64,000 nucleotides of DNA from Brevibacillus laterosporus LMG 15441 (lineage in GTDB: Bacteria; Bacillota; Bacilli; Brevibacillales; Brevibacillaceae): contig NZ_CP007806.1 of NCBI RefSeq assembly GCF_000219535.2, positions 3,568,501 to 3,632,500 on the forward strand, given 5' to 3'. Under the pieces are notes generated by a model that was not told the origin of the DNA, searched no databases, and was given only the letters and a program-made list of their open reading frames with translations. The position numbers and the translations under genes were made by a program. Positions 1-64,000 of this stretch are shown here, piece by piece (position 1 is the stretch's first letter; the number at the start of each line of letters is the position of its first letter).

Positions 1-140
1 AGCGCGACGATCTGACAATAGTGACACTCCCTTTCTCGTTCCACTCAACTTTTTCTTATGTATGTATCATACATCGAGATAGAGGGGTTTGCCAAGTATT
101 TTTTGCGAACAAATATTCGTATAGGAATTATATAGAAAAA

Positions 141-181
141 AGAAGGCATTTTCACTTAACCTCCATGTGAAAAAACCTTCT
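141..181 (-). terminator. Rho-independent terminator after the DEAD-box helicase gene
   Basis: A 15-base arm (starts AGAAGGCATT on the plus strand) pairs with a second arm ending in ACCTTCT, with two mismatches and an 11-base loop. Read on the minus strand the hairpin is followed by a run of T. It lies just past the helicase stop codon and closes the cinA-helicase transcript. The remaining bases 1-140 show no gene. Confidence 0.8.
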
Positions 182-192
182 GTACAGCCTAA

Positions 193-1782
193 TTATGATT
201 TACGTGTCCGCGGTTTTGCGGGCTCTAGATTAATACGTTTACCGTTGATACGCGTCTGTCTTAACGCCTCATAAACAAACGGAGCAACATCTTCTGGGAC
301 TTCTACAAACGTGAAGTTTTCAAAAATATCAATTCGTCCTACTGATTTGCCCGGAATGCCCACCGATTCGGAAATCTCCCGTACAAGATCCTGAGGCTTC
401 ATGTTCACATTTCGTCCTACATTTAAGAAGAAACGAACCATTCCTCTTGCGGCGCCCGTCTCACCAAAATTGTACCCTTCTTCTTCATCATTTCCACTCG
501 GATCAGTATGAAACGCGAGATGTAGAGCAGCGGCTGCAACTTTAGCCGGGTCATGCTCCTGCATTAGCTCATTCACGATTTCTTGATACATACCATTCAC
601 AGACTCACTTTCAATCAGCGAACGTAGCTGTTCACGTAATTGAGTACGTTTGCGCTCCGCAATCTCCTCCAAGGTAGGCACGGTGCGAGTAATCAAGGAT
701 GCTTTCGTCTGTTTTTGAATCACCATTAACTGACGCATCTCCCGAGGAGTGACTAGTGTCATAGCTATCCCTTTACGCCCAGCACGTCCAGTACGGCCGA
801 TCCGATGTACGTAGCTTTCTGGGTCCTGTGGAATATCGTAATTAATAACATGTGAGACGTTACCTACATCAATCCCACGAGCTGCTACATCTGTAGCAAT
901 CAAAAACTCAATCGTACCTTCCCGGAAGGCCTTCATTACTTTGTCGCGCTGTGCTTGAGATAGGTCGCCATGCAAGCCATCTGCCATATAGCCTCGTGCT
1001 TGTAAGGCCTCACTCAATTCGTCTACCCCGCGCTTCGTTCGACAGAAAATAATGCCAAGCTCTACATCCTGGCTATCGAGAATGCGGCATAGGCTCTCCC
1101 GTTTATTACGTTCGAAAACTTTATAATACACTTGTTCAATAGAAGGTGCTGTTACTTCTTCACGGCTGACAGCCACAGTCTCGGGATTTTTCATATAGCG
1201 ATGAGCTAAACGCTTGATTTCAGGAGGCATGGTTGCTGAGAAAAGCAAGGTTTGACGCTCAGCTTTCATGTGGCTAAGAATGGTCTCGATATCTTCAATA
1301 AAGCCCATGTCCAGCATTTCATCTGCTTCATCGAGAACAAGCATTTTCACATTTTCCAAATGGAGTGTCTTGCGGCGCAAATGGTCCAAAACACGCCCAG
1401 GTGTACCAATCACCACATGCACGCCTTGTCGAAGTGCACGAATCTGATGGCTAATTGATTGCCCACCGTAGATAGGGAGTGTGCGAATTTTTTTGTATTT
1501 GCATATTCTCACTAATTCTCCCGCCACCTGTATAGCGAGTTCGCGAGTCGGAGTCAAAACAATCGCCTGTATACGGTTGTTAGTAGGGTTTAAGACCTCA
1601 GCCAACGGGATACCAAACGCAGCCGTTTTCCCTGTACCTGTTTGAGCCTGTCCGATCAGGTCGCCACCCTCTAGTATTTTAGGAATGCAAGCCGCCTGAA
1701 TTGGTGATGGTTCTTCAAAGCCCATATCATGAATAGCTTGCAACACATTTTTATGTAAAGCTAAATCTGAAAAAATCGTCAT
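193..1782 (-). CDS. DEAD-box ATP-dependent RNA helicase (DeaD/CsdA/DbpA type)
   Basis: ATP-dependent RNA helicase, expected to act in ribosome assembly, mRNA decay or cold adaptation. The 529-residue product carries the Q motif (GFEEPSPIQ), Walker A AQTGTGKT, PTRELA, TPGR, DEAD, SAT and HRIGRTGR in the usual order over the first ~370 residues. The last ~80 residues resemble the DbpA-type RNA-binding domain, as in longer DeaD-like proteins. A longer reading frame exists upstream, but the ATG at 1782 is preceded by AAAGGTG at proper spacing and avoids overlap with cinA, so I chose it. It lies 16 bases after cinA and is probably co-transcribed. In B. subtilis the gene after cinA is recA, so this position is unusual. 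Which paralogue name (deaD, cshA, yxiN) fits is not decided by the sequence alone. Confidence 0.93.
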   Translation of the reverse strand: MTIFSDLALHKNVLQAIHDMGFEEPSPIQAACIPKILEGGDLIGQAQTGTGKTAAFGIPLAEVLNPTNNRIQAIVLTPTRELAIQVAGELVRICKYKKIRTLPIYGGQSISHQIRALRQGVHVVIGTPGRVLDHLRRKTLHLENVKMLVLDEADEMLDMGFIEDIETILSHMKAERQTLLFSATMPPEIKRLAHRYMKNPETVAVSREEVTAPSIEQVYYKVFERNKRESLCRILDSQDVELGIIFCRTKRGVDELSEALQARGYMADGLHGDLSQAQRDKVMKAFREGTIEFLIATDVAARGIDVGNVSHVINYDIPQDPESYVHRIGRTGRAGRKGIAMTLVTPREMRQLMVIQKQTKASLITRTVPTLEEIAERKRTQLREQLRSLIESESVNGMYQEIVNELMQEHDPAKVAAAALHLAFHTDPSGNDEEEGYNFGETGAARGMVRFFLNVGRNVNMKPQDLVREISESVGIPGKSVGRIDIFENFTFVEVPEDVAPFVYEALRQTRINGKRINLEPAKPRTRKS

Positions 1783-1798
1783 GATAGTCACCTTTCTT

Positions 1799-3043
1799 TT
1801 AGTCATTACAGTGAAGCTGCTGGAGCGCATAATATAGAGCATTCTTGGCAACACGCCCAATTATCGCTCTGCGCTGTCCCGCAACTTGCACCTTTTTTAC
1901 CAAAGTAGGCTGCTTCTCACTGGCGATTCCGATATAGACCAGTCCCACAGGTTTTCCCTCGGAAGACTCAGGTCCTGCTACACCGGTAACAGAAACGCCA
2001 TAGGTTGTGCCCATCTTTTGGCGAATATTCTCAGCTAAAAGCCGAGCCGTTGTTTCACTGACAGCCCCTTCTGTCTCTAAGACTTCAAGAGGCACATCCA
2101 GCCATTGATGCTTGATTTCATTGGAATAGCAAACAATTCCTCCTCGATATACCTGCGACGCACCGGGAACCGAGGTAAGCAGTTGTGAAACAGTGCCCCC
2201 TGTACAGCTTTCAGCAAAAGAAATCGTCTCTTGTTTTACTAGTAGCTGCTCATAAAGCACCTGATGCAACGGAGATTCCCCTACTGCATATATAAACTCA
2301 CCTACACGATTGCGAATCTCCTCTTCAACAGGACGTAGCAATCTCTCTGCTTGCTCCACAGAGGTAGCGCGAGCCGTAATGCGCAACGTCACCTCAAACT
2401 CCTTGGCATAGGGGGCAATTGTCGGATTGGATTGCTCCTCAATTAAGTCTATCAACTTTGCCTCTAACAGAGATTCTCCGATACCAAAAAAGCGAAAGAC
2501 ACGAGAATGAAAGATTTGATGCTCATTTCCTAAAGAAGCCAAAAACGGCATCACATAATTTTCCATCATCGGATACATTTCGCTTGGGGGACCAGGCAAC
2601 AAGACATATGTAACGCCCTCTTGGGTAATCCCCATTCCTGGTGCCATTCCGTGATCATTATCAAAGACTGTCGATCCCTCAATTACAAGGGCTTGCTTAC
2701 GATTATTTTCAGTCATGTCAGTACCGCGTCTCTCAAAAAAATCACGAATGTTCGCCATTGCTTTTTCATCCGTGACTAGCTTGTGACCAAGATGGTCGGC
2801 CACTACGTCTTTGGTCAAATCATCCTGCGTAGGGCCCAACCCCCCGGTAAAAATGATGAGATCGGAACGCGATTTCGCACGTTCTATCACTTGTAGCATT
2901 CGTTCATAATTATCGCCAACTGTTATGTGATAATAAACATTGATTCCTACTTCTGCTAGCTTTTGCGATAAAAACTGCGCGTTTGTATTAGCAATTTGTC
3001 CAAGTAATAACTCAGTTCCAACCGCGATTATTTCCGCTTTCAT
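1799..3043 (-). CDS. cinA: CinA family protein (competence/damage-inducible; nicotinamide-nucleotide amidase-like)
   Basis: The ~414-residue protein has the two-domain CinA layout. The N-terminal molybdopterin-binding-like domain begins AEIIAVGTELLLGQ and carries FTGGLGPTQDD. The C-terminal domain carries FAESCTGG and GVAGP, the amidase family motifs. Members are linked to pyrophosphatase/deamidase action on nicotinamide nucleotides and, in transformable bacteria, to competence. The start could be GTG at 3046 or ATG at 3043; I prefer the ATG. It lies 19 bases downstream of pgsA, as in B. subtilis (pgsA-cinA), which supports the name. Confidence 0.94.
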   Translation of the reverse strand: MKAEIIAVGTELLLGQIANTNAQFLSQKLAEVGINVYYHITVGDNYERMLQVIERAKSRSDLIIFTGGLGPTQDDLTKDVVADHLGHKLVTDEKAMANIRDFFERRGTDMTENNRKQALVIEGSTVFDNDHGMAPGMGITQEGVTYVLLPGPPSEMYPMMENYVMPFLASLGNEHQIFHSRVFRFFGIGESLLEAKLIDLIEEQSNPTIAPYAKEFEVTLRITARATSVEQAERLLRPVEEEIRNRVGEFIYAVGESPLHQVLYEQLLVKQETISFAESCTGGTVSQLLTSVPGASQVYRGGIVCYSNEIKHQWLDVPLEVLETEGAVSETTARLLAENIRQKMGTTYGVSVTGVAGPESSEGKPVGLVYIGIASEKQPTLVKKVQVAGQRRAIIGRVAKNALYYALQQLHCND

Positions 3044-3062
3044 CACTCTTCATCCCAATCTT

Positions 3063-3638
3063 TTACGAATATTGAATGACATTGCGATTCTTAGAAAAAT
3101 AGTCATACCCCGACCAAAGGGTAATCAGGACCATTGCCCAAATCGCGATTTTGTCAAAAGGTATGCCGACAAACTCAAACGGGAAATTATTCATCATTAA
3201 GACAGCAATCGCTACGATTTGAACCCATGTCTTAATTTTTCCCCACGCGCTTGCGGCAATAACCTTTCCTTCCGCCGCTGCAATCATTCGTAGACCTGTC
3301 ACTGCAAATTCCCGACTAATAATTACTATAACGACCCACGCTTCGATTCGTTGCATCTCAACAAGAGAAATAAGCGAAGCCGATACCAACAATTTGTCCG
3401 CCAGTGGATCTAAAAATTTGCCCAAATTCGTAACAATCTTCCGCTTACGGGCAATGTACCCATCTAGACCATCTGTGCTGGCTGCCAAGATGAATACCAA
3501 AGCCGCTATCAGCTCATTGTACGTCATAGTTAGAGTCCCGATGGTAAACGTGCCAAATTTGTATTCTACTAGTAGAAAAAACATGACGACAGGGACCAGA
3601 AAAATTCTGGCAAGCGTGATGCGGTTGGCAAGATTCAA
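3063..3638 (-). CDS. pgsA: CDP-diacylglycerol--glycerol-3-phosphate 3-phosphatidyltransferase
   Basis: Membrane enzyme making phosphatidylglycerophosphate, the committed step to phosphatidylglycerol and cardiolipin. The 191-residue product has the CDP-alcohol phosphotransferase signature DG-x2-AR-x8-G-x3-D-x3-D (DGLDGYIAR then GKFLDPLAD, around residues 55-82) and about four to five hydrophobic segments. The start codon is TTG at 3638, abutting the TAG stop of rimO (TAGTTG). A GGGGAGG ribosome binding site sits inside the last rimO codons at 8-base spacing, so translation is likely coupled. Confidence 0.96.
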   Translation of the reverse strand: MNLANRITLARIFLVPVVMFFLLVEYKFGTFTIGTLTMTYNELIAALVFILAASTDGLDGYIARKRKIVTNLGKFLDPLADKLLVSASLISLVEMQRIEAWVVIVIISREFAVTGLRMIAAAEGKVIAASAWGKIKTWVQIVAIAVLMMNNFPFEFVGIPFDKIAIWAMVLITLWSGYDYFSKNRNVIQYS

Positions 3639-4982
3639 CTAAATAACCTCCCCAGCTAGATCATAATCGTATGAGTGGGTAATTCTCACCTTTACAATCT
3701 TACCTAGTTCTCCTTGATAATTTGAAATAAAGACTTCCCCATCGATTTCTGGAGCATCGTACTGGGTACGGCCTACGTAAATGTTGTTTCTACCTTCGTA
3801 TCTCTCTACTAGGACATCCAATACCTTACCCACGTATTGACCATTCTTCTCGTTAGCAATCTCACGTTGAATTTCCATCAATATATTAGCGCGTTTTTCT
3901 TTGACATCCTCATCAATCTGATCAGGCAGGCGTGTCGCAGGAGTATCGTCTTCATTCGAATACGTAAACACACCTAGACGATCAAACTTAATGTCTTTCA
4001 CAAAATCACAGAGCTTCAAGAAATCCTCTTCTGTTTCCCCTGGGAACCCAACAATTAAAGAGGTTCTCAAAGCTACATCCGGTACTTCAGCGCGGATTTT
4101 AGCAACAAGCTTACGAATATCGGTTTGACGTCCCGGACGGCGCATCCGTTTCAGAATGGCGTCCTCTGAGTGTTGCAAAGGCATATCAATATACTTACAA
4201 ACTTTCGGGTTTTTAGCAAACGTTTCAATTAACTCATCTGTAAAGAACCCTGGGTATGCATAGTGTAGTCGAACCCACTCAATGCCGTCTACTTCAGACA
4301 GTCTGTTCAATAGCTCAGGTAGCATTAGCTTACCGTATAAATCCATACCGTAGTTCGTTGAATCCTGGGCGATTAGCGAAATTTCCACAATGCCTTTCGT
4401 TGCCAGATATGTCGCTTCCTCTACGATAGATTCAATTGAACGACTGCGAAATTTACCGCGCATGAGTGGGATACTACAGAATGTGCAATTGTTATCACAG
4501 CCTTCTGCAATTTTTGTATATGTTGTATAAGTTCCTTCTTTTACCTTACGTTTAACCACTTGCTCGTAGTTAAACACGGGATTGCCGATCAGGCTTGTAC
4601 GTTTACCAATGAGCGTGTCTTCAATCACGTTAATAATTGACATAAAATCGCCGGTTCCAACAATACCATCCACTTCAGGAATCTCATGTAATAAATCTTC
4701 TTTATAGCGTTGGGTTAAACAGCCAGCTACTACCAACGACTTTAATTTTCCGCTCTCTTTTAACTCGGCCATGTCTAAAATCTTGTTCACAGACTCTTCT
4801 TTTGCAGCATCGATGAATCCACAGGTATTCACGATAACGACAGTTGCATCATCTGGATTATCAACTAACTCATAACCCTTCTCATCGATCAGATGTGCCA
4901 TCATATCTGAATCGACCAGATTCTTCTCACAACCCAAGGTTACTATGGCAACCTTTTCACGGGGTGTTGTCTTTTCGGTCAT
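3639..4982 (-). CDS. rimO: Ribosomal protein S12 methylthiotransferase RimO
   Basis: Radical-SAM enzyme adding a methylthio group to an aspartate of ribosomal protein S12. The N-terminal UPF0004 domain has three cysteines (GCEKN, NTCGF, GCL). The radical-SAM core has CDNNCTFCSIP, the CxxxCxxC cluster motif, and the C-terminus is TRAM-like. The tail, the RimO-typical DTPA(T)RLPDQI stretch and the total length of 447 residues favour RimO over MiaB/MtaB. The reading frame extends 32 codons upstream, but ATG 4982 has GGAGGAAGAA in front and I take it as the start. The gene sits between rodZ and pgsA and is separated from rodZ by a terminator and its own candidate promoter. B. subtilis 168 lacks rimO at this locus, to my knowledge. 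Confidence 0.93.
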   Translation of the reverse strand: MTEKTTPREKVAIVTLGCEKNLVDSDMMAHLIDEKGYELVDNPDDATVVIVNTCGFIDAAKEESVNKILDMAELKESGKLKSLVVAGCLTQRYKEDLLHEIPEVDGIVGTGDFMSIINVIEDTLIGKRTSLIGNPVFNYEQVVKRKVKEGTYTTYTKIAEGCDNNCTFCSIPLMRGKFRSRSIESIVEEATYLATKGIVEISLIAQDSTNYGMDLYGKLMLPELLNRLSEVDGIEWVRLHYAYPGFFTDELIETFAKNPKVCKYIDMPLQHSEDAILKRMRRPGRQTDIRKLVAKIRAEVPDVALRTSLIVGFPGETEEDFLKLCDFVKDIKFDRLGVFTYSNEDDTPATRLPDQIDEDVKEKRANILMEIQREIANEKNGQYVGKVLDVLVERYEGRNNIYVGRTQYDAPEIDGEVFISNYQGELGKIVKVRITHSYDYDLAGEVI

Positions 4983-5027
4983 TTCTCTTCCTCCAATTGC
5001 ATATTCCAGCCCAAATTCACCTAACCA

Positions 5028-5056
5028 GTATAATATAAGCAAAGGCGAGTAGTCAA
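5028..5056 (-). promoter_or_regulatory. Candidate sigma-A promoter for rimO-pgsA-cinA
   Basis: On the minus strand TTGACT (5051-5056) is followed by TATTAT at 15-base spacing or TTATAC at 17-base spacing (5028-5035). It lies about 45 bases upstream of the rimO start and downstream of the rodZ terminator, where a promoter is needed. The -10 match is imperfect. Confidence 0.45.
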
Positions 5057-5173
5057 AAAGAGTAGCACTTAAAATCAACCGTTTTCAAGCGTTCAAAGCC
5101 TGTATCCTATATGGGTTAACTCTGATTGCAGATACAATCATGTTCGCTTATAAATAAGTCCTTCTGCTAAAAA

Positions 5174-5207
5174 ACTCCCGCCTCACTTTTGATAGTGAAA
5201 CGGGAGT
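5174..5207 (-). terminator. Rho-independent terminator after rodZ
   Basis: ACTCCCG...TCACT pairs with AGTGA...CGGGAGT around a short loop. On the minus strand it is followed by six T residues. It lies 19 bases past the rodZ stop. Confidence 0.88.
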
Positions 5208-5225
5208 CCATGAGCTTATAAAAAG

Positions 5226-6152
5226 TTATTGTGCCGGCACTTCGTCTTTTTGCAAAGTGAAATTAAACTTAGCCGTTTGCGCTTTAATATCACTCATTGT
5301 GATTGGAACCTGGTTAACTATTATTTCAATAGCAGGCGAATAACCTACATGCAGAAAAGCAGTATCTTGCGCCTCTATTGTTTTTTCTTCGCCTTTTTGA
5401 AGAGTAGATTCAAATAGTTTTTTCCCTCGATCTTTATCTCGCACCTGTACCCAGCAAGCACCATGGGTTGCTTTAATTGTCACTGAGATTTTATCCGTAT
5501 TACCAACCTTATAATTGTAAGTCTTTCCTTGCTGGGATTCAAAAGTAAGTGTACCCGCAGCCCCAGCCCCATCCGTCTCAGGTAAATTCTCATCAGGCAT
5601 CGTAACATCTGGAGGAGTTGTCGTTGCCGGCGGTGTAGCTGTTCCAGGAGTAGTCGGAACCTGTCCTTGACCCGGAGTTTGATTCGGCGTAGGAGTCCCT
5701 CCTCCACCTTGTGTGGTATCAATGATACCTTCAGCTGGCTTTTGCACAGTAGGTGGTGTACTATCCCGGTTCACTAGTGCCATATAAGCAACGCCAAGAA
5801 CTAAGATGATAAATAGTGTTAATAAAGTAGGAGCTACCCAGCTACCGGTTTGAAAAGGTGATCGCCTTTGAACCACATGGCGTCTTTGTAATCGTTCCAC
5901 CTCTTCTTGTGGCGGTTGGGATGGCAAGTCGGCCTGGTAATGCTCTACGATCTGATTAGGATCCAATCCTACCGCTTCCGCATAGCTTTTGATAAAAGCT
6001 CTTGCATAAAAGTGGCCGGGTAACATGTGAAAATCTCCCCGCTCAATCGCTTCTAAATATCTGGTTTGGATTTTTGTCATTTTTTGTATATCATTGAGCG
6101 AGATTCCTTTTTCTTCTCTTGCTCTCTTCAATACTTGGCCGAGCTCAGACAC
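5226..6152 (-). CDS. rodZ: RodZ-like cytoskeletal membrane protein (YmfM)
   Basis: Bitopic membrane protein that links MreB to the rod-elongation machinery. The 308-residue product has an N-terminal HTH_25/XRE-like domain (residues ~1-70, LKRAREEKGISLNDIQ), a basic juxtamembrane stretch (QRRHVVQRR), one transmembrane helix (~106-127), a Pro/Thr/Gly/Gln-rich extracytoplasmic linker (~135-190) and a C-terminal DUF4115-like beta domain (~195-300). This is the RodZ layout. The start is GTG 6152 with GGAGG seven bases upstream. It lies 12 bases after ymfK, as in B. subtilis ymfK-ymfM. Confidence 0.93.
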   Translation of the reverse strand: MSELGQVLKRAREEKGISLNDIQKMTKIQTRYLEAIERGDFHMLPGHFYARAFIKSYAEAVGLDPNQIVEHYQADLPSQPPQEEVERLQRRHVVQRRSPFQTGSWVAPTLLTLFIILVLGVAYMALVNRDSTPPTVQKPAEGIIDTTQGGGGTPTPNQTPGQGQVPTTPGTATPPATTTPPDVTMPDENLPETDGAGAAGTLTFESQQGKTYNYKVGNTDKISVTIKATHGACWVQVRDKDRGKKLFESTLQKGEEKTIEAQDTAFLHVGYSPAIEIIVNQVPITMSDIKAQTAKFNFTLQKDEVPAQ

Positions 6153-6164
6153 AATGTAGCCTCC

Positions 6165-6956
6165 TTACGTCATCTCGAAGTCATTAAAACTTCTCGTGTT
6201 GATTAATTCATATGTAATCTCTTCATCGGGATGATGTCTCAACTCAATAATGTAGTGGAAATCAGACAGCTTGTACTCTGTCTCTCTTGCAAAAATATCA
6301 GGGTGTTCAATGACTTTAGTAGCTGGGAAAGCCATAATCTCACGCAACAAGCTGTGATGACGTTCCGTTGAACGCATGGTTGAGACGATCCCATCAATCA
6401 AATATACATGATTAGCTGTCATTTCATCAACGGTCAAGGAACTACGAACTGTTTGTCTTAATAAAGTTGATGAAATAAACGTCCAGCGCTTATTGGAGGA
6501 TACACTGGCTGCGATCATAGACTCTGTTTTACCTACCCGAGGCATTCCACGAATTCCGATTAATTGATGCCCCTCTTTTTTAAATAGCTCTCCTAGAAAA
6601 TCAACCAGAATTCCTAATTCGTCACGAATAAAGCGAAATGTTTTTTTATCTTCCGCATCACGTTCGATATAACGTCCGTGACGAACAGCTAGACGGTCAA
6701 GCATGGTAGGCGGACGTAGCTTGTTAATTTCAATATTGCTTACTTTTAACAACAGGCTACGCAAGGCTTCAATCTTATCATTGTCATCTGTGGATAATAA
6801 CATTCCTCGCGTATTGGTTTGAACACCATTAATTGTACGAATGTTGATGTTAAGCATCCCCAGAATAGAAGCTAAGTCTCCTAGCAAACCAGGACGATCC
6901 TTTATTAAGCGATATTCTAAATACCACTCAAAAAATTCCTTCTCCTCCGTGAGCAT
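6165..6956 (-). CDS. ymfK: DUF3388 family protein YmfK (ACT-like domain plus P-loop)
   Basis: Conserved Bacillales protein of unknown function. The N-terminal ~75 residues look like an ACT domain (RLIKDRPGLLGDLASILG, then NINIRTINGVQ). The middle carries a P-loop-like motif GMPRVGKTE, near residue 150. The length (~263 residues) and the position between ymfJ and rodZ match B. subtilis YmfK. The open frame runs 63 codons further upstream, but that stretch contains a good promoter (7029-7056). AAGGGGAT precedes the paired ATGs at 6959/6956, so I start there. ACT plus P-loop suggests a ligand-sensing NTP-binding protein; that is inference. Confidence 0.85.
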   Translation of the reverse strand: MLTEEKEFFEWYLEYRLIKDRPGLLGDLASILGMLNINIRTINGVQTNTRGMLLSTDDNDKIEALRSLLLKVSNIEINKLRPPTMLDRLAVRHGRYIERDAEDKKTFRFIRDELGILVDFLGELFKKEGHQLIGIRGMPRVGKTESMIAASVSSNKRWTFISSTLLRQTVRSSLTVDEMTANHVYLIDGIVSTMRSTERHHSLLREIMAFPATKVIEHPDIFARETEYKLSDFHYIIELRHHPDEEITYELINTRSFNDFEMT

Positions 6957-7028
6957 CATGTATCCCCTTTTTTTCTGTAAGAACAATCCTACTTGTTCTT
7001 CCCCCGTGATAGATGGCTTTTCAACAAT

Positions 7029-7056
7029 AGTATACCATTTGCATGTAGAAGGACAA
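7029..7056 (-). promoter_or_regulatory. Candidate sigma-A promoter for ymfK-rodZ
   Basis: Minus-strand TTGTCC (7051-7056), 16-base spacer, then TATACT (7029-7034) with an extended -10 TGG directly before it. It lies about 70 bases upstream of the chosen ymfK start. The 333-base gap 6957-7289 holds this promoter and the ymfJ terminator and nothing else I can see. Confidence 0.55.
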
Positions 7057-7238
7057 AGAAAAAATGCAGAAAACATGCCAATGATACCAATAAAAATTCT
7101 TTTACTGCACTTTATCAGCGGCTCGCTCTTTTGTTTATCAATAATCATTTCTATGCGCCGTTCAACTTATTATTCTCTTATAAAAAATACGCTTATTTTA
7201 ATCTGTCTGCTTTTCTTACATTTCTTCGTATAAAAAAC

Positions 7239-7268
7239 AGCCCTTACGTCTTTTCTAACGTAAGAGCT
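7239..7268 (-). terminator. Rho-independent terminator after ymfJ
   Basis: AGC-CTTACGT and ACGTAAG-GCT arms (one mismatch) flank an 8-base loop. The minus strand continues with six T residues. It lies about 20 bases past the ymfJ stop. Confidence 0.85.
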
Positions 7269-7289
7269 ACTTTTCCTCAAAAGAAAAAT

Positions 7290-7547
7290 CTATTCCATTT
7301 TACCATCGCTTACAAGCTTAACCATGACACTAGCTAGGGCGCGACGTTGCTCGTCATCACCAGCATCCCATAGTTGTTTAAGTAAACGTTCTTGTTCGTT
7401 TTTCGGATCAACCTGATCAGCAAGGTATCCACCGATTTGAAATGCTACATTTTGAATGGTATCGGAGTTCATACCAGCTTGTGTAGCTTGTTGGACACGT
7501 TCAGATAAAAAACCTTTCCAATCACTAAAGTTATCAAGTACTGACAT
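7290..7547 (-). CDS. ymfJ: DUF3243 family protein YmfJ
   Basis: Small 85-residue soluble protein, predicted all-helical and acidic, with no catalytic motif visible. Its size, sequence style (SDWKGFLSERV near the start, YLADQVDPKNEQE in the middle) and place between ymfI and ymfK match the conserved Bacillales family DUF3243/YmfJ, whose function is unknown. ATG 7547 has AAGGAGG at good spacing. A terminator follows directly, so it ends the ymfFHIJ transcript. Confidence 0.88.
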   Translation of the reverse strand: MSVLDNFSDWKGFLSERVQQATQAGMNSDTIQNVAFQIGGYLADQVDPKNEQERLLKQLWDAGDDEQRRALASVMVKLVSDGKME

Positions 7548-7678
7548 CCCAATCCCTCCTTAAGCACTCTTCGGACGCTTTTTCATGTCCGCTCAGAATT
7601 AGAATGCGTTTCAGTCCTGATTTTTATACAAGAAGAAGGAAAAGTTACTGAGCTTTTACTACATCCATGTTTTCATTT

Positions 7679-8413
7679 CTAGGTATGCCAGCCACCATTA
7701 ACCGAAATGGTTTGACCAGTAATATACCCAGCCTCCTTTTGGAATAAGAAGGAAACTGCTGCGGCTATCTCTTCTGGTCGTCCAAGTCGTCCCATTGGAA
7801 TTTCTTCGGATACAGCCTCTCTTTCTTCCAAAGTAAACCGATCCATCATTCCACCTAAAATTGCACCTGGCGAGACCGCATTAACTGTAATGTGGTTACG
7901 TGCCACTTCTTTAGCCAATGCTTTTGTAAAACTAAGAATAGCACCTTTTGTCATGGAATATAAAACCTCACACGATGCACCTATCTCTCCCCATATCGAG
8001 GAGATGGTAACAATTCGCCCAAATCTAGCCTGTAGCATTGCTGGAAGTCCTTGCTGCGATACAAAAAAACAAGAGCCTATGTTAACTCGAACCAATTGAT
8101 CAAATAATTCTGGGGTCACGTCGCTCAAGAGACCTACATGATCAATCGAAGCATTATTAACGATATACAATGGCTTCACTGGCATTTGACTAAACATAGC
8201 CGCGACTGCATCAGGTTGAGATAAGTCAGCCTGTAGCGCAATCGCTGGCACATTTTTGCTTTCACAATACGCTAACAATGTGTTTATTTTATCTTTCTGT
8301 GTGTTGTAATGAAGATATAGGGGGATTGATTCGTCTGCCAGCTTCCGGGCAATAGCTTGCCCAATCTCACCGGAAGCTCCCGTAACCAATGCCCATGCTT
8401 GCTTGTCTTCCAT
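7679..8413 (-). CDS. ymfI: SDR-family reductase YmfI (EF-P 5-aminopentanone reductase-like)
   Basis: Short-chain dehydrogenase of 244 residues. It has the nucleotide-binding TGASGEIGQ near the N-terminus, NNAS, and the catalytic Ser/Tyr-x3-Lys set (TISSIWGE, YSMTK), then the PGAI and VNGGW C-terminal signatures. The locus (after the ymfF/ymfH peptidase pair, before ymfJ) matches B. subtilis ymfI, reported to reduce the 5-aminopentanone modification on elongation factor P. The family also resembles FabG, so the exact substrate is inferred from synteny. Confidence 0.9.
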   Translation of the reverse strand: MEDKQAWALVTGASGEIGQAIARKLADESIPLYLHYNTQKDKINTLLAYCESKNVPAIALQADLSQPDAVAAMFSQMPVKPLYIVNNASIDHVGLLSDVTPELFDQLVRVNIGSCFFVSQQGLPAMLQARFGRIVTISSIWGEIGASCEVLYSMTKGAILSFTKALAKEVARNHITVNAVSPGAILGGMMDRFTLEEREAVSEEIPMGRLGRPEEIAAAVSFLFQKEAGYITGQTISVNGGWHT

Positions 8414-8437
8414 GTATTTCTCCTCTTCCCCGGTTGC

Positions 8438-9721
8438 CTATGCCTGTGAACGTACGATCGAGACCGCCATCTGACTTTCTTGTAGATGGTCATGCATACG
8501 TTTTTGTACATCCTCTAACGTAATTTTTTCTAAAGTAGGTACGATTTCAAACAAATCAATTCCATTAAATTTATAACTAGTAAATTGATTAGCAATAAAT
8601 TCAAGGGAATTTAACGAGCGCAGGAAAAGTCCGATTCTTCTCCGTTTTTGTCGTTGGAACGATTCCTCATCAATTCCTCGCGCTTTCGCCTCCTTGATTT
8701 CCTGTGTGATAACGCTAACTAGCTTTTCGGGATCAGGTGTATCGCCGCCTAGAATCGTATAGCCGTAATCAGTCTCATTGCTGTAATCGAAATCAAAGGA
8801 TTCTGTAAGGAGTCCTTCGTCATAATATCTTTGGTAAAAACTAGAGCTGTTTCCAAACAGCAACTCTAGCATCAATTTTGTCGTTAGTTCACGTTTTAGC
8901 AGCTCTTCACCAAATAATTGGTTTTTCACTTCTTTAAATCCGATGTATATTTTAGGGATTGCCACGGAAAGATGAGCTTCCACAAGCTTTTCTCCCACTT
9001 CAGTCGGTTCGTCTGGGAAAAAGCGTTCAATGATCGGGGCTGGTGGAAAACTTTTCGCTTGCTGATTACTACGAATCAATTCACCAATCTGATCTTTATC
9101 AAATCCTCCCACCACAAATAACACCATGTTGCTTGGATGGTAAAAGGTCTCATAGCATTGATACAGCATGTCTTTTGTGATCGGTGTAATGGTTTCGATT
9201 GTTCCAGCGATCTCGATTCGTACCGGATATTTTTGATACATGGCTTTCAACAAATTAACATATACTTTCCAATCCGGATTATCATCGTACATTTGAATTT
9301 CTTGACCAATAATTCCTTTTTCTTTTTCAACGCTTGCTTCAGAAAAATAAGGTTCCTGTACGAAATCCAGTAATATCTTCAAATTCTCCTCTACTTTATC
9401 CGTAGAAGAAAAAAGGTAAGCTGTCCGGTTAAAGCTGGTAAATGCATTATAAGAAGCACCGTTGCGGGAAAAATCCTGAAATACGTCACGATCTTCCTTT
9501 TCAAATAGCTTATGCTCCAAAAAATGGGCAATACCATCAGGTACATTGATGGTCTCCTGGTTATTTAATCGGAAATGGCTATCATTTGAACCATAGCGGG
9601 TTGTAAAAACGGCATAGGTCTTGCTAAAGCCTTCCTTTGGCAACAAATAGACTGATAAGCCGTTTGGCAGTTTTTCATGATAGAGTGTTTCATTTAACTG
9701 ATCAAATGTTACTGTTTTCAC
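8438..9721 (-). CDS. ymfH: M16 family metallopeptidase YmfH (active-type subunit)
   Basis: Zinc peptidase of the pitrilysin/insulinase family. The 427-residue product keeps the inverted zinc motif HFLEH near residue 70 and the downstream metal-binding glutamate context (EKEKGIIGQEIQ). The C-terminal half is the usual non-catalytic M16 repeat. The frame is open further upstream, but GTG 9721 lies one base past the ymfF stop with GGGG-rich Shine-Dalgarno sequence before it and gives the expected family length. Paired M16 proteins often form heterodimers in which only one partner is catalytic, which fits with ymfF. Confidence 0.92.
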   Translation of the reverse strand: MKTVTFDQLNETLYHEKLPNGLSVYLLPKEGFSKTYAVFTTRYGSNDSHFRLNNQETINVPDGIAHFLEHKLFEKEDRDVFQDFSRNGASYNAFTSFNRTAYLFSSTDKVEENLKILLDFVQEPYFSEASVEKEKGIIGQEIQMYDDNPDWKVYVNLLKAMYQKYPVRIEIAGTIETITPITKDMLYQCYETFYHPSNMVLFVVGGFDKDQIGELIRSNQQAKSFPPAPIIERFFPDEPTEVGEKLVEAHLSVAIPKIYIGFKEVKNQLFGEELLKRELTTKLMLELLFGNSSSFYQRYYDEGLLTESFDFDYSNETDYGYTILGGDTPDPEKLVSVITQEIKEAKARGIDEESFQRQKRRRIGLFLRSLNSLEFIANQFTSYKFNGIDLFEIVPTLEKITLEDVQKRMHDHLQESQMAVSIVRSQA

Positions 9722-9722
9722 C

Positions 9723-11018
9723 CTATTCCCCACCCTTCTTATCGCGTAGTAGATAAATCGTATCGAGTTCAATTTTTTTAGCTACATTGACAACATCCTG
9801 CACGTTCACTTTTTCAATCTCAGACAGCAGGGTTTGTAAATCACGGTTTCTGCCGCTTATGACTCCGTTATAGGCAAAATCCACCATCATTCTACCGCTA
9901 TCAAGCAATTCTTTAAATTGATTGTACAAGGTAGCTTTCGTCATATCCATTTCTTCCTGACTGATCTCGCCATTTTCCATCATCGTCATCTGTTCCTTGA
10001 TGATGGTGACCGCTTTTTCATAATTATTGACATCAATACCTGACATCATCATAACTACGCCTTTATGGCTTTCCAAACGAGACACGGCATAATAAGCCAA
10101 GCTAGCCTTTTCACGTACATTTAAAAAGAGCTTGGAATGTGGGAATCCACCTAAAATCCCGTTATACACAAGCAAAGCAGGATAATCATCGTCTTTATAT
10201 ACAATATTGGTGCGGCAACCTATGTTTAGCTTAGCCTGATTTACATCCATGCGATCTACAATTGTTTTTTGTTCAGTAACCTGCTTAGAGACCTGCTGAA
10301 TGTTTAGATGGCTTTTATGCTGGGAGGGTAGCTGAAGATGCTTCTTACATAAAGCGGTAATCTCCTCTTCCTTCACATCGCCCACTACAAAGATTTCAAG
10401 AGGGTTATTATTTATAACTTGATGATAATAATCAGTAAGTGAAGCGGCATCTAGCTTTGTAACGTTATCTATTGTGCCGAATGCAGAAATAGCATATGGT
10501 TCACCCTTAAACATTTCTTCCGTAATCCGTTGATTTGCGTATCTCATTTTATCATTAACGATGCTTTCAATTTTTTTCGTTAAGGATTTTTTCTCTGCTT
10601 CAACATATGTGCTGTCAAACTGATCGTTAACCAAATAGGGGCGAGTAAGGATATCGCCAACAAACTCTATCGCGTCTTCAACTAATGACTGGCTTCCGCT
10701 TACATATTTTTGATTTGGAACCTCCATATATAGCTGGAGGACTTGGCGCTCCCCTTTTTTGGCTACATCAACGTCAAAAATAGCCCCATACAAATAATCA
10801 AGATGCTGACGAAGCTTTTGTGGTTCAGGAAAACGAGCTGTTGCACGCTTTAACACCATGGCAAGCAAAGCGGTTTTCGATGCATTTTCCTCCGTTAATT
10901 CCTGTTCAATGTTTACGATCATCGTAATTGATTTAAACTTTTCGGTCTGTAAAATATGTAGATTCATGCCATTTACCTGAGATTTCGTAAAAGCAATCTC
11001 CTGTGCCTTTTCAGCCAT
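9723..11018 (-). CDS. ymfF: M16 family peptidase-like protein YmfF (catalytically degenerate partner)
   Basis: The 431-residue protein has the M16 fold sequence style in both halves but no HxxEH zinc motif; the N-terminal region where it should occur reads ASKTALLAMVLKRAT. It is therefore probably the structural or substrate-binding partner of YmfH, encoded one base downstream. This matches the B. subtilis ymfF-ymfH pair. ATG 11018 has GGAGGGAG about 12 bases upstream. Upstream lies an inverted repeat (11045-11075) that could be regulatory. Confidence 0.9.
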   Translation of the reverse strand: MAEKAQEIAFTKSQVNGMNLHILQTEKFKSITMIVNIEQELTEENASKTALLAMVLKRATARFPEPQKLRQHLDYLYGAIFDVDVAKKGERQVLQLYMEVPNQKYVSGSQSLVEDAIEFVGDILTRPYLVNDQFDSTYVEAEKKSLTKKIESIVNDKMRYANQRITEEMFKGEPYAISAFGTIDNVTKLDAASLTDYYHQVINNNPLEIFVVGDVKEEEITALCKKHLQLPSQHKSHLNIQQVSKQVTEQKTIVDRMDVNQAKLNIGCRTNIVYKDDDYPALLVYNGILGGFPHSKLFLNVREKASLAYYAVSRLESHKGVVMMMSGIDVNNYEKAVTIIKEQMTMMENGEISQEEMDMTKATLYNQFKELLDSGRMMVDFAYNGVISGRNRDLQTLLSEIEKVNVQDVVNVAKKIELDTIYLLRDKKGGE

Positions 11019-11152
11019 ATGATTCGTCTCCCTCCTTATTTACGTACCTATTCTTTATTTTACCCAAAATAGGTAGCTTTCAGCAAAATGATTACATCAA
11101 ATGTATGCCACACAACTGTACTCTTATACATCGTAGTTCATTCCAACAAAAA

Positions 11153-11183
11153 AAGACTGATGAGCGAAAAACTCAACAGCCTT
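11153..11183 (-). terminator. Rho-independent terminator after the zinc-ribbon gene
   Basis: AAGACTGATGAG pairs with CTCAACAGCCTT (one G-T pair and one mismatch) around a 7-base loop. On the minus strand seven T residues follow. It lies 17 bases beyond the stop of the 51-residue zinc-ribbon gene. Confidence 0.82.
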
Positions 11184-11200
11184 TTCTGTAATGCCCTTCC

Positions 11201-11356
11201 TTAAAAATCACTTGTATCCCAATCGCTAAGCATCTCCACACTAGTATCGCTAGAGTCAAAACGACCACAGTCCGGATTTAAGCAGAGAATGCCATGTAAT
11301 TGATTGTCCAAAAACACATGACCATTTACAAACCCACAGTATGGACATTCCCACAT
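11201..11356 (-). CDS. Small zinc-ribbon protein, 51 residues, function unknown
   Basis: This gene is easy to miss because it is only 52 codons long. ATG 11356 is preceded by AAGGGGTG at good spacing and the frame ends in TAA at 11201. A terminator lies 17 bases further on. The product has CPYC near the N-terminus (Cys4, Cys7) and CLNPDC (Cys25, Cys30), spaced like a compact zinc ribbon, then an acidic C-terminus rich in Ser/Asp. Promoter-free spacing of 85 bases after the M23 hydrolase gene suggests co-transcription. I do not recognise a named family. The clear start, stop, ribosome site, metal motif and terminator together make it a convincing gene. Confidence 0.8.
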   Translation of the reverse strand: MWECPYCGFVNGHVFLDNQLHGILCLNPDCGRFDSSDTSVEMLSDWDTSDF

Positions 11357-11441
11357 TTTGATACACCCCTTATGCTTTTTATCTCAAAGTAGTGTACCCA
11401 TTCCCTGTCTAGGATATAAGTATGGCATATATCATATGCTT

Positions 11442-12605
11442 TTACTTCGTCGATTGGATTTCAATCGTTTCCAGATATTTAAGGAAAAAATAAGGATTAA
11501 CAGCTTTACCTGTCTGATTGCTGTACAGGCCAAAATGCAGGTGAGGAGAAAACATACCTGTAGTTTCCATCGGTCCGTACCCTGTATCGCCTACAAAGCC
11601 AATTAACTGACCTGCTTTAACAGGACTACCCACCTTTATTTCAGGAGCAAAAGCGCTCAAATGGGCATAGTACACCCGATACTTACCAGAGGAATGTGTA
11701 ATATTAACTCTCCATCCCCCCATGCTATTCCACCCTAAGCGATTAATGACTCCATTCGTTGATGAAAAGACAGGGACTCCATGAAAAGCCATTATATCAA
11801 TGCCTTCATGATTTCTACCCTGAGTATCTGCGCCCCATGTTCGTTCATCCCCATATGTATTGTAAACCTGTTCATACCATGTACCTTTTTGCAAGGGGAA
11901 GACACTTTGCTTGGGGGCTAAGGCTTGATCAATGTTCCCTAGATATTGCTGCTTAGATTGTATGTCTAATGGTTTCCATGTCTGATTATACATACTAATG
12001 ACTGGAATAGTCAGCGTCATTCCCTGGCGTATCTCTTCCTTTGTTAGACGAGAAGCATTCTGTATCGCCGAAATAGGCACACCAAATTTTTGACTAATCG
12101 ACCATAACGAGTCCCCGGCCTGTACCGTATAAGTTGCTGGAGAGGTTTTAGTAGCCACCATCGCTACCTTCGATTGTTCATTATACTTTACCTGATAGCC
12201 TAATAATTCACTTATCGAACGTAAAGGGACTAAAATACGTCCTTCCTTTACTATAGGGGAAACATCTAGGCTATGCTTTTTTCCATTCCCCCAAGCTGTT
12301 TTTTGATTCACCCTATAAGTGAATTCGTTTGTTTTTGTCTTAATAACTACTTGCTTCGTTGATGCCTGATAAGTAACTTGTGCCTTAGTAGCTTCTGAAA
12401 CAGCACGAATCGGTACCAGCATACGATTATTCACAATTTGTGGTTCTACATCTGTTTTTAAACCCTTTCCATCTACCATAAGGAAAACACGTGGCACAGA
12501 AGCAGCCTGTACTTGTATAGGGTTAATCCAGGAAATGGATAACAAGGCAGCACCCACCAGACTCCTTACTAACCATCGGCTCGTACTCCTTCGTAATCTG
12601 TTCAT
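11442..12605 (-). CDS. Exported LysM / M23 cell-wall endopeptidase with copper-amine-oxidase N-like domain
   Basis: The 387-residue product starts with a signal peptide (basic MNRLRRS, hydrophobic core, VQAAS cleavage region). Residues ~40-150 hold the stalk-like domain PF07833 (Copper_amine_oxidN), with the repeated signatures NNRMLVPIRAVSE and GRILVPLRSISELLG. A LysM domain follows (YTVQAGDSLWSISQKFGVP, ~160-205). The last third is an M23/LytM peptidase: HEGIDI, YYAHLS and HLHFGLY supply the H/D/H ligands. It probably cleaves peptidoglycan cross-bridges while bound to the wall. ATG 12605 has AGGAGG eight bases upstream, so I trimmed seven upstream codons. B. subtilis has no such gene here, so it is an insertion relative to that order. 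Confidence 0.9.
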   Translation of the reverse strand: MNRLRRSTSRWLVRSLVGAALLSISWINPIQVQAASVPRVFLMVDGKGLKTDVEPQIVNNRMLVPIRAVSEATKAQVTYQASTKQVVIKTKTNEFTYRVNQKTAWGNGKKHSLDVSPIVKEGRILVPLRSISELLGYQVKYNEQSKVAMVATKTSPATYTVQAGDSLWSISQKFGVPISAIQNASRLTKEEIRQGMTLTIPVISMYNQTWKPLDIQSKQQYLGNIDQALAPKQSVFPLQKGTWYEQVYNTYGDERTWGADTQGRNHEGIDIMAFHGVPVFSSTNGVINRLGWNSMGGWRVNITHSSGKYRVYYAHLSAFAPEIKVGSPVKAGQLIGFVGDTGYGPMETTGMFSPHLHFGLYSNQTGKAVNPYFFLKYLETIEIQSTK

Positions 12606-12708
12606 GTAAATATCCTCCTTATCCAAGTCAAACTTGTCCCATTATCCCATAGGTTACAAAAGGGTATCTATGCATAATTACTGGTAAAAAGTAGCCGAAC
12701 AAGAAAAA

Positions 12709-12732
12709 CCACCCTTCCGGACGGAAAGGTGG
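12709..12732 (-). terminator. Rho-independent terminator after the nucleoside ABC operon
   Basis: CCACC-TTCC pairs with GGAA-GGTGG around a tight loop. Five T residues follow on the minus strand. It closes the nupNOPQ-like operon, 72 bases past the last permease stop. Confidence 0.83.
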
Positions 12733-12804
12733 CCATTGATTTTTTAGCTAGATTTACCTTCAAATACATGTAGATTCTTATTAGAAATAGATAAATACCG
12801 TTTA

Positions 12805-13758
12805 CTAACGAGAACCTGTTTCATATGGTTCACCACTTGCTTTTGGAGCACGTGATTTACCAACAAGACCAGCAAGTACCAAGATCGTCAATACGTATGG
12901 CAACATGTAGATAAATTCAACTGGAATGTATTTGGTAAGTCCAAATACTTGTACAAGTGTTTTAACAGCTTGAGCTAATCCGAAAAACAGAGCTGCTCCC
13001 ATGGCACCTACTGGATGCCACTTACCAAAAATCATCGCTGCAAGTGCAATAAAACCTTGACCAGAAATCGTGTTGTGAGAGAAGTTTGATGTTGTTGTTA
13101 AAGCAACAGTTGCTCCACCCAACGCTGCCAAAGCTCCACTCAGCATAACCGCAATGTAACGAACACGAAATACATTAATACCGGCTGTATCAGCGGCACG
13201 CGGATGTTCCCCTACAGAGCGAAGTCTTAAGCCAAACTGAGTTTTAAACAGTACGAACCAAACGATTGCCACTGTGATAAATGCCAAATAACTAGTAGGA
13301 TATGCTTGGAACAAAGCACGGCCCAAGAAAGGAATTTCACTTAAAAACGGGATGTCCCATTTGGAAAATACAACGCTCAATGTTTTGGTTTGACCAGCAC
13401 CATCAAAAATGATTTTGGTAAGATATACTGCCAAACCTGTTGCCAAGAAGTTAAGAGCAACACCACTTACTACTTGATTGGATTTAAACGTAATCGAAGC
13501 CGCTGCATGTGGCAGGGAAAAAATAATACCACCAATACAAGCCGCGATTAAACCAATCCAAGGTGCGTACGGCGCTGGCTCCATAAAGTAAGTAACAACT
13601 GCTCCAATGAAAGCTCCCATTACCATGAGGCCTTCCAGCGCAATGTTAACTACCCCGGAACGTTCAGAAATAACACCGCCAAGTGCCGCGAAAATGAGGG
13701 CTGTGGAAAATACGATCGTGTCATGTAAGAGATCGCCACCAATGGTTAGCCATTGCAT
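12805..13758 (-). CDS. nupQ: Nucleoside-type ABC transporter permease (NupQ/YufQ-like)
   Basis: Integral membrane protein of 317 residues with eight to ten hydrophobic segments and the BPD_transp_2 (PF02653) style, including GVVNIALEGLMVMGAF near the N-terminus and RSVGEHPRAADTAGINV, the EAA-like cytoplasmic loop. It pairs with the second permease directly upstream (2-base gap) to form the membrane channel of a BMP-type importer. Substrate by family: guanosine or other nucleosides in B. subtilis NupNOPQ; the exact substrate here is inferred. Confidence 0.88.
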   Translation of the reverse strand: MQWLTIGGDLLHDTIVFSTALIFAALGGVISERSGVVNIALEGLMVMGAFIGAVVTYFMEPAPYAPWIGLIAACIGGIIFSLPHAAASITFKSNQVVSGVALNFLATGLAVYLTKIIFDGAGQTKTLSVVFSKWDIPFLSEIPFLGRALFQAYPTSYLAFITVAIVWFVLFKTQFGLRLRSVGEHPRAADTAGINVFRVRYIAVMLSGALAALGGATVALTTTSNFSHNTISGQGFIALAAMIFGKWHPVGAMGAALFFGLAQAVKTLVQVFGLTKYIPVEFIYMLPYVLTILVLAGLVGKSRAPKASGEPYETGSR

Positions 13759-13760
13759 CT

Positions 13761-14837
13761 TTACAGCACCTCCTTCTTATTCTTCTTAGATAAAACAGGT
13801 TTTAAAATAAATCTTACAATACCATGAGCGGCAACGAAGAAGATTACAGAGGCAATTACCACACGAATTAACTCTACAGGTACGCCTGCTCCCATCTTCA
13901 TTCCATTTGCTCCAAAGGACAATATTCCAAATAAAATAGCACCTAATACTACCCCAATTGGAGTATTACCACCAATTAATGCAACTGCGATTCCATCAAA
14001 GCCATACCCAGGCTGAGCGGCCATAATAGCTTGATAATGGAACACCCCTAGAATTTCAGCGGCTCCACCCATACCTGCCATACAACCTGAAATAAACATA
14101 GCTTTAATAACGTTATTATTTACATTCATACCAGCATATTGTGCCGCATGCGGGTTAAAGCCTGTCGCACGAAGCTCAAAGCCTGTTTTTGTTTTCCAAA
14201 GAACAATATAGAAAAGGAGAGCTAAAACAAGAGCAAGTAATGTTCCCCAATGCATACGTGCACTTTCAAACATTTGAGACAGCCAGCCAATTGCAATAGA
14301 CGCTGATTCCTTAATATTTTCAGAACGCTGTTGTCCTTCTGGAACCAATGTAGTCACCAGAATAAAGTTCACCATATACAAAGCAATCCAGTTCATCATG
14401 ATTGTAGTAATAACCTCGTGGACACCACGTGCAGCTTTTAACCAACCTGCAAAAGCCGCCCACAGCCCACCGACAATTGTACTAACAATAATGGTTAATG
14501 GAGCATGAATATAGGCAGGTAAGTCCAGCTTTACACCAAGGTAAACAGCTGTAATCATACCCATCATGAATTGACCCTCTACTCCGATGTTAAAAAGACC
14601 AGTACGGAAAGCAAAAGCAACAGCCAATCCACTAAAAATCAAAGGGGTGATCTGGCGAATCGTTTCACCAAAATTATAGGCGTCACCAAATACTTTCTTG
14701 ACCAGAGAACCATAGGCTAACAATGGATCAAATCCACCTGCTAGCATCGCAATCGCCCCGACGATGAGTCCAAGCAGAATCGCAACAACAGGAACGATGA
14801 AAGAATCCTTCGTAAAAATCTTAAATACACTATTCAT
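13761..14837 (-). CDS. nupP: Nucleoside-type ABC transporter permease (NupP/YufP-like)
   Basis: Membrane permease of 358 residues with about ten hydrophobic helices. It carries the family signatures GLFNIGVEGQFMMG and RATGFNPHAAQYAGMNV. ATG 14837 has AAGGAGG eight bases upstream, so the longer upstream frame (ten extra codons) is rejected. The gene overlaps the end of the ATPase gene by eight bases, implying translational coupling. It forms a heterodimeric channel with the next gene. Confidence 0.9.
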   Translation of the reverse strand: MNSVFKIFTKDSFIVPVVAILLGLIVGAIAMLAGGFDPLLAYGSLVKKVFGDAYNFGETIRQITPLIFSGLAVAFAFRTGLFNIGVEGQFMMGMITAVYLGVKLDLPAYIHAPLTIIVSTIVGGLWAAFAGWLKAARGVHEVITTIMMNWIALYMVNFILVTTLVPEGQQRSENIKESASIAIGWLSQMFESARMHWGTLLALVLALLFYIVLWKTKTGFELRATGFNPHAAQYAGMNVNNNVIKAMFISGCMAGMGGAAEILGVFHYQAIMAAQPGYGFDGIAVALIGGNTPIGVVLGAILFGILSFGANGMKMGAGVPVELIRVVIASVIFFVAAHGIVRFILKPVLSKKNKKEVL

Positions 14838-16371
14838 CCTGTTCGCCTCCTTGAATGCGTTTTCCACCTGACATCATCAACCCGAGCTCTTGTTCACTCG
14901 TTGTTTTCGGATCAACAATACCAACGATTTCACCTTCATAAATAACAGCGATCCGATCGGAAACATTGCGTATCTCATCTAGCTCAAACGAAATGAGTAG
15001 AACCGCTTTTCCCTTATCGCGTTGTTCAATTAGGCGTTTATGAATAAATTCAATCGCACCTACATCCAGCCCGCGTGTTGGCTGAGCTGCAATCAACAGA
15101 TCAGGATTTTTGTTCACTTCACGTGCAATAATCGCTTTCTGTTGGTTACCACCCGACAGAGCGCGTGCTAGTGTATGTATCCCTGGCGTACGAACATCGA
15201 ATTCTTCAATAAGCTTTTCTGCATGTTTGTTAATCGCATCATAATTCAAAAATCCATTTTTATTAAATTCAGGGTGGAAATAAGTCTCTAGAACAATGTT
15301 TTCAGCCATGTTAAAATCGAGAACTAAACCATGCTTATGTCGATCCTCTGGTATATTAGATAGTCCTGATTCAGAAATAAAACGCGGAGTTTTATTGGTT
15401 AAGTCCTTACCATTTAGAGTTACTGAGCCTTCCTGACACTTACGTAGCCCCGTTAACACTTCAATCAATTCAGACTGACCGTTACCGTCAACTCCCGCAA
15501 TTCCAAGAATTTCACCAGCCTTAACATCAAAGCTGATTTTATTTAGGGCATTAACTCCACGATTACCCATTGCTGTTACATTTTTCACAGATAGACTTGC
15601 TTCTTTAGGATTAGCAGGCTTTTTATCTACAGAAAACGTTACGTCCCGCCCAACCATTTTGGAAGCCAATTCATCTGGATTCGTATCTTTAATAGCTAGA
15701 GAGTCGATAGTCTTACCACGGCGAATAATGGTGACACTATCACAAATTGCCATAATCTCTTTTAGCTTATGGGTGATTAAGATAATCGTTTTTCCTTCTT
15801 TAACCAAATTACGCATAATCTCTATTAACTCGGAAATTTCCTGCGGTGTAAGAACAGCCGTTGGTTCGTCAAAAATGAGGATATTAGCTCCGCGGTACAA
15901 GGTTTTAAGAATCTCAACGCGTTGTTGCATCCCTACTGAGATGTCTTCAATCTTTGCATACGGGTCAACCTTGAGCCCATACTGTTCAGATAGTGCTTGT
16001 ACCTTTTTAGCCGCTGAATTGATATCTATCTTCAAACCATTCTTTGGTTCTTTTCCTAGAATAATATTTTCCGTAACGGTAAACGGTTCGACAAGCATAA
16101 AGTGTTGGTGAACCATTCCAATACCCAATTCGTTAGCAACATTTGGACTGGTGATTTTCACTGGTGTTTCATTAAGTAAAATCTCACCCTCATCAGGCTG
16201 ATACAACCCAAATAGAATATTCATTAGAGTGGATTTACCTGCACCATTTTCACCTAAGAGCGCGTGAATCTCGCCCTTTTTTACTTTAAGTTGAATATTA
16301 TCATTTGCAATAATTCCTGGAAAGCGCTTCGTTATTCCGCGCATTTCTACTACAGTTTTTACGTCTTTCAT
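14830..16371 (-). CDS. nupO: ABC transporter ATP-binding protein, tandem ATPase (NupO/YufO-like)
   Basis: The 513-residue protein carries two fused ABC ATPase domains, as in sugar and nucleoside importers. The first half has Walker A GENGAGKST, signature ISVGMQQR and Walker B ILIFDEPTA. The second has GVDGNGQSE (a degenerate Walker A), LSGGNQQK and ANPTRGLDVGA-like text (AAQPTRGLDVGA). The second site lacks the Walker A lysine, so one site is probably the main hydrolytic one; that asymmetry is common in this family. ATG 16371 follows GGGGTGAG. A perfect 13-bp hairpin separates this gene from the binding-protein gene. Confidence 0.93.
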   Translation of the reverse strand: MKDVKTVVEMRGITKRFPGIIANDNIQLKVKKGEIHALLGENGAGKSTLMNILFGLYQPDEGEILLNETPVKITSPNVANELGIGMVHQHFMLVEPFTVTENIILGKEPKNGLKIDINSAAKKVQALSEQYGLKVDPYAKIEDISVGMQQRVEILKTLYRGANILIFDEPTAVLTPQEISELIEIMRNLVKEGKTIILITHKLKEIMAICDSVTIIRRGKTIDSLAIKDTNPDELASKMVGRDVTFSVDKKPANPKEASLSVKNVTAMGNRGVNALNKISFDVKAGEILGIAGVDGNGQSELIEVLTGLRKCQEGSVTLNGKDLTNKTPRFISESGLSNIPEDRHKHGLVLDFNMAENIVLETYFHPEFNKNGFLNYDAINKHAEKLIEEFDVRTPGIHTLARALSGGNQQKAIIAREVNKNPDLLIAAQPTRGLDVGAIEFIHKRLIEQRDKGKAVLLISFELDEIRNVSDRIAVIYEGEIVGIVDPKTTSEQELGLMMSGGKRIQGGEQDE

Positions 16372-16426
16372 TTCACTCACCCCGTTTTTCTGGGTAATAA
16401 TCCACAAGTAACTCTGTACAAGGCAA

Positions 16427-16458
16427 CAACAAGGCTAGTCATGAAACTAGCCTTGTTG
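16427..16458 (-). promoter_or_regulatory. Intercistronic hairpin between binding-protein and ATPase genes
   Basis: CAACAAGGCTAGT (16427-16439) pairs perfectly with ACTAGCCTTGTTG (16446-16458) around a 6-base loop. There is no T-run on the minus side, so it looks less like a full terminator and more like an RNA-stabilising or partial-termination element. Such elements let a binding-protein mRNA outnumber that of the downstream transporter genes. Confidence 0.7.
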
Positions 16459-16493
16459 CTTATTTTCTTCAACAAATAGAATAACTAGATCAA

Positions 16494-17540
16494 TTACTTA
16501 ACAGCTTTTTCTGGAACTTTAATTTCGCCACTTACGATTTTTGCTTTAAATTCATCAACTTTTTTCAGAACTTCAGCTGGCACATTGATAGTAGAAGTAG
16601 ATGCTAAACCTACGCCGTCTTCAGCGATACCTAGGTTAACAACTTTTCCACCTTCCCATTTGCCTTCAGCCATATCTTTGGAAACTTTGTAAACAGCCTC
16701 GTCTACTTTTTTCACCATAGAAGTTAAAGTGATTTCGTTACCAAAGTTAAGAGATTGGTCTTTGTCTACACCGATAACCCAAACATTTTCGCCTTTTTTC
16801 TTACGATCAGCAGCTTCGTTGAATACACCGTCACCAGTAGCACCAGAAGCATGGAAGATGATATCTACACCCTGTGCATACATACCAGAAGCAGTGGATT
16901 TACCTTGGTCTGGCTTATCAAATGCACCTGTGTAGATAGATATTACTTGAGCTTCCGGATTAGCGGCTTTTACACCAGCAAGGAAACCAGCTTCAAAACG
17001 TTCAATAACAGGAATTTTAACACCGCCTACGAAACCAATCTTTTTGGTTTTCGACATTTCAGCAGCTACAACACCTGCCAAGAAAGCACCTTCTTGCTCT
17101 TTGAACAATACGGATGCTACGTTTGGAGCATCAACTTGCGCGTCAATGATCGCTAGTTTCGAATCTGGGTTTTGGTCAGCAATTTTCTTAATTGGTTCAG
17201 CCATCATGAAACCAATACCCCATGTTAGATCCCATTTTTCCTTAACAAAGTTGTTCAAGTTTGGTACGTAGTCAGCATCGCCATTACTTTGAGCATAGTT
17301 TGTTTCAATGCCTGTGTCTTTGTTTAGTTTCTGTAGAGCTTCCCATGCACTTTGGTTAAAGGAGTTGTCGTTAACACCACCAACGTCAGTAACCATACCA
17401 ACCTTTGCAGAAAGTTTCTTTTCTGCCGCTGGAGAAGCGCTTTCTTTACTAGGCTCAGTTGGTTGAGCTTTACCGCAACCAGTTAGCACTAGTGAAAGAC
17501 TCAGGGTTGCCACGGAAAGAACAGATAGGATCTTTTTCAT
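16494..17540 (-). CDS. nupN: BMP-family substrate-binding lipoprotein of nucleoside ABC importer (NupN/YufN-like)
   Basis: Extracytoplasmic solute-binding lipoprotein, 348 residues. The signal sequence ends in the lipobox LTGC, placing the lipidated Cys at residue 22. A Ser/Pro/Lys linker precedes the mature BMP/PnrA domain, which carries DVGGVNDNSFNQSAW and GVDKDQS, typical of the Bmp superfamily. It delivers nucleosides to the ABC channel encoded downstream. ATG 17540 has GGGGGT in front. The upstream 295-base gap should contain its promoter, but I see no convincing one. Confidence 0.93.
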   Translation of the reverse strand: MKKILSVLSVATLSLSLVLTGCGKAQPTEPSKESASPAAEKKLSAKVGMVTDVGGVNDNSFNQSAWEALQKLNKDTGIETNYAQSNGDADYVPNLNNFVKEKWDLTWGIGFMMAEPIKKIADQNPDSKLAIIDAQVDAPNVASVLFKEQEGAFLAGVVAAEMSKTKKIGFVGGVKIPVIERFEAGFLAGVKAANPEAQVISIYTGAFDKPDQGKSTASGMYAQGVDIIFHASGATGDGVFNEAADRKKKGENVWVIGVDKDQSLNFGNEITLTSMVKKVDEAVYKVSKDMAEGKWEGGKVVNLGIAEDGVGLASTSTINVPAEVLKKVDEFKAKIVSGEIKVPEKAVK

Positions 17541-17835
17541 GCTTGTGATACCCCCAATTATCAGTTTTTATGTAGACAAGAAAATATCAGACTATCAAAT
17601 TTGGGTGATGATTCAGGAGCTTGGAGAGGGCACTTCATAAATAAAAAACGATAATTTGTTTATTTTGTTCTCTACCAATTCCTATTAAGGAAAAAACACC
17701 CATTTTCGACATGATTCCAATATTTTCGCCAGCCCGTAGAAATTTTACCCCATGTAAGAAGCGATATGCAAGCGAATTTTTTATTCTATCATTCGGAATA
17801 TGTTAGTTTTCTTACTCTTTAACATAAAAAACCTT
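17541..17835. other. Intergenic region between spoIIIE/ftsK and nupN
   Basis: A 295-base AT-rich gap. I find no terminator with a T-run behind the translocase gene and no promoter with both boxes. A minus-strand TAAAAT preceded at 18 bases by TTGCAT (near 17740-17770) is the best -10/-35 pair but is weak. No small gene with a ribosome binding site is visible, and I see no purine-riboswitch core. Confidence 0.5.
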
Positions 17836-20214
17836 TTAAGAGATTTGTGATTCAGATGATGGTCGTGGAATTCGTACCTCTCGTGGTTTACTCCCCTCGT
17901 ATGGACCAACAACTCCTTGGGCCTCCATCATATCTATAAGCCGAGCAGCTCTCGTATAGCCAACACGCAGTCTTCGTTGCAATAGAGAGGCTGATGCTGT
18001 CTGAGCTTCTGCCACAACCTGTACGGCCTGATCATACATTTCATCGTCCATGACCATTTGTGGCTCCTCGCTTATTTCCTCGGGAATCATTTCTTCACTG
18101 TATTTTGCTTCCTGCTGTTCCTTCACAAAGGATACGACATCTTCAACTTCCTTATCTGCAACAAAAGCCCCTTGTACGCGGGTTGGTTTGGAGGCTCCCA
18201 TAGGTAAGAAAAGCATGTCTCCTCGCCCAAGTAATTTTTCTGCGCCTCCCATATCTAAAATCGTTCGGGAATCAGCCATAGACGAAACTCCGAAGGCAAT
18301 TCGCGATGGAATGTTCGCCTTTATCACACCTGTAATGACGTCAACAGAAGGCCGCTGGGTCGCAATTAAAAGATGAATTCCAGCTGCGCGAGCCATCTGG
18401 GCTAATCGACAGATGGCATCTTCTACCTCTCCTGGAGCTACCATCATTAAATCGGCCAGCTCGTCCACTATTACAACGATATAAGGTAGGGGAGCCGTAA
18501 GTTGCCCTTGTTCTGCGTTTCTCACCATCTGGTTGTACATTTCTATGTTGCGACAATTCGATTTAGAGAACAAATTGTAACGTCTTTCCATTTCTACCAC
18601 TACTTTTTTTAAAGCTACAGAAGCACGTTTTGGATCAGTTACAACAGGCGCTAGCAAATGTGGTATACCATTATAAACATTAAGTTCTACCATTTTCGGA
18701 TCTATCATCATTAATTTCACTTCGTTCGGTTTTGCGCGCAATAAAATACTCATAATAATCCCATTAACACATACTGATTTACCACTTCCTGTAGCTCCAG
18801 CCACCAATAAATGGGGCATTTTTGCTAAATCTGCCAAAATCGGCTCACCAGAAATATCGCGTCCTAAAGCTACAGTTAATTTGGCTTCTGAATCTTTGCA
18901 TTGTGGACTTTCTAAAACCTCTCGCAGTGTTACCAACGAAATCTCACTATTGGGAACCTCAATACCTATGGCAGATTTGCCGGGTATAGGAGCCTCAATT
19001 CGAATGTCTTTTGCTGCTAAGGCTAAGGCTAAGTCATCTGTTAAACTTACGATACGACTTACTTTTACCCCAGTAGCAGGTTGTACCTCATAACGTGTTA
19101 CGGCTGGACCGCGATGGATTTCAGAGACAATAGCGCTCACACCAAAGCTTTTCAGCGTTTGCACTAGCTTAGCCGCATTTGAGGCATGATCTACGTCTTT
19201 TTGTTGACCAGTGTTCTTCGGTCTTGATAGCATGGACAAATCAGGGATTATATAAGTACTTTCAAGCTGACTATCCTCTGTTTGAAAATTTACCGTCACA
19301 TCCGGCATATCTTCTCCTTGAGAATCAGCCTTTGTTTTAATCGTGATCTTGGCTGATGTTTCTGTTTTGTTTGGCAGATTTGTCATTTCCTGCTCTGGGA
19401 GAGTCTCTACTCGCTCTGTGAAATCTTTTATCACAGGTGAGACCATCGCTGGTTCACTATCCATTTGCTCTTCCCAAGGGGTACTGTTATCTACAATCAC
19501 TGGCGGTGGAGCCTCTATCGAACTGGCATGCTCCAAGTTTGATCCATTCCCGAGCTTTTCCTCTGATTTTTTCTTTTCTTTTTCTTCTTGTAAAAGCTGC
19601 ATGGATTCTTTAACTGATTGCTTTGTTTTCATATAACCTGCGGACAGCTTGCCTCGAATGATATTGAACAGATCTACATAGGAAACCTGGAAGATAAACA
19701 TGATGCCTATCAAAAAGAAGAGGCCAACAACAAGACCCGTTCCAACTGTGCCAATTAACGCATTGGTTACTGTAAATAAAATAGCTCCGATCATTCCCCC
19801 GCCGACGCTTACGGTCGATACTCTCTGCTTCTGATCCTCTAAAATTCTCTCCCAGGTGAGCTGAATCATATTTTGATCGAAACGTCCATTACCGGATAAA
19901 AGCTCATATAACAGCAGATGGTCCCATAATAGAATTCCCATGAAAATGATGAAAAAACCGAACATTCTTGGACTCATTCTGGGGAGTTTTCGAACGAACA
20001 TCATATATACAGAAATCACAATAAGGGCAACAGGTATCAGAAAATCCCATGATCCTGCAAACATGCGAAATAAAAAGGAAAGGACTCTTTGACCTAACCA
20101 ACCACTCTCCAAAAGACCGATCACACTGAGACAGATTATAATAAGACCAATCAGTTCCAGCTTAATGATCGAGGCCCATGCCGATGGGGATGTTTTTCTC
20201 TTTCTTCTACTCAT
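17836..20214 (-). CDS. spoIIIE: DNA translocase SpoIIIE/FtsK
   Basis: Membrane-anchored ring ATPase that pumps chromosomal DNA through septa. The 792-residue product has four transmembrane helices within residues ~20-190, an acidic/charged linker (~200-340), and a motor with Walker A GATGSGKS near residue 470 and Walker [12 protein letters not shown]. The C-terminal ~70 residues ([20 protein letters not shown]) form the winged-helix gamma domain that reads SRS/KOPS-type sequences. Length and locus (after tepA-ylzJ) match B. subtilis SpoIIIE; the TMs exclude soluble SftA. ATG 20214 follows GGAGG at about 10 bases. Confidence 0.95.
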
Positions 20215-20309
20215 GGCACGCTTGCCTCCTTTACGTATGATTACTTTTGCTTTTCCAGTCCCCTTGTAACATTCCCTTTTGACAGCGAGAATCCCTGCTT
20301 TAAGGGAAC

Positions 20310-20344
20310 AAAAACAGCCGGAGTTGGTGCGTCCGGCTGTTTTT
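20310..20344 (-). terminator. Strong terminator after ylzJ
   Basis: A perfect 13-bp stem, AAAAACAGCCGGA with TCCGGCTGTTTTT, and a 9-base loop. The A- and T-rich bases at both ends would let it work in either direction. It separates tepA-ylzJ from the translocase gene. Confidence 0.9.
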
Positions 20345-20408
20345 GCTATCTTAATTAGTATACCACAGGAAATTGTTACAAATACAAACCACTAACAAAA
20401 TTCCTTTA

Positions 20409-20636
20409 TTAATCAAATGAAGGACGAAATTTAACTGTTTGCCCAGGTGCATAGGCTGGATTGACATAGTCATGAGGATTAGGACTAATCAGACGTACAA
20501 TTTTTCCTTCATAGGAATTAATAGGCTCTACCAGCATGACTGCCGCTCCCATTTGGATTTCCTGAATTTGCTGCTTTTCCACCTGCTCCTGGTTATCAAA
20601 TATGAGCTCCATTGGCATAACAGAGTAAATTATCAT
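20409..20636 (-). CDS. ylzJ: YlzJ-like protein
   Basis: Small 75-residue protein of the YlzJ family, unknown function. It is recognised by its size, its start ([13 protein letters not shown]) and its position directly after tepA, with a 4-base ATGA-type overlap. ATG 20636 lies after GAGGGTG. No transmembrane segment or metal motif is visible. A terminator follows. Confidence 0.88.
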
Positions 20637-21463
20637 TGAAGCACACCCTCTTTATTACGTTTTTCCTCAATAAGTTCATTTAGTTTCTTTAACGCTTTCC
20701 CAAGTCCACCTACTTCATTAATTAAGCCATACTTAACCGCATCAGAGCCAATTACATTCGTTCCAATATCTCGGGTTAATTCACCTGTACGTAGCATGAG
20801 ATCACGGAATTTCTCCTCTGTAATATCCGAATTACGAGCGACAAATGAAACTACTCTATCCTGCATTTTATCCAGATACTCAAAGGTTTGTGGTACACCA
20901 ATAACAAGCCCCGTTAAACGAATCGGATGGATTGTCATTGTCGCTGTCTCAGCAATATAGGAGTAATCACCTGCAACAGAGATTGGCACACCGATAGAAT
21001 GCCCACCACCAAGTACGAGGGTAACAACAGGCTTCGATAAGGATGAAATCATTTCGGCTAAAGCAAGACCGGCTTCAACATCGCCACCCACTGTATTTAA
21101 GATAACCATAACACCTTCAACCTTTTGGTTTTGTTCTGCTGCCACCAATTGGGGAATGATATGCTCGTATTTCGTTGTTTTATTCTGAGGGGGTAATTGA
21201 ATATGCCCCTCTATTTGGCCGATGATTGTTAGGCAGTAAATATTGCTTTCCAATTGAGGTACGTTAGTCTGGCCAAGCTGAGTAATATTGTCTATTAGAC
21301 GTTTTTTAACCTCATCTGAAGGCTCCTGCTGTGGTGCTGGCGTATCTGGCTGCTCTTGAGATCTTGAGCGGTCTGGTTGTATTTGGGGTGTTTGCGGACT
21401 CTCCTCATTATTGGTTCTATTCATTGTAAATGGGGGCTTACGCAAATAATCTTTAGGATCCAT
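20633..21463 (-). CDS. tepA: ClpP-like serine protease TepA (translocation-enhancing protein / germination-related)
   Basis: ClpP-fold protease of 276 residues. After a proline/glutamine-rich N-terminal stretch (~15-55) the ClpP domain shows [19 protein letters not shown], the nucleophile region GGGHSIGVP and the histidine region TMTIHP. B. subtilis TepA (YmfB) has been linked to protein translocation and to degradation of small acid-soluble spore proteins. The start is ATG 21463 with AAAGGAGG about 11 bases upstream; the longer frame is rejected because it has no ribosome site. It overlaps ylzJ by four bases. Confidence 0.92.
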
Positions 21464-21580
21464 CTGGCTAACGACCTCCTTTATGCTAGTTGTAGTATGG
21501 GTTAGCCCTACCGAATTCATGCATTGATGGAAAAGCTAGCCTGCTTATAAAATTGTTTCACATAAGTCAAATCCTTATAA

Positions 21581-21642
21581 AAAAACACTCCTTTCATATT
21601 TGATGGCACATTCAGCCAATCATCCATGACAGGAGTGTTTTT
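21581..21642 (-). terminator. Terminator after the YxeA-like gene
   Basis: A 12-bp perfect outer stem, AAAAACACTCCT with AGGAGTGTTTTT, encloses a 38-base internal stretch that can fold further. T residues follow on the minus strand. It lies five bases beyond the stop codon. Confidence 0.8.
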
Positions 21643-21647
21643 AACGT

Positions 21648-22001
21648 CTATTTACTCTCTAAGCCTTTATTTAATTTTTCGCTTGCCTTAGCAGGAATCT
21701 CTGATATTTGTACCTCAGTATAGGAAACTACTTGATCAGGCTTCACATACACTTTAAGATACGCCTTTTGACGCAATTGTTTAAGACCAGTAAATGTAAT
21801 CGTCTTTTCCATTCCATCCTTATCATATCCAGTTAACGTATATTCGTACAAGTCTGTATTTGACACTTGTTTACCTTCTCCAATGATCTGAACATAATAA
21901 AGGTCTGCACCTATTTTTTTGAATCGATTGTCTTCAAAAAGATAATACAAACCGCCTAAAACGATCAAGAAAACTAAGATTCCAATAATTGCCTTCTTCA
22001 T
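21648..22001 (-). CDS. YxeA family (DUF1093) exported protein
   Basis: The 117-residue product starts with one N-terminal hydrophobic segment (KKAIIGILVFLIVLGGLYYLF) that can be a signal anchor. A YxeA-like domain follows, marked by DLYYVQIIGEGK, YEYTLTGYDKDGMEKTITF and LRQKAYLKVYVK. Family members are small OB-like secreted or membrane-bound proteins of unknown function, often near peptide-sensing or antimicrobial-peptide transport genes; none is seen here. GAGGAG suits the second of two ATGs, so I start at 22001. It is probably exported and faces the cell surface. Confidence 0.83.
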   Translation of the reverse strand: MKKAIIGILVFLIVLGGLYYLFEDNRFKKIGADLYYVQIIGEGKQVSNTDLYEYTLTGYDKDGMEKTITFTGLKQLRQKAYLKVYVKPDQVVSYTEVQISEIPAKASEKLNKGLESK

Positions 22002-22116
22002 TTTCATTCTCCTCTATACGAATTCTCTTGCGATCAGTATAAGGGAGTTTTGGCCAATGTAACATTGAATATCCTTTCATCAATATTACATTTTTGTAAG
22101 ATAAGGCATGTATCTG

Positions 22117-23160
22117 CTATCTAGAGACCATTGATCCTTTTAAAAGGGAAGCAAGCGGGAAAGCAAATTCAGGAATCCCCGCAGCATAAGGAGTATACTC
22201 ATATAAACCAAAATAAATGATTACGGAATCTCCTTTGATATAGAACGCTTGTTGCTCATTAATCGTTTCGAACGGTGTTAGTAAATACCCATATTTTTGT
22301 TGAAATTGTTTCTTTATTTGTTGTGAAATTTCTGCTTTATAATCAGGGTTTTCTTTAAGAAGGTCTTGAAGCGAAAGAATTTTACCTGTTTTGATATCGA
22401 TTGTATAAGCAACCCGATCAACCATTCCGTGTGCTCCACCCGTATATGTATACTGATCAAAAACGACGCTAATTAATCCGTTTTGATTATAGGTAATCTC
22501 GTAATCAAGTGAGTAATCATAAGGATTTTCACCCTCTCTGATCTCCACAGAAGCTTGAGAACCCATTTCAAAGGTTTCTAGTGCAACCTTTTCTAGCTGA
22601 TCGTTTATTTTCCGTTGAATTTCTACATTGGAAGAAAGCCATTTTAATTGCGGATATTGTATCGATACGTTTGTATGATTTCTGTTGATTTTCAGTTCTT
22701 TATTCTCGAATTGCAGGTCATTTTCGGATACAAAATGGGTGCTTACAGCTTTTGTAACGGAATCCTGTGAAATAGAAAAACCCATGTTTTCACAAATAAC
22801 CCGCAATGGTACCAGTATGGAAGAGTCTTTGATTCGAGGGGCTTCCTCCATATACAGCTTATGTCCATTTACGAGATAGGCATTATCTTCTACCTTCATT
22901 ACGATTTCCTTTTTTGAAGATAGGATTGAAATACGTTTTGTTTGGGGCTCGTAGTATACATGAAATCGGAAATCGTTGCGTAACGTATCTAATGTTACAA
23001 ATGTAGTTCCCTTGATGACTTCTCCGGCACTTCTAAGCAGTTTGGTGTCGACCAATACATCAATCTGCTTAGTAGATTCTGCCCAGACGGAATTTGCACC
23101 GAACGTAACGCAATGAAGCATTGCTGCTACCATCAAAATAAACCCTCTTGCTTTTCTCAT
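22117..23160 (-). CDS. Exported DUF3298/DUF4163-like protein with copper-amine-oxidase N-like domain
   Basis: The 347-residue product has a signal peptide (MRKARGFILMVAAML to ...SVWAES). A stalk-like PF07833 domain follows (VLVDTKLLRSAGE, SSILVPLRVICENMG; ~30-150). The C-terminal ~170 residues resemble the DUF4163/DUF3298 domain of RsiV-like proteins: YTYTGGAHGMVDR, then the DLLKENPDYK region and YGLYEYTPYAAGIPEF-like text. In RsiV that domain binds lysozyme, but here no anti-sigma domain or TM helix is present, so function is unknown. ATG 23160 has AAAGGAGA upstream. The accessory block around it is AT-rich. Confidence 0.85.
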   Translation of the reverse strand: MRKARGFILMVAAMLHCVTFGANSVWAESTKQIDVLVDTKLLRSAGEVIKGTTFVTLDTLRNDFRFHVYYEPQTKRISILSSKKEIVMKVEDNAYLVNGHKLYMEEAPRIKDSSILVPLRVICENMGFSISQDSVTKAVSTHFVSENDLQFENKELKINRNHTNVSIQYPQLKWLSSNVEIQRKINDQLEKVALETFEMGSQASVEIREGENPYDYSLDYEITYNQNGLISVVFDQYTYTGGAHGMVDRVAYTIDIKTGKILSLQDLLKENPDYKAEISQQIKKQFQQKYGYLLTPFETINEQQAFYIKGDSVIIYFGLYEYTPYAAGIPEFAFPLASLLKGSMVSR

Positions 23161-23649
23161 ACAAGATTCTCCTTTATGTACAGAACGATTCCTTCTTTTT
23201 ACCATGACGCGAAAAGGACAGTATATCACATGTGATGCTTGTTTGTACTCCTTCATTAGCATTTCACATACCTCAGTACAGCTTTTATTATTACTTTTCC
23301 AGGTTAACTTCTTATTCTAAAAACGACGACCCATCAACGAAATCTTGACAGGTCGTTCATACTGTATCCCTGTTCCCACAGGCCATATATTTTATGCCTC
23401 TTTAAGAAGAAATGATTAGACTACCTGCCTGACTTCTACATTTATTCACCCTTAACCACTTCTGTCGCTTCAAATGATCGCATGTCATATTGCAGCCGAA
23501 TCAACTAACTAGATCGAAGCGATTTAATCAGCAGTCTGATCAGTACGTCCTATTCGAGATGGAACTAAAAGACTTATTTATCAGACTTATATGGATTTAT
23601 TTTAAATTCATCCTTCCCAAAACTTTATTCCACATCGGTTACAAATAAA
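23161..23649. other. Non-coding stretch, possibly degenerate sequence
   Basis: A gap of 489 bases between the glycosyltransferase and the DUF3298-like gene. No ORF with a ribosome site exceeds 60 codons. On the minus strand a 27-codon open fragment (23317-23401) reads like the tail of a former protein (contains PVGTGIQ and RPVKISL) but has no start. No clear terminator follows the glycosyltransferase gene. It may be the remnant of an insertion element; I cannot name one. Confidence 0.35.
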
Positions 23650-24882
23650 TTACCTTTTTGTTATGGTACGAGTAAATTTGAACACTTCATCCGCTGCCCT
23701 TTGACGCCCTCCAGACTTATGAAATGACTGACTGATTTTTTTTGCCTTTTCCTGATAAATCGGATTTTCTAAAACCTCGTGAACAGCTTGTTTAATATCC
23801 TCTGATGATAGATTTTCAAAATCTAACAAAACTCCTGCTCCAAGCTCCTTTACCCGTCGTGCTATCATAGGTTGATCATTAACAATGGGCAGCATAACTA
23901 ACGGTACCTCAAAATAAAGTGATTCACTTATGCTATTCATCCCACAATGGCTAATAAACACATTTGTGTGACGTAATACATCTATTTGAGGAACATAATG
24001 ACGCACAATAAAGTTATCTGGTATATCCCCTAATTCTTCCATTGTTGTATTCTTTCCAATGCTAAGTACTACCTTACCATCTACGTCTTTTAAAGCCGTA
24101 AAGCATTTTTGATAAAGCTCTAGCTGTTGGTTTACGATCGTTCCCATAGAGATGAAGATGACTTGTTTTCCTGTTAACTCATCAATGGGAAAATCACCAA
24201 GGTGACTGCTATCTGGTATGGAAGGACCTACAAAAATATAGTTGTCATCAAACTGCTCACTATTTCTCTGGAAATAAGAAGAAGTGAACACAATATTTAA
24301 ATCAACTGGCCCAGGATTAGATAAAAAAAATCCCGGAAATGGAACTTTATATTTGTTTTCTAATTGCTTTTTACATTCTTGTATTTTTTCCAATTGTAAA
24401 AAATTTTGAAGCGTAGCCAGCCTCTCTAGCTTCCCTTTTTCATCATCTGAGTCTGTTAGTGTCATATTTTCATGAGGATCATTTGAAAATGCAAATGTAG
24501 TCCAAGTAGCAATGGATAATAACTTACATTGGTGAGCAATCCAGGTACCTACCATCGTTTGTGCATCGTATAAGAGATAGTCATATGTCTCATTCGTAAT
24601 TTCGTTTTGTATGGTATCCGTTATCATTTCCATGGCATGTAGAAATTGCAGGAAAAACTCTACCGGCTGTGAATTAATCAGATTACTAATTTCTTGAAGT
24701 ATTTCTTGCGCCCTTTGATCCACAGGCCGAAATATAGCTCCTGTTTGTTCAATTTTCTCTTGAAAATGATTGGACGAATAATAGACAATCTGCTCCCCGC
24801 GCTTTACTAAATCTGTTACTAGCCCTAACGTTGGATTTACATGACCTTCTCCCAACATACTGATATATAGTGCCTTTGCCAT
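23650..24882 (-). CDS. MGT-family glycosyltransferase (GT1, macrolide/UDP-glycosyltransferase type)
   Basis: GT-B fold glycosyltransferase of 410 residues. The N-terminal domain begins KALYISMLGEGHVNPTLGLV, the acceptor-binding GHVNP motif with the catalytic histidine. The C-terminal domain carries VFISMGT and the donor-binding HCGMNSISESLYFEVPLVMLP...NDQP signature. The family glycosylates macrolides, flavonoids, lipids and other small molecules with UDP-sugars. ATG 24882 with GGGAGGG seven bases upstream is chosen over a start 13 codons further up. A good promoter (25017-25046) lies 135 bases upstream. It is divergent to the glycolipid-binding gene, which hints at a lipid acceptor, but that is inference. 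Confidence 0.9.
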   Translation of the reverse strand: MAKALYISMLGEGHVNPTLGLVTDLVKRGEQIVYYSSNHFQEKIEQTGAIFRPVDQRAQEILQEISNLINSQPVEFFLQFLHAMEMITDTIQNEITNETYDYLLYDAQTMVGTWIAHQCKLLSIATWTTFAFSNDPHENMTLTDSDDEKGKLERLATLQNFLQLEKIQECKKQLENKYKVPFPGFFLSNPGPVDLNIVFTSSYFQRNSEQFDDNYIFVGPSIPDSSHLGDFPIDELTGKQVIFISMGTIVNQQLELYQKCFTALKDVDGKVVLSIGKNTTMEELGDIPDNFIVRHYVPQIDVLRHTNVFISHCGMNSISESLYFEVPLVMLPIVNDQPMIARRVKELGAGVLLDFENLSSEDIKQAVHEVLENPIYQEKAKKISQSFHKSGGRQRAADEVFKFTRTITKR

Positions 24883-25016
24883 TTGCTTCCCTCCCATAAT
24901 AAAAGTTGTTCTACTCCCCATTCCGTTTTTTTACAGGATGCCCACGGAAATTCGTTAGAACTGCTGCTTGTGAATGAAGATCCCTATAAAACCAAACTTA
25001 GTTATTATTTGTTTGG

Positions 25017-25046
25017 ATTATAACAAACAATTTCATTTTTTGTCTA
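25017..25046 (-). promoter_or_regulatory. Sigma-A promoter of the MGT glycosyltransferase gene
   Basis: Minus-strand TAGACA (25041-25046), 18-base spacer, perfect TATAAT (25017-25022) with an extended -10 TG one base before it. It is among the best promoter matches in the window and leaves a leader of about 130 bases. Confidence 0.65.
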
Positions 25047-25184
25047 CATTTTATTCACATCCCTTTCGTTCCGTATTCTTACGTCTTAGCTATTTACAGT
25101 TTTGAATTTCTAATAGATTCAGTTCATGAAATTACACAGAAAATGAATTTACGTAGATAAAAAAGCAAGTAGGCTTACGTTTTT

Positions 25185-25214
25185 TTAAAAACACCATCTA
25201 TTTAATGGTACAAT
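25185..25214 (+). promoter_or_regulatory. Candidate promoter of the glycolipid-binding protein gene
   Basis: TTAAAA (25185-25190), 18-base spacer, TACAAT (25209-25214) with TGG before it (extended -10). The distance to the ATG is about 110 bases. The -35 box is weak. Confidence 0.4.
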
Positions 25215-25324
25215 TCTAAATAGATAGATAACTAAAGCGAAAGTATCAATCTCTACGATTTGCTCGTTTTACTTGCATTCTTATTAGGAAAAGGTAGTGA
25301 AATTAGCTTATAGGAGGACGTATT

Positions 25325-25885
25325 ATGGCAACAGCAACAGATATTTTTTGGAGACCAAGCATCGGAAGCGGCTATGAACATTTGCGATTAGTAAAAGACG
25401 ATCACAAGATAACGGTTGACAGTTTAGTAATTGGAAAGACAGACGAGGGTGCAATTTTTCGTGTACAATATCAAATTATTCTTGACACGAATTGGATCGT
25501 CCGCAAAGTAACCATACAGTGTATTGGCAAAGAACAATCCCTGATACTGACCTCTAATGGGAAAGGAGAATGGCGGGATGCGCATGGAAAGGTCATCTCC
25601 GCTTTAGCAGGATGTATTGATATCGACATATCCTGTACCCCATTTACGAATACACTCCCTATCAATCGCTTAGAGCATACCCTCTCTACTCCACAGGAAA
25701 TCTCTGTAGTTTACATATCAGTACCCGATCTATGTTATCGTCAGGTAAAACAGACCTATACTCTGATGAAAACAAACCATACTGAATCGATTTTTACCTA
25801 TCAAAGTGGCAGTTTTATAGAAAATATCAAGGTAGATACTGACGGAATCGTCACAGAGTATCCGCAATTGTTTTTGCGCGAATAA
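25325..25885 (+). CDS. Putative glycolipid-binding family protein (PF06475)
   Basis: The only plus-strand gene in the window. The 186-residue product shows the conserved layout of the putative glycolipid-binding family: WRP...GYEHLRL at the N-terminus, then VDSLVIG, LTSNGKGEW, CIDIDISCTPFTNTLPINRL, VVYISVPDL and FTYQSGSF, ending in DTDGIVTEYPQLFLR. Structures of this family show a beta barrel related to LolA/LolB-like lipid binders; function is otherwise uncertain. There is no signal peptide, so it should be cytosolic. TAGGAGG precedes the ATG at 8-base spacing. Its divergence from a glycosyltransferase gene is suggestive. Confidence 0.9.
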   Translation: MATATDIFWRPSIGSGYEHLRLVKDDHKITVDSLVIGKTDEGAIFRVQYQIILDTNWIVRKVTIQCIGKEQSLILTSNGKGEWRDAHGKVISALAGCIDIDISCTPFTNTLPINRLEHTLSTPQEISVVYISVPDLCYRQVKQTYTLMKTNHTESIFTYQSGSFIENIKVDTDGIVTEYPQLFLRE

Positions 25886-26243
25886 GCCCATCCTTAAAAA
25901 TGTGATTATCCTATATAAAGCTGCGTCAAATCATATAGCTTTTGAATAGCTGCATTCTGCACAATGACCTAGGCCTACTATGAATTAGCATAAGTAGGCT
26001 TAGATTTTATGTTTCCAAATGCAGGCAGGCACTCGTTAATTTGCACGGAGTAAAAAGGGAAATAAGCTATTTTCCTTACACTAGCAATAACTAATTTTTC
26101 AGCTAATACAGGATCATTTCATACCGACAAACCTCACAGTCCCCTTGTTTGTTGTATGAAAAATCTTTTAAGCTGAGCTTGAGATCCTGATAGCCATACA
26201 ATGAGCCTATTTTTACTGAATCGAAGCCAAATGTATCCACAGC
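25886..26243. other. Intergenic region after the glycolipid-binding gene
   Basis: A 358-base AT-rich region between convergent genes. It holds one hairpin (25969-26003) that can end the plus-strand transcript. No other gene is supported. Confidence 0.5.
25969..26003 (+). terminator. Probable terminator of the glycolipid-binding gene
   Basis: CTAGGCCTACT pairs with AGTAGGCTTAG (one G-T pair) around a 13-base AT-rich loop, followed by ATTTTAT. It lies 84 bases past the stop codon. The T-run is interrupted, so confidence is modest. Confidence 0.5.
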
Positions 26244-26462
26244 TCAAATCTCTTTAGTAAATGATAATCCCTTGTCGGCTAAAGCGCGACGGATTTGATC
26301 CATTGCTTTTGGACCCATACCATGTAGCTTCATCACCTCGGCTTCACTTCGTAGTGTAAATTGTTCTAGCCGGAAATAGCCTGCCCCTTCGAGTGCGCGT
26401 CTTGCCGGCTTGGCTAGCGTACTCGGTAAATCACTTTGTGTTTCATGATCATTCTGAGCCAT
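26244..26462 (-). CDS. Small RNA-polymerase alpha-CTD / helix-hairpin-helix-like protein
   Basis: The 72-residue protein matches the C-terminal-domain fold of RNA polymerase alpha. LPSTLAKPARRALEGAGYFRLEQF is followed by LHGMGPKAMDQIRRAL, the helix-hairpin-helix (G-x-G-P/K-x-h) used by alpha-CTD to bind UP-element DNA. It is too short for the alpha subunit and lacks the N-terminal dimerisation domain. Free-standing versions occur in Bacilli as 'DNA-binding protein' without a known role. ATG 26462 lies after GGAGG-type sequence. It could modulate promoter binding or simply bind nucleic acid; this is inference. Confidence 0.8.
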   Translation of the reverse strand: MAQNDHETQSDLPSTLAKPARRALEGAGYFRLEQFTLRSEAEVMKLHGMGPKAMDQIRRALADKGLSFTKEI

Positions 26463-26773
26463 CAGTAACCCACTCCCTCCTCCTTATTGAATCCCTCTTA
26501 CAATTTCATTCTATTCTAGTTCAGCTCCCTTCATTATTTATAAAAGATTTCAAACAGGATTAGACAAGCTTCTTTTTTAAATATTTTTTCCATATAGCAT
26601 GCAACATAGGTGCATTGCTCAGGTCTGACTAGCTTCGTTAACGAAAGTTATTTTTGTAATATATTTACATTATATAATTTTTCTGTATATAATAAATCAT
26701 ATAGAATGATCTGTCTACAGCGACTTGATGATATATAGAGTCAGGTTAACTAGCAATCATAAACAGTCATTTA
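26463..26773. other. AT-rich intergenic region with a 12-bp palindrome
   Basis: A 311-base region of very high AT content. It contains the perfect palindrome TTCGTTAACGAA (26634-26645), then tandem TATAAT-like boxes on both strands around 26670-26700. This could be the promoter and operator region of the alpha-CTD-like gene. No gene is supported. Confidence 0.4.
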
Positions 26774-26938
26774 TTATTTGCACCTATTAGTTGGGATGTT
26801 GACATTATCTAGTAAGATATCCTCTCCACTATCCGAAAATAGCTCGTGTGTTTTCGTAATCATGATTTCTCTCTGCTCATAGGAATTCATACGATCATAC
26901 TTACTCCCTACATCAAATCTGGTTTTAAACTCTTCCAT
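26774..26938 (-). CDS. Hypothetical 54-residue ORF (doubtful)
   Basis: An open frame of 54 codons, ATG 26938 to TAA 26774, encoding a charged, soluble peptide that starts MEEFKTRFDVGSKYDRMN and ends in an unusual Cys-Lys. An AAAGGAG lies about 20 bases upstream, too far for this ATG and better placed for an unrelated nine-codon frame. I do not recognise a family. The peptide-like composition (no low-complexity) keeps it as a candidate; it could also be a fragment of a lost gene. Confidence 0.3.
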   Translation of the reverse strand: MEEFKTRFDVGSKYDRMNSYEQREIMITKTHELFSDSGEDILLDNVNIPTNRCK

Positions 26939-27013
26939 TTCCTTGTATCATGATCCACTCCTTTCTTTTTTATTTATAGTTGAAGCTGTTTAAATACCTT
27001 TTTCAAAACAAAA

Positions 27014-27048
27014 AGCCGAAAACCCTTGCTGTGCAAGGATTTCCGACT
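27014..27048 (-). terminator. Rho-independent terminator after rnjB
   Basis: AGCCGAAAACCCTTGC pairs with GCAAGGATTTCCGACT (a few mismatches) around a 3-base loop. T residues follow on the minus strand. It lies 20 bases beyond the stop. Confidence 0.85.
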
Positions 27049-27068
27049 CTTTATCGTCATGTCTGGAA

Positions 27069-28748
27069 TTACACTTCCATGATGATAGGTAAAATCATTG
27101 GTCTTCTACGTGTTTGTTCGTATAAATAACGTCCAAGTGTATCTTTTACATTATTTTTCAGCGATGACCATTCATTTACTTTTTCATCCATACATTTTTG
27201 CAGAGTTTGGGCTACGATACGATTTGCCTCTTCCATCAATTCTTCCGACTCACGTACATATACGAAGCCACGCGAGATGATATCAGGTCCAGACACGATA
27301 GTACCATGTTGTTTACTGAGGGTAACGACAACAACCAGAATTCCATCTTGGGATAATAATTTTCGATCACGTAAAACGATGTTACCTACATCGCCTACGC
27401 CCAGTCCATCAATAAGAACATTGCCAGCATGCACTTTAGGACCGTATCTTGCCTGACCCTTTGCAATTTCCACGGTATCTCCATTATCGAGTAAGAAGAT
27501 ATTCTCAGATGCTACTCCCACCTGTTCAGCAAGTATTGCATGCATACGCTGCATACGATACTCCCCGTGAATCGGGATAAAGTATTTAGGTTTCATCAGG
27601 TTAAGCATTAAACGTAGCTCTTCCTGGCTTCCATGTCCAGATACGTGTACAGTACCATTTGGACCATGTCCTCCATAAATAACTTCTGCACCTGCTCGGC
27701 ATAAGTGATCGATGGTGCGGGAAACGTATTTCTCGTTCCCTGGAATTGGTGTTGCTGCAATGATTACTGTGTCACCAGGCATCATGTCTATTTTCCGATG
27801 GGCGGATCGGGCAATGCGGGTAAGCGCTGACATAGGCTCTCCCTGACTTCCTGTTGACAGAATAACTACTTGTTCTGATGGTAATTTATTACATTCATCA
27901 ATATCTACAATTACCCCTTCTGGTACATGTAAATATCCTAAATCCATACTTATAGTTATAACATTGATCATACTGCGCCCTACTAACGTTACTTTACGAT
28001 TGTATTGAACAGCAGCATCAAAAACTTGTTGGATACGATGAACGTTTGATGCAAACGTGGAAACGATAATTCGCCCCTCCGCTTTATGAAAAACTTCTTT
28101 TAACGCTTTCCCTACTGAACTTTCAGATCCAGTAAAGCCTGGACGTTCTGCGTTTGTACTGTCTGATAACAAGCAGAGTACGCCTCGTTCCCCAATTTCC
28201 GCCATTTTTCCGAGATCAGCTCTTTGATTGTTTACGGGGGTTTGATCAAACTTAAAATCTCCGGTATGGACGACATAACCTTCAGGGGTTTCCAAGCAAA
28301 CGCCGACTGAATCAGGAATACTATGATTTACTCTGAAAAACGTTGCAGTTAATGTACTGCCAAGACTTACTTCTGAATCACTATTGATCAAGTGACGAGT
28401 AGTTGTATTTAGGATACCCGCTTCCTTCAATTTGACATCAATCAGACCTAGCGTTAACTTTGTTGCATATACCGGCACATTAAGGTGACGCAATACGTAA
28501 CTTAGTCCTCCAATATGATCTTCATGTCCGTGTGTAATAATAATTCCGCGTACTTTATCACGATTTTCTTCCAAATAGGTAATATCAGGTATTACCATAT
28601 CAATCCCCAGCATTTCCTCCTCTGGGAATTTGAGACCAGCATCAATAACAACGATGTCTTCATCGGTCTCTACTACGTACATGTTCTTACCAATTTCGCC
28701 AACTCCGCCCAGGGCAAAGATAAGAACACTTTGATTCAACTTAGACAA
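27069..28748 (-). CDS. rnjB: Ribonuclease J (RnjB)
   Basis: Metallo-beta-lactamase/beta-CASP ribonuclease with endo- and 5' exonucleolytic activity in mRNA decay and rRNA maturation. The 559-residue protein has the metal-binding HGHEDHIGGL near residue 74, HSIPDS, HTGDFK and SDSTNAE. The beta-CASP segment follows (STFASNVHRI, LSTGSQGEP), then HVSGHGSQEEL and the C-terminal dimerisation domain. The position after dapA matches B. subtilis ymfA/rnjB. The start is TTG 28748 with AGGAGG eight bases upstream. Confidence 0.95.
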   Translation of the reverse strand: MSKLNQSVLIFALGGVGEIGKNMYVVETDEDIVVIDAGLKFPEEEMLGIDMVIPDITYLEENRDKVRGIIITHGHEDHIGGLSYVLRHLNVPVYATKLTLGLIDVKLKEAGILNTTTRHLINSDSEVSLGSTLTATFFRVNHSIPDSVGVCLETPEGYVVHTGDFKFDQTPVNNQRADLGKMAEIGERGVLCLLSDSTNAERPGFTGSESSVGKALKEVFHKAEGRIIVSTFASNVHRIQQVFDAAVQYNRKVTLVGRSMINVITISMDLGYLHVPEGVIVDIDECNKLPSEQVVILSTGSQGEPMSALTRIARSAHRKIDMMPGDTVIIAATPIPGNEKYVSRTIDHLCRAGAEVIYGGHGPNGTVHVSGHGSQEELRLMLNLMKPKYFIPIHGEYRMQRMHAILAEQVGVASENIFLLDNGDTVEIAKGQARYGPKVHAGNVLIDGLGVGDVGNIVLRDRKLLSQDGILVVVVTLSKQHGTIVSGPDIISRGFVYVRESEELMEEANRIVAQTLQKCMDEKVNEWSSLKNNVKDTLGRYLYEQTRRRPMILPIIMEV

Positions 28749-28817
28749 TGAATGTACCTCCTATATTTAGTTGTCAAATTACACCTCAAATTAAACCGCC
28801 CCAAATCGCTTATCCCT

Positions 28818-28847
28818 ATTATATCCGAATTAAAAACAGGAATACAA
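28818..28847 (-). promoter_or_regulatory. Candidate promoter of rnjB
   Basis: Minus-strand TTGTAT (28842-28847), 18-base spacer, perfect TATAAT (28818-28823). The -35 box matches poorly. The leader is about 65 bases. Confidence 0.45.
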
Positions 28848-29046
28848 GTAAGAAAAGCATATATATAAATTTATCTAGACATTAGTACGCCAGCTCTGAA
28901 AAGGGTTTGCGGTTTTTTCCTTTGAAATTCTGCTCTCTATTATTTGTAAAGATATGGGACAAATAAGAGGTGGACCGTACAATCCATAATCTTATAAATC
29001 ATTTTGTTACCTGTAAAATACTGACTCAAGACATATGCTTTACACA

Positions 29047-29092
29047 AAAAATCGCTGAGTAGTCATTTAGATATGACATACCCAGCGATTTT
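29047..29092 (-). terminator. Rho-independent terminator after dapA
   Basis: AAAATCGCTG and CAGCGATTTT form a 10-bp outer stem with additional pairing inside (ATGAC/GTCAT). T residues follow on the minus strand. It marks the end of the dpa-asd-dapG-dapA operon. Confidence 0.85.
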
Positions 29093-29159
29093 GTCAAAAC
29101 GCTAATACAACAACGGATTTCATAGGTACCAGAAGGGCTAACTTCTAAAGAGCAGCAAT

Positions 29160-30023
29160 CTACAGCCATTCATCTATATAGCTAGCTTCTTCGTCCGTCA
29201 GCTCCACAAGCGGTAAACGAACACCGCCTACCTCAATCCCTTTTTTGTTTAGCGCAGCCTTAATTGGTGTTGGATTAGGATATTTGAATGCACCTTCAAA
29301 GATCGGAACTAGCTTACGATGAAGAGCTGCTGCCCTAGAAGTATCTCCCTTGAAGAACGCATCCATCATTTCCTTCATCTCTAAACCAATTACATGGCTC
29401 GTTACGCTTACTACTCCAACTCCGCCAATAGAGAGTACCGGAATAGTTAAACCATCATCACCGCTATATAGCTCAAAGCCTTGAGGTGCACGTTCAATGA
29501 TCTGTGCCATCTGGGTAAGATTACCAGACGCCTCTTTAATACATACTACATTTGGTAGTTCAGCTAAACGTAAAGTCGTGTCCGCTGTCACGTTAATTCC
29601 TGTACGTCCAGGAACATTGTATAGCATGATTGGCAGCTCTACTGCTTCACTAATAGCCTTAAAATGCTGATACAACCCCTCTTGCGATGTACGACTGTAG
29701 TAAGGAGCCACCAGCATGATCGCATCTATACCCGTTTTTGTTGCTTCTTTTGTGAAAGCAATGGTTTCTTCTGTATCATTGCAACCTGTACCTGCGATGA
29801 CTTTAACTCTACCGTTCGCTTTTTGTACACTAAAAGTAAATAAATCAAGCTTTTCCTGTTTAGAAAGAGTTGGTGATTCTCCTGTTGTACCACTTACCAC
29901 GAGTGCTTCTGAGCCTGTGTCTATTAGGTAGTTGATCAGTTTTTCTGTGCGATCCCAGTCAATTTGGCCCTTGTCATTAAAAGGCGTTACCATGGCAGTC
30001 ACAATACGTCCAAAAATAGCCAT
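29160..30023 (-). CDS. dapA: 4-hydroxy-tetrahydrodipicolinate synthase
   Basis: Condenses pyruvate and aspartate semialdehyde, the first lysine/diaminopimelate-specific step and the branch to spore dipicolinate. The 287-residue TIM barrel shows GTTGESPTL, YNVPGRT (Tyr in the proton relay) and CIKEASG (Schiff-base Lys, near residue 163). It is encoded 58 bases after dapG in the spoVF-like operon. The C-terminus is shortened compared with the usual ~290, which is within the family range. Confidence 0.96.
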   Translation of the reverse strand: MAIFGRIVTAMVTPFNDKGQIDWDRTEKLINYLIDTGSEALVVSGTTGESPTLSKQEKLDLFTFSVQKANGRVKVIAGTGCNDTEETIAFTKEATKTGIDAIMLVAPYYSRTSQEGLYQHFKAISEAVELPIMLYNVPGRTGINVTADTTLRLAELPNVVCIKEASGNLTQMAQIIERAPQGFELYSGDDGLTIPVLSIGGVGVVSVTSHVIGLEMKEMMDAFFKGDTSRAAALHRKLVPIFEGAFKYPNPTPIKAALNKKGIEVGGVRLPLVELTDEEASYIDEWL

Positions 30024-30081
30024 GTTTTTTCATCTCTCCTCTTTCTTCCTTAATAGGCTCTCTAACTTCTGCTCTACATAA

Positions 30082-31308
30082 CTATAATCGAGCATTAGAC
30101 AAATCAAACTGCTGATGCAATGCCCGCACAGCCCTAGCCATATCCTCGTCATGCACTAGCACCCAAATGGTTGTATGTGAGTCAGCAGATTGCAGGATTT
30201 GTATCTCCTCTTTCGTAAGTGCTTCTACAATATGAGCCATAACACCTGGTACTCCTGCAATGCCAGCGCCAATTACCGACACCTTAGCACAATGAGGCAT
30301 TATTTGAGGCTCATAGCCCATGTCAGCTAAGATAATCGCCGCCTTTTCAGCCATATGATCGTGTACCGTATAAGCGACACCTAGTGGATTTACATTAATA
30401 AAATCAACGCTGATATTATGTTGTGCCATTGCTTTAAAAACCTGAAGCTGGGTATCATATTGTCCTTCTTTAGAGAATACCTTGATCTGTGTAATATTAG
30501 GAACATGAGCTATCCCCACTACAACTCGATCACTAAAGGATTCATTAAAACGGCCTAACTCATGTAGACTGGTAACCAATGTTCCTGGTTCGTCTGAAAA
30601 TGTGGAGCGCACACGTATTGGAATATTGGTTTGCATAGCGATTTCCACAGCGCGTGGGTGAATCACCTTAGCACCTAAGTGCGCCATGTTGCAAATCTCC
30701 GTATACGTGACGGTATGAAGTGACTTAGCCTCGTCTACTATTCGTGGATCGGCCGTCATAATGCCATTTACATCTGTAAAAATATCAACCATGTCAGCTT
30801 TTAAGGCGACGCCAAGTGCTGTTGCTGTCGTATCGCTTCCTCCGCGGCCTAAGGTGGTCACTTGCCAATCTTCCGTACGCCCCTGGAACCCTGGGACGAT
30901 GACAACACGCCCTTGCTCAAGCTCTTGTTGAATACGATCAGGTTCAATCGTAAGGATTTGTGCGTTATTAAAATCATTAGTAGTTATGATATTAGCTTGC
31001 CCACCCGTTAAAATTGTGGACTCGATGCCTCGCTCATTAAGCATGCTGGATATGACGCAAGCGGAAATAATTTCCCCTGTATGCAATAACAGGTCGTTTT
31101 CGCGCGCTCGTAGGCTGTCCCCATTTTGACGGATCAATTGTAATAGCGTGTCAGTGGCGTAAGGATCACCCTTACGCCCCATCGCTGACACAACTACTAC
31201 TAAGGAAAAGCCTTCCGCCAGTGCTTTTTCAATGTGGCCAATTGCCCGATTGCGATGATCCTCCGTTGTTAAGGATGAACCCCCGAACTTTTGGACAAGT
31301 ATTTTCAT
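30082..31308 (-). CDS. dapG: Aspartokinase I (DapG, diaminopimelate-regulated type)
   Basis: Phosphorylates aspartate at the head of the aspartate pathway. The 408-residue product begins KILVQKFGGSSL, the kinase motif, and has GRGGSDTTA, VNGIMTADPRIV and two C-terminal ACT domains (~275-400). ATG 31308 fits AGGAGAGAGG upstream; a 23-codon longer frame would overlap asd and is rejected. In B. subtilis DapG is the meso-diaminopimelate-sensitive isozyme and lies in this same operon, so the name rests partly on synteny. Confidence 0.94.
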   Translation of the reverse strand: MKILVQKFGGSSLTTEDHRNRAIGHIEKALAEGFSLVVVVSAMGRKGDPYATDTLLQLIRQNGDSLRARENDLLLHTGEIISACVISSMLNERGIESTILTGGQANIITTNDFNNAQILTIEPDRIQQELEQGRVVIVPGFQGRTEDWQVTTLGRGGSDTTATALGVALKADMVDIFTDVNGIMTADPRIVDEAKSLHTVTYTEICNMAHLGAKVIHPRAVEIAMQTNIPIRVRSTFSDEPGTLVTSLHELGRFNESFSDRVVVGIAHVPNITQIKVFSKEGQYDTQLQVFKAMAQHNISVDFINVNPLGVAYTVHDHMAEKAAIILADMGYEPQIMPHCAKVSVIGAGIAGVPGVMAHIVEALTKEEIQILQSADSHTTIWVLVHDEDMARAVRALHQQFDLSNARL

Positions 31309-31321
31309 GAAAACCTCTCTC

Positions 31322-32362
31322 CTAGCTGTTGGCCTTGATAAGCTCCTCGGCAATTTGTACGGTGTTCCACGCAGCACCCTTTAATAGATTATCTGATACA
31401 ACCCACATATGGATCCCACGTGGATGCGTTAAATCTCGGCGAACACGACCGACAAAAACTTCAAGCTTATCCGCAGAATCGGTAGCCAATGGATATTTTT
31501 GTTCTTCAGGGGAATCGACAAGCACAATACCAGGTGCATGTGCTAGTAAAGATTTCACTTCTTCCAGTTCATAGTCATTTTTTAATTCGACATAAACGGA
31601 CTCACTGTGACCTTTTACTACAGGAATACGCACACAAGTAGCTGCAACTAAAACTTGATCGTCACCCAATATTTTCTTTGTTTCGTTTACCATCTTCATC
31701 TCTTCATACGTAAATCCATTGTCTGTGAAAACATCAATTTGCGGAATCGCATTAAAAGCAATCTGATGATGAACCGGAAGCTTGGATACTGGCAGTACAT
31801 TTGCTTCCGGCTCTTTCCCATCTAAAACATCTCTGGTTTGAGTCAACAGCTCATCGATAGCTTGAGCACCCGCACCAGATACAGCTTGATACGTAGAAAC
31901 AATAATCCGATCTATTCCAAAACGGTCATAAAGAGGCTTCAATGCCGCAACCATCTGAATGGTAGAGCAGTTAGGGTTTGCAATGATTCCTTTGTGTTTG
32001 CGCGCTGCATCCATGTTAACCTCGGGCACAACCAATGGGACTTCTGGATCCATTCGATAAGCACTCGTATTGTCAATGACAACCGCTCCATGACGTACAG
32101 CATGAGGAGCTAATTCCTTACTGATCGCTCCTCCTGCACTGAACAGAGCAAAATCTACACCGATAAAGCTATCAGGTGTTGCCTCTTCAATTGTCACTTC
32201 CTGACCTTTAAACAGTACCTTTTTACCAGCCGATCTTTTTGAAGCTAATAGCTTCAGTTGACCGATTGGAAAATTTCGTTTCTCCAAAAGCTGAATCATT
32301 TGCTGTCCTACTGCTCCTGTCGCTCCCACGACTGCGACATTTACCTTCAGTTGGTTCTCCAT
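31322..32362 (-). CDS. asd: Aspartate-semialdehyde dehydrogenase
   Basis: Reduces aspartyl phosphate to aspartate semialdehyde, shared by lysine, diaminopimelate and dipicolinate synthesis. The 346-residue enzyme has the NADP motif VGATGAVGQQM, SAGG, the catalytic cysteine in NPNCST (~residue 129) and the QAVSGAG region. It starts with ATG 32362 after GGAGGAG and lies 32 bases past dpaB, 13 bases before dapG. Confidence 0.96.
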   Translation of the reverse strand: MENQLKVNVAVVGATGAVGQQMIQLLEKRNFPIGQLKLLASKRSAGKKVLFKGQEVTIEEATPDSFIGVDFALFSAGGAISKELAPHAVRHGAVVIDNTSAYRMDPEVPLVVPEVNMDAARKHKGIIANPNCSTIQMVAALKPLYDRFGIDRIIVSTYQAVSGAGAQAIDELLTQTRDVLDGKEPEANVLPVSKLPVHHQIAFNAIPQIDVFTDNGFTYEEMKMVNETKKILGDDQVLVAATCVRIPVVKGHSESVYVELKNDYELEEVKSLLAHAPGIVLVDSPEEQKYPLATDSADKLEVFVGRVRRDLTHPRGIHMWVVSDNLLKGAAWNTVQIAEELIKANS

Positions 32363-32394
32363 CTTTTTCTCCTCCTAAGAGCCTGTTAGCTGCA

Positions 32395-32991
32395 TCAATA
32401 ATGGAATCTTTCTATAAGCAAAGGTTGCAACTGACGATGTTGAATAGCTAGCTCACACGTTTCCATGATGAGATCCATTCGTGCTACCAGTGAGTTTGGT
32501 TTTTTGTCAGGCGCATCCTGCCCAAACGGAACAAAATAAATATTTTTAGTGGCTAGAAGTTTTGCAATATTTGCCGCATTTAACCCCAATCCATCATTGG
32601 TTGAAATCGCCAAGACGACTGGATATAGATTGCGTAAGGTTGCTTTGGCAGCCATTAAAACAGGGCTATCTGTGAGTGCGTTCGCCAATCGGCTCGTGGT
32701 GTTACCTGTGCATGGAGCAATCACCATAACGTCAAATAGCTTGGAAGGTCCAAGCGGTTCTGCATCAGTAATAGTAGTGATAATCTCTTCGCCTGTAATC
32801 TGTTTTAATTGGTTCTGCCAATGGTTAGTCGTTCCAAAACGCGTATCAGTGGTCATCACAGTCTGGCTCGCTATGGGTACAACACGTGCTCCAGCATCTA
32901 CTAAGCGCTGAATTTGCGGCATGGTTTCTTCCAAGGTACAATGGGAACCCGTTAGCCCAAATCCAACCGTTTTTCCCCTAAGATTGCTCAT
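32395..32991 (-). CDS. dpaB: Dipicolinate synthase subunit B
   Basis: Flavoprotein-like subunit that with DpaA makes dipicolinic acid in the mother cell during sporulation. The 198-residue product begins KTVGFGLTGSHCTLEE, the flavoprotein (UbiX/Dfp-type) GLTGS fingerprint, and has IAPCTGNTTSRLANALTDSPVLMA. It overlaps dpaA by 14 bases. The gene marks the organism as an endospore former. The start ATG 32991 follows GGGGGG-type sequence. Confidence 0.96.
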   Translation of the reverse strand: MSNLRGKTVGFGLTGSHCTLEETMPQIQRLVDAGARVVPIASQTVMTTDTRFGTTNHWQNQLKQITGEEIITTITDAEPLGPSKLFDVMVIAPCTGNTTSRLANALTDSPVLMAAKATLRNLYPVVLAISTNDGLGLNAANIAKLLATKNIYFVPFGQDAPDKKPNSLVARMDLIMETCELAIQHRQLQPLLIERFHY

Positions 32992-33886
32992 GATGACCCC
33001 CCTGATTCTCGGCTTGCTCCGAAAGAAGTCGTGCTAAGGTATTGGCAATGATTTGCCCGGCTGTTTTCGGTGCAACAATTCCAGGAAGACTTGGGGCGAG
33101 AATCGCTTTGATTCCTCGACGTTCTGCATAACGAAAATCAGTTCCACCTGGCTTAGAAGCAATATCTAGGATAAATGCAGTCTGTGGCATGTGTGCTATG
33201 ATGTCTGATGTAATAATCAAATGTGGAATTGTGTTAAAGATAATGTCTACCTTTGAAACATACTGCTTAAAATCATCCAGATCAAAAGCATCAATGCCCA
33301 TTTCATTACTACGTGCTATGTGTTCCGGACGTTTTGTCCCAACCTTAACATGTGCTCCCAATGCATGCAAAGCTCTAGCTAATGACATACCTACTCGACC
33401 TAATCCGAGAACAATCACCTCGGAGCCATGGATCGTAATATCAGTGTTTTGGATCGTCACCATCAATGCTCCTTCCACAGTGGGAATGGAGTTGTAGATA
33501 GCCACATCATCACGGTTCAATAGCTCTTTTAGTGGGACGTTATGCAGTTTTAATAGTTCTCTGAGATAAGGCTTTGCCATCCCGGTATAGACAACGCATT
33601 TTTCTGGTAAAGCTTCAATATGCTCCTTAGATAGCTGAATGCTTTTTGTAGAAAAAATGCTTTCAATCATTCCTTTGTCATCTGTACCGACGATAGGTAG
33701 GATCAGGGCATCAACATCCTTTAACACATCGCATGTTAATGGTTTTTTGTTTGCTCCTGTAAAGCTACTCTCTAAGTTATCAAAGCCAATAAGAGTAACT
33801 GTGGCGTCCAGCTGGATGCATTTTTTGATGACTTCCAGCTGACGAGCATCACCGCCAATAAAAGCAACATGTTTTCCCGTCAGCAT
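32978..33886 (-). CDS. dpaA: Dipicolinate synthase subunit A
   Basis: NAD(P)-binding oxidoreductase subunit of dipicolinate synthase, 302 residues. It carries two Rossmann signatures: VAFIGGDARQLEV at the N-terminus and VIVLGLGRVGMSLARALHALGAHV near residue 155. It is the first gene of dpaA-dpaB-asd-dapG-dapA, which in B. subtilis is read by mother-cell sigma-K. I could not find a clear sigma-K box pair in the 163-base upstream gap (33887-34049). Confidence 0.95.
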   Translation of the reverse strand: MLTGKHVAFIGGDARQLEVIKKCIQLDATVTLIGFDNLESSFTGANKKPLTCDVLKDVDALILPIVGTDDKGMIESIFSTKSIQLSKEHIEALPEKCVVYTGMAKPYLRELLKLHNVPLKELLNRDDVAIYNSIPTVEGALMVTIQNTDITIHGSEVIVLGLGRVGMSLARALHALGAHVKVGTKRPEHIARSNEMGIDAFDLDDFKQYVSKVDIIFNTIPHLIITSDIIAHMPQTAFILDIASKPGGTDFRYAERRGIKAILAPSLPGIVAPKTAGQIIANTLARLLSEQAENQGGHHEQS

Positions 33887-34049
33887 GCCGTGTTCCCCTT
33901 TCCAAACATTTTACGCAAGATAACCTGGAAACGCAAAGAATTTTTCCGAGTCCCATGGAAAATGTAAAATAGTTGACGGACCGTTTTTTGTTCACGGTCG
34001 ATGTATATGTCGTGCACTGCGGTAATCTACCGTCATCCTATTCGAACAC

Positions 34050-34328
34050 CTAACGTTTCGTTACTGAAGTTTCCTGTGGGAAATGGTTTTGGGTAGGTTG
34101 TAACTGTACAATTATCATATCCGGACCAATTTGTACAATAGACCTCCAAGGAATCATCGTATCAGCTTTTTTCTTCCCTATCCCAAAAAAAGAAGGATTG
34201 GAAATGACAATAGAAGCAATTTCGCCTGTTATTGGATTAATTTCCATATCCGATTGTGCTATCACTCCGCGTTTTTCTCCATAATCAACATCTACAATCT
34301 CTTTACCGCTAAACTCGCTTAGTCGCAT
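34050..34328 (-). CDS. ymxH: YlmC/YmxH family sporulation protein (PRC-barrel)
   Basis: The 92-residue protein has the PRC-barrel beta-domain style, MRLSEFSGKEIVDVDYGEKRG, then the WRSIVQIGPDMIIV strand, with no membrane segment. The family is sporulation-associated in Bacillales, and YlmC/YmxH homologues are small and poorly characterised. ATG 34328 follows GGAGG. It sits between dut and dpaA, as ymxH precedes spoVFA in B. subtilis. Confidence 0.9.
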   Translation of the reverse strand: MRLSEFSGKEIVDVDYGEKRGVIAQSDMEINPITGEIASIVISNPSFFGIGKKKADTMIPWRSIVQIGPDMIIVQLQPTQNHFPQETSVTKR

Positions 34329-34447
34329 TTTACTTCCTCCTTTGTTTGTCCACTCACAGCAGAATATACGAAAAAGCTGTTCAGTTTATACGTAAGATTG
34401 TCGTAAAGGGTATTTTTTAAAATAATTCGTATAAGATCAAATAATAA

Positions 34448-34488
34448 AAAGGCTTCCCACTAAGCCTAATGACTTAGGAGAAGCCTTT
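34448..34488 (-). terminator. Rho-independent terminator after dut
   Basis: AAAGGCTTC...TAAGC pairs with ...CTTA...GAAGCCTTT, and T residues follow on the minus strand. It lies 12 bases beyond the dut stop and isolates ymxH. Confidence 0.85.
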
Positions 34489-34499
34489 CTACCAAACAG

Positions 34500-34952
34500 T
34501 TATTTACCTGTAGAACCGAATCCACCTGCACCACGTTCTGTTTTTTCCAACTCGTCAACAATCTCTAACCGTGCTTGCATCACTGGCATAAAGAGAAGCT
34601 GGGCAACACGGTCCCCTTTTTTGACCACAAATGGTTCAGTCGTGTCTAGGTTCTGCAACAGCACTTGAATCTCACCTGTATAATCGCTATCAATTACTCC
34701 AACAGCATTCGTTAGTGATATTCCGTATTTAAAAGCATTGCCGCTACGTGGGAACACTAGACCTACCATACCTGCGTCAGGCATTTGCACAGCAATCCCT
34801 GTAGGAATCTTGGCGCGTTCCCCTGGAGCAATCGTGATGTCTTGTTCAATACATGCTGCTAAATCAAGTCCCGCAGAGCCTGATGTCGCATAATGCGGTA
34901 AAGGAAGATCCGTCCCAATCATTGGAGACATTTTTTTAATGTTTACAAACAC
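34500..34952 (-). CDS. dut: dUTP diphosphatase
   Basis: Trimeric dUTPase hydrolysing dUTP to dUMP, which keeps uracil out of DNA. The ~150-residue product carries motif 1 (GSAGLDLAA), motif 2 (PRSGNAFK), motif 3 (GVIDSDYTGEI), motif 4 (KGDRVAQLLF) and the C-terminal RGAGGFGSTG lid. Two GTG codons are possible; GTG 34952 lies eight bases after AGAGG, while GTG 34961 overlaps that site. It is 15 bases from ymxG and probably coupled to it. This insertion between ymxG and ymxH differs from B. subtilis. Confidence 0.96.
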   Translation of the reverse strand: MFVNIKKMSPMIGTDLPLPHYATSGSAGLDLAACIEQDITIAPGERAKIPTGIAVQMPDAGMVGLVFPRSGNAFKYGISLTNAVGVIDSDYTGEIQVLLQNLDTTEPFVVKKGDRVAQLLFMPVMQARLEIVDELEKTERGAGGFGSTGK

Positions 34953-34967
34953 AAAAGACACCTCTTT

Positions 34968-36224
34968 TTACGTTAAGAATACATTTGCATCAACATTTTC
35001 CGGGAATGCTTCCAATGGACTCACCATTGCCATCGCCATTTTGGAGTGGAATAATTCTTTCGCTACTGCTAGAACAGATTCCTGACTTACACGATCTACC
35101 TTCGCAATAATTTCATCTAGTGTAAGGTGTCGGCCATGTAACAGCTCATTTTTACCCAAGCGATTCATGCGGCTGCTAGTGCTTTCTAAGCTTAGCATCA
35201 AACTACCCTTAAGCTGTTCTTTTCCTTTGTTTAATTCTTTTTCTGTAATTCCGTTTGCGCGAACATCATGTAGAACATTAGACACGATGTCAAATACTTT
35301 ACCTACATGCTCTGGTGCTGTTCCCGTATAAATATTGAATGTACCAGATTCTTTATAGGAAGAGTGATAAGAATAAACAGAGTAAGCTAGACCGCGTTCT
35401 TCACGAATTTCTTGAAACAGTCGAGAACTCATGCTGCCACCCAAAATATTATTTAAAATAATTAAGGAATAAACATTGTCATGGCCCACAGCATAACCAG
35501 GCATAGACAGGCATAAATGAGCCTGCTCGGTCTGCTTTTGATGTACAATGCTTTGACCTGTAAAGGTTGGTGTAGCGATATCCATTGTTTTTCCTGCACG
35601 CTGGTACGTCGAAAATAATGATTGCACCAATGTGATTAACTCATCGTCAAAGTTACCTGCTACTGTAATTACCGTGTTCTCTGGTAAGTAGCGTTGTTCG
35701 ATATATGTCAACAAATCCTCGCGTTTCATGCCTTTGAGTACATCTTCTTTTCCCAGTATCGTGTACCCTAGCGAATGATCGGCATAGGAAGCACGTGCAA
35801 TCAGATCATGCACCAAATCATCTGGTGTATCCTCATACATACTGATTTCTTCTAGGACTACGTTCTTCTCTTTCTCTAGCTCCTCTGCATCAAAAACAGA
35901 GTTAAAGTACATATCAGATAAAATATTGAGAGCAAGCGGTGCGTGACGATCAAGTACACGCGCATAATAGCAAGTGTATTCTTTGGATGTAAAGGCGTTT
36001 ACATTCCCACCAATTTCATCAAACGCTTCCGCTATTTCTTTTGCACTGCGAGTTGTAGTACCTTTAAAAAACATGTGCTCCAAGAAATGTGAAATTCCGT
36101 TATTTTGCTCATTCTCATATTTTGAACCCGTTCCTACCCAAATTCCTAAAGCAACGGATCGAACACTAGCTATTTTTTCGGTAACAATCCGGACACCATT
36201 TGCACACGTATATGTTTGAATCAA
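34968..36224 (-). CDS. ymxG: M16 family zinc peptidase YmxG (MlpA/PqqL-type)
   Basis: Processing-peptidase-like M16 protease, 418 residues. It has the zinc motif HFLEHMFFKGT near residue 45, the downstream glutamate (EKEKNVVLEEISM) and the C-terminal inactive repeat with RGLAYSVYSY. Family members in Bacillus have been implicated in peptide turnover. The start is TTG 36224 after AGAGGGGGAT at 7 bases. It is a separate branch from the YmfF/YmfH pair elsewhere in the window. It lies between ylxY and dut. Confidence 0.93.
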   Translation of the reverse strand: MIQTYTCANGVRIVTEKIASVRSVALGIWVGTGSKYENEQNNGISHFLEHMFFKGTTTRSAKEIAEAFDEIGGNVNAFTSKEYTCYYARVLDRHAPLALNILSDMYFNSVFDAEELEKEKNVVLEEISMYEDTPDDLVHDLIARASYADHSLGYTILGKEDVLKGMKREDLLTYIEQRYLPENTVITVAGNFDDELITLVQSLFSTYQRAGKTMDIATPTFTGQSIVHQKQTEQAHLCLSMPGYAVGHDNVYSLIILNNILGGSMSSRLFQEIREERGLAYSVYSYHSSYKESGTFNIYTGTAPEHVGKVFDIVSNVLHDVRANGITEKELNKGKEQLKGSLMLSLESTSSRMNRLGKNELLHGRHLTLDEIIAKVDRVSQESVLAVAKELFHSKMAMAMVSPLEAFPENVDANVFLT

Positions 36225-36268
36225 ATCTGATCCCCCTCTATCAATCTGCTATCTCTGGCTTATGCCAC

Positions 36269-36300
36269 ACAGGGAAGCGATCATAAAGTCGCTTCCCTGT
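36269..36300 (-). promoter_or_regulatory. Perfect hairpin between ylxY and ymxG, no T-run
   Basis: ACAGGGAAGCGA (36269-36280) pairs with TCGCTTCCCTGT (36289-36300), 12 bp perfect, 8-base loop. Neither strand has a T-run next to it, so it is not a classical terminator. It may be an mRNA stabiliser or processing site at the ylxY/ymxG boundary. Confidence 0.55.
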
Positions 36301-36394
36301 TGTACATGTTACTGATAAGCGTTTCGCTTTCAATAGAAAATAACATGTCTTACTATAGCAAAAAATAGCGTCCGGTACAATATTCCATAAGCTT

Positions 36395-37375
36395 CTACGG
36401 CAATCGACGACTAGAGATTACCTCGGAAACCGTCGTTGGTTTCAATCCTTTTTTCTCAGCTAGTGTCAGCATTTGATCTAGTCCTTTAGATGAGGAATCA
36501 GTTGGGTGCATTAGTATGAGCACCCCTTTATCTAACTTCTTGCGAATGCGCTCTACCATCGTTCCTACCGGTGGGTTTTTCCAATCAATTGTATCCGCTG
36601 TCCAGAGAATGGTCTTCATCTGGTAATCCTGATGAGCAATTTCTACCACCCGTTGATTAAAGGAACCAGACGGCGGAGCAAATAGAGAGGGCTTTAAACC
36701 GATTGTCTTAGAAATAATATCTTGTGTTTTGCTAATCTCTTGGCGAATACGCGCCTCTCCCAGCTTGCTCATATCTGGATGGGAATAGGCATGATTTCCT
36801 ATTTCATGACCTCTATCATAAATTTTCTTCGCTAGCTCAGGATTTCGTTTGACCCAAGATCCGTCTAGAAAAAAGGTGGTTTTTACTTTATGCCGATCCA
36901 ATGTAGCAAGAATTTTATCCAGGTATTCATTGCCCCAGGCTACATTTATCATGAAGCACACTGCCTCTTTTTTGGGATTCCCTCTATAAATGGGATGAGC
37001 CCCTAGCTGTTCTACCTGTACCTTTGGCATCTGTTCTTTATAGACAATTGAACTTTCATCCTGCTTTCCTGTTTTCTTCATTTGAGCAATTGTTGCGTTA
37101 ACATCAATCACTCGTCCGTTATATCCCGGAATCGCTTTCCAGACAGGATCAAGATATGCATCTTGTGGTGCTTCCTCGCGTTCCTTTTGCCACTGCTCTA
37201 TCTTTTCTTTAAATGGCTCCTCAATGGTAATCTGACCTTGTACAGGGGTAACGCCAACTTTTAGTTGTGTAACATATGTGTTAATTGGAGATGAGGTTAC
37301 TAATCCAAACAATAACGCTCCACAAACAGTTGCTACCGCCATATATTTTCTTGTCTTTTTAGAATGCTGTTTCAC
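36395..37375 (-). CDS. ylxY: YlxY polysaccharide-deacetylase-like membrane-anchored protein
   Basis: CE4/NodB-fold protein, 326 residues, with an N-terminal basic segment and one hydrophobic anchor (VATVCGALLFGLVTS). The deacetylase domain spans ~135-320. Motif 2 is present (NHAYSHPDM, His-x3-His), as is the late HPTDSS. The first motif reads MINVAWGNEY in place of the usual TFDDG, so the metal- and catalytic-Asp pair is missing, as in other YlxY proteins. Start GTG 37375 has AAAGGTGA upstream; the 38-codon upstream frame is rejected. It sits between pnp and ymxG, as in B. subtilis. Confidence 0.92.
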   Translation of the reverse strand: MKQHSKKTRKYMAVATVCGALLFGLVTSSPINTYVTQLKVGVTPVQGQITIEEPFKEKIEQWQKEREEAPQDAYLDPVWKAIPGYNGRVIDVNATIAQMKKTGKQDESSIVYKEQMPKVQVEQLGAHPIYRGNPKKEAVCFMINVAWGNEYLDKILATLDRHKVKTTFFLDGSWVKRNPELAKKIYDRGHEIGNHAYSHPDMSKLGEARIRQEISKTQDIISKTIGLKPSLFAPPSGSFNQRVVEIAHQDYQMKTILWTADTIDWKNPPVGTMVERIRKKLDKGVLILMHPTDSSSKGLDQMLTLAEKKGLKPTTVSEVISSRRLP

Positions 37376-37468
37376 GGTTTCATCACCTTTGCTTTTATCT
37401 ATCGAGTTCTTACTCTTATTCTCTATCCTCTTTGTCCAATCTATGTAGAGAAAATGCTCGATAGAAGC

Positions 37469-37517
37469 AAAAAAAGCTTGCACCCACATAGTTTCCCATG
37501 ATCGGCAAAGCTTTTTG
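37469..37517 (-). terminator. Rho-independent terminator after pnp
   Basis: AAAAAAGCTTGC pairs with GCAAAGCTTTTT (one bulge), with inner pairing across the CCCACATAG/CATGATC region. A long T-run follows on the minus strand. It lies 9 bases past the pnp stop. Confidence 0.75.
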
Positions 37518-37525
37518 GCTATTTA

Positions 37526-39646
37526 TTATTCAGTTTCTTGTGGTGCAGCCTGCGCTTGTTCTTTCAAAACAGCTTTTCGAGAAATATTAACGCGGCCTTG
37601 GTCATCAATCTCGGTCACTTTAACCAAGATTTTATCCCCGACAGAAACTACATCTTCCGTTTTAGCGACGCGTTCTTCCGCTAGTTGTGAAATGTGGCAA
37701 AGTCCTTCTTTACCTGCAAACAACTCGATGAATGCACCGTATTTTTCAACACGTTTCACAGTTCCCAAGTAAGTTTGACCCACTTCTACTTCGCGTACCA
37801 AATCCTCGATGATTTGTTTTGCACGTAGGTTCGCATCTGCATCCGTAGAGGCGATAAAGATACGACCATCTTGCTCAATATCAATTTTAACGCCTGTCTC
37901 TTCGATGATCTTATTGATAACGCGACCTTGTGGCCCAATCACATCACGAATTTTTTCTGGGTTAATTGACATTGTCATGATCTTAGGTGCATAAGGAGAC
38001 AAGTGATCGCGCGGAGCATTGATTGTAGCCAGCATGCTTTCCAGAATATGCATTCTGCCTTCCTTCGCTTGCGTCAATGCTTGCTCTAGGATTTCACGAT
38101 TGATACCTTCAATCTTGATATCCATTTGAAGAGCTGTAACCCCTTCAGCGGTACCTGCTACCTTAAAGTCCATATCTCCCAAGTGGTCTTCCATACCTTG
38201 GATGTCTGTTAGGATGGAGAAATGTTCACCATCTGTATCCATGATCAAGCCCATTGCGATACCAGCAACTGGTGCTTTAATTGGTACCCCTGCATCCATC
38301 AAAGCAAGAACACTACCACAGATAGACGCTTGAGAAGTAGAACCATTCGATTCAATTACCTCTGATACTAGGCGAATTGTGTAAGGGAATTCTACTTCAC
38401 TAGGGATGATTGGTTCAATTGCTCTTTCACCCAATGCACCGTGACCGATTTCACGACGACCTGGAGGACGAAGTGGACGTGCTTCCCCTACGCTGTAAGG
38501 AGGGAAATTATAATGATGCATGAAGCGTTTTGTTTCTTCAAGACCAAGTCCATCCAAAATTTGTACATCACCAAGTGCTCCTAATGTACAAACGCTCAAT
38601 GCTTGTGTTTGACCGCGAGTAAATAAACCTGAACCGTGTGTTCTTGGTAAAATCCCCACTTCGCTCGACAATGGACGAATTTCAGTTAGTGCACGACCGT
38701 CTGGGCGAATTTTTTCATGGGTAATGAGACGACGAACTTCTTCTTTCACCATGTCGTAGAGAATTTCGCTAATTTCTCCCTCGCGCTCTGGATACACCTC
38801 AGCAAAATGAACTTGTGTCTCTTCTTTAACAGCATCGATCGCTTCTGCACGGGCATGCTTCTCTTCAACACGGACTGCTTCACGTATTTTAGCATCAGCA
38901 AAAGCACGCACAGCCTGGTCAACTTCCTCGTCTACACTATGCAAGACGACTTCCATTTTTTGCTTACCAATTTCAGCTACGATGTCATTTTGAAAAGCAA
39001 CTATTTTCTTGATGTGATCGTGACCATACATGATCGCTTCTAGCATGATTTCTTCCGGTACTTCTTTTGCACCAGCCTCTACCATGTTAATAGCGTCCAT
39101 CGTACCTGCCACCACTAGATGGATATCACTTTTTTCTTGCTCAGCAATCGTAGGGTTGATAATAAATTTACCGTCAATACGGCCTACAATAACACCAGCA
39201 ATCGGACCATTAAATGGGATTTCAGATGTACTCAATGCAGCAGAAGTACCAATCATTGCTGCGATTTCGGTTGAACAATCCTGATCAACGGAAAGAACTG
39301 TATTTACTACTTGTACATCATTGCGGAAGCCTTCCAAGAATAAAGGGCGAATTGGACGGTCAATTAATCGGCTCGCCAAAATAGCTCTCTCGCTTGGGCG
39401 ACCTTCTCGCTTAATAAATCCACCTGGAATTTTACCTACTGCATATAAGCGCTCTTCATAGTTTACCGTTAATGGAAAGAAATCCAAGTCTTTTGGTTCT
39501 TTCGAAACGGTAACCGCAGATAGAATGGTGGTATCTCCGTAACGCACTAAGACCGAACCTTGTGCCTGTTTTGCAACTTTACCAAACTCAAGCGTAAGTT
39601 TTCGGCCTGCTAAATCAAAGTCAAAAGTACGATATTGTTGCTCCAT
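37526..39646 (-). CDS. pnp: Polyribonucleotide nucleotidyltransferase (PNPase)
   Basis: 3'-5' phosphorolytic RNA exonuclease of the degradosome. The 706-residue protein has two RNase PH domains (first ~10-210; second ~310-540, with [14 protein letters not shown] and [10 protein letters not shown]), the linking alpha domain, a KH domain ([20 protein letters not shown], ~560) and an S1 domain ([17 protein letters not shown], ~630). The order rpsO-pnp is the conserved bacterial arrangement. ATG 39646 follows GGAGG about 12 bases upstream. A terminator lies just after rpsO, so pnp probably also has its own promoter. Confidence 0.97.
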
Positions 39647-39750
39647 TCTTTTAGCAGTCCTCCTTAATTAGACCATTGTCTAACATGATTCTTTTCTATC
39701 TCTATGTATTATTTCCTGCTATGGCAGAAATAAAATAGATATGATAATAG

Positions 39751-39776
39751 AAAAAGCGGGAATTCACCCGCTTTTT
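39751..39776 (-). terminator. Rho-independent terminator between rpsO and pnp
   Basis: AAAAAGCGGG and CCCGCTTTTT form a perfect 10-bp stem with a 6-base loop. The A/T ends would serve either direction. It lies 12 bases past rpsO. Read-through would allow rpsO-pnp co-transcription. Confidence 0.9.
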
Positions 39777-39788
39777 CAGACGTGCCGA

Positions 39789-40058
39789 TTAACGGCGAAG
39801 ACCAAGTTTGTCAACCAATGTACGATAACGAGCAACGTCGCTGTCTCTTAGGTAACCTAAAAGGTTACGGCGTTGACCTACCATTTTCAATAGACCACGA
39901 CGGCTGTGGTGATCTTTCTTATGAGTGCGTAGGTGTTCGTTAAGATTGTTGATGTTTTCCGTAAGAATTGCGATTTGAACCTCAGGAGATCCAGTATCGT
40001 TATCATGTGTACGGAATTCATTGATCAATTGAGTTTTACGCTCTTGAGTAAGTGCCAT
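39789..40058 (-). CDS. rpsO: 30S ribosomal protein S15
   Basis: The 89-residue protein has the S15 signature ([36 protein letters not shown]) and the usual length. It is a primary binder of 16S rRNA and can repress its own mRNA in many bacteria. ATG 40058 has GGAGGTG upstream. The leader between 40059 and 40150 is structured and may be the autoregulatory site. Confidence 0.98.
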
Positions 40059-40073
40059 TCGTACTCACCTCCA

Positions 40074-40150
40074 TTAATTTTCCCACTAGCTGAGCATGCC
40101 GTCGGTGAGAATCGGACAGCCAAGCTAAAGGGGCGTTCTATTTAGAACAG
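40074..40150 (-). promoter_or_regulatory. Structured rpsO leader, possible S15 autoregulatory element
   Basis: The mRNA between the promoter and rpsO has self-complementary pieces, e.g. TAGCTT with AGCTA and CCG...CGG, separated by a purine-rich loop. Autorepression by S15 through its leader is known in several bacteria, including Geobacillus. I cannot fold it exactly here, so the assignment is tentative. Confidence 0.4.
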
Positions 40151-40155
40151 TACAG

Positions 40156-40185
40156 ATTATAGCATACTTTTTTTCATAAAGTAAA
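40156..40185 (-). promoter_or_regulatory. Sigma-A promoter of rpsO
   Basis: Minus-strand TTTACT (40180-40185), 18-base spacer, perfect TATAAT (40156-40161) with extended -10 TGC. It lies about 100 bases upstream of the rpsO ATG, in the gap after ribF. Confidence 0.65.
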
Positions 40186-40210
40186 GGAAATCATTCACTG
40201 TCGTTAGCAT

Positions 40211-41149
40211 TCAAGCCAACTTAGCAAATTTATCTTTAGCAAAATTCACGTCTTGCTGGATTTGGGCGACAAGAGCATCCACGCCAGAAAATTTAATTTC
40301 ATCGCGGATCATGAAGAGTAATTCTACTTCTACATTTTTTCCATAAATCTCATCTTTAAACCCTATGATATGAACTTCCAGCGATTTTTCACGCTTCTCC
40401 AGCTCAAAAGTCGGCTTAATTCCAATATTCATCACACCGTCATAGGTTTGACCATCAACGGTAATTCGAACGCCATATACACCATTTTTCCCGATTAAAT
40501 AAGGCTCGTCCACACCGACATTTGCCGTAGGAAACCCGATGGTTCGACCGCGCTTGTCTCCGTGAATCACTGTTCCCTTTACCTTATAAGGGCGTCCTAA
40601 CAGATGACGTACTTGCTCTACTTCTCCCTGGTGCAGATATTCCCGAATAATGGTACTACTTACCTTTTCGCCTAAACGATTTACTGGACCAATGATATCT
40701 ACAGTATATCGGTCCTTGCTTAGTTCTAATAGCGTCTGAGTGGTCCCCATTCCCCGATAAGCAAACGTATTGTCAAAACCAACCACAATATGCTTGACCT
40801 GAAGCGGCAAAATCACTTCTTCTACAAAATCCTCAGGATAAATAGAGGAGAAGGCAATATCAAATTGCATGACAAAGACGATGTCTACTCCCATTTTTTC
40901 GAATTGCTCCAGCTTATCATCCAACGGGGTGATATATTGAGAATAACCACTTCTGCCTAGAACTTCACGTGGATGTGGGTCAAAGGTCAAGACACCACTT
41001 TTTATTCCATGTGCCTGGGCATGATCAATCGCTCGCTGGATGACGCGACGATGCCCGATATGAACACCATCGAAGTATCCCATGGCGACCGCGCATGGTT
41101 GTAATTCGATCTCAGATGAAAGCGGATAGGATAGTCGTATTATGTTCAA
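40211..41149 (-). CDS. ribF: Bifunctional riboflavin kinase / FAD synthetase
   Basis: Converts riboflavin to FMN and FMN to FAD. The 312-residue protein has the FAD synthetase domain (~15-180; GYFDGVHIGHRRVI, the HxGH nucleotidyltransferase motif, and TFDPHPREV) and the C-terminal flavokinase domain (GDKRGRTIGFPTANV, VMNIGIKPT). The start is TTG 41149 (LNIIRLSYP), 10 bases past the truB stop with GAGGTGGGG ahead; longer frames would overlap truB. B. subtilis calls it ribC. Confidence 0.95.
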   Translation of the reverse strand: MNIIRLSYPLSSEIELQPCAVAMGYFDGVHIGHRRVIQRAIDHAQAHGIKSGVLTFDPHPREVLGRSGYSQYITPLDDKLEQFEKMGVDIVFVMQFDIAFSSIYPEDFVEEVILPLQVKHIVVGFDNTFAYRGMGTTQTLLELSKDRYTVDIIGPVNRLGEKVSSTIIREYLHQGEVEQVRHLLGRPYKVKGTVIHGDKRGRTIGFPTANVGVDEPYLIGKNGVYGVRITVDGQTYDGVMNIGIKPTFELEKREKSLEVHIIGFKDEIYGKNVEVELLFMIRDEIKFSGVDALVAQIQQDVNFAKDKFAKLA

Positions 41150-41159
41150 AGTCCCCACC

Positions 41160-42092
41160 TCATGTGCGAAAAACTTTTTCTGGTTTGGCATATAGACCTC
41201 GGTGGCTCTTATATACCTTATGAATGCCAAGTAATTGACCATTACTATACAAACAAATGAGCTTCCCTTCCTCAACCTGACAACCTGGCAAGCCTGTTTC
41301 CAATCCGTTTAGAACAGCCTTAGCTCGATCCGCTGTAATTTCATAGCGAGGCAAATAAGATAAGGCTTCTCCAATTGGAATCACAAGTTGCTCAATGCTC
41401 TTAGAGCCCTGCTCCTTGTTCATGCTGGCTTCCAATTCCTCAAACGTATGAGCATGCTGCATTGTAAATGGTCCGCTTTTGACACGAACTAACTTGGCCA
41501 TATGCGCAGGATACCCCAGTTTTTGTCCAAGGTCAACACATAACGTACGCATATACGTCCCTTTGGAGCAAAGACAATAAAACGACACATCTACATATTC
41601 TGCGTTAGATTCAATGTGATGGAGCTGTAATTCATAAATAGTAACCTCGCGAGCCTTTCGCTCAATCGTAATTCCTTCACGGGCTAAATCATACAGACGC
41701 TGTCCATTTACCTTAATAGCAGAGTACATAGGAGGGGTTTGTTCGATTACGCCAAGCATTTCCTTCATTGCTTCCTCAACCCGTTCTCTAGTAATGCTCG
41801 CAGCATCCACCTTAGCTGTCTCCACTACCTCACCAGAGGCATCCTCGGTTGTCGTGGTTGAACCAATACGCATAACAACCTCATAAGCCTTTGGAAGCTC
41901 CTGTAAGTACTCCACAATTCGTGTCGCATTATTTATGCATATAGGTAACACACCTGTTACATCAGGGTCTAATGTTCCCGTATGCCCCACTTTTTTCGTT
42001 TGATAGATGCGACGAATTTTGGCAACACAATCATGTGAAGTCATTCCTGCTGGTTTATGTAAAACGAGAACTCCATGCTGCTGCTCATTCAT
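41160..42092 (-). CDS. truB: tRNA pseudouridine synthase B
   Basis: Makes pseudouridine 55 in tRNA. The 310-residue product has motif KPAGMTSHDCV, the catalytic Asp in HTGTLDPDVTGVLP and the YSAIKVNGQRLYDLAREG region, then the PUA-like C-terminus. ATG 42092 is chosen after GGAG-type sequence; it overlaps the end of nrnA by eight bases. It is followed by ribF after 10 bases. Confidence 0.96.
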   Translation of the reverse strand: MNEQQHGVLVLHKPAGMTSHDCVAKIRRIYQTKKVGHTGTLDPDVTGVLPICINNATRIVEYLQELPKAYEVVMRIGSTTTTEDASGEVVETAKVDAASITRERVEEAMKEMLGVIEQTPPMYSAIKVNGQRLYDLAREGITIERKAREVTIYELQLHHIESNAEYVDVSFYCLCSKGTYMRTLCVDLGQKLGYPAHMAKLVRVKSGPFTMQHAHTFEELEASMNKEQGSKSIEQLVIPIGEALSYLPRYEITADRAKAVLNGLETGLPGCQVEEGKLICLYSNGQLLGIHKVYKSHRGLYAKPEKVFRT

Positions 42093-43083
42093 TTCTTTCC
42101 ACTCCAAGCACTTGATCTACCAATGTCAAAACAGACTTCTTGGCTTCTTCCAAAGTTACATCCTTCATCGTGCAACCTGCTGCGCGGGCATGTCCACCGC
42201 CGCCGATATTCTTAGCTATCTGAGCTACATCTACCTTCGCACGTGAACGCAGGCTAATTTTGATAATGCCTTCTTCTACCTCGGTGAATAATATTCCAAC
42301 CTCGACGCCTTCAATATTACGCCCGTAATTTACAATGCCACCTGTATCATCATTGGTTGAATGGGTTTCTAAAAAATCCTGTTTTGATATTTGCATAGTG
42401 GCCACGAGTCCCTCGTTAGTCAGTTTCAGAGATGCTAAAGCACGTTTTAGAACCTGTACATGCTTTAATGTAATGCTCTCTAGACAACGTTCTGCGATCT
42501 CGGCTGAAGAAACTCCATATGTAAGTAGATGGGAGGCGATTTCCATCACGTGCGGTGTCGTATTGGAATATCGGAAACCACCTGTATCCGTAAGTAATCC
42601 TGTATAGATACATGTAGCAATTTCTTTTGTTAATGAAAAGGAGGAAGCAACACACCAATCATACATAATCTCTGCCGTTGCAGCGGCATGAGGCAGGAGA
42701 ATGTTATACGTACCAAACGCATCATTGGTAGGATGATGGTCAATATTTAGAATTTGTGCATCTGGAGCAAACAAATGAGTTACTTCTCCCATCCGACTGC
42801 TATCTGCCGCGTCTACAGCGATAACGCAGGAGAATTTCTCATCCACAGTTTGTTCCGATAGGTTGATGATGTGGTTGGAGCGCGGTAAAAAGGAGAACAT
42901 ATCAGGTGTAGACCCTTGGTTTACTATCACATAGCTTTTCCCCATCTGTTCTAACAACAAAGCCATAGCCAGTGCAGAGCCCGTCGTATCACCATCAGGA
43001 TTAACGTGGGAAATAATTAAGAAACGCTCGTTTTCACGAACAAAACGAGCGGCATCTAAGAAAACAGTTTGGTCGATATTCAT
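42085..43083 (-). CDS. nrnA: DHH-family oligoribonuclease / phosphoesterase NrnA
   Basis: Degrades short RNA oligomers and hydrolyses pAp. The 332-residue product has the DHH domain motifs (SHVNPDGDTTGSALAMAL, VDAADSSRMG, NIDHHPTNDAFG) and the C-terminal DHHA1 motif GGGGHARAAGC. The start ATG 43083 follows GGAGAG and sits one base after rbfA. In B. subtilis nrnA (ytqI) lies elsewhere, so its place inside the rbfA-truB operon is a rearrangement relative to that species. Confidence 0.94.
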   Translation of the reverse strand: MNIDQTVFLDAARFVRENERFLIISHVNPDGDTTGSALAMALLLEQMGKSYVIVNQGSTPDMFSFLPRSNHIINLSEQTVDEKFSCVIAVDAADSSRMGEVTHLFAPDAQILNIDHHPTNDAFGTYNILLPHAAATAEIMYDWCVASSFSLTKEIATCIYTGLLTDTGGFRYSNTTPHVMEIASHLLTYGVSSAEIAERCLESITLKHVQVLKRALASLKLTNEGLVATMQISKQDFLETHSTNDDTGGIVNYGRNIEGVEVGILFTEVEEGIIKISLRSRAKVDVAQIAKNIGGGGHARAAGCTMKDVTLEEAKKSVLTLVDQVLGVERNE

Positions 43084-43084
43084 C

Positions 43085-43447
43085 CTATTTCTCTCCTTCA
43101 TTTGGGGAGATTTCACGCAAAAGGTTATCGATTTTATTTCCGTAATCAATGGAAGCATCCAGTTTGAATAGAAGCTCAGGCACATGTCTTAATTTGATAC
43201 GACGGCCCACTTCTGTGCGTAGAAAGCCTCTTGCTTTTTGCAAGCCTTTCAGCGATTCTTCACGTTTGCTCTCATCTCCGAAAACGCTAATGTACACTTT
43301 TGCTTGTTGAAGGTCACTAGTTACTTCCACATCTGTTACTGTTACAAAACCGATGCGTGGATCTTTCATTTCACGTTGCAACAGAATGCTCAATTCTTTT
43401 TTGATCTCTTCACTTACGCGACTCATTCGGGTTTTATTCATGCTCAT
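43085..43447 (-). CDS. rbfA: Ribosome-binding factor A
   Basis: Binds the 30S subunit late in assembly. The 120-residue KH-like protein has [32 protein letters not shown] and AKVYISVFG, typical of RbfA. ATG 43447 lies eight bases after GGAGG; the GTG three codons further up overlaps that site and is rejected. It is between ylxP and nrnA. Confidence 0.96.
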
Positions 43448-43476
43448 TTTGTTCACCTCCGAACGTAAATCGTACC

Positions 43477-43758
43477 TTAGTCGTAGTATTCCGTATCCGC
43501 ACGAATTAACTCTACGTCGGAAAATGTTTCTACAAACCGCACGATGGTGGTAATTTCCTTTTGCAAAAAGGAGTATTCATTGGCAACGGCAGCTACCTCA
43601 AGTAAGGTACGCTGCCATTGCTCGTGAAAATCTATTTCAGCAATTGATACATTGTACTTATTTCGAATTTGACTCATGACGCTTTTAATAATCGAACGTT
43701 TTTCCTTAAGAGAACTCGTATAGGGCATAAACAATTCTAACTGCGTCACGGCTACCAT
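43477..43758 (-). CDS. ylxP: YlxP (DUF503) protein
   Basis: The 93-residue protein is recognised by family style ([27 protein letters not shown] and the C-terminal RADTEYYD) and by its place between infB and rbfA. Family function is unknown; some members have been tied to ribosome assembly. It overlaps the infB stop by one base (TAATG). Confidence 0.93.
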
Positions 43759-46172
43759 TAGGCTTTAACTTCAACCATAATGAAGGCTTCGATAATGTCG
43801 CCCTCTTTAATATCCGTAAAACGTTCTAGAGTAACACCGCACTCGTAGTTCGTCGCCACTTCTTTCACATCGTCCTTGAAACGTTTTAGCGTATCTAATT
43901 TACCTTCGTAAATAACTACGCCATCACGAATCAATCGCGCACCTGCGTCACGGCTCAGTTTACCTTCCGTAACATAGCAACCTGCAATTGTACCCACTTT
44001 AGATACTTTGAAGATCTGACGCGCTTCCGCTTGACCAATGATCTCCTCTTTATATACAGGATCAAGCATCCCTTTCAATGCGGATTCAATCTCTTCAATT
44101 ACAGTGTAGATAACGCGGTGTAGGCGGATATCAATTTGCTCCTGCTCAGCCATACTGCGAGCATTCGGTTCAGGACGTACGTTGAAACCAATGATAATTG
44201 CGTTAGAAGCATTTGCTAAAGTAACATCAGACTCTGTAATCGCACCAGCGCCTGTGTGAATAACCTTCACGCGAGTACCATTCACTTCAATTTTCTCTAA
44301 AGAACCTCGAAGAGCTTCTACAGAACCTTGAACGTCTGCTTTAATAATTAGGTTTAATTCTTTAATATCGCCTTCTTGGATTTGAGTAAACAAGTCATCC
44401 AAGGAAACACGCGCACTTGCACGGCGCTCAGAATCACGCTGTTTAACTGCACGAGATTCACCGATGGAACGAGCTTTCTTTTCATCCTCGAATACCATGA
44501 ATTGATCCCCAGCCTGAGGTACATCATTTAAACCGGTGATTTCAACTGGCATGGACGGTGGTGCTTCTTTCATGCGGCGACCTTTGTCGTTCACCATAGC
44601 ACGAATGCGACCGAAAGCAGAGCCTACAACGATTGGATCACCGACACGGAGCGTACCATGCTGAACCAATACAGTTGCAACAGGACCGCGACCTTTGTCC
44701 AACTCAGCTTCAACAACCGTACCGCGAGCACGTTTATCAGGATTAGCCTTTAATTCTTGTACTTCAGAAACCAATAGAATGTATTCTAAAAGTTCTTCAA
44801 TACCTGTACGCTGTTTTGCGGATAGCGGGCAGAAAATCGTATCGCCGCCCCACTCTTCCGATACTAATTCGAATTGCATTAATTCTTGTTTTACACGATC
44901 TAGATCAGCAGCTGGTTTATCAATCTTGTTGACAGCAACGATAATCGGAACATTTGCCGCTTTCGCATGGCTGATTGCTTCGATTGTTTGTGGTTTCACA
45001 CCATCATCAGCAGCTACAACAAGAATAGTGATATCCGTAACTTGAGCACCACGAGCACGCATTGTAGTAAACGCCGCGTGACCAGGTGTATCCAGGAAGG
45101 TAATTTTCTTGCCTTTAATTTCAACTTGGTAAGCACCGATATGCTGTGTAATACCACCAGCTTCTCCTGCAACAACATTTGTAGAGCGAATCGCATCTAG
45201 CAACGTTGTTTTACCGTGGTCAACGTGACCCATGATGGTAACAACTGGAGGACGTTCACTTAGATCTTCTTCTGCATCCACTTCAGCGATTGTTTCGAAG
45301 TTTGTTTCATCAATGACGATTTTTTCTTCTACTTCTACACCGTAATCAGCACAAATTAATTCGATGGTATCTCGATCTAGATCCTGATTGATCGTAGCCA
45401 TGATACCTAAAGCGAATAGTTTTTTAATAATTTCTGCTGGCTCTCTTCTTAGCTTTTTACCCAATTCGTTTGCAGTAAGTGACTCTGTAAACGTAATTTT
45501 GCTAGGCAATTCTAACACAGGCCGTTGTACAGGGGCTCCACCTTGACGTCCATTTGAACGTTTTTGGTTTTTATTAAACTGCGGTCCTTTTCTGTTATCT
45601 TCAAAGGTTTTTTTAGTTTGTGGAGCCTTCTTAATTTTTTCGCGTTTTTCCATTCCAACTTTTGCTGGAATTTTCGCTTTGTCTGCTAGCGTTTCTTCCT
45701 TACGTTCTGCCTCAACATTGGTCGTTTGATCTTTTACTTCATTTTGCTTTGCATCTTGTTTTTTGTTTTGACTCATAGTATTTGCTCTTCGCTCCTGATT
45801 CTTCCCCTGATTTTGGTTTTGCGTTCCTCTACTCTTTGCTTGAGCTGAGGTGTTACCAGCAGCATATGCAATTTGCGGTTTTTGACCGTCTTGTTTGGGG
45901 GATTTTTCCGATTGGGATGTGGCTCGCGCCTCGCTGCTCGTTATGGTTTGTGGCTTATCTTGCTTTGGTTGTTGCACTTGTTTTGCTTGGGTGTTACCAC
46001 TGGAAGCATTCGCTCGTAAATTTGCTAAATGCTGTTCCAATTTTTGTACCGTTTCTTCGTCCATAATACTCATGTGATTGCTGACATCTATATTGATTCT
46101 CTTCAAGAGAGTAACAATTTCTTTACTGCTCATGTTATGTTTCTTTGCGTATTCATATACGCGTGTCTTCAT
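43758..46172 (-). CDS. infB: Translation initiation factor IF-2
   Basis: GTPase that recruits fMet-tRNA to the 30S subunit. The 804-residue protein has IF2_N (residues ~1-55, [17 protein letters not shown]), a Gln/Lys/Ala-rich low-complexity linker (~55-215), a second IF2_N-like region (~225-270), the G domain ([23 protein letters not shown]; ~305-475) and domains II-IV to residue 804. ATG 46172 follows AAGGGGTG. The linker is longer and more Gln-rich than in compact IF-2 forms. Confidence 0.97.
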
Positions 46173-46186
46173 GTAATCACCCCTTG

Positions 46187-46495
46187 TTATGGATTAGGTG
46201 TGAGAAGGTTCTCCATGCTCTTCGCCATCTTTGTATCTGTGATGGCGACCGAGACTCGAGCTTCTTTACCAATCGCACTTCCAAGTTCGTACCTGGTCGA
46301 AAGCGAATAACAAGGCACCTTATAATACAGGCATTTGTCGGACACTTTCTTGGTCGTGTTAGCTGATGCATCTGTAGCCAGAAGGACAAGCTTTGCCTGT
46401 CCGTTACGAACCCCATTGATCACGAGACCTTCACCCGTTACTACTTTGCCTGCACGCATGGCCAACCCTAGCAATTGCGCTACTTTTTGATTCAT
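46187..46495 (-). CDS. ylxQ: L7Ae-family RNA-binding protein YlxQ
   Basis: The 102-residue protein has the L7Ae/L30e fold style ([37 protein letters not shown]), the GKVxxG and LVLLAxDAS signatures. It binds kink-turn RNA in family members. ATG 46495 overlaps the ylxR stop by four bases (ATGA). It sits between ylxR and infB, as in B. subtilis. Confidence 0.93.
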
Positions 46496-46782
46496 TTCCC
46501 CATCATCTCCAGCCATTTCTCGCGGAAGTTCTCGTATTGTTCCTGTGAAATGCTGGTGTTTAGCGCACGCTCCAAAACTTTTTTCCATTTTCCAGCAGTG
46601 AAAGTATCTGGTGTGCGGCAACTCTCTTTTTGACAAACATAAGTGCCGCGTCCGGACGCCCTTCCGCTCGGATCAATCAAAATTTGTTCATCCGGCGTTC
46701 GAACGACGCGGAGCAATTCCTTCTTCGGGTACATTTCCTGACAAACGATGCATTTACGTAATGGAACTTTTTTTACTTTCAT
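46492..46782 (-). CDS. ylxR: YlxR (DUF448) RNA-binding protein
   Basis: The 96-residue protein begins KKVPLRKCIVCQ and has GRASGRGTYVCQ, the DUF448/YlxR signature around the two Cys positions. Homologues are small nucleic-acid-binding proteins linked to RNase P or nucleoid functions. It overlaps nusA by four bases at the start (ATGA) and ylxQ by four bases at the end, so the three form a coupled block. Confidence 0.94.
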   Translation of the reverse strand: MKVKKVPLRKCIVCQEMYPKKELLRVVRTPDEQILIDPSGRASGRGTYVCQKESCRTPDTFTAGKWKKVLERALNTSISQEQYENFREKWLEMMGK

Positions 46783-47873
46783 TCCATACCCACATCGCTA
46801 GCGTCTTCATCGGAAGGCTTAGGATAGGAAATCCCCTCTTGTTCAGCTTGACTTTCACTCTTAATGTCTATTTTCCATCCAGTAAGTTTGGCTGCCAGGC
46901 GTGCATTTTGTCCACGTTTTCCAATAGCTAGCGACAATTGATAATCAGGTACGATTACGCGCGTCATTTTCTCTTCTTCGTTCACTTCAACGTGAACTAC
47001 TTTAGACGGACTTAACGCGTTAGCTACGTACTCAGCCGGGTCCTCAGACCAGCGAACGATGTCAATTTTTTCGCCCTTTAGTTCGTTTACGATCGTTTGT
47101 ACGCGTAGACCTTTAGGACCTACACAGGCACCCACTGGATCGACCTCTTCATTTGTGGAGTGAACCGCAATTTTAGAACGATCTCCAGCTTCTCTCGCGA
47201 CTGATTTAATTTCAACGACACCGTCATAAATTTCAGGTACTTCCAATTCAAATAGACGTTTTAATAGTCCTGGGTGCGTACGGGAAATGACGATTTGGGG
47301 ACCCTTTGTCGTTTTCTCTACTTTAATAATATATGCTTTGATTCGGTCTTGTGGTTTAAAATCATCTGTTGGCATTTTTTCAGTGAGAGGCATTACCGCT
47401 TCCACTTTCCCCAAGTCAACAAAATAAGCGCGGGAATCTTGGCGTTGAACGATACCATTTACGATATCTTCTTCACGATCAATAAATTCATTATAAATAA
47501 GTCCGCGTTCTGCTTCACGAATGCGTTGCGTAACGACTTGCTTCGCCGTTTGAGCCGCAATGCGTCCAAAATCACGAGGCGTTACTTCAATTTCAACGAT
47601 GTCATCAATGCGGAAGTTAGGATCGATTTCATTAGCAGCCTCCAAAGAAATCTCCAAACGAGCATCTAACACATCTTCTACAACATTTTTACGTGCAAAC
47701 ACGCGAACTTGACCTGAATGGCGGTTTACATCAACACGAACGTTTTGTGCGGAGTTAAAGTTGCGCTTGTAACCAGAGATCAGCGCTGCTTCAATCGCCT
47801 CAATCAAAACCTCTTTGTCAATCCCCTTTTCCTTTTCCAGATCATGCAGTGCTGTAATAAACTCTGCATTCAT
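46779..47873 (-). CDS. nusA: Transcription termination/antitermination factor NusA
   Basis: RNA polymerase-associated factor promoting pausing and termination. The 364-residue product has the N-terminal RNAP-binding domain (~1-125), S1 (~130-200, GIVQRQDSRAYFVDLGKVEAVMP), KH1 and KH2 (VGACVGPKGLRVQTIV, SLAIGKRGQNARLAAKLTGWKIDI; ~230-345). It lacks the acidic C-terminal repeats of E. coli NusA, normal for Bacilli. It belongs to an operon with a hairpin-rich leader (see 48445-48509), where NusA feedback control is plausible. Confidence 0.97.
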   Translation of the reverse strand: MNAEFITALHDLEKEKGIDKEVLIEAIEAALISGYKRNFNSAQNVRVDVNRHSGQVRVFARKNVVEDVLDARLEISLEAANEIDPNFRIDDIVEIEVTPRDFGRIAAQTAKQVVTQRIREAERGLIYNEFIDREEDIVNGIVQRQDSRAYFVDLGKVEAVMPLTEKMPTDDFKPQDRIKAYIIKVEKTTKGPQIVISRTHPGLLKRLFELEVPEIYDGVVEIKSVAREAGDRSKIAVHSTNEEVDPVGACVGPKGLRVQTIVNELKGEKIDIVRWSEDPAEYVANALSPSKVVHVEVNEEEKMTRVIVPDYQLSLAIGKRGQNARLAAKLTGWKIDIKSESQAEQEGISYPKPSDEDASDVGME

Positions 47874-47895
47874 TGTACTAATGTCCTCCCCTCAA

Positions 47896-48354
47896 TTAAA
47901 AGACGATAGCCAATCGGGCTTCGCTTATTTGATCCATTTTAATTGTATATTTGTTTTTTTGTTCAGAAATCGTTAACGTATCACCGTCAAACGCTTCTAG
48001 TGTACCTTCAAACAACGTGTGACCGTCCACCGCTTCTTTGGTGGTGATATGTACGTGTTTGCCTACAGCCTTGTGATAATCTTTTTCTTTACGTAAGGGA
48101 CGCTCCGCTCCAGGCGAAGAAACCTCTAAGAAATATGCGGTTGGAATCGGGTCCAATTCGTCCAGCTTTGCACCTAGTTTTTCACTAACGGTACCGCAAT
48201 CTTCAATATCGATGTTGGACGAATCATTATCGATAAAGATACGCAAAAACCAGTTGCTACCTTCCTTCTTGTATTCGATATCCACCAGTTCCAATCCTGT
48301 TTCTTCAAGGATAGGAGTCAGTAGTTCCTCAACAATTTGCACTACCTTGCTCAA
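47896..48354 (-). CDS. rimP: Ribosome maturation factor RimP
   Basis: Supports 30S assembly by binding S12-region RNA. The 152-residue product has [23 protein letters not shown] and [17 protein letters not shown], both RimP signatures. The start is TTG 48354, eight bases after AAAGGAGG; the same base run precedes proS. Longer upstream frame (32 codons) is rejected because it runs into the leader hairpins. First gene of the rimP-nusA-infB operon. Confidence 0.94.
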
Positions 48355-48444
48355 GCAAGTTCCTCCTTTAAGCAGATCCATACTGTTATAAATGTGTAAC
48401 CGGCTACCAAAGTGGCACCGGGTGGTCACAAATCTAATTCTTTG

Positions 48445-48479
48445 CCACAAGAAGCTTTCTAGCTAGAAATCCTCTGTGG
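48445..48479 (-). promoter_or_regulatory. Leader hairpin containing a 14-bp perfect palindrome
   Basis: CCACA...TGTGG closes a stem around the palindrome TTTCTAGCTAGAAA (48456-48469). It is in the transcribed leader of rimP. It may be an anti-terminator or processing structure; its partner hairpin at 48490 lies 10 bases away. Confidence 0.5.
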
Positions 48480-48489
48480 TCAAGAAGAA

Positions 48490-48509
48490 AGAGTGGGTTT
48501 CCCCACTCT
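48490..48509 (-). terminator. Leader terminator-like hairpin upstream of rimP (possible attenuator)
   Basis: Minus-strand AGAGTGGG-GAAA-CCCACTCT forms an 8-bp perfect stem with a GNRA tetraloop, followed by TTTCTTCTT, an interrupted U-tract. A promoter (48540-48569) lies upstream, so the hairpin is transcribed about 25 bases after the start, before rimP. Alternatively it could end the transporter gene transcript. Confidence 0.65.
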
Positions 48510-48539
48510 CGTACGTGTATAACCAGTATTTCCAAAAAA

Positions 48540-48569
48540 ATTATAGCATAATACCATGGCTCTTGACAA
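48540..48569 (-). promoter_or_regulatory. Sigma-A promoter of the rimP-nusA-infB operon
   Basis: Minus-strand TTGTCA (48564-48569), 18-base spacer, perfect TATAAT (48540-48545) with extended -10 TGC. It gives a leader of about 180 bases that contains the hairpins described above. Confidence 0.65.
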
Positions 48570-48646
48570 CCACTGCCTCATTTGATCAGACTTTCCAAAA
48601 ACATGCTGAATCCCTATTATACCAGTCATTGTAAAGCCCATCTTAC

Positions 48647-49618
48647 TCAATCTGATACATGAAAAGGGGGTGTTTCCTTTTCTTTCCGACCCGATACTAG
48701 GCTATGTAAAATCATTCCCAGCATGATAAGCAGGAGCCCCGTTGAAGCCACTGGTGTAGGCAAGCTGGCAGATAACCACACGACCTCTCCTGCTGTAGCA
48801 AATAAGACTTCCATCGATTGTGTTGCTTCTACAGCCGCTAGGCGACGCATGTTGCCTTTCACCATTTCCGTAGCTCGGAAAAATAACACCGTTGCACAAA
48901 TTCCTGAGAAAATCGCAACGAGAGAGGTTTGGAATACCTGACTCTGACTTGGCGCCCCATCTACAACCAAAGCTGTTATCGATAACAGCATCCAAAACGG
49001 CATACTGCAAATTGTCATACCAAGTACACGCTGATAGGTATCGACTCGCTCTCCACAAATTTGCATCATTTTACGATTCCCTAACGGATAAGCAAAGGAC
49101 GCTACTACAACTGGCAAAAATCCTAACAGCACTTCTTTAGGTTGTAGTACACTCGCTTGTTCGCTCTGCATGAACACAATTCCAAGTAAAATGATGCTTG
49201 ACATCCATAACCCCGGAAGCGAGATTTTCCCTCGCACTAATTGTACGCCCTGTGAGCCTGTTTTCTGCTCAAAAAAGAAAGGAGCCAGCAAAGAGCCAGA
49301 GATGATTGTAATCTGCCATGTTCCCGCTATTAACCATCCTGGACCATACGATTGAGCAAAACAAAAAGGGGCGTAAAACAGGCCAAAACCAACCGTGCTC
49401 CATAATATCCATTCTTTTGGATGCTTTTTAATCTCTATCCATAGCATTCCCAGATTTCCTCGTAAAAACACAAGAAACAATAGTGGCGGTAGCATGAAAA
49501 AAAAGCGAAGTGCCGCACTCCACATCCAACTGCCTCCAGCAAGCTCCATGGAACGATTCAATACAAAGGTAAAGGCAAAAAAGAAGGAAGATATAATCCC
49601 AATCCAAATCGGCCGCAT
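48647..49618 (-). CDS. DMT/EamA-type efflux transporter (multidrug resistance efflux family)
   Basis: Membrane protein of 323 residues with about ten hydrophobic helices and paired 5-TM repeats, as in PF13536-like drug/metabolite exporters. It starts RPIWIGIISSFFFAFTFVLNRSMELAGGSWMW, a conserved N-terminal signature. The substrate cannot be read from sequence. ATG 49618 follows GAGGTGG. It sits between polC and rimP, which in B. subtilis are adjacent. Confidence 0.85.
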   Translation of the reverse strand: MRPIWIGIISSFFFAFTFVLNRSMELAGGSWMWSAALRFFFMLPPLLFLVFLRGNLGMLWIEIKKHPKEWILWSTVGFGLFYAPFCFAQSYGPGWLIAGTWQITIISGSLLAPFFFEQKTGSQGVQLVRGKISLPGLWMSSIILLGIVFMQSEQASVLQPKEVLLGFLPVVVASFAYPLGNRKMMQICGERVDTYQRVLGMTICSMPFWMLLSITALVVDGAPSQSQVFQTSLVAIFSGICATVLFFRATEMVKGNMRRLAAVEATQSMEVLFATAGEVVWLSASLPTPVASTGLLLIMLGMILHSLVSGRKEKETPPFHVSD

Positions 49619-49722
49619 GCCGTACCACCTCTATTTCAAGCTTTCAACTTACCTCACTCTACTATGAAAAATCACTTAGAAAACGGCAACCTAACAATCT
49701 CCTTCTACCCTACCAAAAATTA

Positions 49723-49751
49723 ATCATAGTGATAGATGGATAGATCGTTAA
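49723..49751 (-). promoter_or_regulatory. Candidate promoter of the efflux transporter gene
   Basis: Minus-strand TTAACG (49746-49751), 17-base spacer, TATGAT (49723-49728). It lies in the 182-base gap after polC, where I see no terminator for polC. Confidence 0.35.
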
Positions 49752-49800
49752 CGTTGCCATTCTCAACGTATGATCAGTAAACTGCACTATGCTTTAATCG

Positions 49801-52800
49801 TTAGAACAAGGACAATTGATTTGAATCTGGCATACCTTGGAGGGCTCCCTGCTCGGCTAGATATTCCAAAATTGTTTTGGAAATTTTGGAACGGCTAAGT
49901 AGGTCCTCTTTTGATAAAAATTCACCCTGTTCACGTGCTTCTACAATGCTGATTGCTGCGTTAGTTCCTAGCCCTGGAATCGCATTAAACGGTGCAATAA
50001 GCTTGTTTCCATCAATCAGGAACTTCTCAGCGTCTGAACGATATAGATCGACATTGGTAAAGCTAAAGCCTCGCTCTACCATTTCCAAGGCCATCTCTAA
50101 TACAGTCAAGAGAGATTTTTCTTTTGGTTGGGCATCGTGACCTTTTTCCTCAATCTCTTCAATCCGTTGGCGAATAGCTGCTGATCCTTGTACCATTAAC
50201 GGGATATCGAAGTCATCAGCACGAACTGTAAAATACGTAGCGTAAAATTCTAGCGGATGATGTACCTTACAATAAGCAATTCGAACCGCCATCATTACAT
50301 AAGCAGTCGCATGCGCTTTCGGGAACATATACTTAATCCGTTGACAAGACCCTATGTACCATTCAGGTACATCATGCTTGCGCATTTCCTCTTGGTCTTC
50401 CTCGCTGACACCTTTTCCTTTACGCACTGATTCCATTATTTTAAAGGCTTGTGATGGTTCCAGTCCTTTATAGATCAGATATACCATGATATCGTCACGG
50501 CAACCGATAACCTCAGACAGCTTACACGTCTGATTACGTATCAACTCCTGTGCATTGTTTAGCCACACATCGGTTCCGTGCGAGAGACCAGAAATCTGTA
50601 CCAATTCAGCAAAGGTGGTTGGTTTTGTATCTTCTAGCATCTGACGAACGAATTTCGTACCGAACTCCGGTATTCCCAACGTCCCCATATTCGTACGAAT
50701 TTGATCAGCCGTTACACCTAGTGCTTCTGTTGAACTAAAGATAGACATCGTTTTTGGATCGTCTAATGGGATTTGTTTCGGGTCTAATCCCGTCAAATCC
50801 TGAAGCATCCGGATAACGGTCGGATCGTCGTGACCCAGAATATCGAGCTTTAATAGATTGTCATGGATGGAATGGAAGTCGAAATGCGTTGTTCGCCATT
50901 CAGATTTAACATCATCAGCAGGGAATTGGATCGGACAAAAATCCTCCATATCCATATAATCAGGCAAAACAATAATTCCCCCTGGATGCTGTCCAGTCGT
51001 ACGTTTAGCGCCCGTACAACCATTAACCAAGCGAGCAATCTCTGCTCCGCGAAGCATTAGCTTGCGCTCTTCCGCCCATTTACGAACATAGCCGTACGCT
51101 GTCTTTTCGGCAACTGTACCTATCGTTCCTGCACGAAAAACATTATCGATACCAAATAGGTCTTGTGTATATTTATGCGCCCTTGGCTGATAGTCACCTG
51201 AGAAATTTAAGTCAATATCGGGAACCTTATCTCCTTTAAATCCAAGGAAGGTTTCGAAAGGAATATCTTGGCCATCTTTCATATATCTAGTGCTGCATTT
51301 CTCGCAATCCTTGTCCTTTAAGTCGAATCCAGAACCAATGGAGCCGTCCATAATAAACTCGCTATGCTGACAGTTTGGGCAAACATAGTGAGGCGGCAGT
51401 GGATTAACCTCTGTGATATCGGACATAGTCGCTACAAAAGAAGAGCCTACTGATCCCCGTGACCCTACTAAATAGCCGTCGCTGAGTGATTTTGTCACCA
51501 ATCTCTGTGAGATCAGATAAATAACACCGAATCCGTGTTTAATAATACTGGTCAGTTCTTTTTCTAGACGTTGTTCAACAATTTCTGGCAACGGATCGCC
51601 GTAGATGCGCTTCGCTTTGTTATAGCACATATCACGAAGCTCTTCATCTGCCCCTTCAATTACAGGGGTATACAAACGATCTGGGATCGGGCTAACATCT
51701 TCAATCATGTCAGCAATGGCATTTGTATTGTCTACTACAATTTCTTTAGCCTTCTGTTCACCCAAATAAGAGAAGGCCTCTAGCATTTCCTCCGTAGTCA
51801 TGAAATATAGTGGAGGTTGGTCGTTAGCATCCTGGTCTCCTTTTGATAGCAAGAATACTTCACGAAACGTATGATCTTGAGGGTGTAGAAAATGAACATC
51901 TCCTGTGGCCACAACAGGCCGTTCCAAATGCTCAGCAATGCGTATCAGTGTTTCATGATATGTCTTTACAACGTCCGTGTTAGGGATCGTCTCGTTGCGC
52001 AATAGAGGTTTGTAATGCTCCAAGGGCTGCAACTCAATATAATCATAGAATGTAGCAATTTCTTCTAATTCTTGTTCAGGTTTACCACGCAGAATGCCTT
52101 GGAATAGCTCCCCTTCTTTACAAGCCGTTCCAATTAACAAGCCTTCTCGATATTTTGTAATCTGGCTACGCATAATACGTGGTACGCGGAAGAATGTTTC
52201 CGTATGCGAGATAGACACCAGCTTATACAGATTTTTTAAGCCTTCCTTGTTTTTCACCAATATCGTAGCGTGAAAAGGACGGGTACTCTTATAATCCGCT
52301 TGAGCGTTGCTGCGCTCATTTAGCTCAGAAAGTGTTTTGATCTCTGCTTCCTTCACGTCTTTTAACATGAGCTGGAAAACCTTTGCTAGTGCAACGGTAT
52401 CGTCCAACGCCCGGTGAGCATTGATTAGTTCAACATTAAAGCGTTTTGCAAGCGTTCCTAATCGATAATTGCGCATGCCTGGATACAGCATGCGTGCGAG
52501 CGGCAAAGTGTCTAAAAAAGAATTTGTCCACGGTTCCATTCCTACTCGAATGGCACACGCATTAATAAATGCTTGGTCAAATTCGGCGTTGTGGGCCACA
52601 AGAATCGAATCCCCAGCAAATTCTTTAAAACGGCGCAAGACAACGTCCAGCTTCTGTTTTCCCCGTAGCATTTCGTTTGTAATCCCCGTAATCTCCGTGG
52701 TTTTAGGACCAACCAAAATACCAGGATCAATTAATTCTGTCCATTCTTCAATGATTTCTGAGCCTATCATTTTTACAGCCGCGATTTCAATAATGGTATG

Positions 52801-54117
52801 TTCATTCGCATTTAAACCTGTTGTCTCTGTATCAAATACGACATAAGGGGTCTTGTCATCAATGGCGTAATTCGTTGCTCCACGATCTAGGTTATAGACA
52901 ATATTAATACCATCTTCCACTACATAGGCTTCTAAACCTAGAATACATTTGACACCGTTCTTTTTCGCTACACTATAAGCCTCAGGGAATGACTGTACGA
53001 CACCATGATCTGTAATCGTAACAGCTTTGTGTCCCCATTTAGCAGCTTGTGAAATGTAAGATTTAACAGAAACAACTCCGTCTAACATGCTCATAGGAGT
53101 GTGAGCGTGTAGTTCAACCCGTTTTTCCTCTGCTTGGTCCTTACGTCCTTGCTGTTCAATCTGGTTGATGTCATTTGCCATCATTACCAGCTCGCGCATA
53201 AAGGTATCATGCTGAACGCTACCGCGCGCTTTAATCCACATACCGTCCTTAATCGCTTCAAGTACTTTAACATCTTCCTTGTCACGGGAAAAGATTTTGA
53301 CCGTTAACGAATCCGTGTAATCTGTCAGATGGAATGTTAGGATGTGACGCCCACTTTTTAATTCTCTAATTTCTACATTAAAGACTGTACCTTGTATCGT
53401 AATTCGTCTTTCTTCCTCTTGAATCTCACTGATAGGTACAGGCTCCTCCTTGATGTCATATCCAATGGTAACGGTGGTAATCGCTTCAGCTTCTTGTCCA
53501 TTCTGGCGCTCTTTCTCTGCTTGAGCCTGCTGCGTCATGACATTTTTAACCAATGCTCGTTCTTCTTCTTTACGTTGCTCAATAAAGGCCTGCATAGCCT
53601 CGTCATTTTCTTCGGCTTGGAACAGAAAGCGCGGGCGTACCTGTGCAATCTTCCAAAATGCTTGGGTCAGTTGTTCATCTGCTTTTTTCGATTTCATAAT
53701 ATCTACTGCCATCTCAGTAGGTAACAATAGCTTTACTTGGTCTCCCGCTGTCTCCACTCGTCCTGTTTTCAGGGTACCTACCAATGTTTGCAAATGTGCA
53801 TCTGGATCGTTGAGCAAGTAATCCCAGTATTCTTCCACCACAATATGTACGGGCGGCTGCAAGGAATAACGAAAAATCGCGTCAACCTTAGCTAAATGCG
53901 CAAAGGTTTGCTGCAATCGTTTCGTAAACGCACGATATATATCAACTGGCATCATTTTTTCAAATGTAAAATGAAATATCCATTCTTTGGTTTGTTTATA
54001 TACTTCCAGCTTCTCAATATACCCCTCGGTAAAATAACGCTCAACCATCTCTTGGGGAACCTCTAATTGCTTGAGGAGCAGAGAAAATCTATGTTTTTGT
54101 TCTGTTAATAGATCCAT
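49801..54117 (-). CDS. polC: DNA polymerase III PolC-type alpha subunit
   Basis: Replicative DNA polymerase with built-in 3'-5' exonuclease, 1438 residues, usual for PolC. Order: N-terminal domain (~1-220), OB domain (~225-330, ITIQGTVFNVEIRELKSG), PHP domain split around the exonuclease (HAHTPMSMLDG ~340; DTETTGLN ~424, HNAEFD, HRALDD), zinc-binding cysteines (CPNC...DCEKCS, ~945), catalytic palm (PDIDLNFSGDYQ, ~985), and the tail. ATG 54117 follows AGAGGTG. A terminator separates it from proS upstream. Confidence 0.97.
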   Translation of the reverse strand: MDLLTEQKHRFSLLLKQLEVPQEMVERYFTEGYIEKLEVYKQTKEWIFHFTFEKMMPVDIYRAFTKRLQQTFAHLAKVDAIFRYSLQPPVHIVVEEYWDYLLNDPDAHLQTLVGTLKTGRVETAGDQVKLLLPTEMAVDIMKSKKADEQLTQAFWKIAQVRPRFLFQAEENDEAMQAFIEQRKEEERALVKNVMTQQAQAEKERQNGQEAEAITTVTIGYDIKEEPVPISEIQEEERRITIQGTVFNVEIRELKSGRHILTFHLTDYTDSLTVKIFSRDKEDVKVLEAIKDGMWIKARGSVQHDTFMRELVMMANDINQIEQQGRKDQAEEKRVELHAHTPMSMLDGVVSVKSYISQAAKWGHKAVTITDHGVVQSFPEAYSVAKKNGVKCILGLEAYVVEDGINIVYNLDRGATNYAIDDKTPYVVFDTETTGLNANEHTIIEIAAVKMIGSEIIEEWTELIDPGILVGPKTTEITGITNEMLRGKQKLDVVLRRFKEFAGDSILVAHNAEFDQAFINACAIRVGMEPWTNSFLDTLPLARMLYPGMRNYRLGTLAKRFNVELINAHRALDDTVALAKVFQLMLKDVKEAEIKTLSELNERSNAQADYKSTRPFHATILVKNKEGLKNLYKLVSISHTETFFRVPRIMRSQITKYREGLLIGTACKEGELFQGILRGKPEQELEEIATFYDYIELQPLEHYKPLLRNETIPNTDVVKTYHETLIRIAEHLERPVVATGDVHFLHPQDHTFREVFLLSKGDQDANDQPPLYFMTTEEMLEAFSYLGEQKAKEIVVDNTNAIADMIEDVSPIPDRLYTPVIEGADEELRDMCYNKAKRIYGDPLPEIVEQRLEKELTSIIKHGFGVIYLISQRLVTKSLSDGYLVGSRGSVGSSFVATMSDITEVNPLPPHYVCPNCQHSEFIMDGSIGSGFDLKDKDCEKCSTRYMKDGQDIPFETFLGFKGDKVPDIDLNFSGDYQPRAHKYTQDLFGIDNVFRAGTIGTVAEKTAYGYVRKWAEERKLMLRGAEIARLVNGCTGAKRTTGQHPGGIIVLPDYMDMEDFCPIQFPADDVKSEWRTTHFDFHSIHDNLLKLDILGHDDPTVIRMLQDLTGLDPKQIPLDDPKTMSIFSSTEALGVTADQIRTNMGTLGIPEFGTKFVRQMLEDTKPTTFAELVQISGLSHGTDVWLNNAQELIRNQTCKLSEVIGCRDDIMVYLIYKGLEPSQAFKIMESVRKGKGVSEEDQEEMRKHDVPEWYIGSCQRIKYMFPKAHATAYVMMAVRIAYCKVHHPLEFYATYFTVRADDFDIPLMVQGSAAIRQRIEEIEEKGHDAQPKEKSLLTVLEMALEMVERGFSFTNVDLYRSDAEKFLIDGNKLIAPFNAIPGLGTNAAISIVEAREQGEFLSKEDLLSRSKISKTILEYLAEQGALQGMPDSNQLSLF

Positions 54118-54195
54118 TTTTTCTCACCTCTCGCTTTTCTCCTTCTCTACCTTACGACAAAATGCTAAGCAGAACCAACGGTAATATCTACATAG

Positions 54196-54229
54196 AAAAG
54201 GTACCCCTTGCGCTTCTGGGGTACCTTTT
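54196..54229 (-). terminator. Rho-independent terminator after proS
   Basis: AAAAGGTACCCC pairs with GGGGTACCTTTT around a 9- to 10-base loop. T residues follow on the minus strand. It lies about 50 bases past proS. Confidence 0.88.
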
Positions 54230-54281
54230 TCTTTTCTACAAAATTCAAAGCAATTCCTGCATTGCTTTTTGATACCTAACT

Positions 54282-55997
54282 CTATAGGTTTGCTAGCTGT
54301 TCTTTTACATAAGAGACAAGCTCGCTCACAGCTACCACAGTAGCCTCACCTGTACGTCTAATGCGAACTTCAACTGTACCTGGTTCCAATTTATCAGAAA
54401 CCGTGATTCGAAGCGGTAAACCAAGTAAATCGGCATCCTTAAATTTCACACCGGCACGTTCTGTACGGTCATCGTACAATACTTCTACTCCCGCAGCTTC
54501 TAATGCGGATGTAATCTCTTCACTCATTTCACGCTGTTGATCAGATTTGACATTGATTGGAATTACATGTGCATGATAAGGAGCAACTGACGTTGGCCAT
54601 ATGATACCATTTTCGTCGTTGTTTTGTTCAATTACCGCAGCCAGCGTACGAGATACGCCGATACCGTAGCATCCCATGATCATTGTTTGTTCACGGCCAT
54701 TCTCGTCTAAGAATTTAGCACCGATTGGCTCTGAGTATTTTGTACCCAATTTAAATACGTGACCTACTTCTACACCGCGGGCAAAAGCGATTGGAGCTTG
54801 CGTACGTGGGCAAACGTCACCCTCCTGAATATTTCGCAGATCAGCAAAACGAGATACTTGATAATCCCTTCCATACTGCGCGTTCTTCAAGTGGTAATCT
54901 ACTTCATTTGCCCCGATAATGGCACTAGCCACCTCTTGAACGTAGTTGTCCGCTACTACCTCAATTTTTCTCTCACCAGCACCCACAGGACCAACAAAAC
55001 CAACTGGAGCACCTAGCTTCTCCATGATTTCTGCTTCAGTCGCCATGCGTACATCAATTGCGTCAAACATATTTTTCAGCTTCACTTCGTTCAATTCATG
55101 ATCACCACGAATCAAAACAAGTACAAACTGATCATCCACCATGAATGCTAAGCTTTTCACGATGTCTTTGCCTTCAACACCCAGACCCTCTTTTAATTGC
55201 TCAATGGTTTTGATGTTTGGAGTGTGAATTTTTTCTAATGGAGCTACGTCTGCTTCTGGGGAAGTTGGTCCGTTATACAATACTTCCGCTTTCTCCAGAT
55301 TAGCTGCATAATCGCCCTCTGTAGAATAAGCAATCGTATCCTCACCGATTTCACACAACGCCATAAATTCATAAGTTCCCGTTCCACCAATAGAACCCGC
55401 ATCTGCTTCTACCGCACGATAATTAAGTCCAACACGAGTGAAAATACGGTGATAAGCATGGAACATATCATTAAAGCTCTTATCCAAGCCCTCTTGAGTT
55501 GTATCAAAAGAATAAGCATCCTTCATCATAAATTCCCGACAACGAATGAGTCCAAAGCGCGGGCGTACCTCATCGCGGAATTTTGTTTGAATTTGATACA
55601 AGTTAATTGGTAGTTTTTTATAGGAGTTGATTTCACTAGCTACTAAAGTAGCTACAACCTCCTCATGAGTTGGCCCTAAAGCAAAACGACGATCATGACG
55701 ATCACGTAAACGCATCAACTCAGGACCATAATGATCCCAGCGGCCGCTTTTCTCCCAAATTTCTGCCGGTTGAATCGTTGGCATTAAAATCTCTTGAGCA
55801 CCTGCGTTATTCATTTCTTCACGCACGATGTTTTGAATTTTTTGGAGGACACGTAGAGCTATCGGCATAAATGTATAGATACCGGAAGCTAACTGTCTTG
55901 CAAGACCAGCACGCAACAAAAGTTTATGACTGGCAATCTCTGCGTCTGCTGGTACCTCGCGTAAAGTAGGGATTAGTAATTGGCTTTGCCTTAACAC
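54282..55997 (-). CDS. proS: Prolyl-tRNA synthetase (bacterial, editing type)
   Basis: Class II synthetase charging tRNA-Pro. The 571-residue product has motif 1 (around ~65), motif 2 [25 protein letters not shown] (~140-165), the INS editing domain inserted at ~225-400, motif 3 GIGVSR (~445) and the C-terminal anticodon domain. The start is GTG 55997, seven bases after AAAGGAGG; the seven-codon longer frame is rejected. It lies 32 bases after ispG. Confidence 0.96.
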
Positions 55998-56029
55998 ACA
56001 AGTTCCTCCTTTGATCAAATCAACACGTT

Positions 56030-57094
56030 CTATTTCTCTTCCATGATTGTGTTGATTTCTTTCATTAACTCTTCAAAAAGTTCATCTTCTTTTACTTTAC
56101 GGACGATTTCACCGTTGCGGAAGATTAGTCCCTCTCCATTACCGCCAGCTACACCCACATCAGCTTCGCGTGCTTCACCTGGTCCGTTAACTGCACATCC
56201 CATAACAGCTACCTTTAATGGTTTCTTCAACGTGCTAACTGCGTCCTCCACCTTCGTGGCCAATCCGATCAGATCAATGGCACAACGACCACAAGATGGA
56301 CAAGCAATTACAACTGGATCATTGTTCACGATATCTAGACTGCGCAAAATCTGTTTCGCTACCTTAATTTCTTCAACAGGATCGGCAGTGAGGGATACGC
56401 GAATTGTGTCACCGATCCCCATGGATAAAACCGTACCAATTCCTACAGCAGATTTAATGCTACCAGAGAATTGTGTACCTGCTTCTGTTACCCCTACATG
56501 TAACGGGTAAGGACGACGTTCGGCCATTAACGAATACGTCTGAATCATGGTTGGAACATCTGAAGATTTTAGTGAGATCGTAATATTATCATAGTTCAGG
56601 TCTTCTAAAATCTCTACATGGTTCATAGCTGATTCCACGATCGCTTCCGGACTAGGGTATCCGTATTTGTCTATTAGACGTCTTTCTACTGAACCTGAGT
56701 TTACACCAATACGAATAGGAACATTTCGTTCACGACAAGCATCCACTACTGCCTGGGTTCGTTTCCGATTTCCAATATTCCCTGGATTAATTCGAATTTT
56801 ATCAATCCCGCTCTCCAATGCTGTAAGCGCTAATCGATAATCAAAATGGATATCAGCTACTAACGGCAATGGGGAGCGTTCCTTAATTTGCTTGATTGCT
56901 TTTGCAGCATCTTCATTAACAACCGCTAAACGAACGATTTGGCATCCAGCTTCATGCAATTGCTCTATCTGTTTGAGCGTAGCTTCTACATCACGCGTAT
57001 CAGCGGTGGTCATAGATTGGATAACCACACTTTTTTGTCCTCCAATTTGGACTCCGCCTACAAATACCGGTTTGGTCTCCTCGCGCTTATACAA
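56030..57094 (-). CDS. ispG: 4-hydroxy-3-methylbut-2-enyl-diphosphate synthase (GcpE/IspG)
   Basis: Penultimate MEP-pathway enzyme, an iron-sulfur TIM-barrel protein. The ~354-residue product begins with [18 protein letters not shown] and has the cluster cysteines CPSCGRC and CAVNGPGEA near the C-terminus. GTG 57103 is only one base from AAAGGAG, so I take TTG 57094 at 10-base spacing as start; this is the weaker call of the entry. It lies between rseP and proS, unlike B. subtilis, where ispG is elsewhere. Confidence 0.93.
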
Positions 57095-57135
57095 AGTAAG
57101 CACACTCCTTTATCTGTTTCTCTCTACATGTTGAA

Positions 57136-58395
57136 TTACTGTAAAAAGAGACGTTGTATATCATTCCAAGTCACAACTAGAATTAACATCATCAATAAAG
57201 CAAAACCAACAAAGTGAACCATGCCTTCTTTGTTAGGATCAATTGGTTTACCGCGCAATGCCTCAATGGCAATGAACACCAAGCGTCCACCATCTAGGGC
57301 AGGAATTGGCAGCAAATTAAAAATACCAAGGTTAATACTCAAAAGAGCTGTCCATGTAAAGAGTGCCGCAAGACCATTTTGCGCAAATTGACTGGTCATT
57401 GTAAAGATCCCTGCTGGTCCACTTAAATCCTTCACACTTACATGTCCCGTAAAGAGCTGTGCAAGATTGGTGAAGATGGTTTTCGTCCAGAAGATTGTTT
57501 GGTCAACACCATGCGTCAGCGCTAATCCAATCTCTCTTTTGACACCGGCACCAACCATTATTTTACCTTGTTCATTTACCTGTACGGGTACGACCATGTC
57601 TTGCCCATCCCTGTTGATCTTCATTTCGATATTTTTATTAGGAGATGCATTAACCGCTCCTACAAACTGGTTCCAATCATTTATTGGTGTCCCATCGATG
57701 CTAATAATGCGATCTCCCTGTTTCAGCCCCGCCTGATAAGCAGGTCCATCCGGAATAACTTGGCCTAAAACAGCATCTTTTGACGGAGCTCCGAAGAATA
57801 AAGCCCCCATCACAAAGATAACAAAAGCTAAAATAAAGTTAGCAGCAGGACCAGCAAAAATAGCTAGGAAACGTTGCCATATGGTTTTCCCTTTAAATTG
57901 ACGATTAAAAGGAGCGATCTGTACTTCTTTACCCTCAATTACTAGCATTGTCTTGGGATCAACAGCAAATGTCTTCATTTCTCCCTGTATATCCAAGGTC
58001 ATGATCAAATCATGCTCCAGATCATAACGAACCACATTACCAATCGTTGCATGATTGGGGATATCTTTAGGAGTAACATAAATGTGAGAAATCTGATTAG
58101 CTTGATTAAATAAAACCCCGACCTCCATATGAGGCTGTAATACTTCCATCTCAGGGTCTTCACCAGCCATTCGAACCATACCACCGATCGGTAACCAGCG
58201 CAACGTGTATTCTGTTTCGCCCCTCTTAAAGCTAAACATTTTTGGTCCCATTCCAAGAGCGAACTCACGGCATAAAATACCTGCCCGTTTTGCTAACAAA
58301 AAATGGCCCATTTCATGGAAAAAGACCAACAATCCAAAAATAACTACAAAGGCGATTACCGATCCAAAACCAATCTGTACGGGAGGCATTTGCAT
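57136..58395 (-). CDS. rseP: Site-2 intramembrane metalloprotease RseP (RasP)
   Basis: Cleaves transmembrane segments of anti-sigma factors and signal peptides. The 419-residue protein has the zinc motif FFHEMGHF in the first TM helix, a PDZ domain (~195-275, GPAYQAGLKQGDRIISIDG) and the second active-site motif LPIPALDGGRL before the last TMs. ATG 58395 has AAAGGTGG upstream, so the 14-codon longer frame is rejected. It lies between dxr and ispG. Confidence 0.95.
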   Translation of the reverse strand: MQMPPVQIGFGSVIAFVVIFGLLVFFHEMGHFLLAKRAGILCREFALGMGPKMFSFKRGETEYTLRWLPIGGMVRMAGEDPEMEVLQPHMEVGVLFNQANQISHIYVTPKDIPNHATIGNVVRYDLEHDLIMTLDIQGEMKTFAVDPKTMLVIEGKEVQIAPFNRQFKGKTIWQRFLAIFAGPAANFILAFVIFVMGALFFGAPSKDAVLGQVIPDGPAYQAGLKQGDRIISIDGTPINDWNQFVGAVNASPNKNIEMKINRDGQDMVVPVQVNEQGKIMVGAGVKREIGLALTHGVDQTIFWTKTIFTNLAQLFTGHVSVKDLSGPAGIFTMTSQFAQNGLAALFTWTALLSINLGIFNLLPIPALDGGRLVFIAIEALRGKPIDPNKEGMVHFVGFALLMMLILVVTWNDIQRLFLQ

Positions 58396-58540
58396 AGATA
58401 TAGCCACCTTTCCTTCTATTTCGTGATTGAGAAGCACTCACCCGTTCTATCGAAACAGGACCACTACTCTACTATATGTAGGTAAAGCGTCTAATCAGTA
58501 CCCTGTCTCTGGCAAAGCTTTTCGCTTGTTTCTTTCCCTC

Positions 58541-59692
58541 TTATTTGCCCCAGTTGCGTGCAGCTTGTCGTGCCCATGCGTCAACTTCGTCAATCTCTTC
58601 TAAGGTAGGGTGCGAACTCGTGTTGTGCAAGGCACATACCTGATGAACAACCTCTTCAATTCCTACGATTGTGAGTTCATCCTGCAAAAACCGCGAAACG
58701 GCAACTTCATTGGCTGCATTTAGTACAGCGGGCAGTGTACCGCCAACCTTACCGCAATCGTACGCTAGTTTTAAGAGTGGATAGCGGGTGAAATCCATCT
58801 CTTTAAAATGAAGCGTTCCGCATTTCACGAGATCAAGGGTCTCAGTCGGCAACGGCCAGCGGCTTGGAAAGGTAAGAGCGTACTGAATGGGAACCTTCAT
58901 ATCCGGTGTTCCCAATTGTGCTATCACGGCTTTATCTTTGTATTCTACCATAGAATGAATAATACTTTCATAGTGAAGAATTGTCTCTATCTGCTCATAT
59001 GGCGTTCCAAATAGCCAATGAGCCTCTAATACTTCAAATCCTTTATTCATCATTGTAGCTGAGTCAATCGTTATTTTGGCTCCCATGCTCCAATTTGGAT
59101 GCCGCAAAGCATCTTCTCGCGTTACATGAGCTAACTCATCTCGAGACAAATGGCGAAGTGATCCTCCTGAAGCAGTAATAATGAGTTTGGAAACATCCTG
59201 TCGATTTTCCCCGTTTAGAGCCTGAAAAATGGCAGAATGCTCGCTGTCAACAGGAACAATTGTCGCCTGATGCCTTTGGGCAGCTTCCATGACCAGATGT
59301 CCTGCACTTACCAAGGTTTCCTTATTCGCAAGCCCAATTGTTTTGCCACGTTCAATCGCAGCCAGGGTTGGTTTTACTCCTACACTGCCTACTACTGCTG
59401 ACATAACAAATGATGCTTGTGGATGTGTTGCTACCTCAATCAAGCCCTCTAATCCATACACGATCTCTGCGGATAAAACTCCCGCAAGGCGTTTCGATAA
59501 CTCTCGTGCAAGCTCTTCTGTCCCTACGGAAATAAGTTCCGGTTTCGCATATAAAGCTTGTTCTTCTAATAAGTCAATGTTAGTACCGGCTGCCATTGCA
59601 ACGATGTTAAATTGATCGGGGTGCTGTTTCACTACTTCCATGGTACTTGTCCCGATCGAACCGGTAGAACCTAACAGCGATATATTTTTCAC
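58541..59692 (-). CDS. dxr: 1-deoxy-D-xylulose 5-phosphate reductoisomerase
   Basis: Second MEP-pathway enzyme. The 383-residue product opens with the NADPH motif [16 protein letters not shown] and has [32 protein letters not shown] and [21 protein letters not shown]. Start GTG 59692 follows GAGGTGAG. Together with ispG in the same cluster it shows that the MEP route is used. Confidence 0.97.
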
Positions 59693-59733
59693 TCATCTCA
59701 CCTCAAAACCCCTATTTGTCTACGAGCTACTAC

Positions 59734-60582
59734 TTAAAACAAGCCAAATAAGTACAGTATCGGAAACACAATAAGCATACTATCAAATCGATCGAGAATA
59801 CCTCCATGGCCTGGTAGAATATGACCTGAATCCTTTACTGCGAAATGGCGCTTGTAAGCTGATTCTACTAAATCTCCTAGCGGACCGACAATACCTGTAA
59901 TGGCTGCAATTGCTAAAGCTTGTCCCCAAGGAAGAGCTCCAGGTACTTGCAAAAAGATCAAGAAAGCATCAATTGCCCCGACAATCACAAGGGAGGCAAG
60001 GAAACCTCCAAGCGCTCCCTCTACTGTTTTATTTGGACTAATATCTGGCCATAATTTACGTTTACCGAATGCTTTTCCTGCAAAATAGGCTCCAGAATCT
60101 GTTGACCATACAGATAACAAGATGATAATCGTGAGCCAAAATCCAGTTAAGCCGATCCCCCCGCGAGCGACGGCAACGTAGTGAAAACCATATCCTATGT
60201 ATAACGCTCCGAGTAATACCAGAGCGGCATGTTCAATATGAAAGCGATTTTTACTAAGTACAGTATAAAATAGCAGCAAGAATAAAGGTAACAGCAGAAT
60301 TTGACCCCATTCCACTGTGATTGTACCAATACCATTCACCTTCAAGAATCCTAGCACTGGAAATAATAAAGCTGCGAGGTCTGGTTGCCATGCACTTATT
60401 AAAATCACATAGCCTAGTATACCTGGAAAACTAAATGGCTTTATGTTGGCCATGCGTAAAAATTCAAAAAGGCCGATGAAGGCCATAAGTAATACAAGGG
60501 ACGAGTACCAAATCCCCCCCAGATATACCAGGGTGAGAAAACCAACACCCCCAAGTATTCCGGTAATTATCCGTTCCTTCAC
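59734..60582 (-). CDS. cdsA: Phosphatidate cytidylyltransferase
   Basis: Makes CDP-diacylglycerol from phosphatidic acid and CTP, the substrate of pgsA. The ~282-residue protein has eight or so TM helices and the CdsA signature ESAYKRHFAVKDSG..PGHGGILDRFDS at the C-terminus. GTG 60582 (VKERIITG) aligns with the family start and has AGAGGTGG upstream; GTG 60591 overlaps that ribosome site. It follows uppS by 18 bases. Confidence 0.95.
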   Translation of the reverse strand: MKERIITGILGGVGFLTLVYLGGIWYSSLVLLMAFIGLFEFLRMANIKPFSFPGILGYVILISAWQPDLAALLFPVLGFLKVNGIGTITVEWGQILLLPLFLLLFYTVLSKNRFHIEHAALVLLGALYIGYGFHYVAVARGGIGLTGFWLTIIILLSVWSTDSGAYFAGKAFGKRKLWPDISPNKTVEGALGGFLASLVIVGAIDAFLIFLQVPGALPWGQALAIAAITGIVGPLGDLVESAYKRHFAVKDSGHILPGHGGILDRFDSMLIVFPILYLFGLF

Positions 60583-60600
60583 TTGTTCCACCTCTCCAGA

Positions 60601-61371
60601 TCAAACTGCGCCATAGCGACGAGCTCGACCTTGGTATTCAGCAATCGCCTGTATGAAATGCTCTCTGGAAAAATCGGGCCAATACACATCCGTGAACCAA
60701 AATTCCGTATAAGCTAGTTGCCATAGCATGAAATTGCTAATACGAATTTCTCCGCTCGTGCGAATTAACAAATCAGGTTCGGGAATTCCTTGTGTATATA
60801 AATGAGAGGCAATTGTTTCCTCATCAATTTGTTCAGGTGTTAGCTTGCCTTGGGCGATCAATTGAGCAATCTCTTTTGTCGCTTTTAAAATTTCATCACG
60901 CCCTCCATAATTAAGGGCAAAATTAAGTTGTAAGCCTGTATTATTTTTTGTCTTTTCCTCTGCTTCAATTAAAGCGTTTAGAGTATGAGAAGGTAAGCCT
61001 TCTCTAGAACCTATCATACGTATCCGTACATTTCGTTCAACTAATTCTACCAATTCAGTCGACAAGAACTCCTGCGGGAGCTTCATTAGAAACTCAACTT
61101 CATCTTTAGGACGCTTCCAATTCTCTGTAGAAAAGGCGTACATCGTTAATACACCTACACCGATTTCATCTGCTGCTTTTACCACATCTTTTACGGTTTT
61201 CATACCCTGATGGTGCCCAGCAACACGCGGTAAATTACGTCTTTTAGCCCATCGTCCATTACCGTCCATAATGACTGCTACATGGTGCGGAATGACTCCT
61301 GCCTGATCAAACGCATTGCTTTTATGTTCTTCCTGCCTACCGCTAAACATTTTTCCTAACCGTTCTAACAT
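60601..61371 (-). CDS. uppS: Undecaprenyl diphosphate synthase
   Basis: Cis-prenyltransferase making the C55 carrier for wall synthesis. The 256-residue protein has VAVIMDGNGRWAKRR (catalytic Asp), HHQGMKTVKDVV, YAFSTENWKRP, LNFALNYGGRDEI and LIRTSGEIRISNFMLWQ. ATG 61371 (MLERLGKM) aligns with the family start and follows GGGGGAAA. It lies 71 bases past frr. Confidence 0.97.
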   Translation of the reverse strand: MLERLGKMFSGRQEEHKSNAFDQAGVIPHHVAVIMDGNGRWAKRRNLPRVAGHHQGMKTVKDVVKAADEIGVGVLTMYAFSTENWKRPKDEVEFLMKLPQEFLSTELVELVERNVRIRMIGSREGLPSHTLNALIEAEEKTKNNTGLQLNFALNYGGRDEILKATKEIAQLIAQGKLTPEQIDEETIASHLYTQGIPEPDLLIRTSGEIRISNFMLWQLAYTEFWFTDVYWPDFSREHFIQAIAEYQGRARRYGAV

Positions 61372-61407
61372 ACAGGTTTCCCCCAAAAAGAGAGATATAG
61401 ACATAGC

Positions 61408-61429
61408 TCCCCCTCATCACAGAGGGGGA
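61408..61429 (-). promoter_or_regulatory. Hairpin between frr and uppS
   Basis: TCCCCCTC pairs with GAGGGGGA (8 bp) around a 6-base loop. No T-run follows closely on the minus strand, so it is not a classical terminator; it may reduce uppS expression or mark a processing site. Confidence 0.45.
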
Positions 61430-61442
61430 ACATTTTCTCACG

Positions 61443-62000
61443 TTATACCTCGAGAATGTCCTTCTCTTTATCTTTTACGATTTTGTCAACTTCCGCAATA
61501 AACTTATCGGTCGTTTTTTGAACCGTTTCTTGATGACCGCGGGATTCATCCTCAGAGATTGAAGCCGCTTTTTCCAACTTTTTAATACCATCATTCGCAT
61601 CGCGACGTACGTTGCGAATTGCTACTTTTGCATCTTCTCCATTCTTGTTCGCAACTTTTACTAAGTCGCGGCGGCGCTCTTCTGTAAGTGGTGGAACTGC
61701 AATGCGGATTACGGAACCATCATTAGTTGGTGTAAGTCCGATATCAGACTGCATGATTGCTTTATCGATATCTTTTAGAGCATTCTTATCCCAAGGCTGA
61801 ACTTGTAGCATACGTGGTTCTGGAGCAACTACGTTAGCCAATTGATTGATTGGTGTTGGTGTTCCATAGTAGTCTACCATGATTTTATCCAACATAGCCG
61901 GAGTCGCACGACCAGCACGCAATGTCGCTAGGTCCTTTTTTAATGTTTGAATCGCCTTGCTCATGCGATCTTCCATATCCTTTAAAATGTTTTGTGGCAT
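61443..62000 (-). CDS. frr: Ribosome recycling factor
   Basis: The 185-residue protein has the RRF style ([32 protein letters not shown], [22 protein letters not shown], [20 protein letters not shown]). ATG 62000 directly follows the pyrH stop (TAAATG), so the two are coupled. Confidence 0.97.
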
Positions 62001-62744
<744 letters not shown>

Positions 62745-62780
62745 TCATTTCGTATTGCTGTTATTTCCTGTCTTTCTTTA

Positions 62781-62812
62781 AAAATAGGGAACACAGCGGT
62801 GTTCCCTATTTT
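62781..62812 (-). terminator. Rho-independent terminator between tsf and pyrH
   Basis: AAAATAGGGAACAC pairs perfectly with GTGTTCCCTATTTT (14 bp, 4-base loop). T residues follow on the minus strand. It lies four bases past the tsf stop; pyrH may depend on read-through or a promoter in the 54-base gap 62727-62780. Confidence 0.9.
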
Positions 62813-62816
62813 CATC

Positions 62817-63701
62817 TTATTGCTTATTCACTTGCGCCATTACTTCAGCAGCAAAATCTTCTTGTTTCTTTTCAATACCTTCCCCAACTTGGAAGCGAGC
62901 AAAGCCTTTGAAGCTAGCTCCTGCTTCTTTCAACAATTGAGAAACGCGTTTGTCTGGATCCTTAACGAATGGTTGCTCTACTAAGCAATATTCTTCAAAG
63001 AATTTTGCCATGCGGCCTTCTACCATTTTGTCTACGATGTTAGCAGGCTTTCCTTCAGACAACGCTTGGTTTTTCAACACTTCACGCTCACGGTCAATCA
63101 CGTCTTGAGAAACTTCTTCTCTCACGCCGAAACGTGGGTTAGAAGCTGCTGCGTGCATTGCAATGTCTTTTGCCAAAACTTCATTGTCAGTATCATTTAA
63201 AGCTACCAACGTACCGATTTTTCCACCCATGTGTAGGTATCCACCGAAAACGCCGTTGTCAGCTTTTTCAAGGATTTCAAAGCGACGGAAGCTGATGTTT
63301 TCACCAATTGTTGCGATTTTCGCGTTGATGGTTGTACCCAAATCTTCTCCACCTTGGAACGCTTGAGTCAAAGCTTCTTCAACAGTAGCAGGGCGAGCGT
63401 TTACTACATGTTCAGCGATATCTTTAACTAGTTGTTGGAACTCAGGGTTTTTAGCAACGAAGTCTGTTTCACAGTTAACTTCTACTACTGAACCAAAGTT
63501 TCCGTTAATTGCAAATCCAGTCAAACCTTCAGCAGCGATACGTCCGGACTTTTTCGCAGCTTTTGCGATACCTTTTTCACGAAGTAGGTCAATCGCTTTT
63601 TCGATATCACCATTTACTTCTTCTAGTGCGCGTTTGCAGTCCATCATACCTGCGCCTGTTCTTTCGCGCAATTCTTTAACTGTCTGTGCCGTAATTGCCA
63701 T
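62817..63701 (-). CDS. tsf: Elongation factor Ts
   Basis: Nucleotide exchange factor for EF-Tu. The 294-residue protein has [16 protein letters not shown] (signature 1), [10 protein letters not shown] (contact with EF-Tu) and the two core repeats. ATG 63701 follows GGAGG. It is downstream of rpsB, as usual, with a terminator between them. Confidence 0.98.
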
Positions 63702-63799
63702 TGAATTACATCCTCCTTCAACTAATCCGCAAGCATCTTATTGCCTACGTATGTAATGTGTGAAACTCTTCGTCGGGAGATACAATTGTATTCGTAGAA

Positions 63800-63836
63800 A
63801 AAGGTGGACGGGGTTCTGAAAACCCTCAGTCCACCC
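63800..63836 (-). terminator. Terminator between rpsB and tsf
   Basis: AAGGTGGAC...GGGTT pairs with ...CCC..GTCCACC, ending in TTTTT on the minus strand. It lies seven bases past rpsB. Partial read-through would feed tsf, a common arrangement. Confidence 0.85.
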
Positions 63837-63843
63837 TCATTCA

Positions 63844-64000
63844 TTACGCCGTGGTTGTTTGCTCTCCGCCTTGGTTTCCTTCAGACAGAGCGTCAGCCAT
63901 CTTGCCAGTTAATAGTTTAACAGCACGGATAGCGTCATCGTTACCAGGAATCACATAATCGATTTCGTCTGGATCGCAGTTAGTATCAACGATCGCTACG
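63844..64000 (-). CDS. rpsB: 30S ribosomal protein S2 (C-terminal part, cut by window edge)
   Basis: The final 51 codons of rps[23 protein letters not shown] followed by [14 protein letters not shown] and a Gly/Gln/Thr-rich tail, ending TAA at 63844. The [19 protein letters not shown] stretch is a strong S2 signature. The N-terminal part and its promoter lie beyond 64000. It heads the block read toward lower coordinates. Confidence 0.96.

Follow-up and report, generated by a model that had tools for sequence, protein, structure and literature searches.

The rimP-nusA-infB leader of Brevibacillus laterosporus, a probable NusA-responsive attenuator with a conserved element at its predicted transcription start

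What controls entry into the rimP-nusA-infB operon of Brevibacillus laterosporus LMG 15441, and which part of its leader carries that control? We examined this locus, which is encoded on the minus strand, within a window of 64,000 nucleotides (the whole stretch of DNA analysed, to which all positions refer). A first-pass annotation, made from the letters alone, had proposed a structured leader with a possible NusA-responsive attenuator; inspection of the sequence found its coordinates correct and the described features present where it had placed them.

Operon, leader layout and promoter

Matches to NCBIfam models place rimP at 47896-48354 (TTG start codon at 48354; NF000928, 186.6 bits), nusA at 46779-47873 (TIGR01953, 438.5 bits) and infB at 43758-46172 (TIGR00487), in the gene order rimP-nusA-rnpM (ylxR)-ylxQ-infB-rbfA, and these matches agree with the assignment of the leader to this operon. 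Among named relatives, B. laterosporus stands closest, with 97% identity in RimP. The Shine-Dalgarno sequence of rimP, AAAGGAGG, was read at 48362-48369. From 48569 downwards, the minus strand carries TTGTCA, 18 nucleotides with a TG inside, TG-C-TATAAT, seven T residues and GGAAATACTGGTTATACACGTAC, followed by the hairpin GAGAGTGGG-GAAA-CCCACTCTT, the tail TCTTCTTGAC, two more hairpins, AAAGGAGG and the TTG codon of rimP. Folding of the minus-strand leader, a check that the annotation had proposed, gave -57.4 kcal/mol for the whole leader against -42.6 kcal/mol for dinucleotide shuffles (z -3.7), a value better than that of 200 of 200 shuffles. Upstream of the leader, between polC and the rimP promoter, lies a drug/metabolite-transporter-like open reading frame (48647-49618, minus strand) with no NCBIfam match; the end of polC stands directly 5' of the rimP promoter in many other Brevibacillus.

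The sequence and its comparison across Bacilli identify a sigma-A-type promoter at 48540-48569 (minus strand), composed of the -35 element TTGTCA (48569-48564), an 18-nt spacer and an extended -10 element (TG at 48548-48547, TATAAT at 48545-48540), which together match the consensus at 11 of 12 positions in addition to the TG. The predicted transcription start is G48533, the eighth base past the -10 box, placed from that box rather than mapped. The extended -10 noted by the earlier reading recurs in nearly all relatives: a TG one base 5' of the hexamer accompanies all 24 Bacilli families with a placeable promoter, a count on which the small bonus awarded to TG by the promoter search bears.

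The terminator hairpin and NusA feedback

The terminator hairpin, GAGAGUGGG-GAAA-CCCACUCUU (48489-48510, minus strand), begins at +24 and comprises nine pairs including a closing G.U, with an energy of -15.2 kcal/mol when folded alone. The interrupted tail UCUUCUUGAC follows directly 3' of it, and the interrupted U-tract, UUUCUUCUU, spans 48482-48490. With RimP as the guide, leaders of relatives were gathered from 59 genomes, from 77 named loci and from 25 Bacilli families represented by one genome each. The stem AGAGUGGG/CCCACUCU with a U-tract broken after two to four U occurs in nearly every Bacilli family sampled, and AGAGTGGG...CCC(A/G)CTCTT stands 5' of rimP in nearly all of the relatives' leaders, while a few swap in a different, still paired stem (GAGTGAGCG..CGCTCACTC in family f5, AGGAGTAGGG..CCCTACTCCT in family f17). 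The run of U that follows CCC(A/G)CTC, scored in one representative of each of 22 families, measures 3 nt in 14, 4 nt in five and 2 nt in three and is never longer, making the interruption a class-wide trait (22 of 22 scored). Across the class, a TATAAT box followed by a rimP-type hairpin was present in 193 of 398 genomes, almost always as a single occurrence. The comparison with related leaders that the annotation had recommended therefore bears out its GAAA-loop hairpin with an interrupted U-rich tail; the GNRA loop itself is common and not required, because only 61 of 104 leaders have one. No Rfam family matched in the window. For RF01770, the gammaproteobacterial rimP leader with the same gene context as here, no match was found in the window at the gathering score or at E values up to 10.

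Naville and Gautheret described the rimP-leader attenuator family in 2010, with Firmicutes included (PMC2965389), and the hairpin at 48510-48489 is one of its members. Like that family, it lies in the 5' UTR of rimP-nusA-infB, has a G-rich (GGG) 5' arm, a C-rich (CCC) 3' arm and a U-stretch, with the same stem in relatives, and lacks an antiterminator, its stem pairing at every length folded. Two differences stand beside these likenesses: the distance from terminator to gene is about 135 nt here, close to the stated maximum of 130, and the paper describes no larger conserved element (a description, not a requirement for membership), whereas here an element conserved over 24 families, at the predicted transcription start, precedes the hairpin. 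In Streptococcus agalactiae, RNA-seq detected a short terminated transcript ending 31 nt past the operon start (PMC4448216); this promoter-proximal termination 5' of rimP-nusA-infB-rbfA, for which NusA feedback was proposed, resembles the present case, although termination is predicted at about 50 nt here. According to the account given in a 2025 review (PMC12288461), which cites Mondal 2016, NusA of B. subtilis autoregulates through NusA-stimulated termination in its own leader. The present case shares with it the operon, the class and an intrinsic terminator in the 5' leader, and its interrupted U-tract is like that of NusA-dependent terminators; hairpins 2 and 3 of the present leader, by contrast, occur in the B. 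laterosporus group alone, and the NusA response in Brevibacillus is putative. Distal U-tract interruptions mark NusA-dependent terminators (PMC8060035), and the interruption in this leader, kept in all 22 representatives, sustains the earlier suggestion that its broken U-tract is of the NusA-dependent type.

The leader is thus a real instance of a known attenuator, and we consider it probable that it serves as a promoter-proximal transcription attenuator for rimP-nusA-infB under feedback from NusA, a reading that is well supported by homology because the stem and the broken U-tract recur in nearly every Bacilli family. RNA polymerase would start at about G48533 at the extended -10 promoter, and the hairpin would be complete after 45 nt. 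Termination near 48487-48480 would then be weak unless NusA is bound, since only three U precede the break in the U-tract, a dependence that we infer for Brevibacillus from the B. subtilis orthologue; as NusA is made from the same operon, it is proposed to lower its own transcription. Counting against this, the stem, at -15.2 kcal/mol, is no particularly weak one. The hairpin might instead be a constitutive weak terminator that sets basal read-through without feedback; we give this only a small chance, given that the orthologous B. subtilis leader is reported, in the same account, to give feedback, and that a near-invariant stem sequence is unusual in a plain terminator.

Downstream hairpins and the question of a competing fold

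The earlier reading had also held a competing fold between two hairpins to be plausible. Partition-function folding of the growing transcript found no competing or antiterminator fold in the leader: the terminator stem is almost fully paired from 46 nt on and equally so at 60, 100, 150 and 239 nt, with a pairing probability of at least 0.81 once transcribed (inner pairs about 1.0, closing G.U 0.81-0.91). Such a fold was therefore rejected, and the NusA-responsive attenuator of the annotation survives by homology (published family, B. subtilis feedback, broken U-tract) and without this component. Because the stem has no competing partner, the sensor would be a protein acting on polymerase and hairpin rather than a switch between RNA folds.

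Two hairpins follow the terminator and were seen as they had been described. Hairpin 2 (48438-48486, core 48479-48445, minus strand) is long and imperfect and contains the 14-bp palindrome TTTCTAGCTAGAAA at 48469-48456; hairpin 3 (48389-48436, minus strand) is closed by CCGG...GGUAGCCGG, with CCGG...GCCGG at about 48436-48389. Its outer stem has changed on both strands between B. laterosporus (UGUGACC/GGUUACA) and B. daliensis (L004; GAGAGAA/UUCUCUC) and is paired in each, a comparison of only two independent sequences. The earlier expectation that the stems are shared among relatives fails for these two, which do not extend beyond the B. laterosporus group: the segment occurs in three B. laterosporus-like genomes and as a diverged copy in B. 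daliensis, and in most Brevibacillus it is missing, the terminator standing 45-60 nt from the rimP start. Their absence from most Brevibacillus led us to reject a role as conserved sensor, and an origin as a mobile or repeated element was rejected as well, since the genome holds no second copy of the segment beyond short chance matches. We regard the segment as a clade-specific extension of the 5' UTR that would at most affect read-through mRNA, because both hairpins would be made only after polymerase has passed the decision point.

A long-range helix may nevertheless involve this region. The strand UAUAACAGUAU (48380-48390, minus strand) is complementary to AUACUGGUUAUA of the start element and is invariant in B. 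daliensis; the complementarity is modest (p 0.01-0.03 against shuffles) and amounts to one evolutionary observation, the predicted pair probability is only 0.11-0.36, and no helix between the start element and a similar strand was found in other long-leader Brevibacillus, so that the helix is weakly suggested. Classical attenuation, in which the terminator would have hairpins 2 and 3 or this helix as its rivals and these would respond to a ligand or ribosome, would accord with the unusually good folding of the leader and with the complementarity to UAUAACAGUAU, yet it is very improbable, as the terminator stem forms at every length, the competing strand is made about 95 nt past the decision and most Brevibacillus lack the downstream segment.

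Related leaders display further features of their own. Many Bacillaceae rimP leaders carry ACTCT 9-13 nt 5' of the AGAGT arm of the terminator (loci L067, L086 and L108; genomes G069, G113, G145, G165, G246, G301 and G317), a pair that is a candidate for a weak antiterminator hairpin, which is missing from the window. A second terminator-like hairpin, CCCTGC...GCAGGG-TTTT, lies between the rimP attenuator and the Shine-Dalgarno sequence in some Bacillus and Sutcliffiella (L082, L087, L091, L093). The leader of B. daliensis, about 290 nt long, has a terminator-like ACTTC...GAAGT-TTTTTTT just 5' of the Shine-Dalgarno sequence and an alternative pairing, AGCCGGAT/ATCCGGCT, with hairpin 3.

A conserved element at the predicted transcription start

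The only part of the leader for which we found no published description, in a search that lay outside Mondal 2016 and Irnov 2010, is the start element GGAAAUACUGGUUAUA (48518-48533, minus strand; predicted +1 to +16), which the first-pass annotation had missed while describing the other features correctly. It begins at the predicted +1, directly past the extended -10 box, and has the class consensus GGnAAUACU-n4-AUA in an alignment of 24 families. Its information content over 17 columns is 9.4 bits, compared with 5.05 (sd 0.22, maximum 5.48) in 60 shuffles of the same sequences, based on an ungapped alignment of one representative per family within a window 3-8 nt past the -10 box. Conservation peaks in the GG columns, followed by C, A, A and the A near +14. 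An exact match to GGNNATACT followed by the hairpin at 10-38 nt was found in 111 of the 398 genomes, which represent 62 of 145 genera and about 25 of 59 families; of these, at least two matches, the second in G083 and that in G042, probably lie away from rimP, against two of 398 genomes for a reversed control pattern. Together with the -10 box, TATAAT-n5-7-GGNAATACTNNNNATA gave 20 matches in 59 genomes, all 20 just 5' of rimP, and its control pattern gave none in those 59.

The element varies by lineage: it reads GGAAATACTGGTTATAC in Brevibacillus, GGTAATACTAAGTATAC in Aneurinibacillus, GGAAATACTAAG.. or GGAAATGCTATGTATA in Bacillaceae, and GGCTATACTTATTGTAGATAC or GGTAATAATGAGATAA, among others, elsewhere in Bacilli. 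In most families it lies about 5-7 nt from the -10 box, and between 7 and 20 nt separate it from the stem. In families f5, f9, f10, f16 and f24 it is absent or strongly altered while a hairpin is still there; the element is therefore not essential to attenuation. Genomes of family f7 such as L137-L150 have a start sequence that differs yet can be aligned, GTTAGGCTTCGTATA(C/G), which suggests a lineage variant. A function as structured RNA was rejected, as the pairing of the element (0.65) equals that of shuffles (0.64), neither more nor less. The string GGUAAUAC resembles the 530 loop of 16S rRNA; this likeness was dismissed, with a chance probability of the order of 0.1 in a 1.5-kb RNA and an A as third base in Brevibacillus.

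Kept in one copy per genome together with the operon, the element would have a product of the same operon as its reader. We tentatively propose that it is a nascent-RNA contact for such a protein, NusA being the first candidate because it is the known regulator and has RNA-binding domains near the RNA exit channel; RNA or ribosomes are bound by RimP, YlxQ, RnpM and RbfA as well. By the time polymerase arrives at the U-tract, the element would sit just 5' of the hairpin. That it is a specific recognition site for NusA, or for another protein of the operon, rendering this terminator more responsive than ordinary ones, is possible though somewhat doubtful. NusA assists most intrinsic terminators in B. 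subtilis, so that the cell's reading of the NusA level at one terminator matters.

Two other readings were weighed. The nearly fixed spacing to the -10 box makes a DNA-level signal conceivable, namely an initiation or escape sequence (GTP-initiating, hence under stringent control, with GG at the predicted +1) or a repressor site; we consider this unlikely, as a role in initiation would not by itself account for conservation as far as +9 and of the AUA near +14 to +16, a regulator is unlikely to keep just one site per genome throughout a class, and the site is not palindromic. The likeness of AATACT and its variants to a -10 box brought in a sigma-A-dependent promoter-proximal pause: the hexamer would hold sigma on polymerase and set how sigma release competes with NusA binding ahead of the terminator, sigma and NusA having overlapping sites on polymerase (PMC7876045), and many substitutions keep A2, T3 and T6 (AATACT, TATACT, AATAAT, TATGAT, AATGCT, AATCAT). 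Such a pause fits poorly and is quite improbable, since the spacing is 16 bp start to start where the -10-like box of the E. coli pause lies 11 bp from the -10 box (PMC7876045), the most conserved columns (G, G and C) are the non-promoter-like ones, and position 1 of the hexamer favours A over T.

The leader as a whole, with its nearly frozen stem sequence, was already known. The start element is a second frozen piece, found at one operon, and as a direct handle on the feedback it is the only lead here worth an experiment. Should the element prove to bind NusA, it would place a sequence-specific site for this protein outside the rRNA and phage antitermination leaders.
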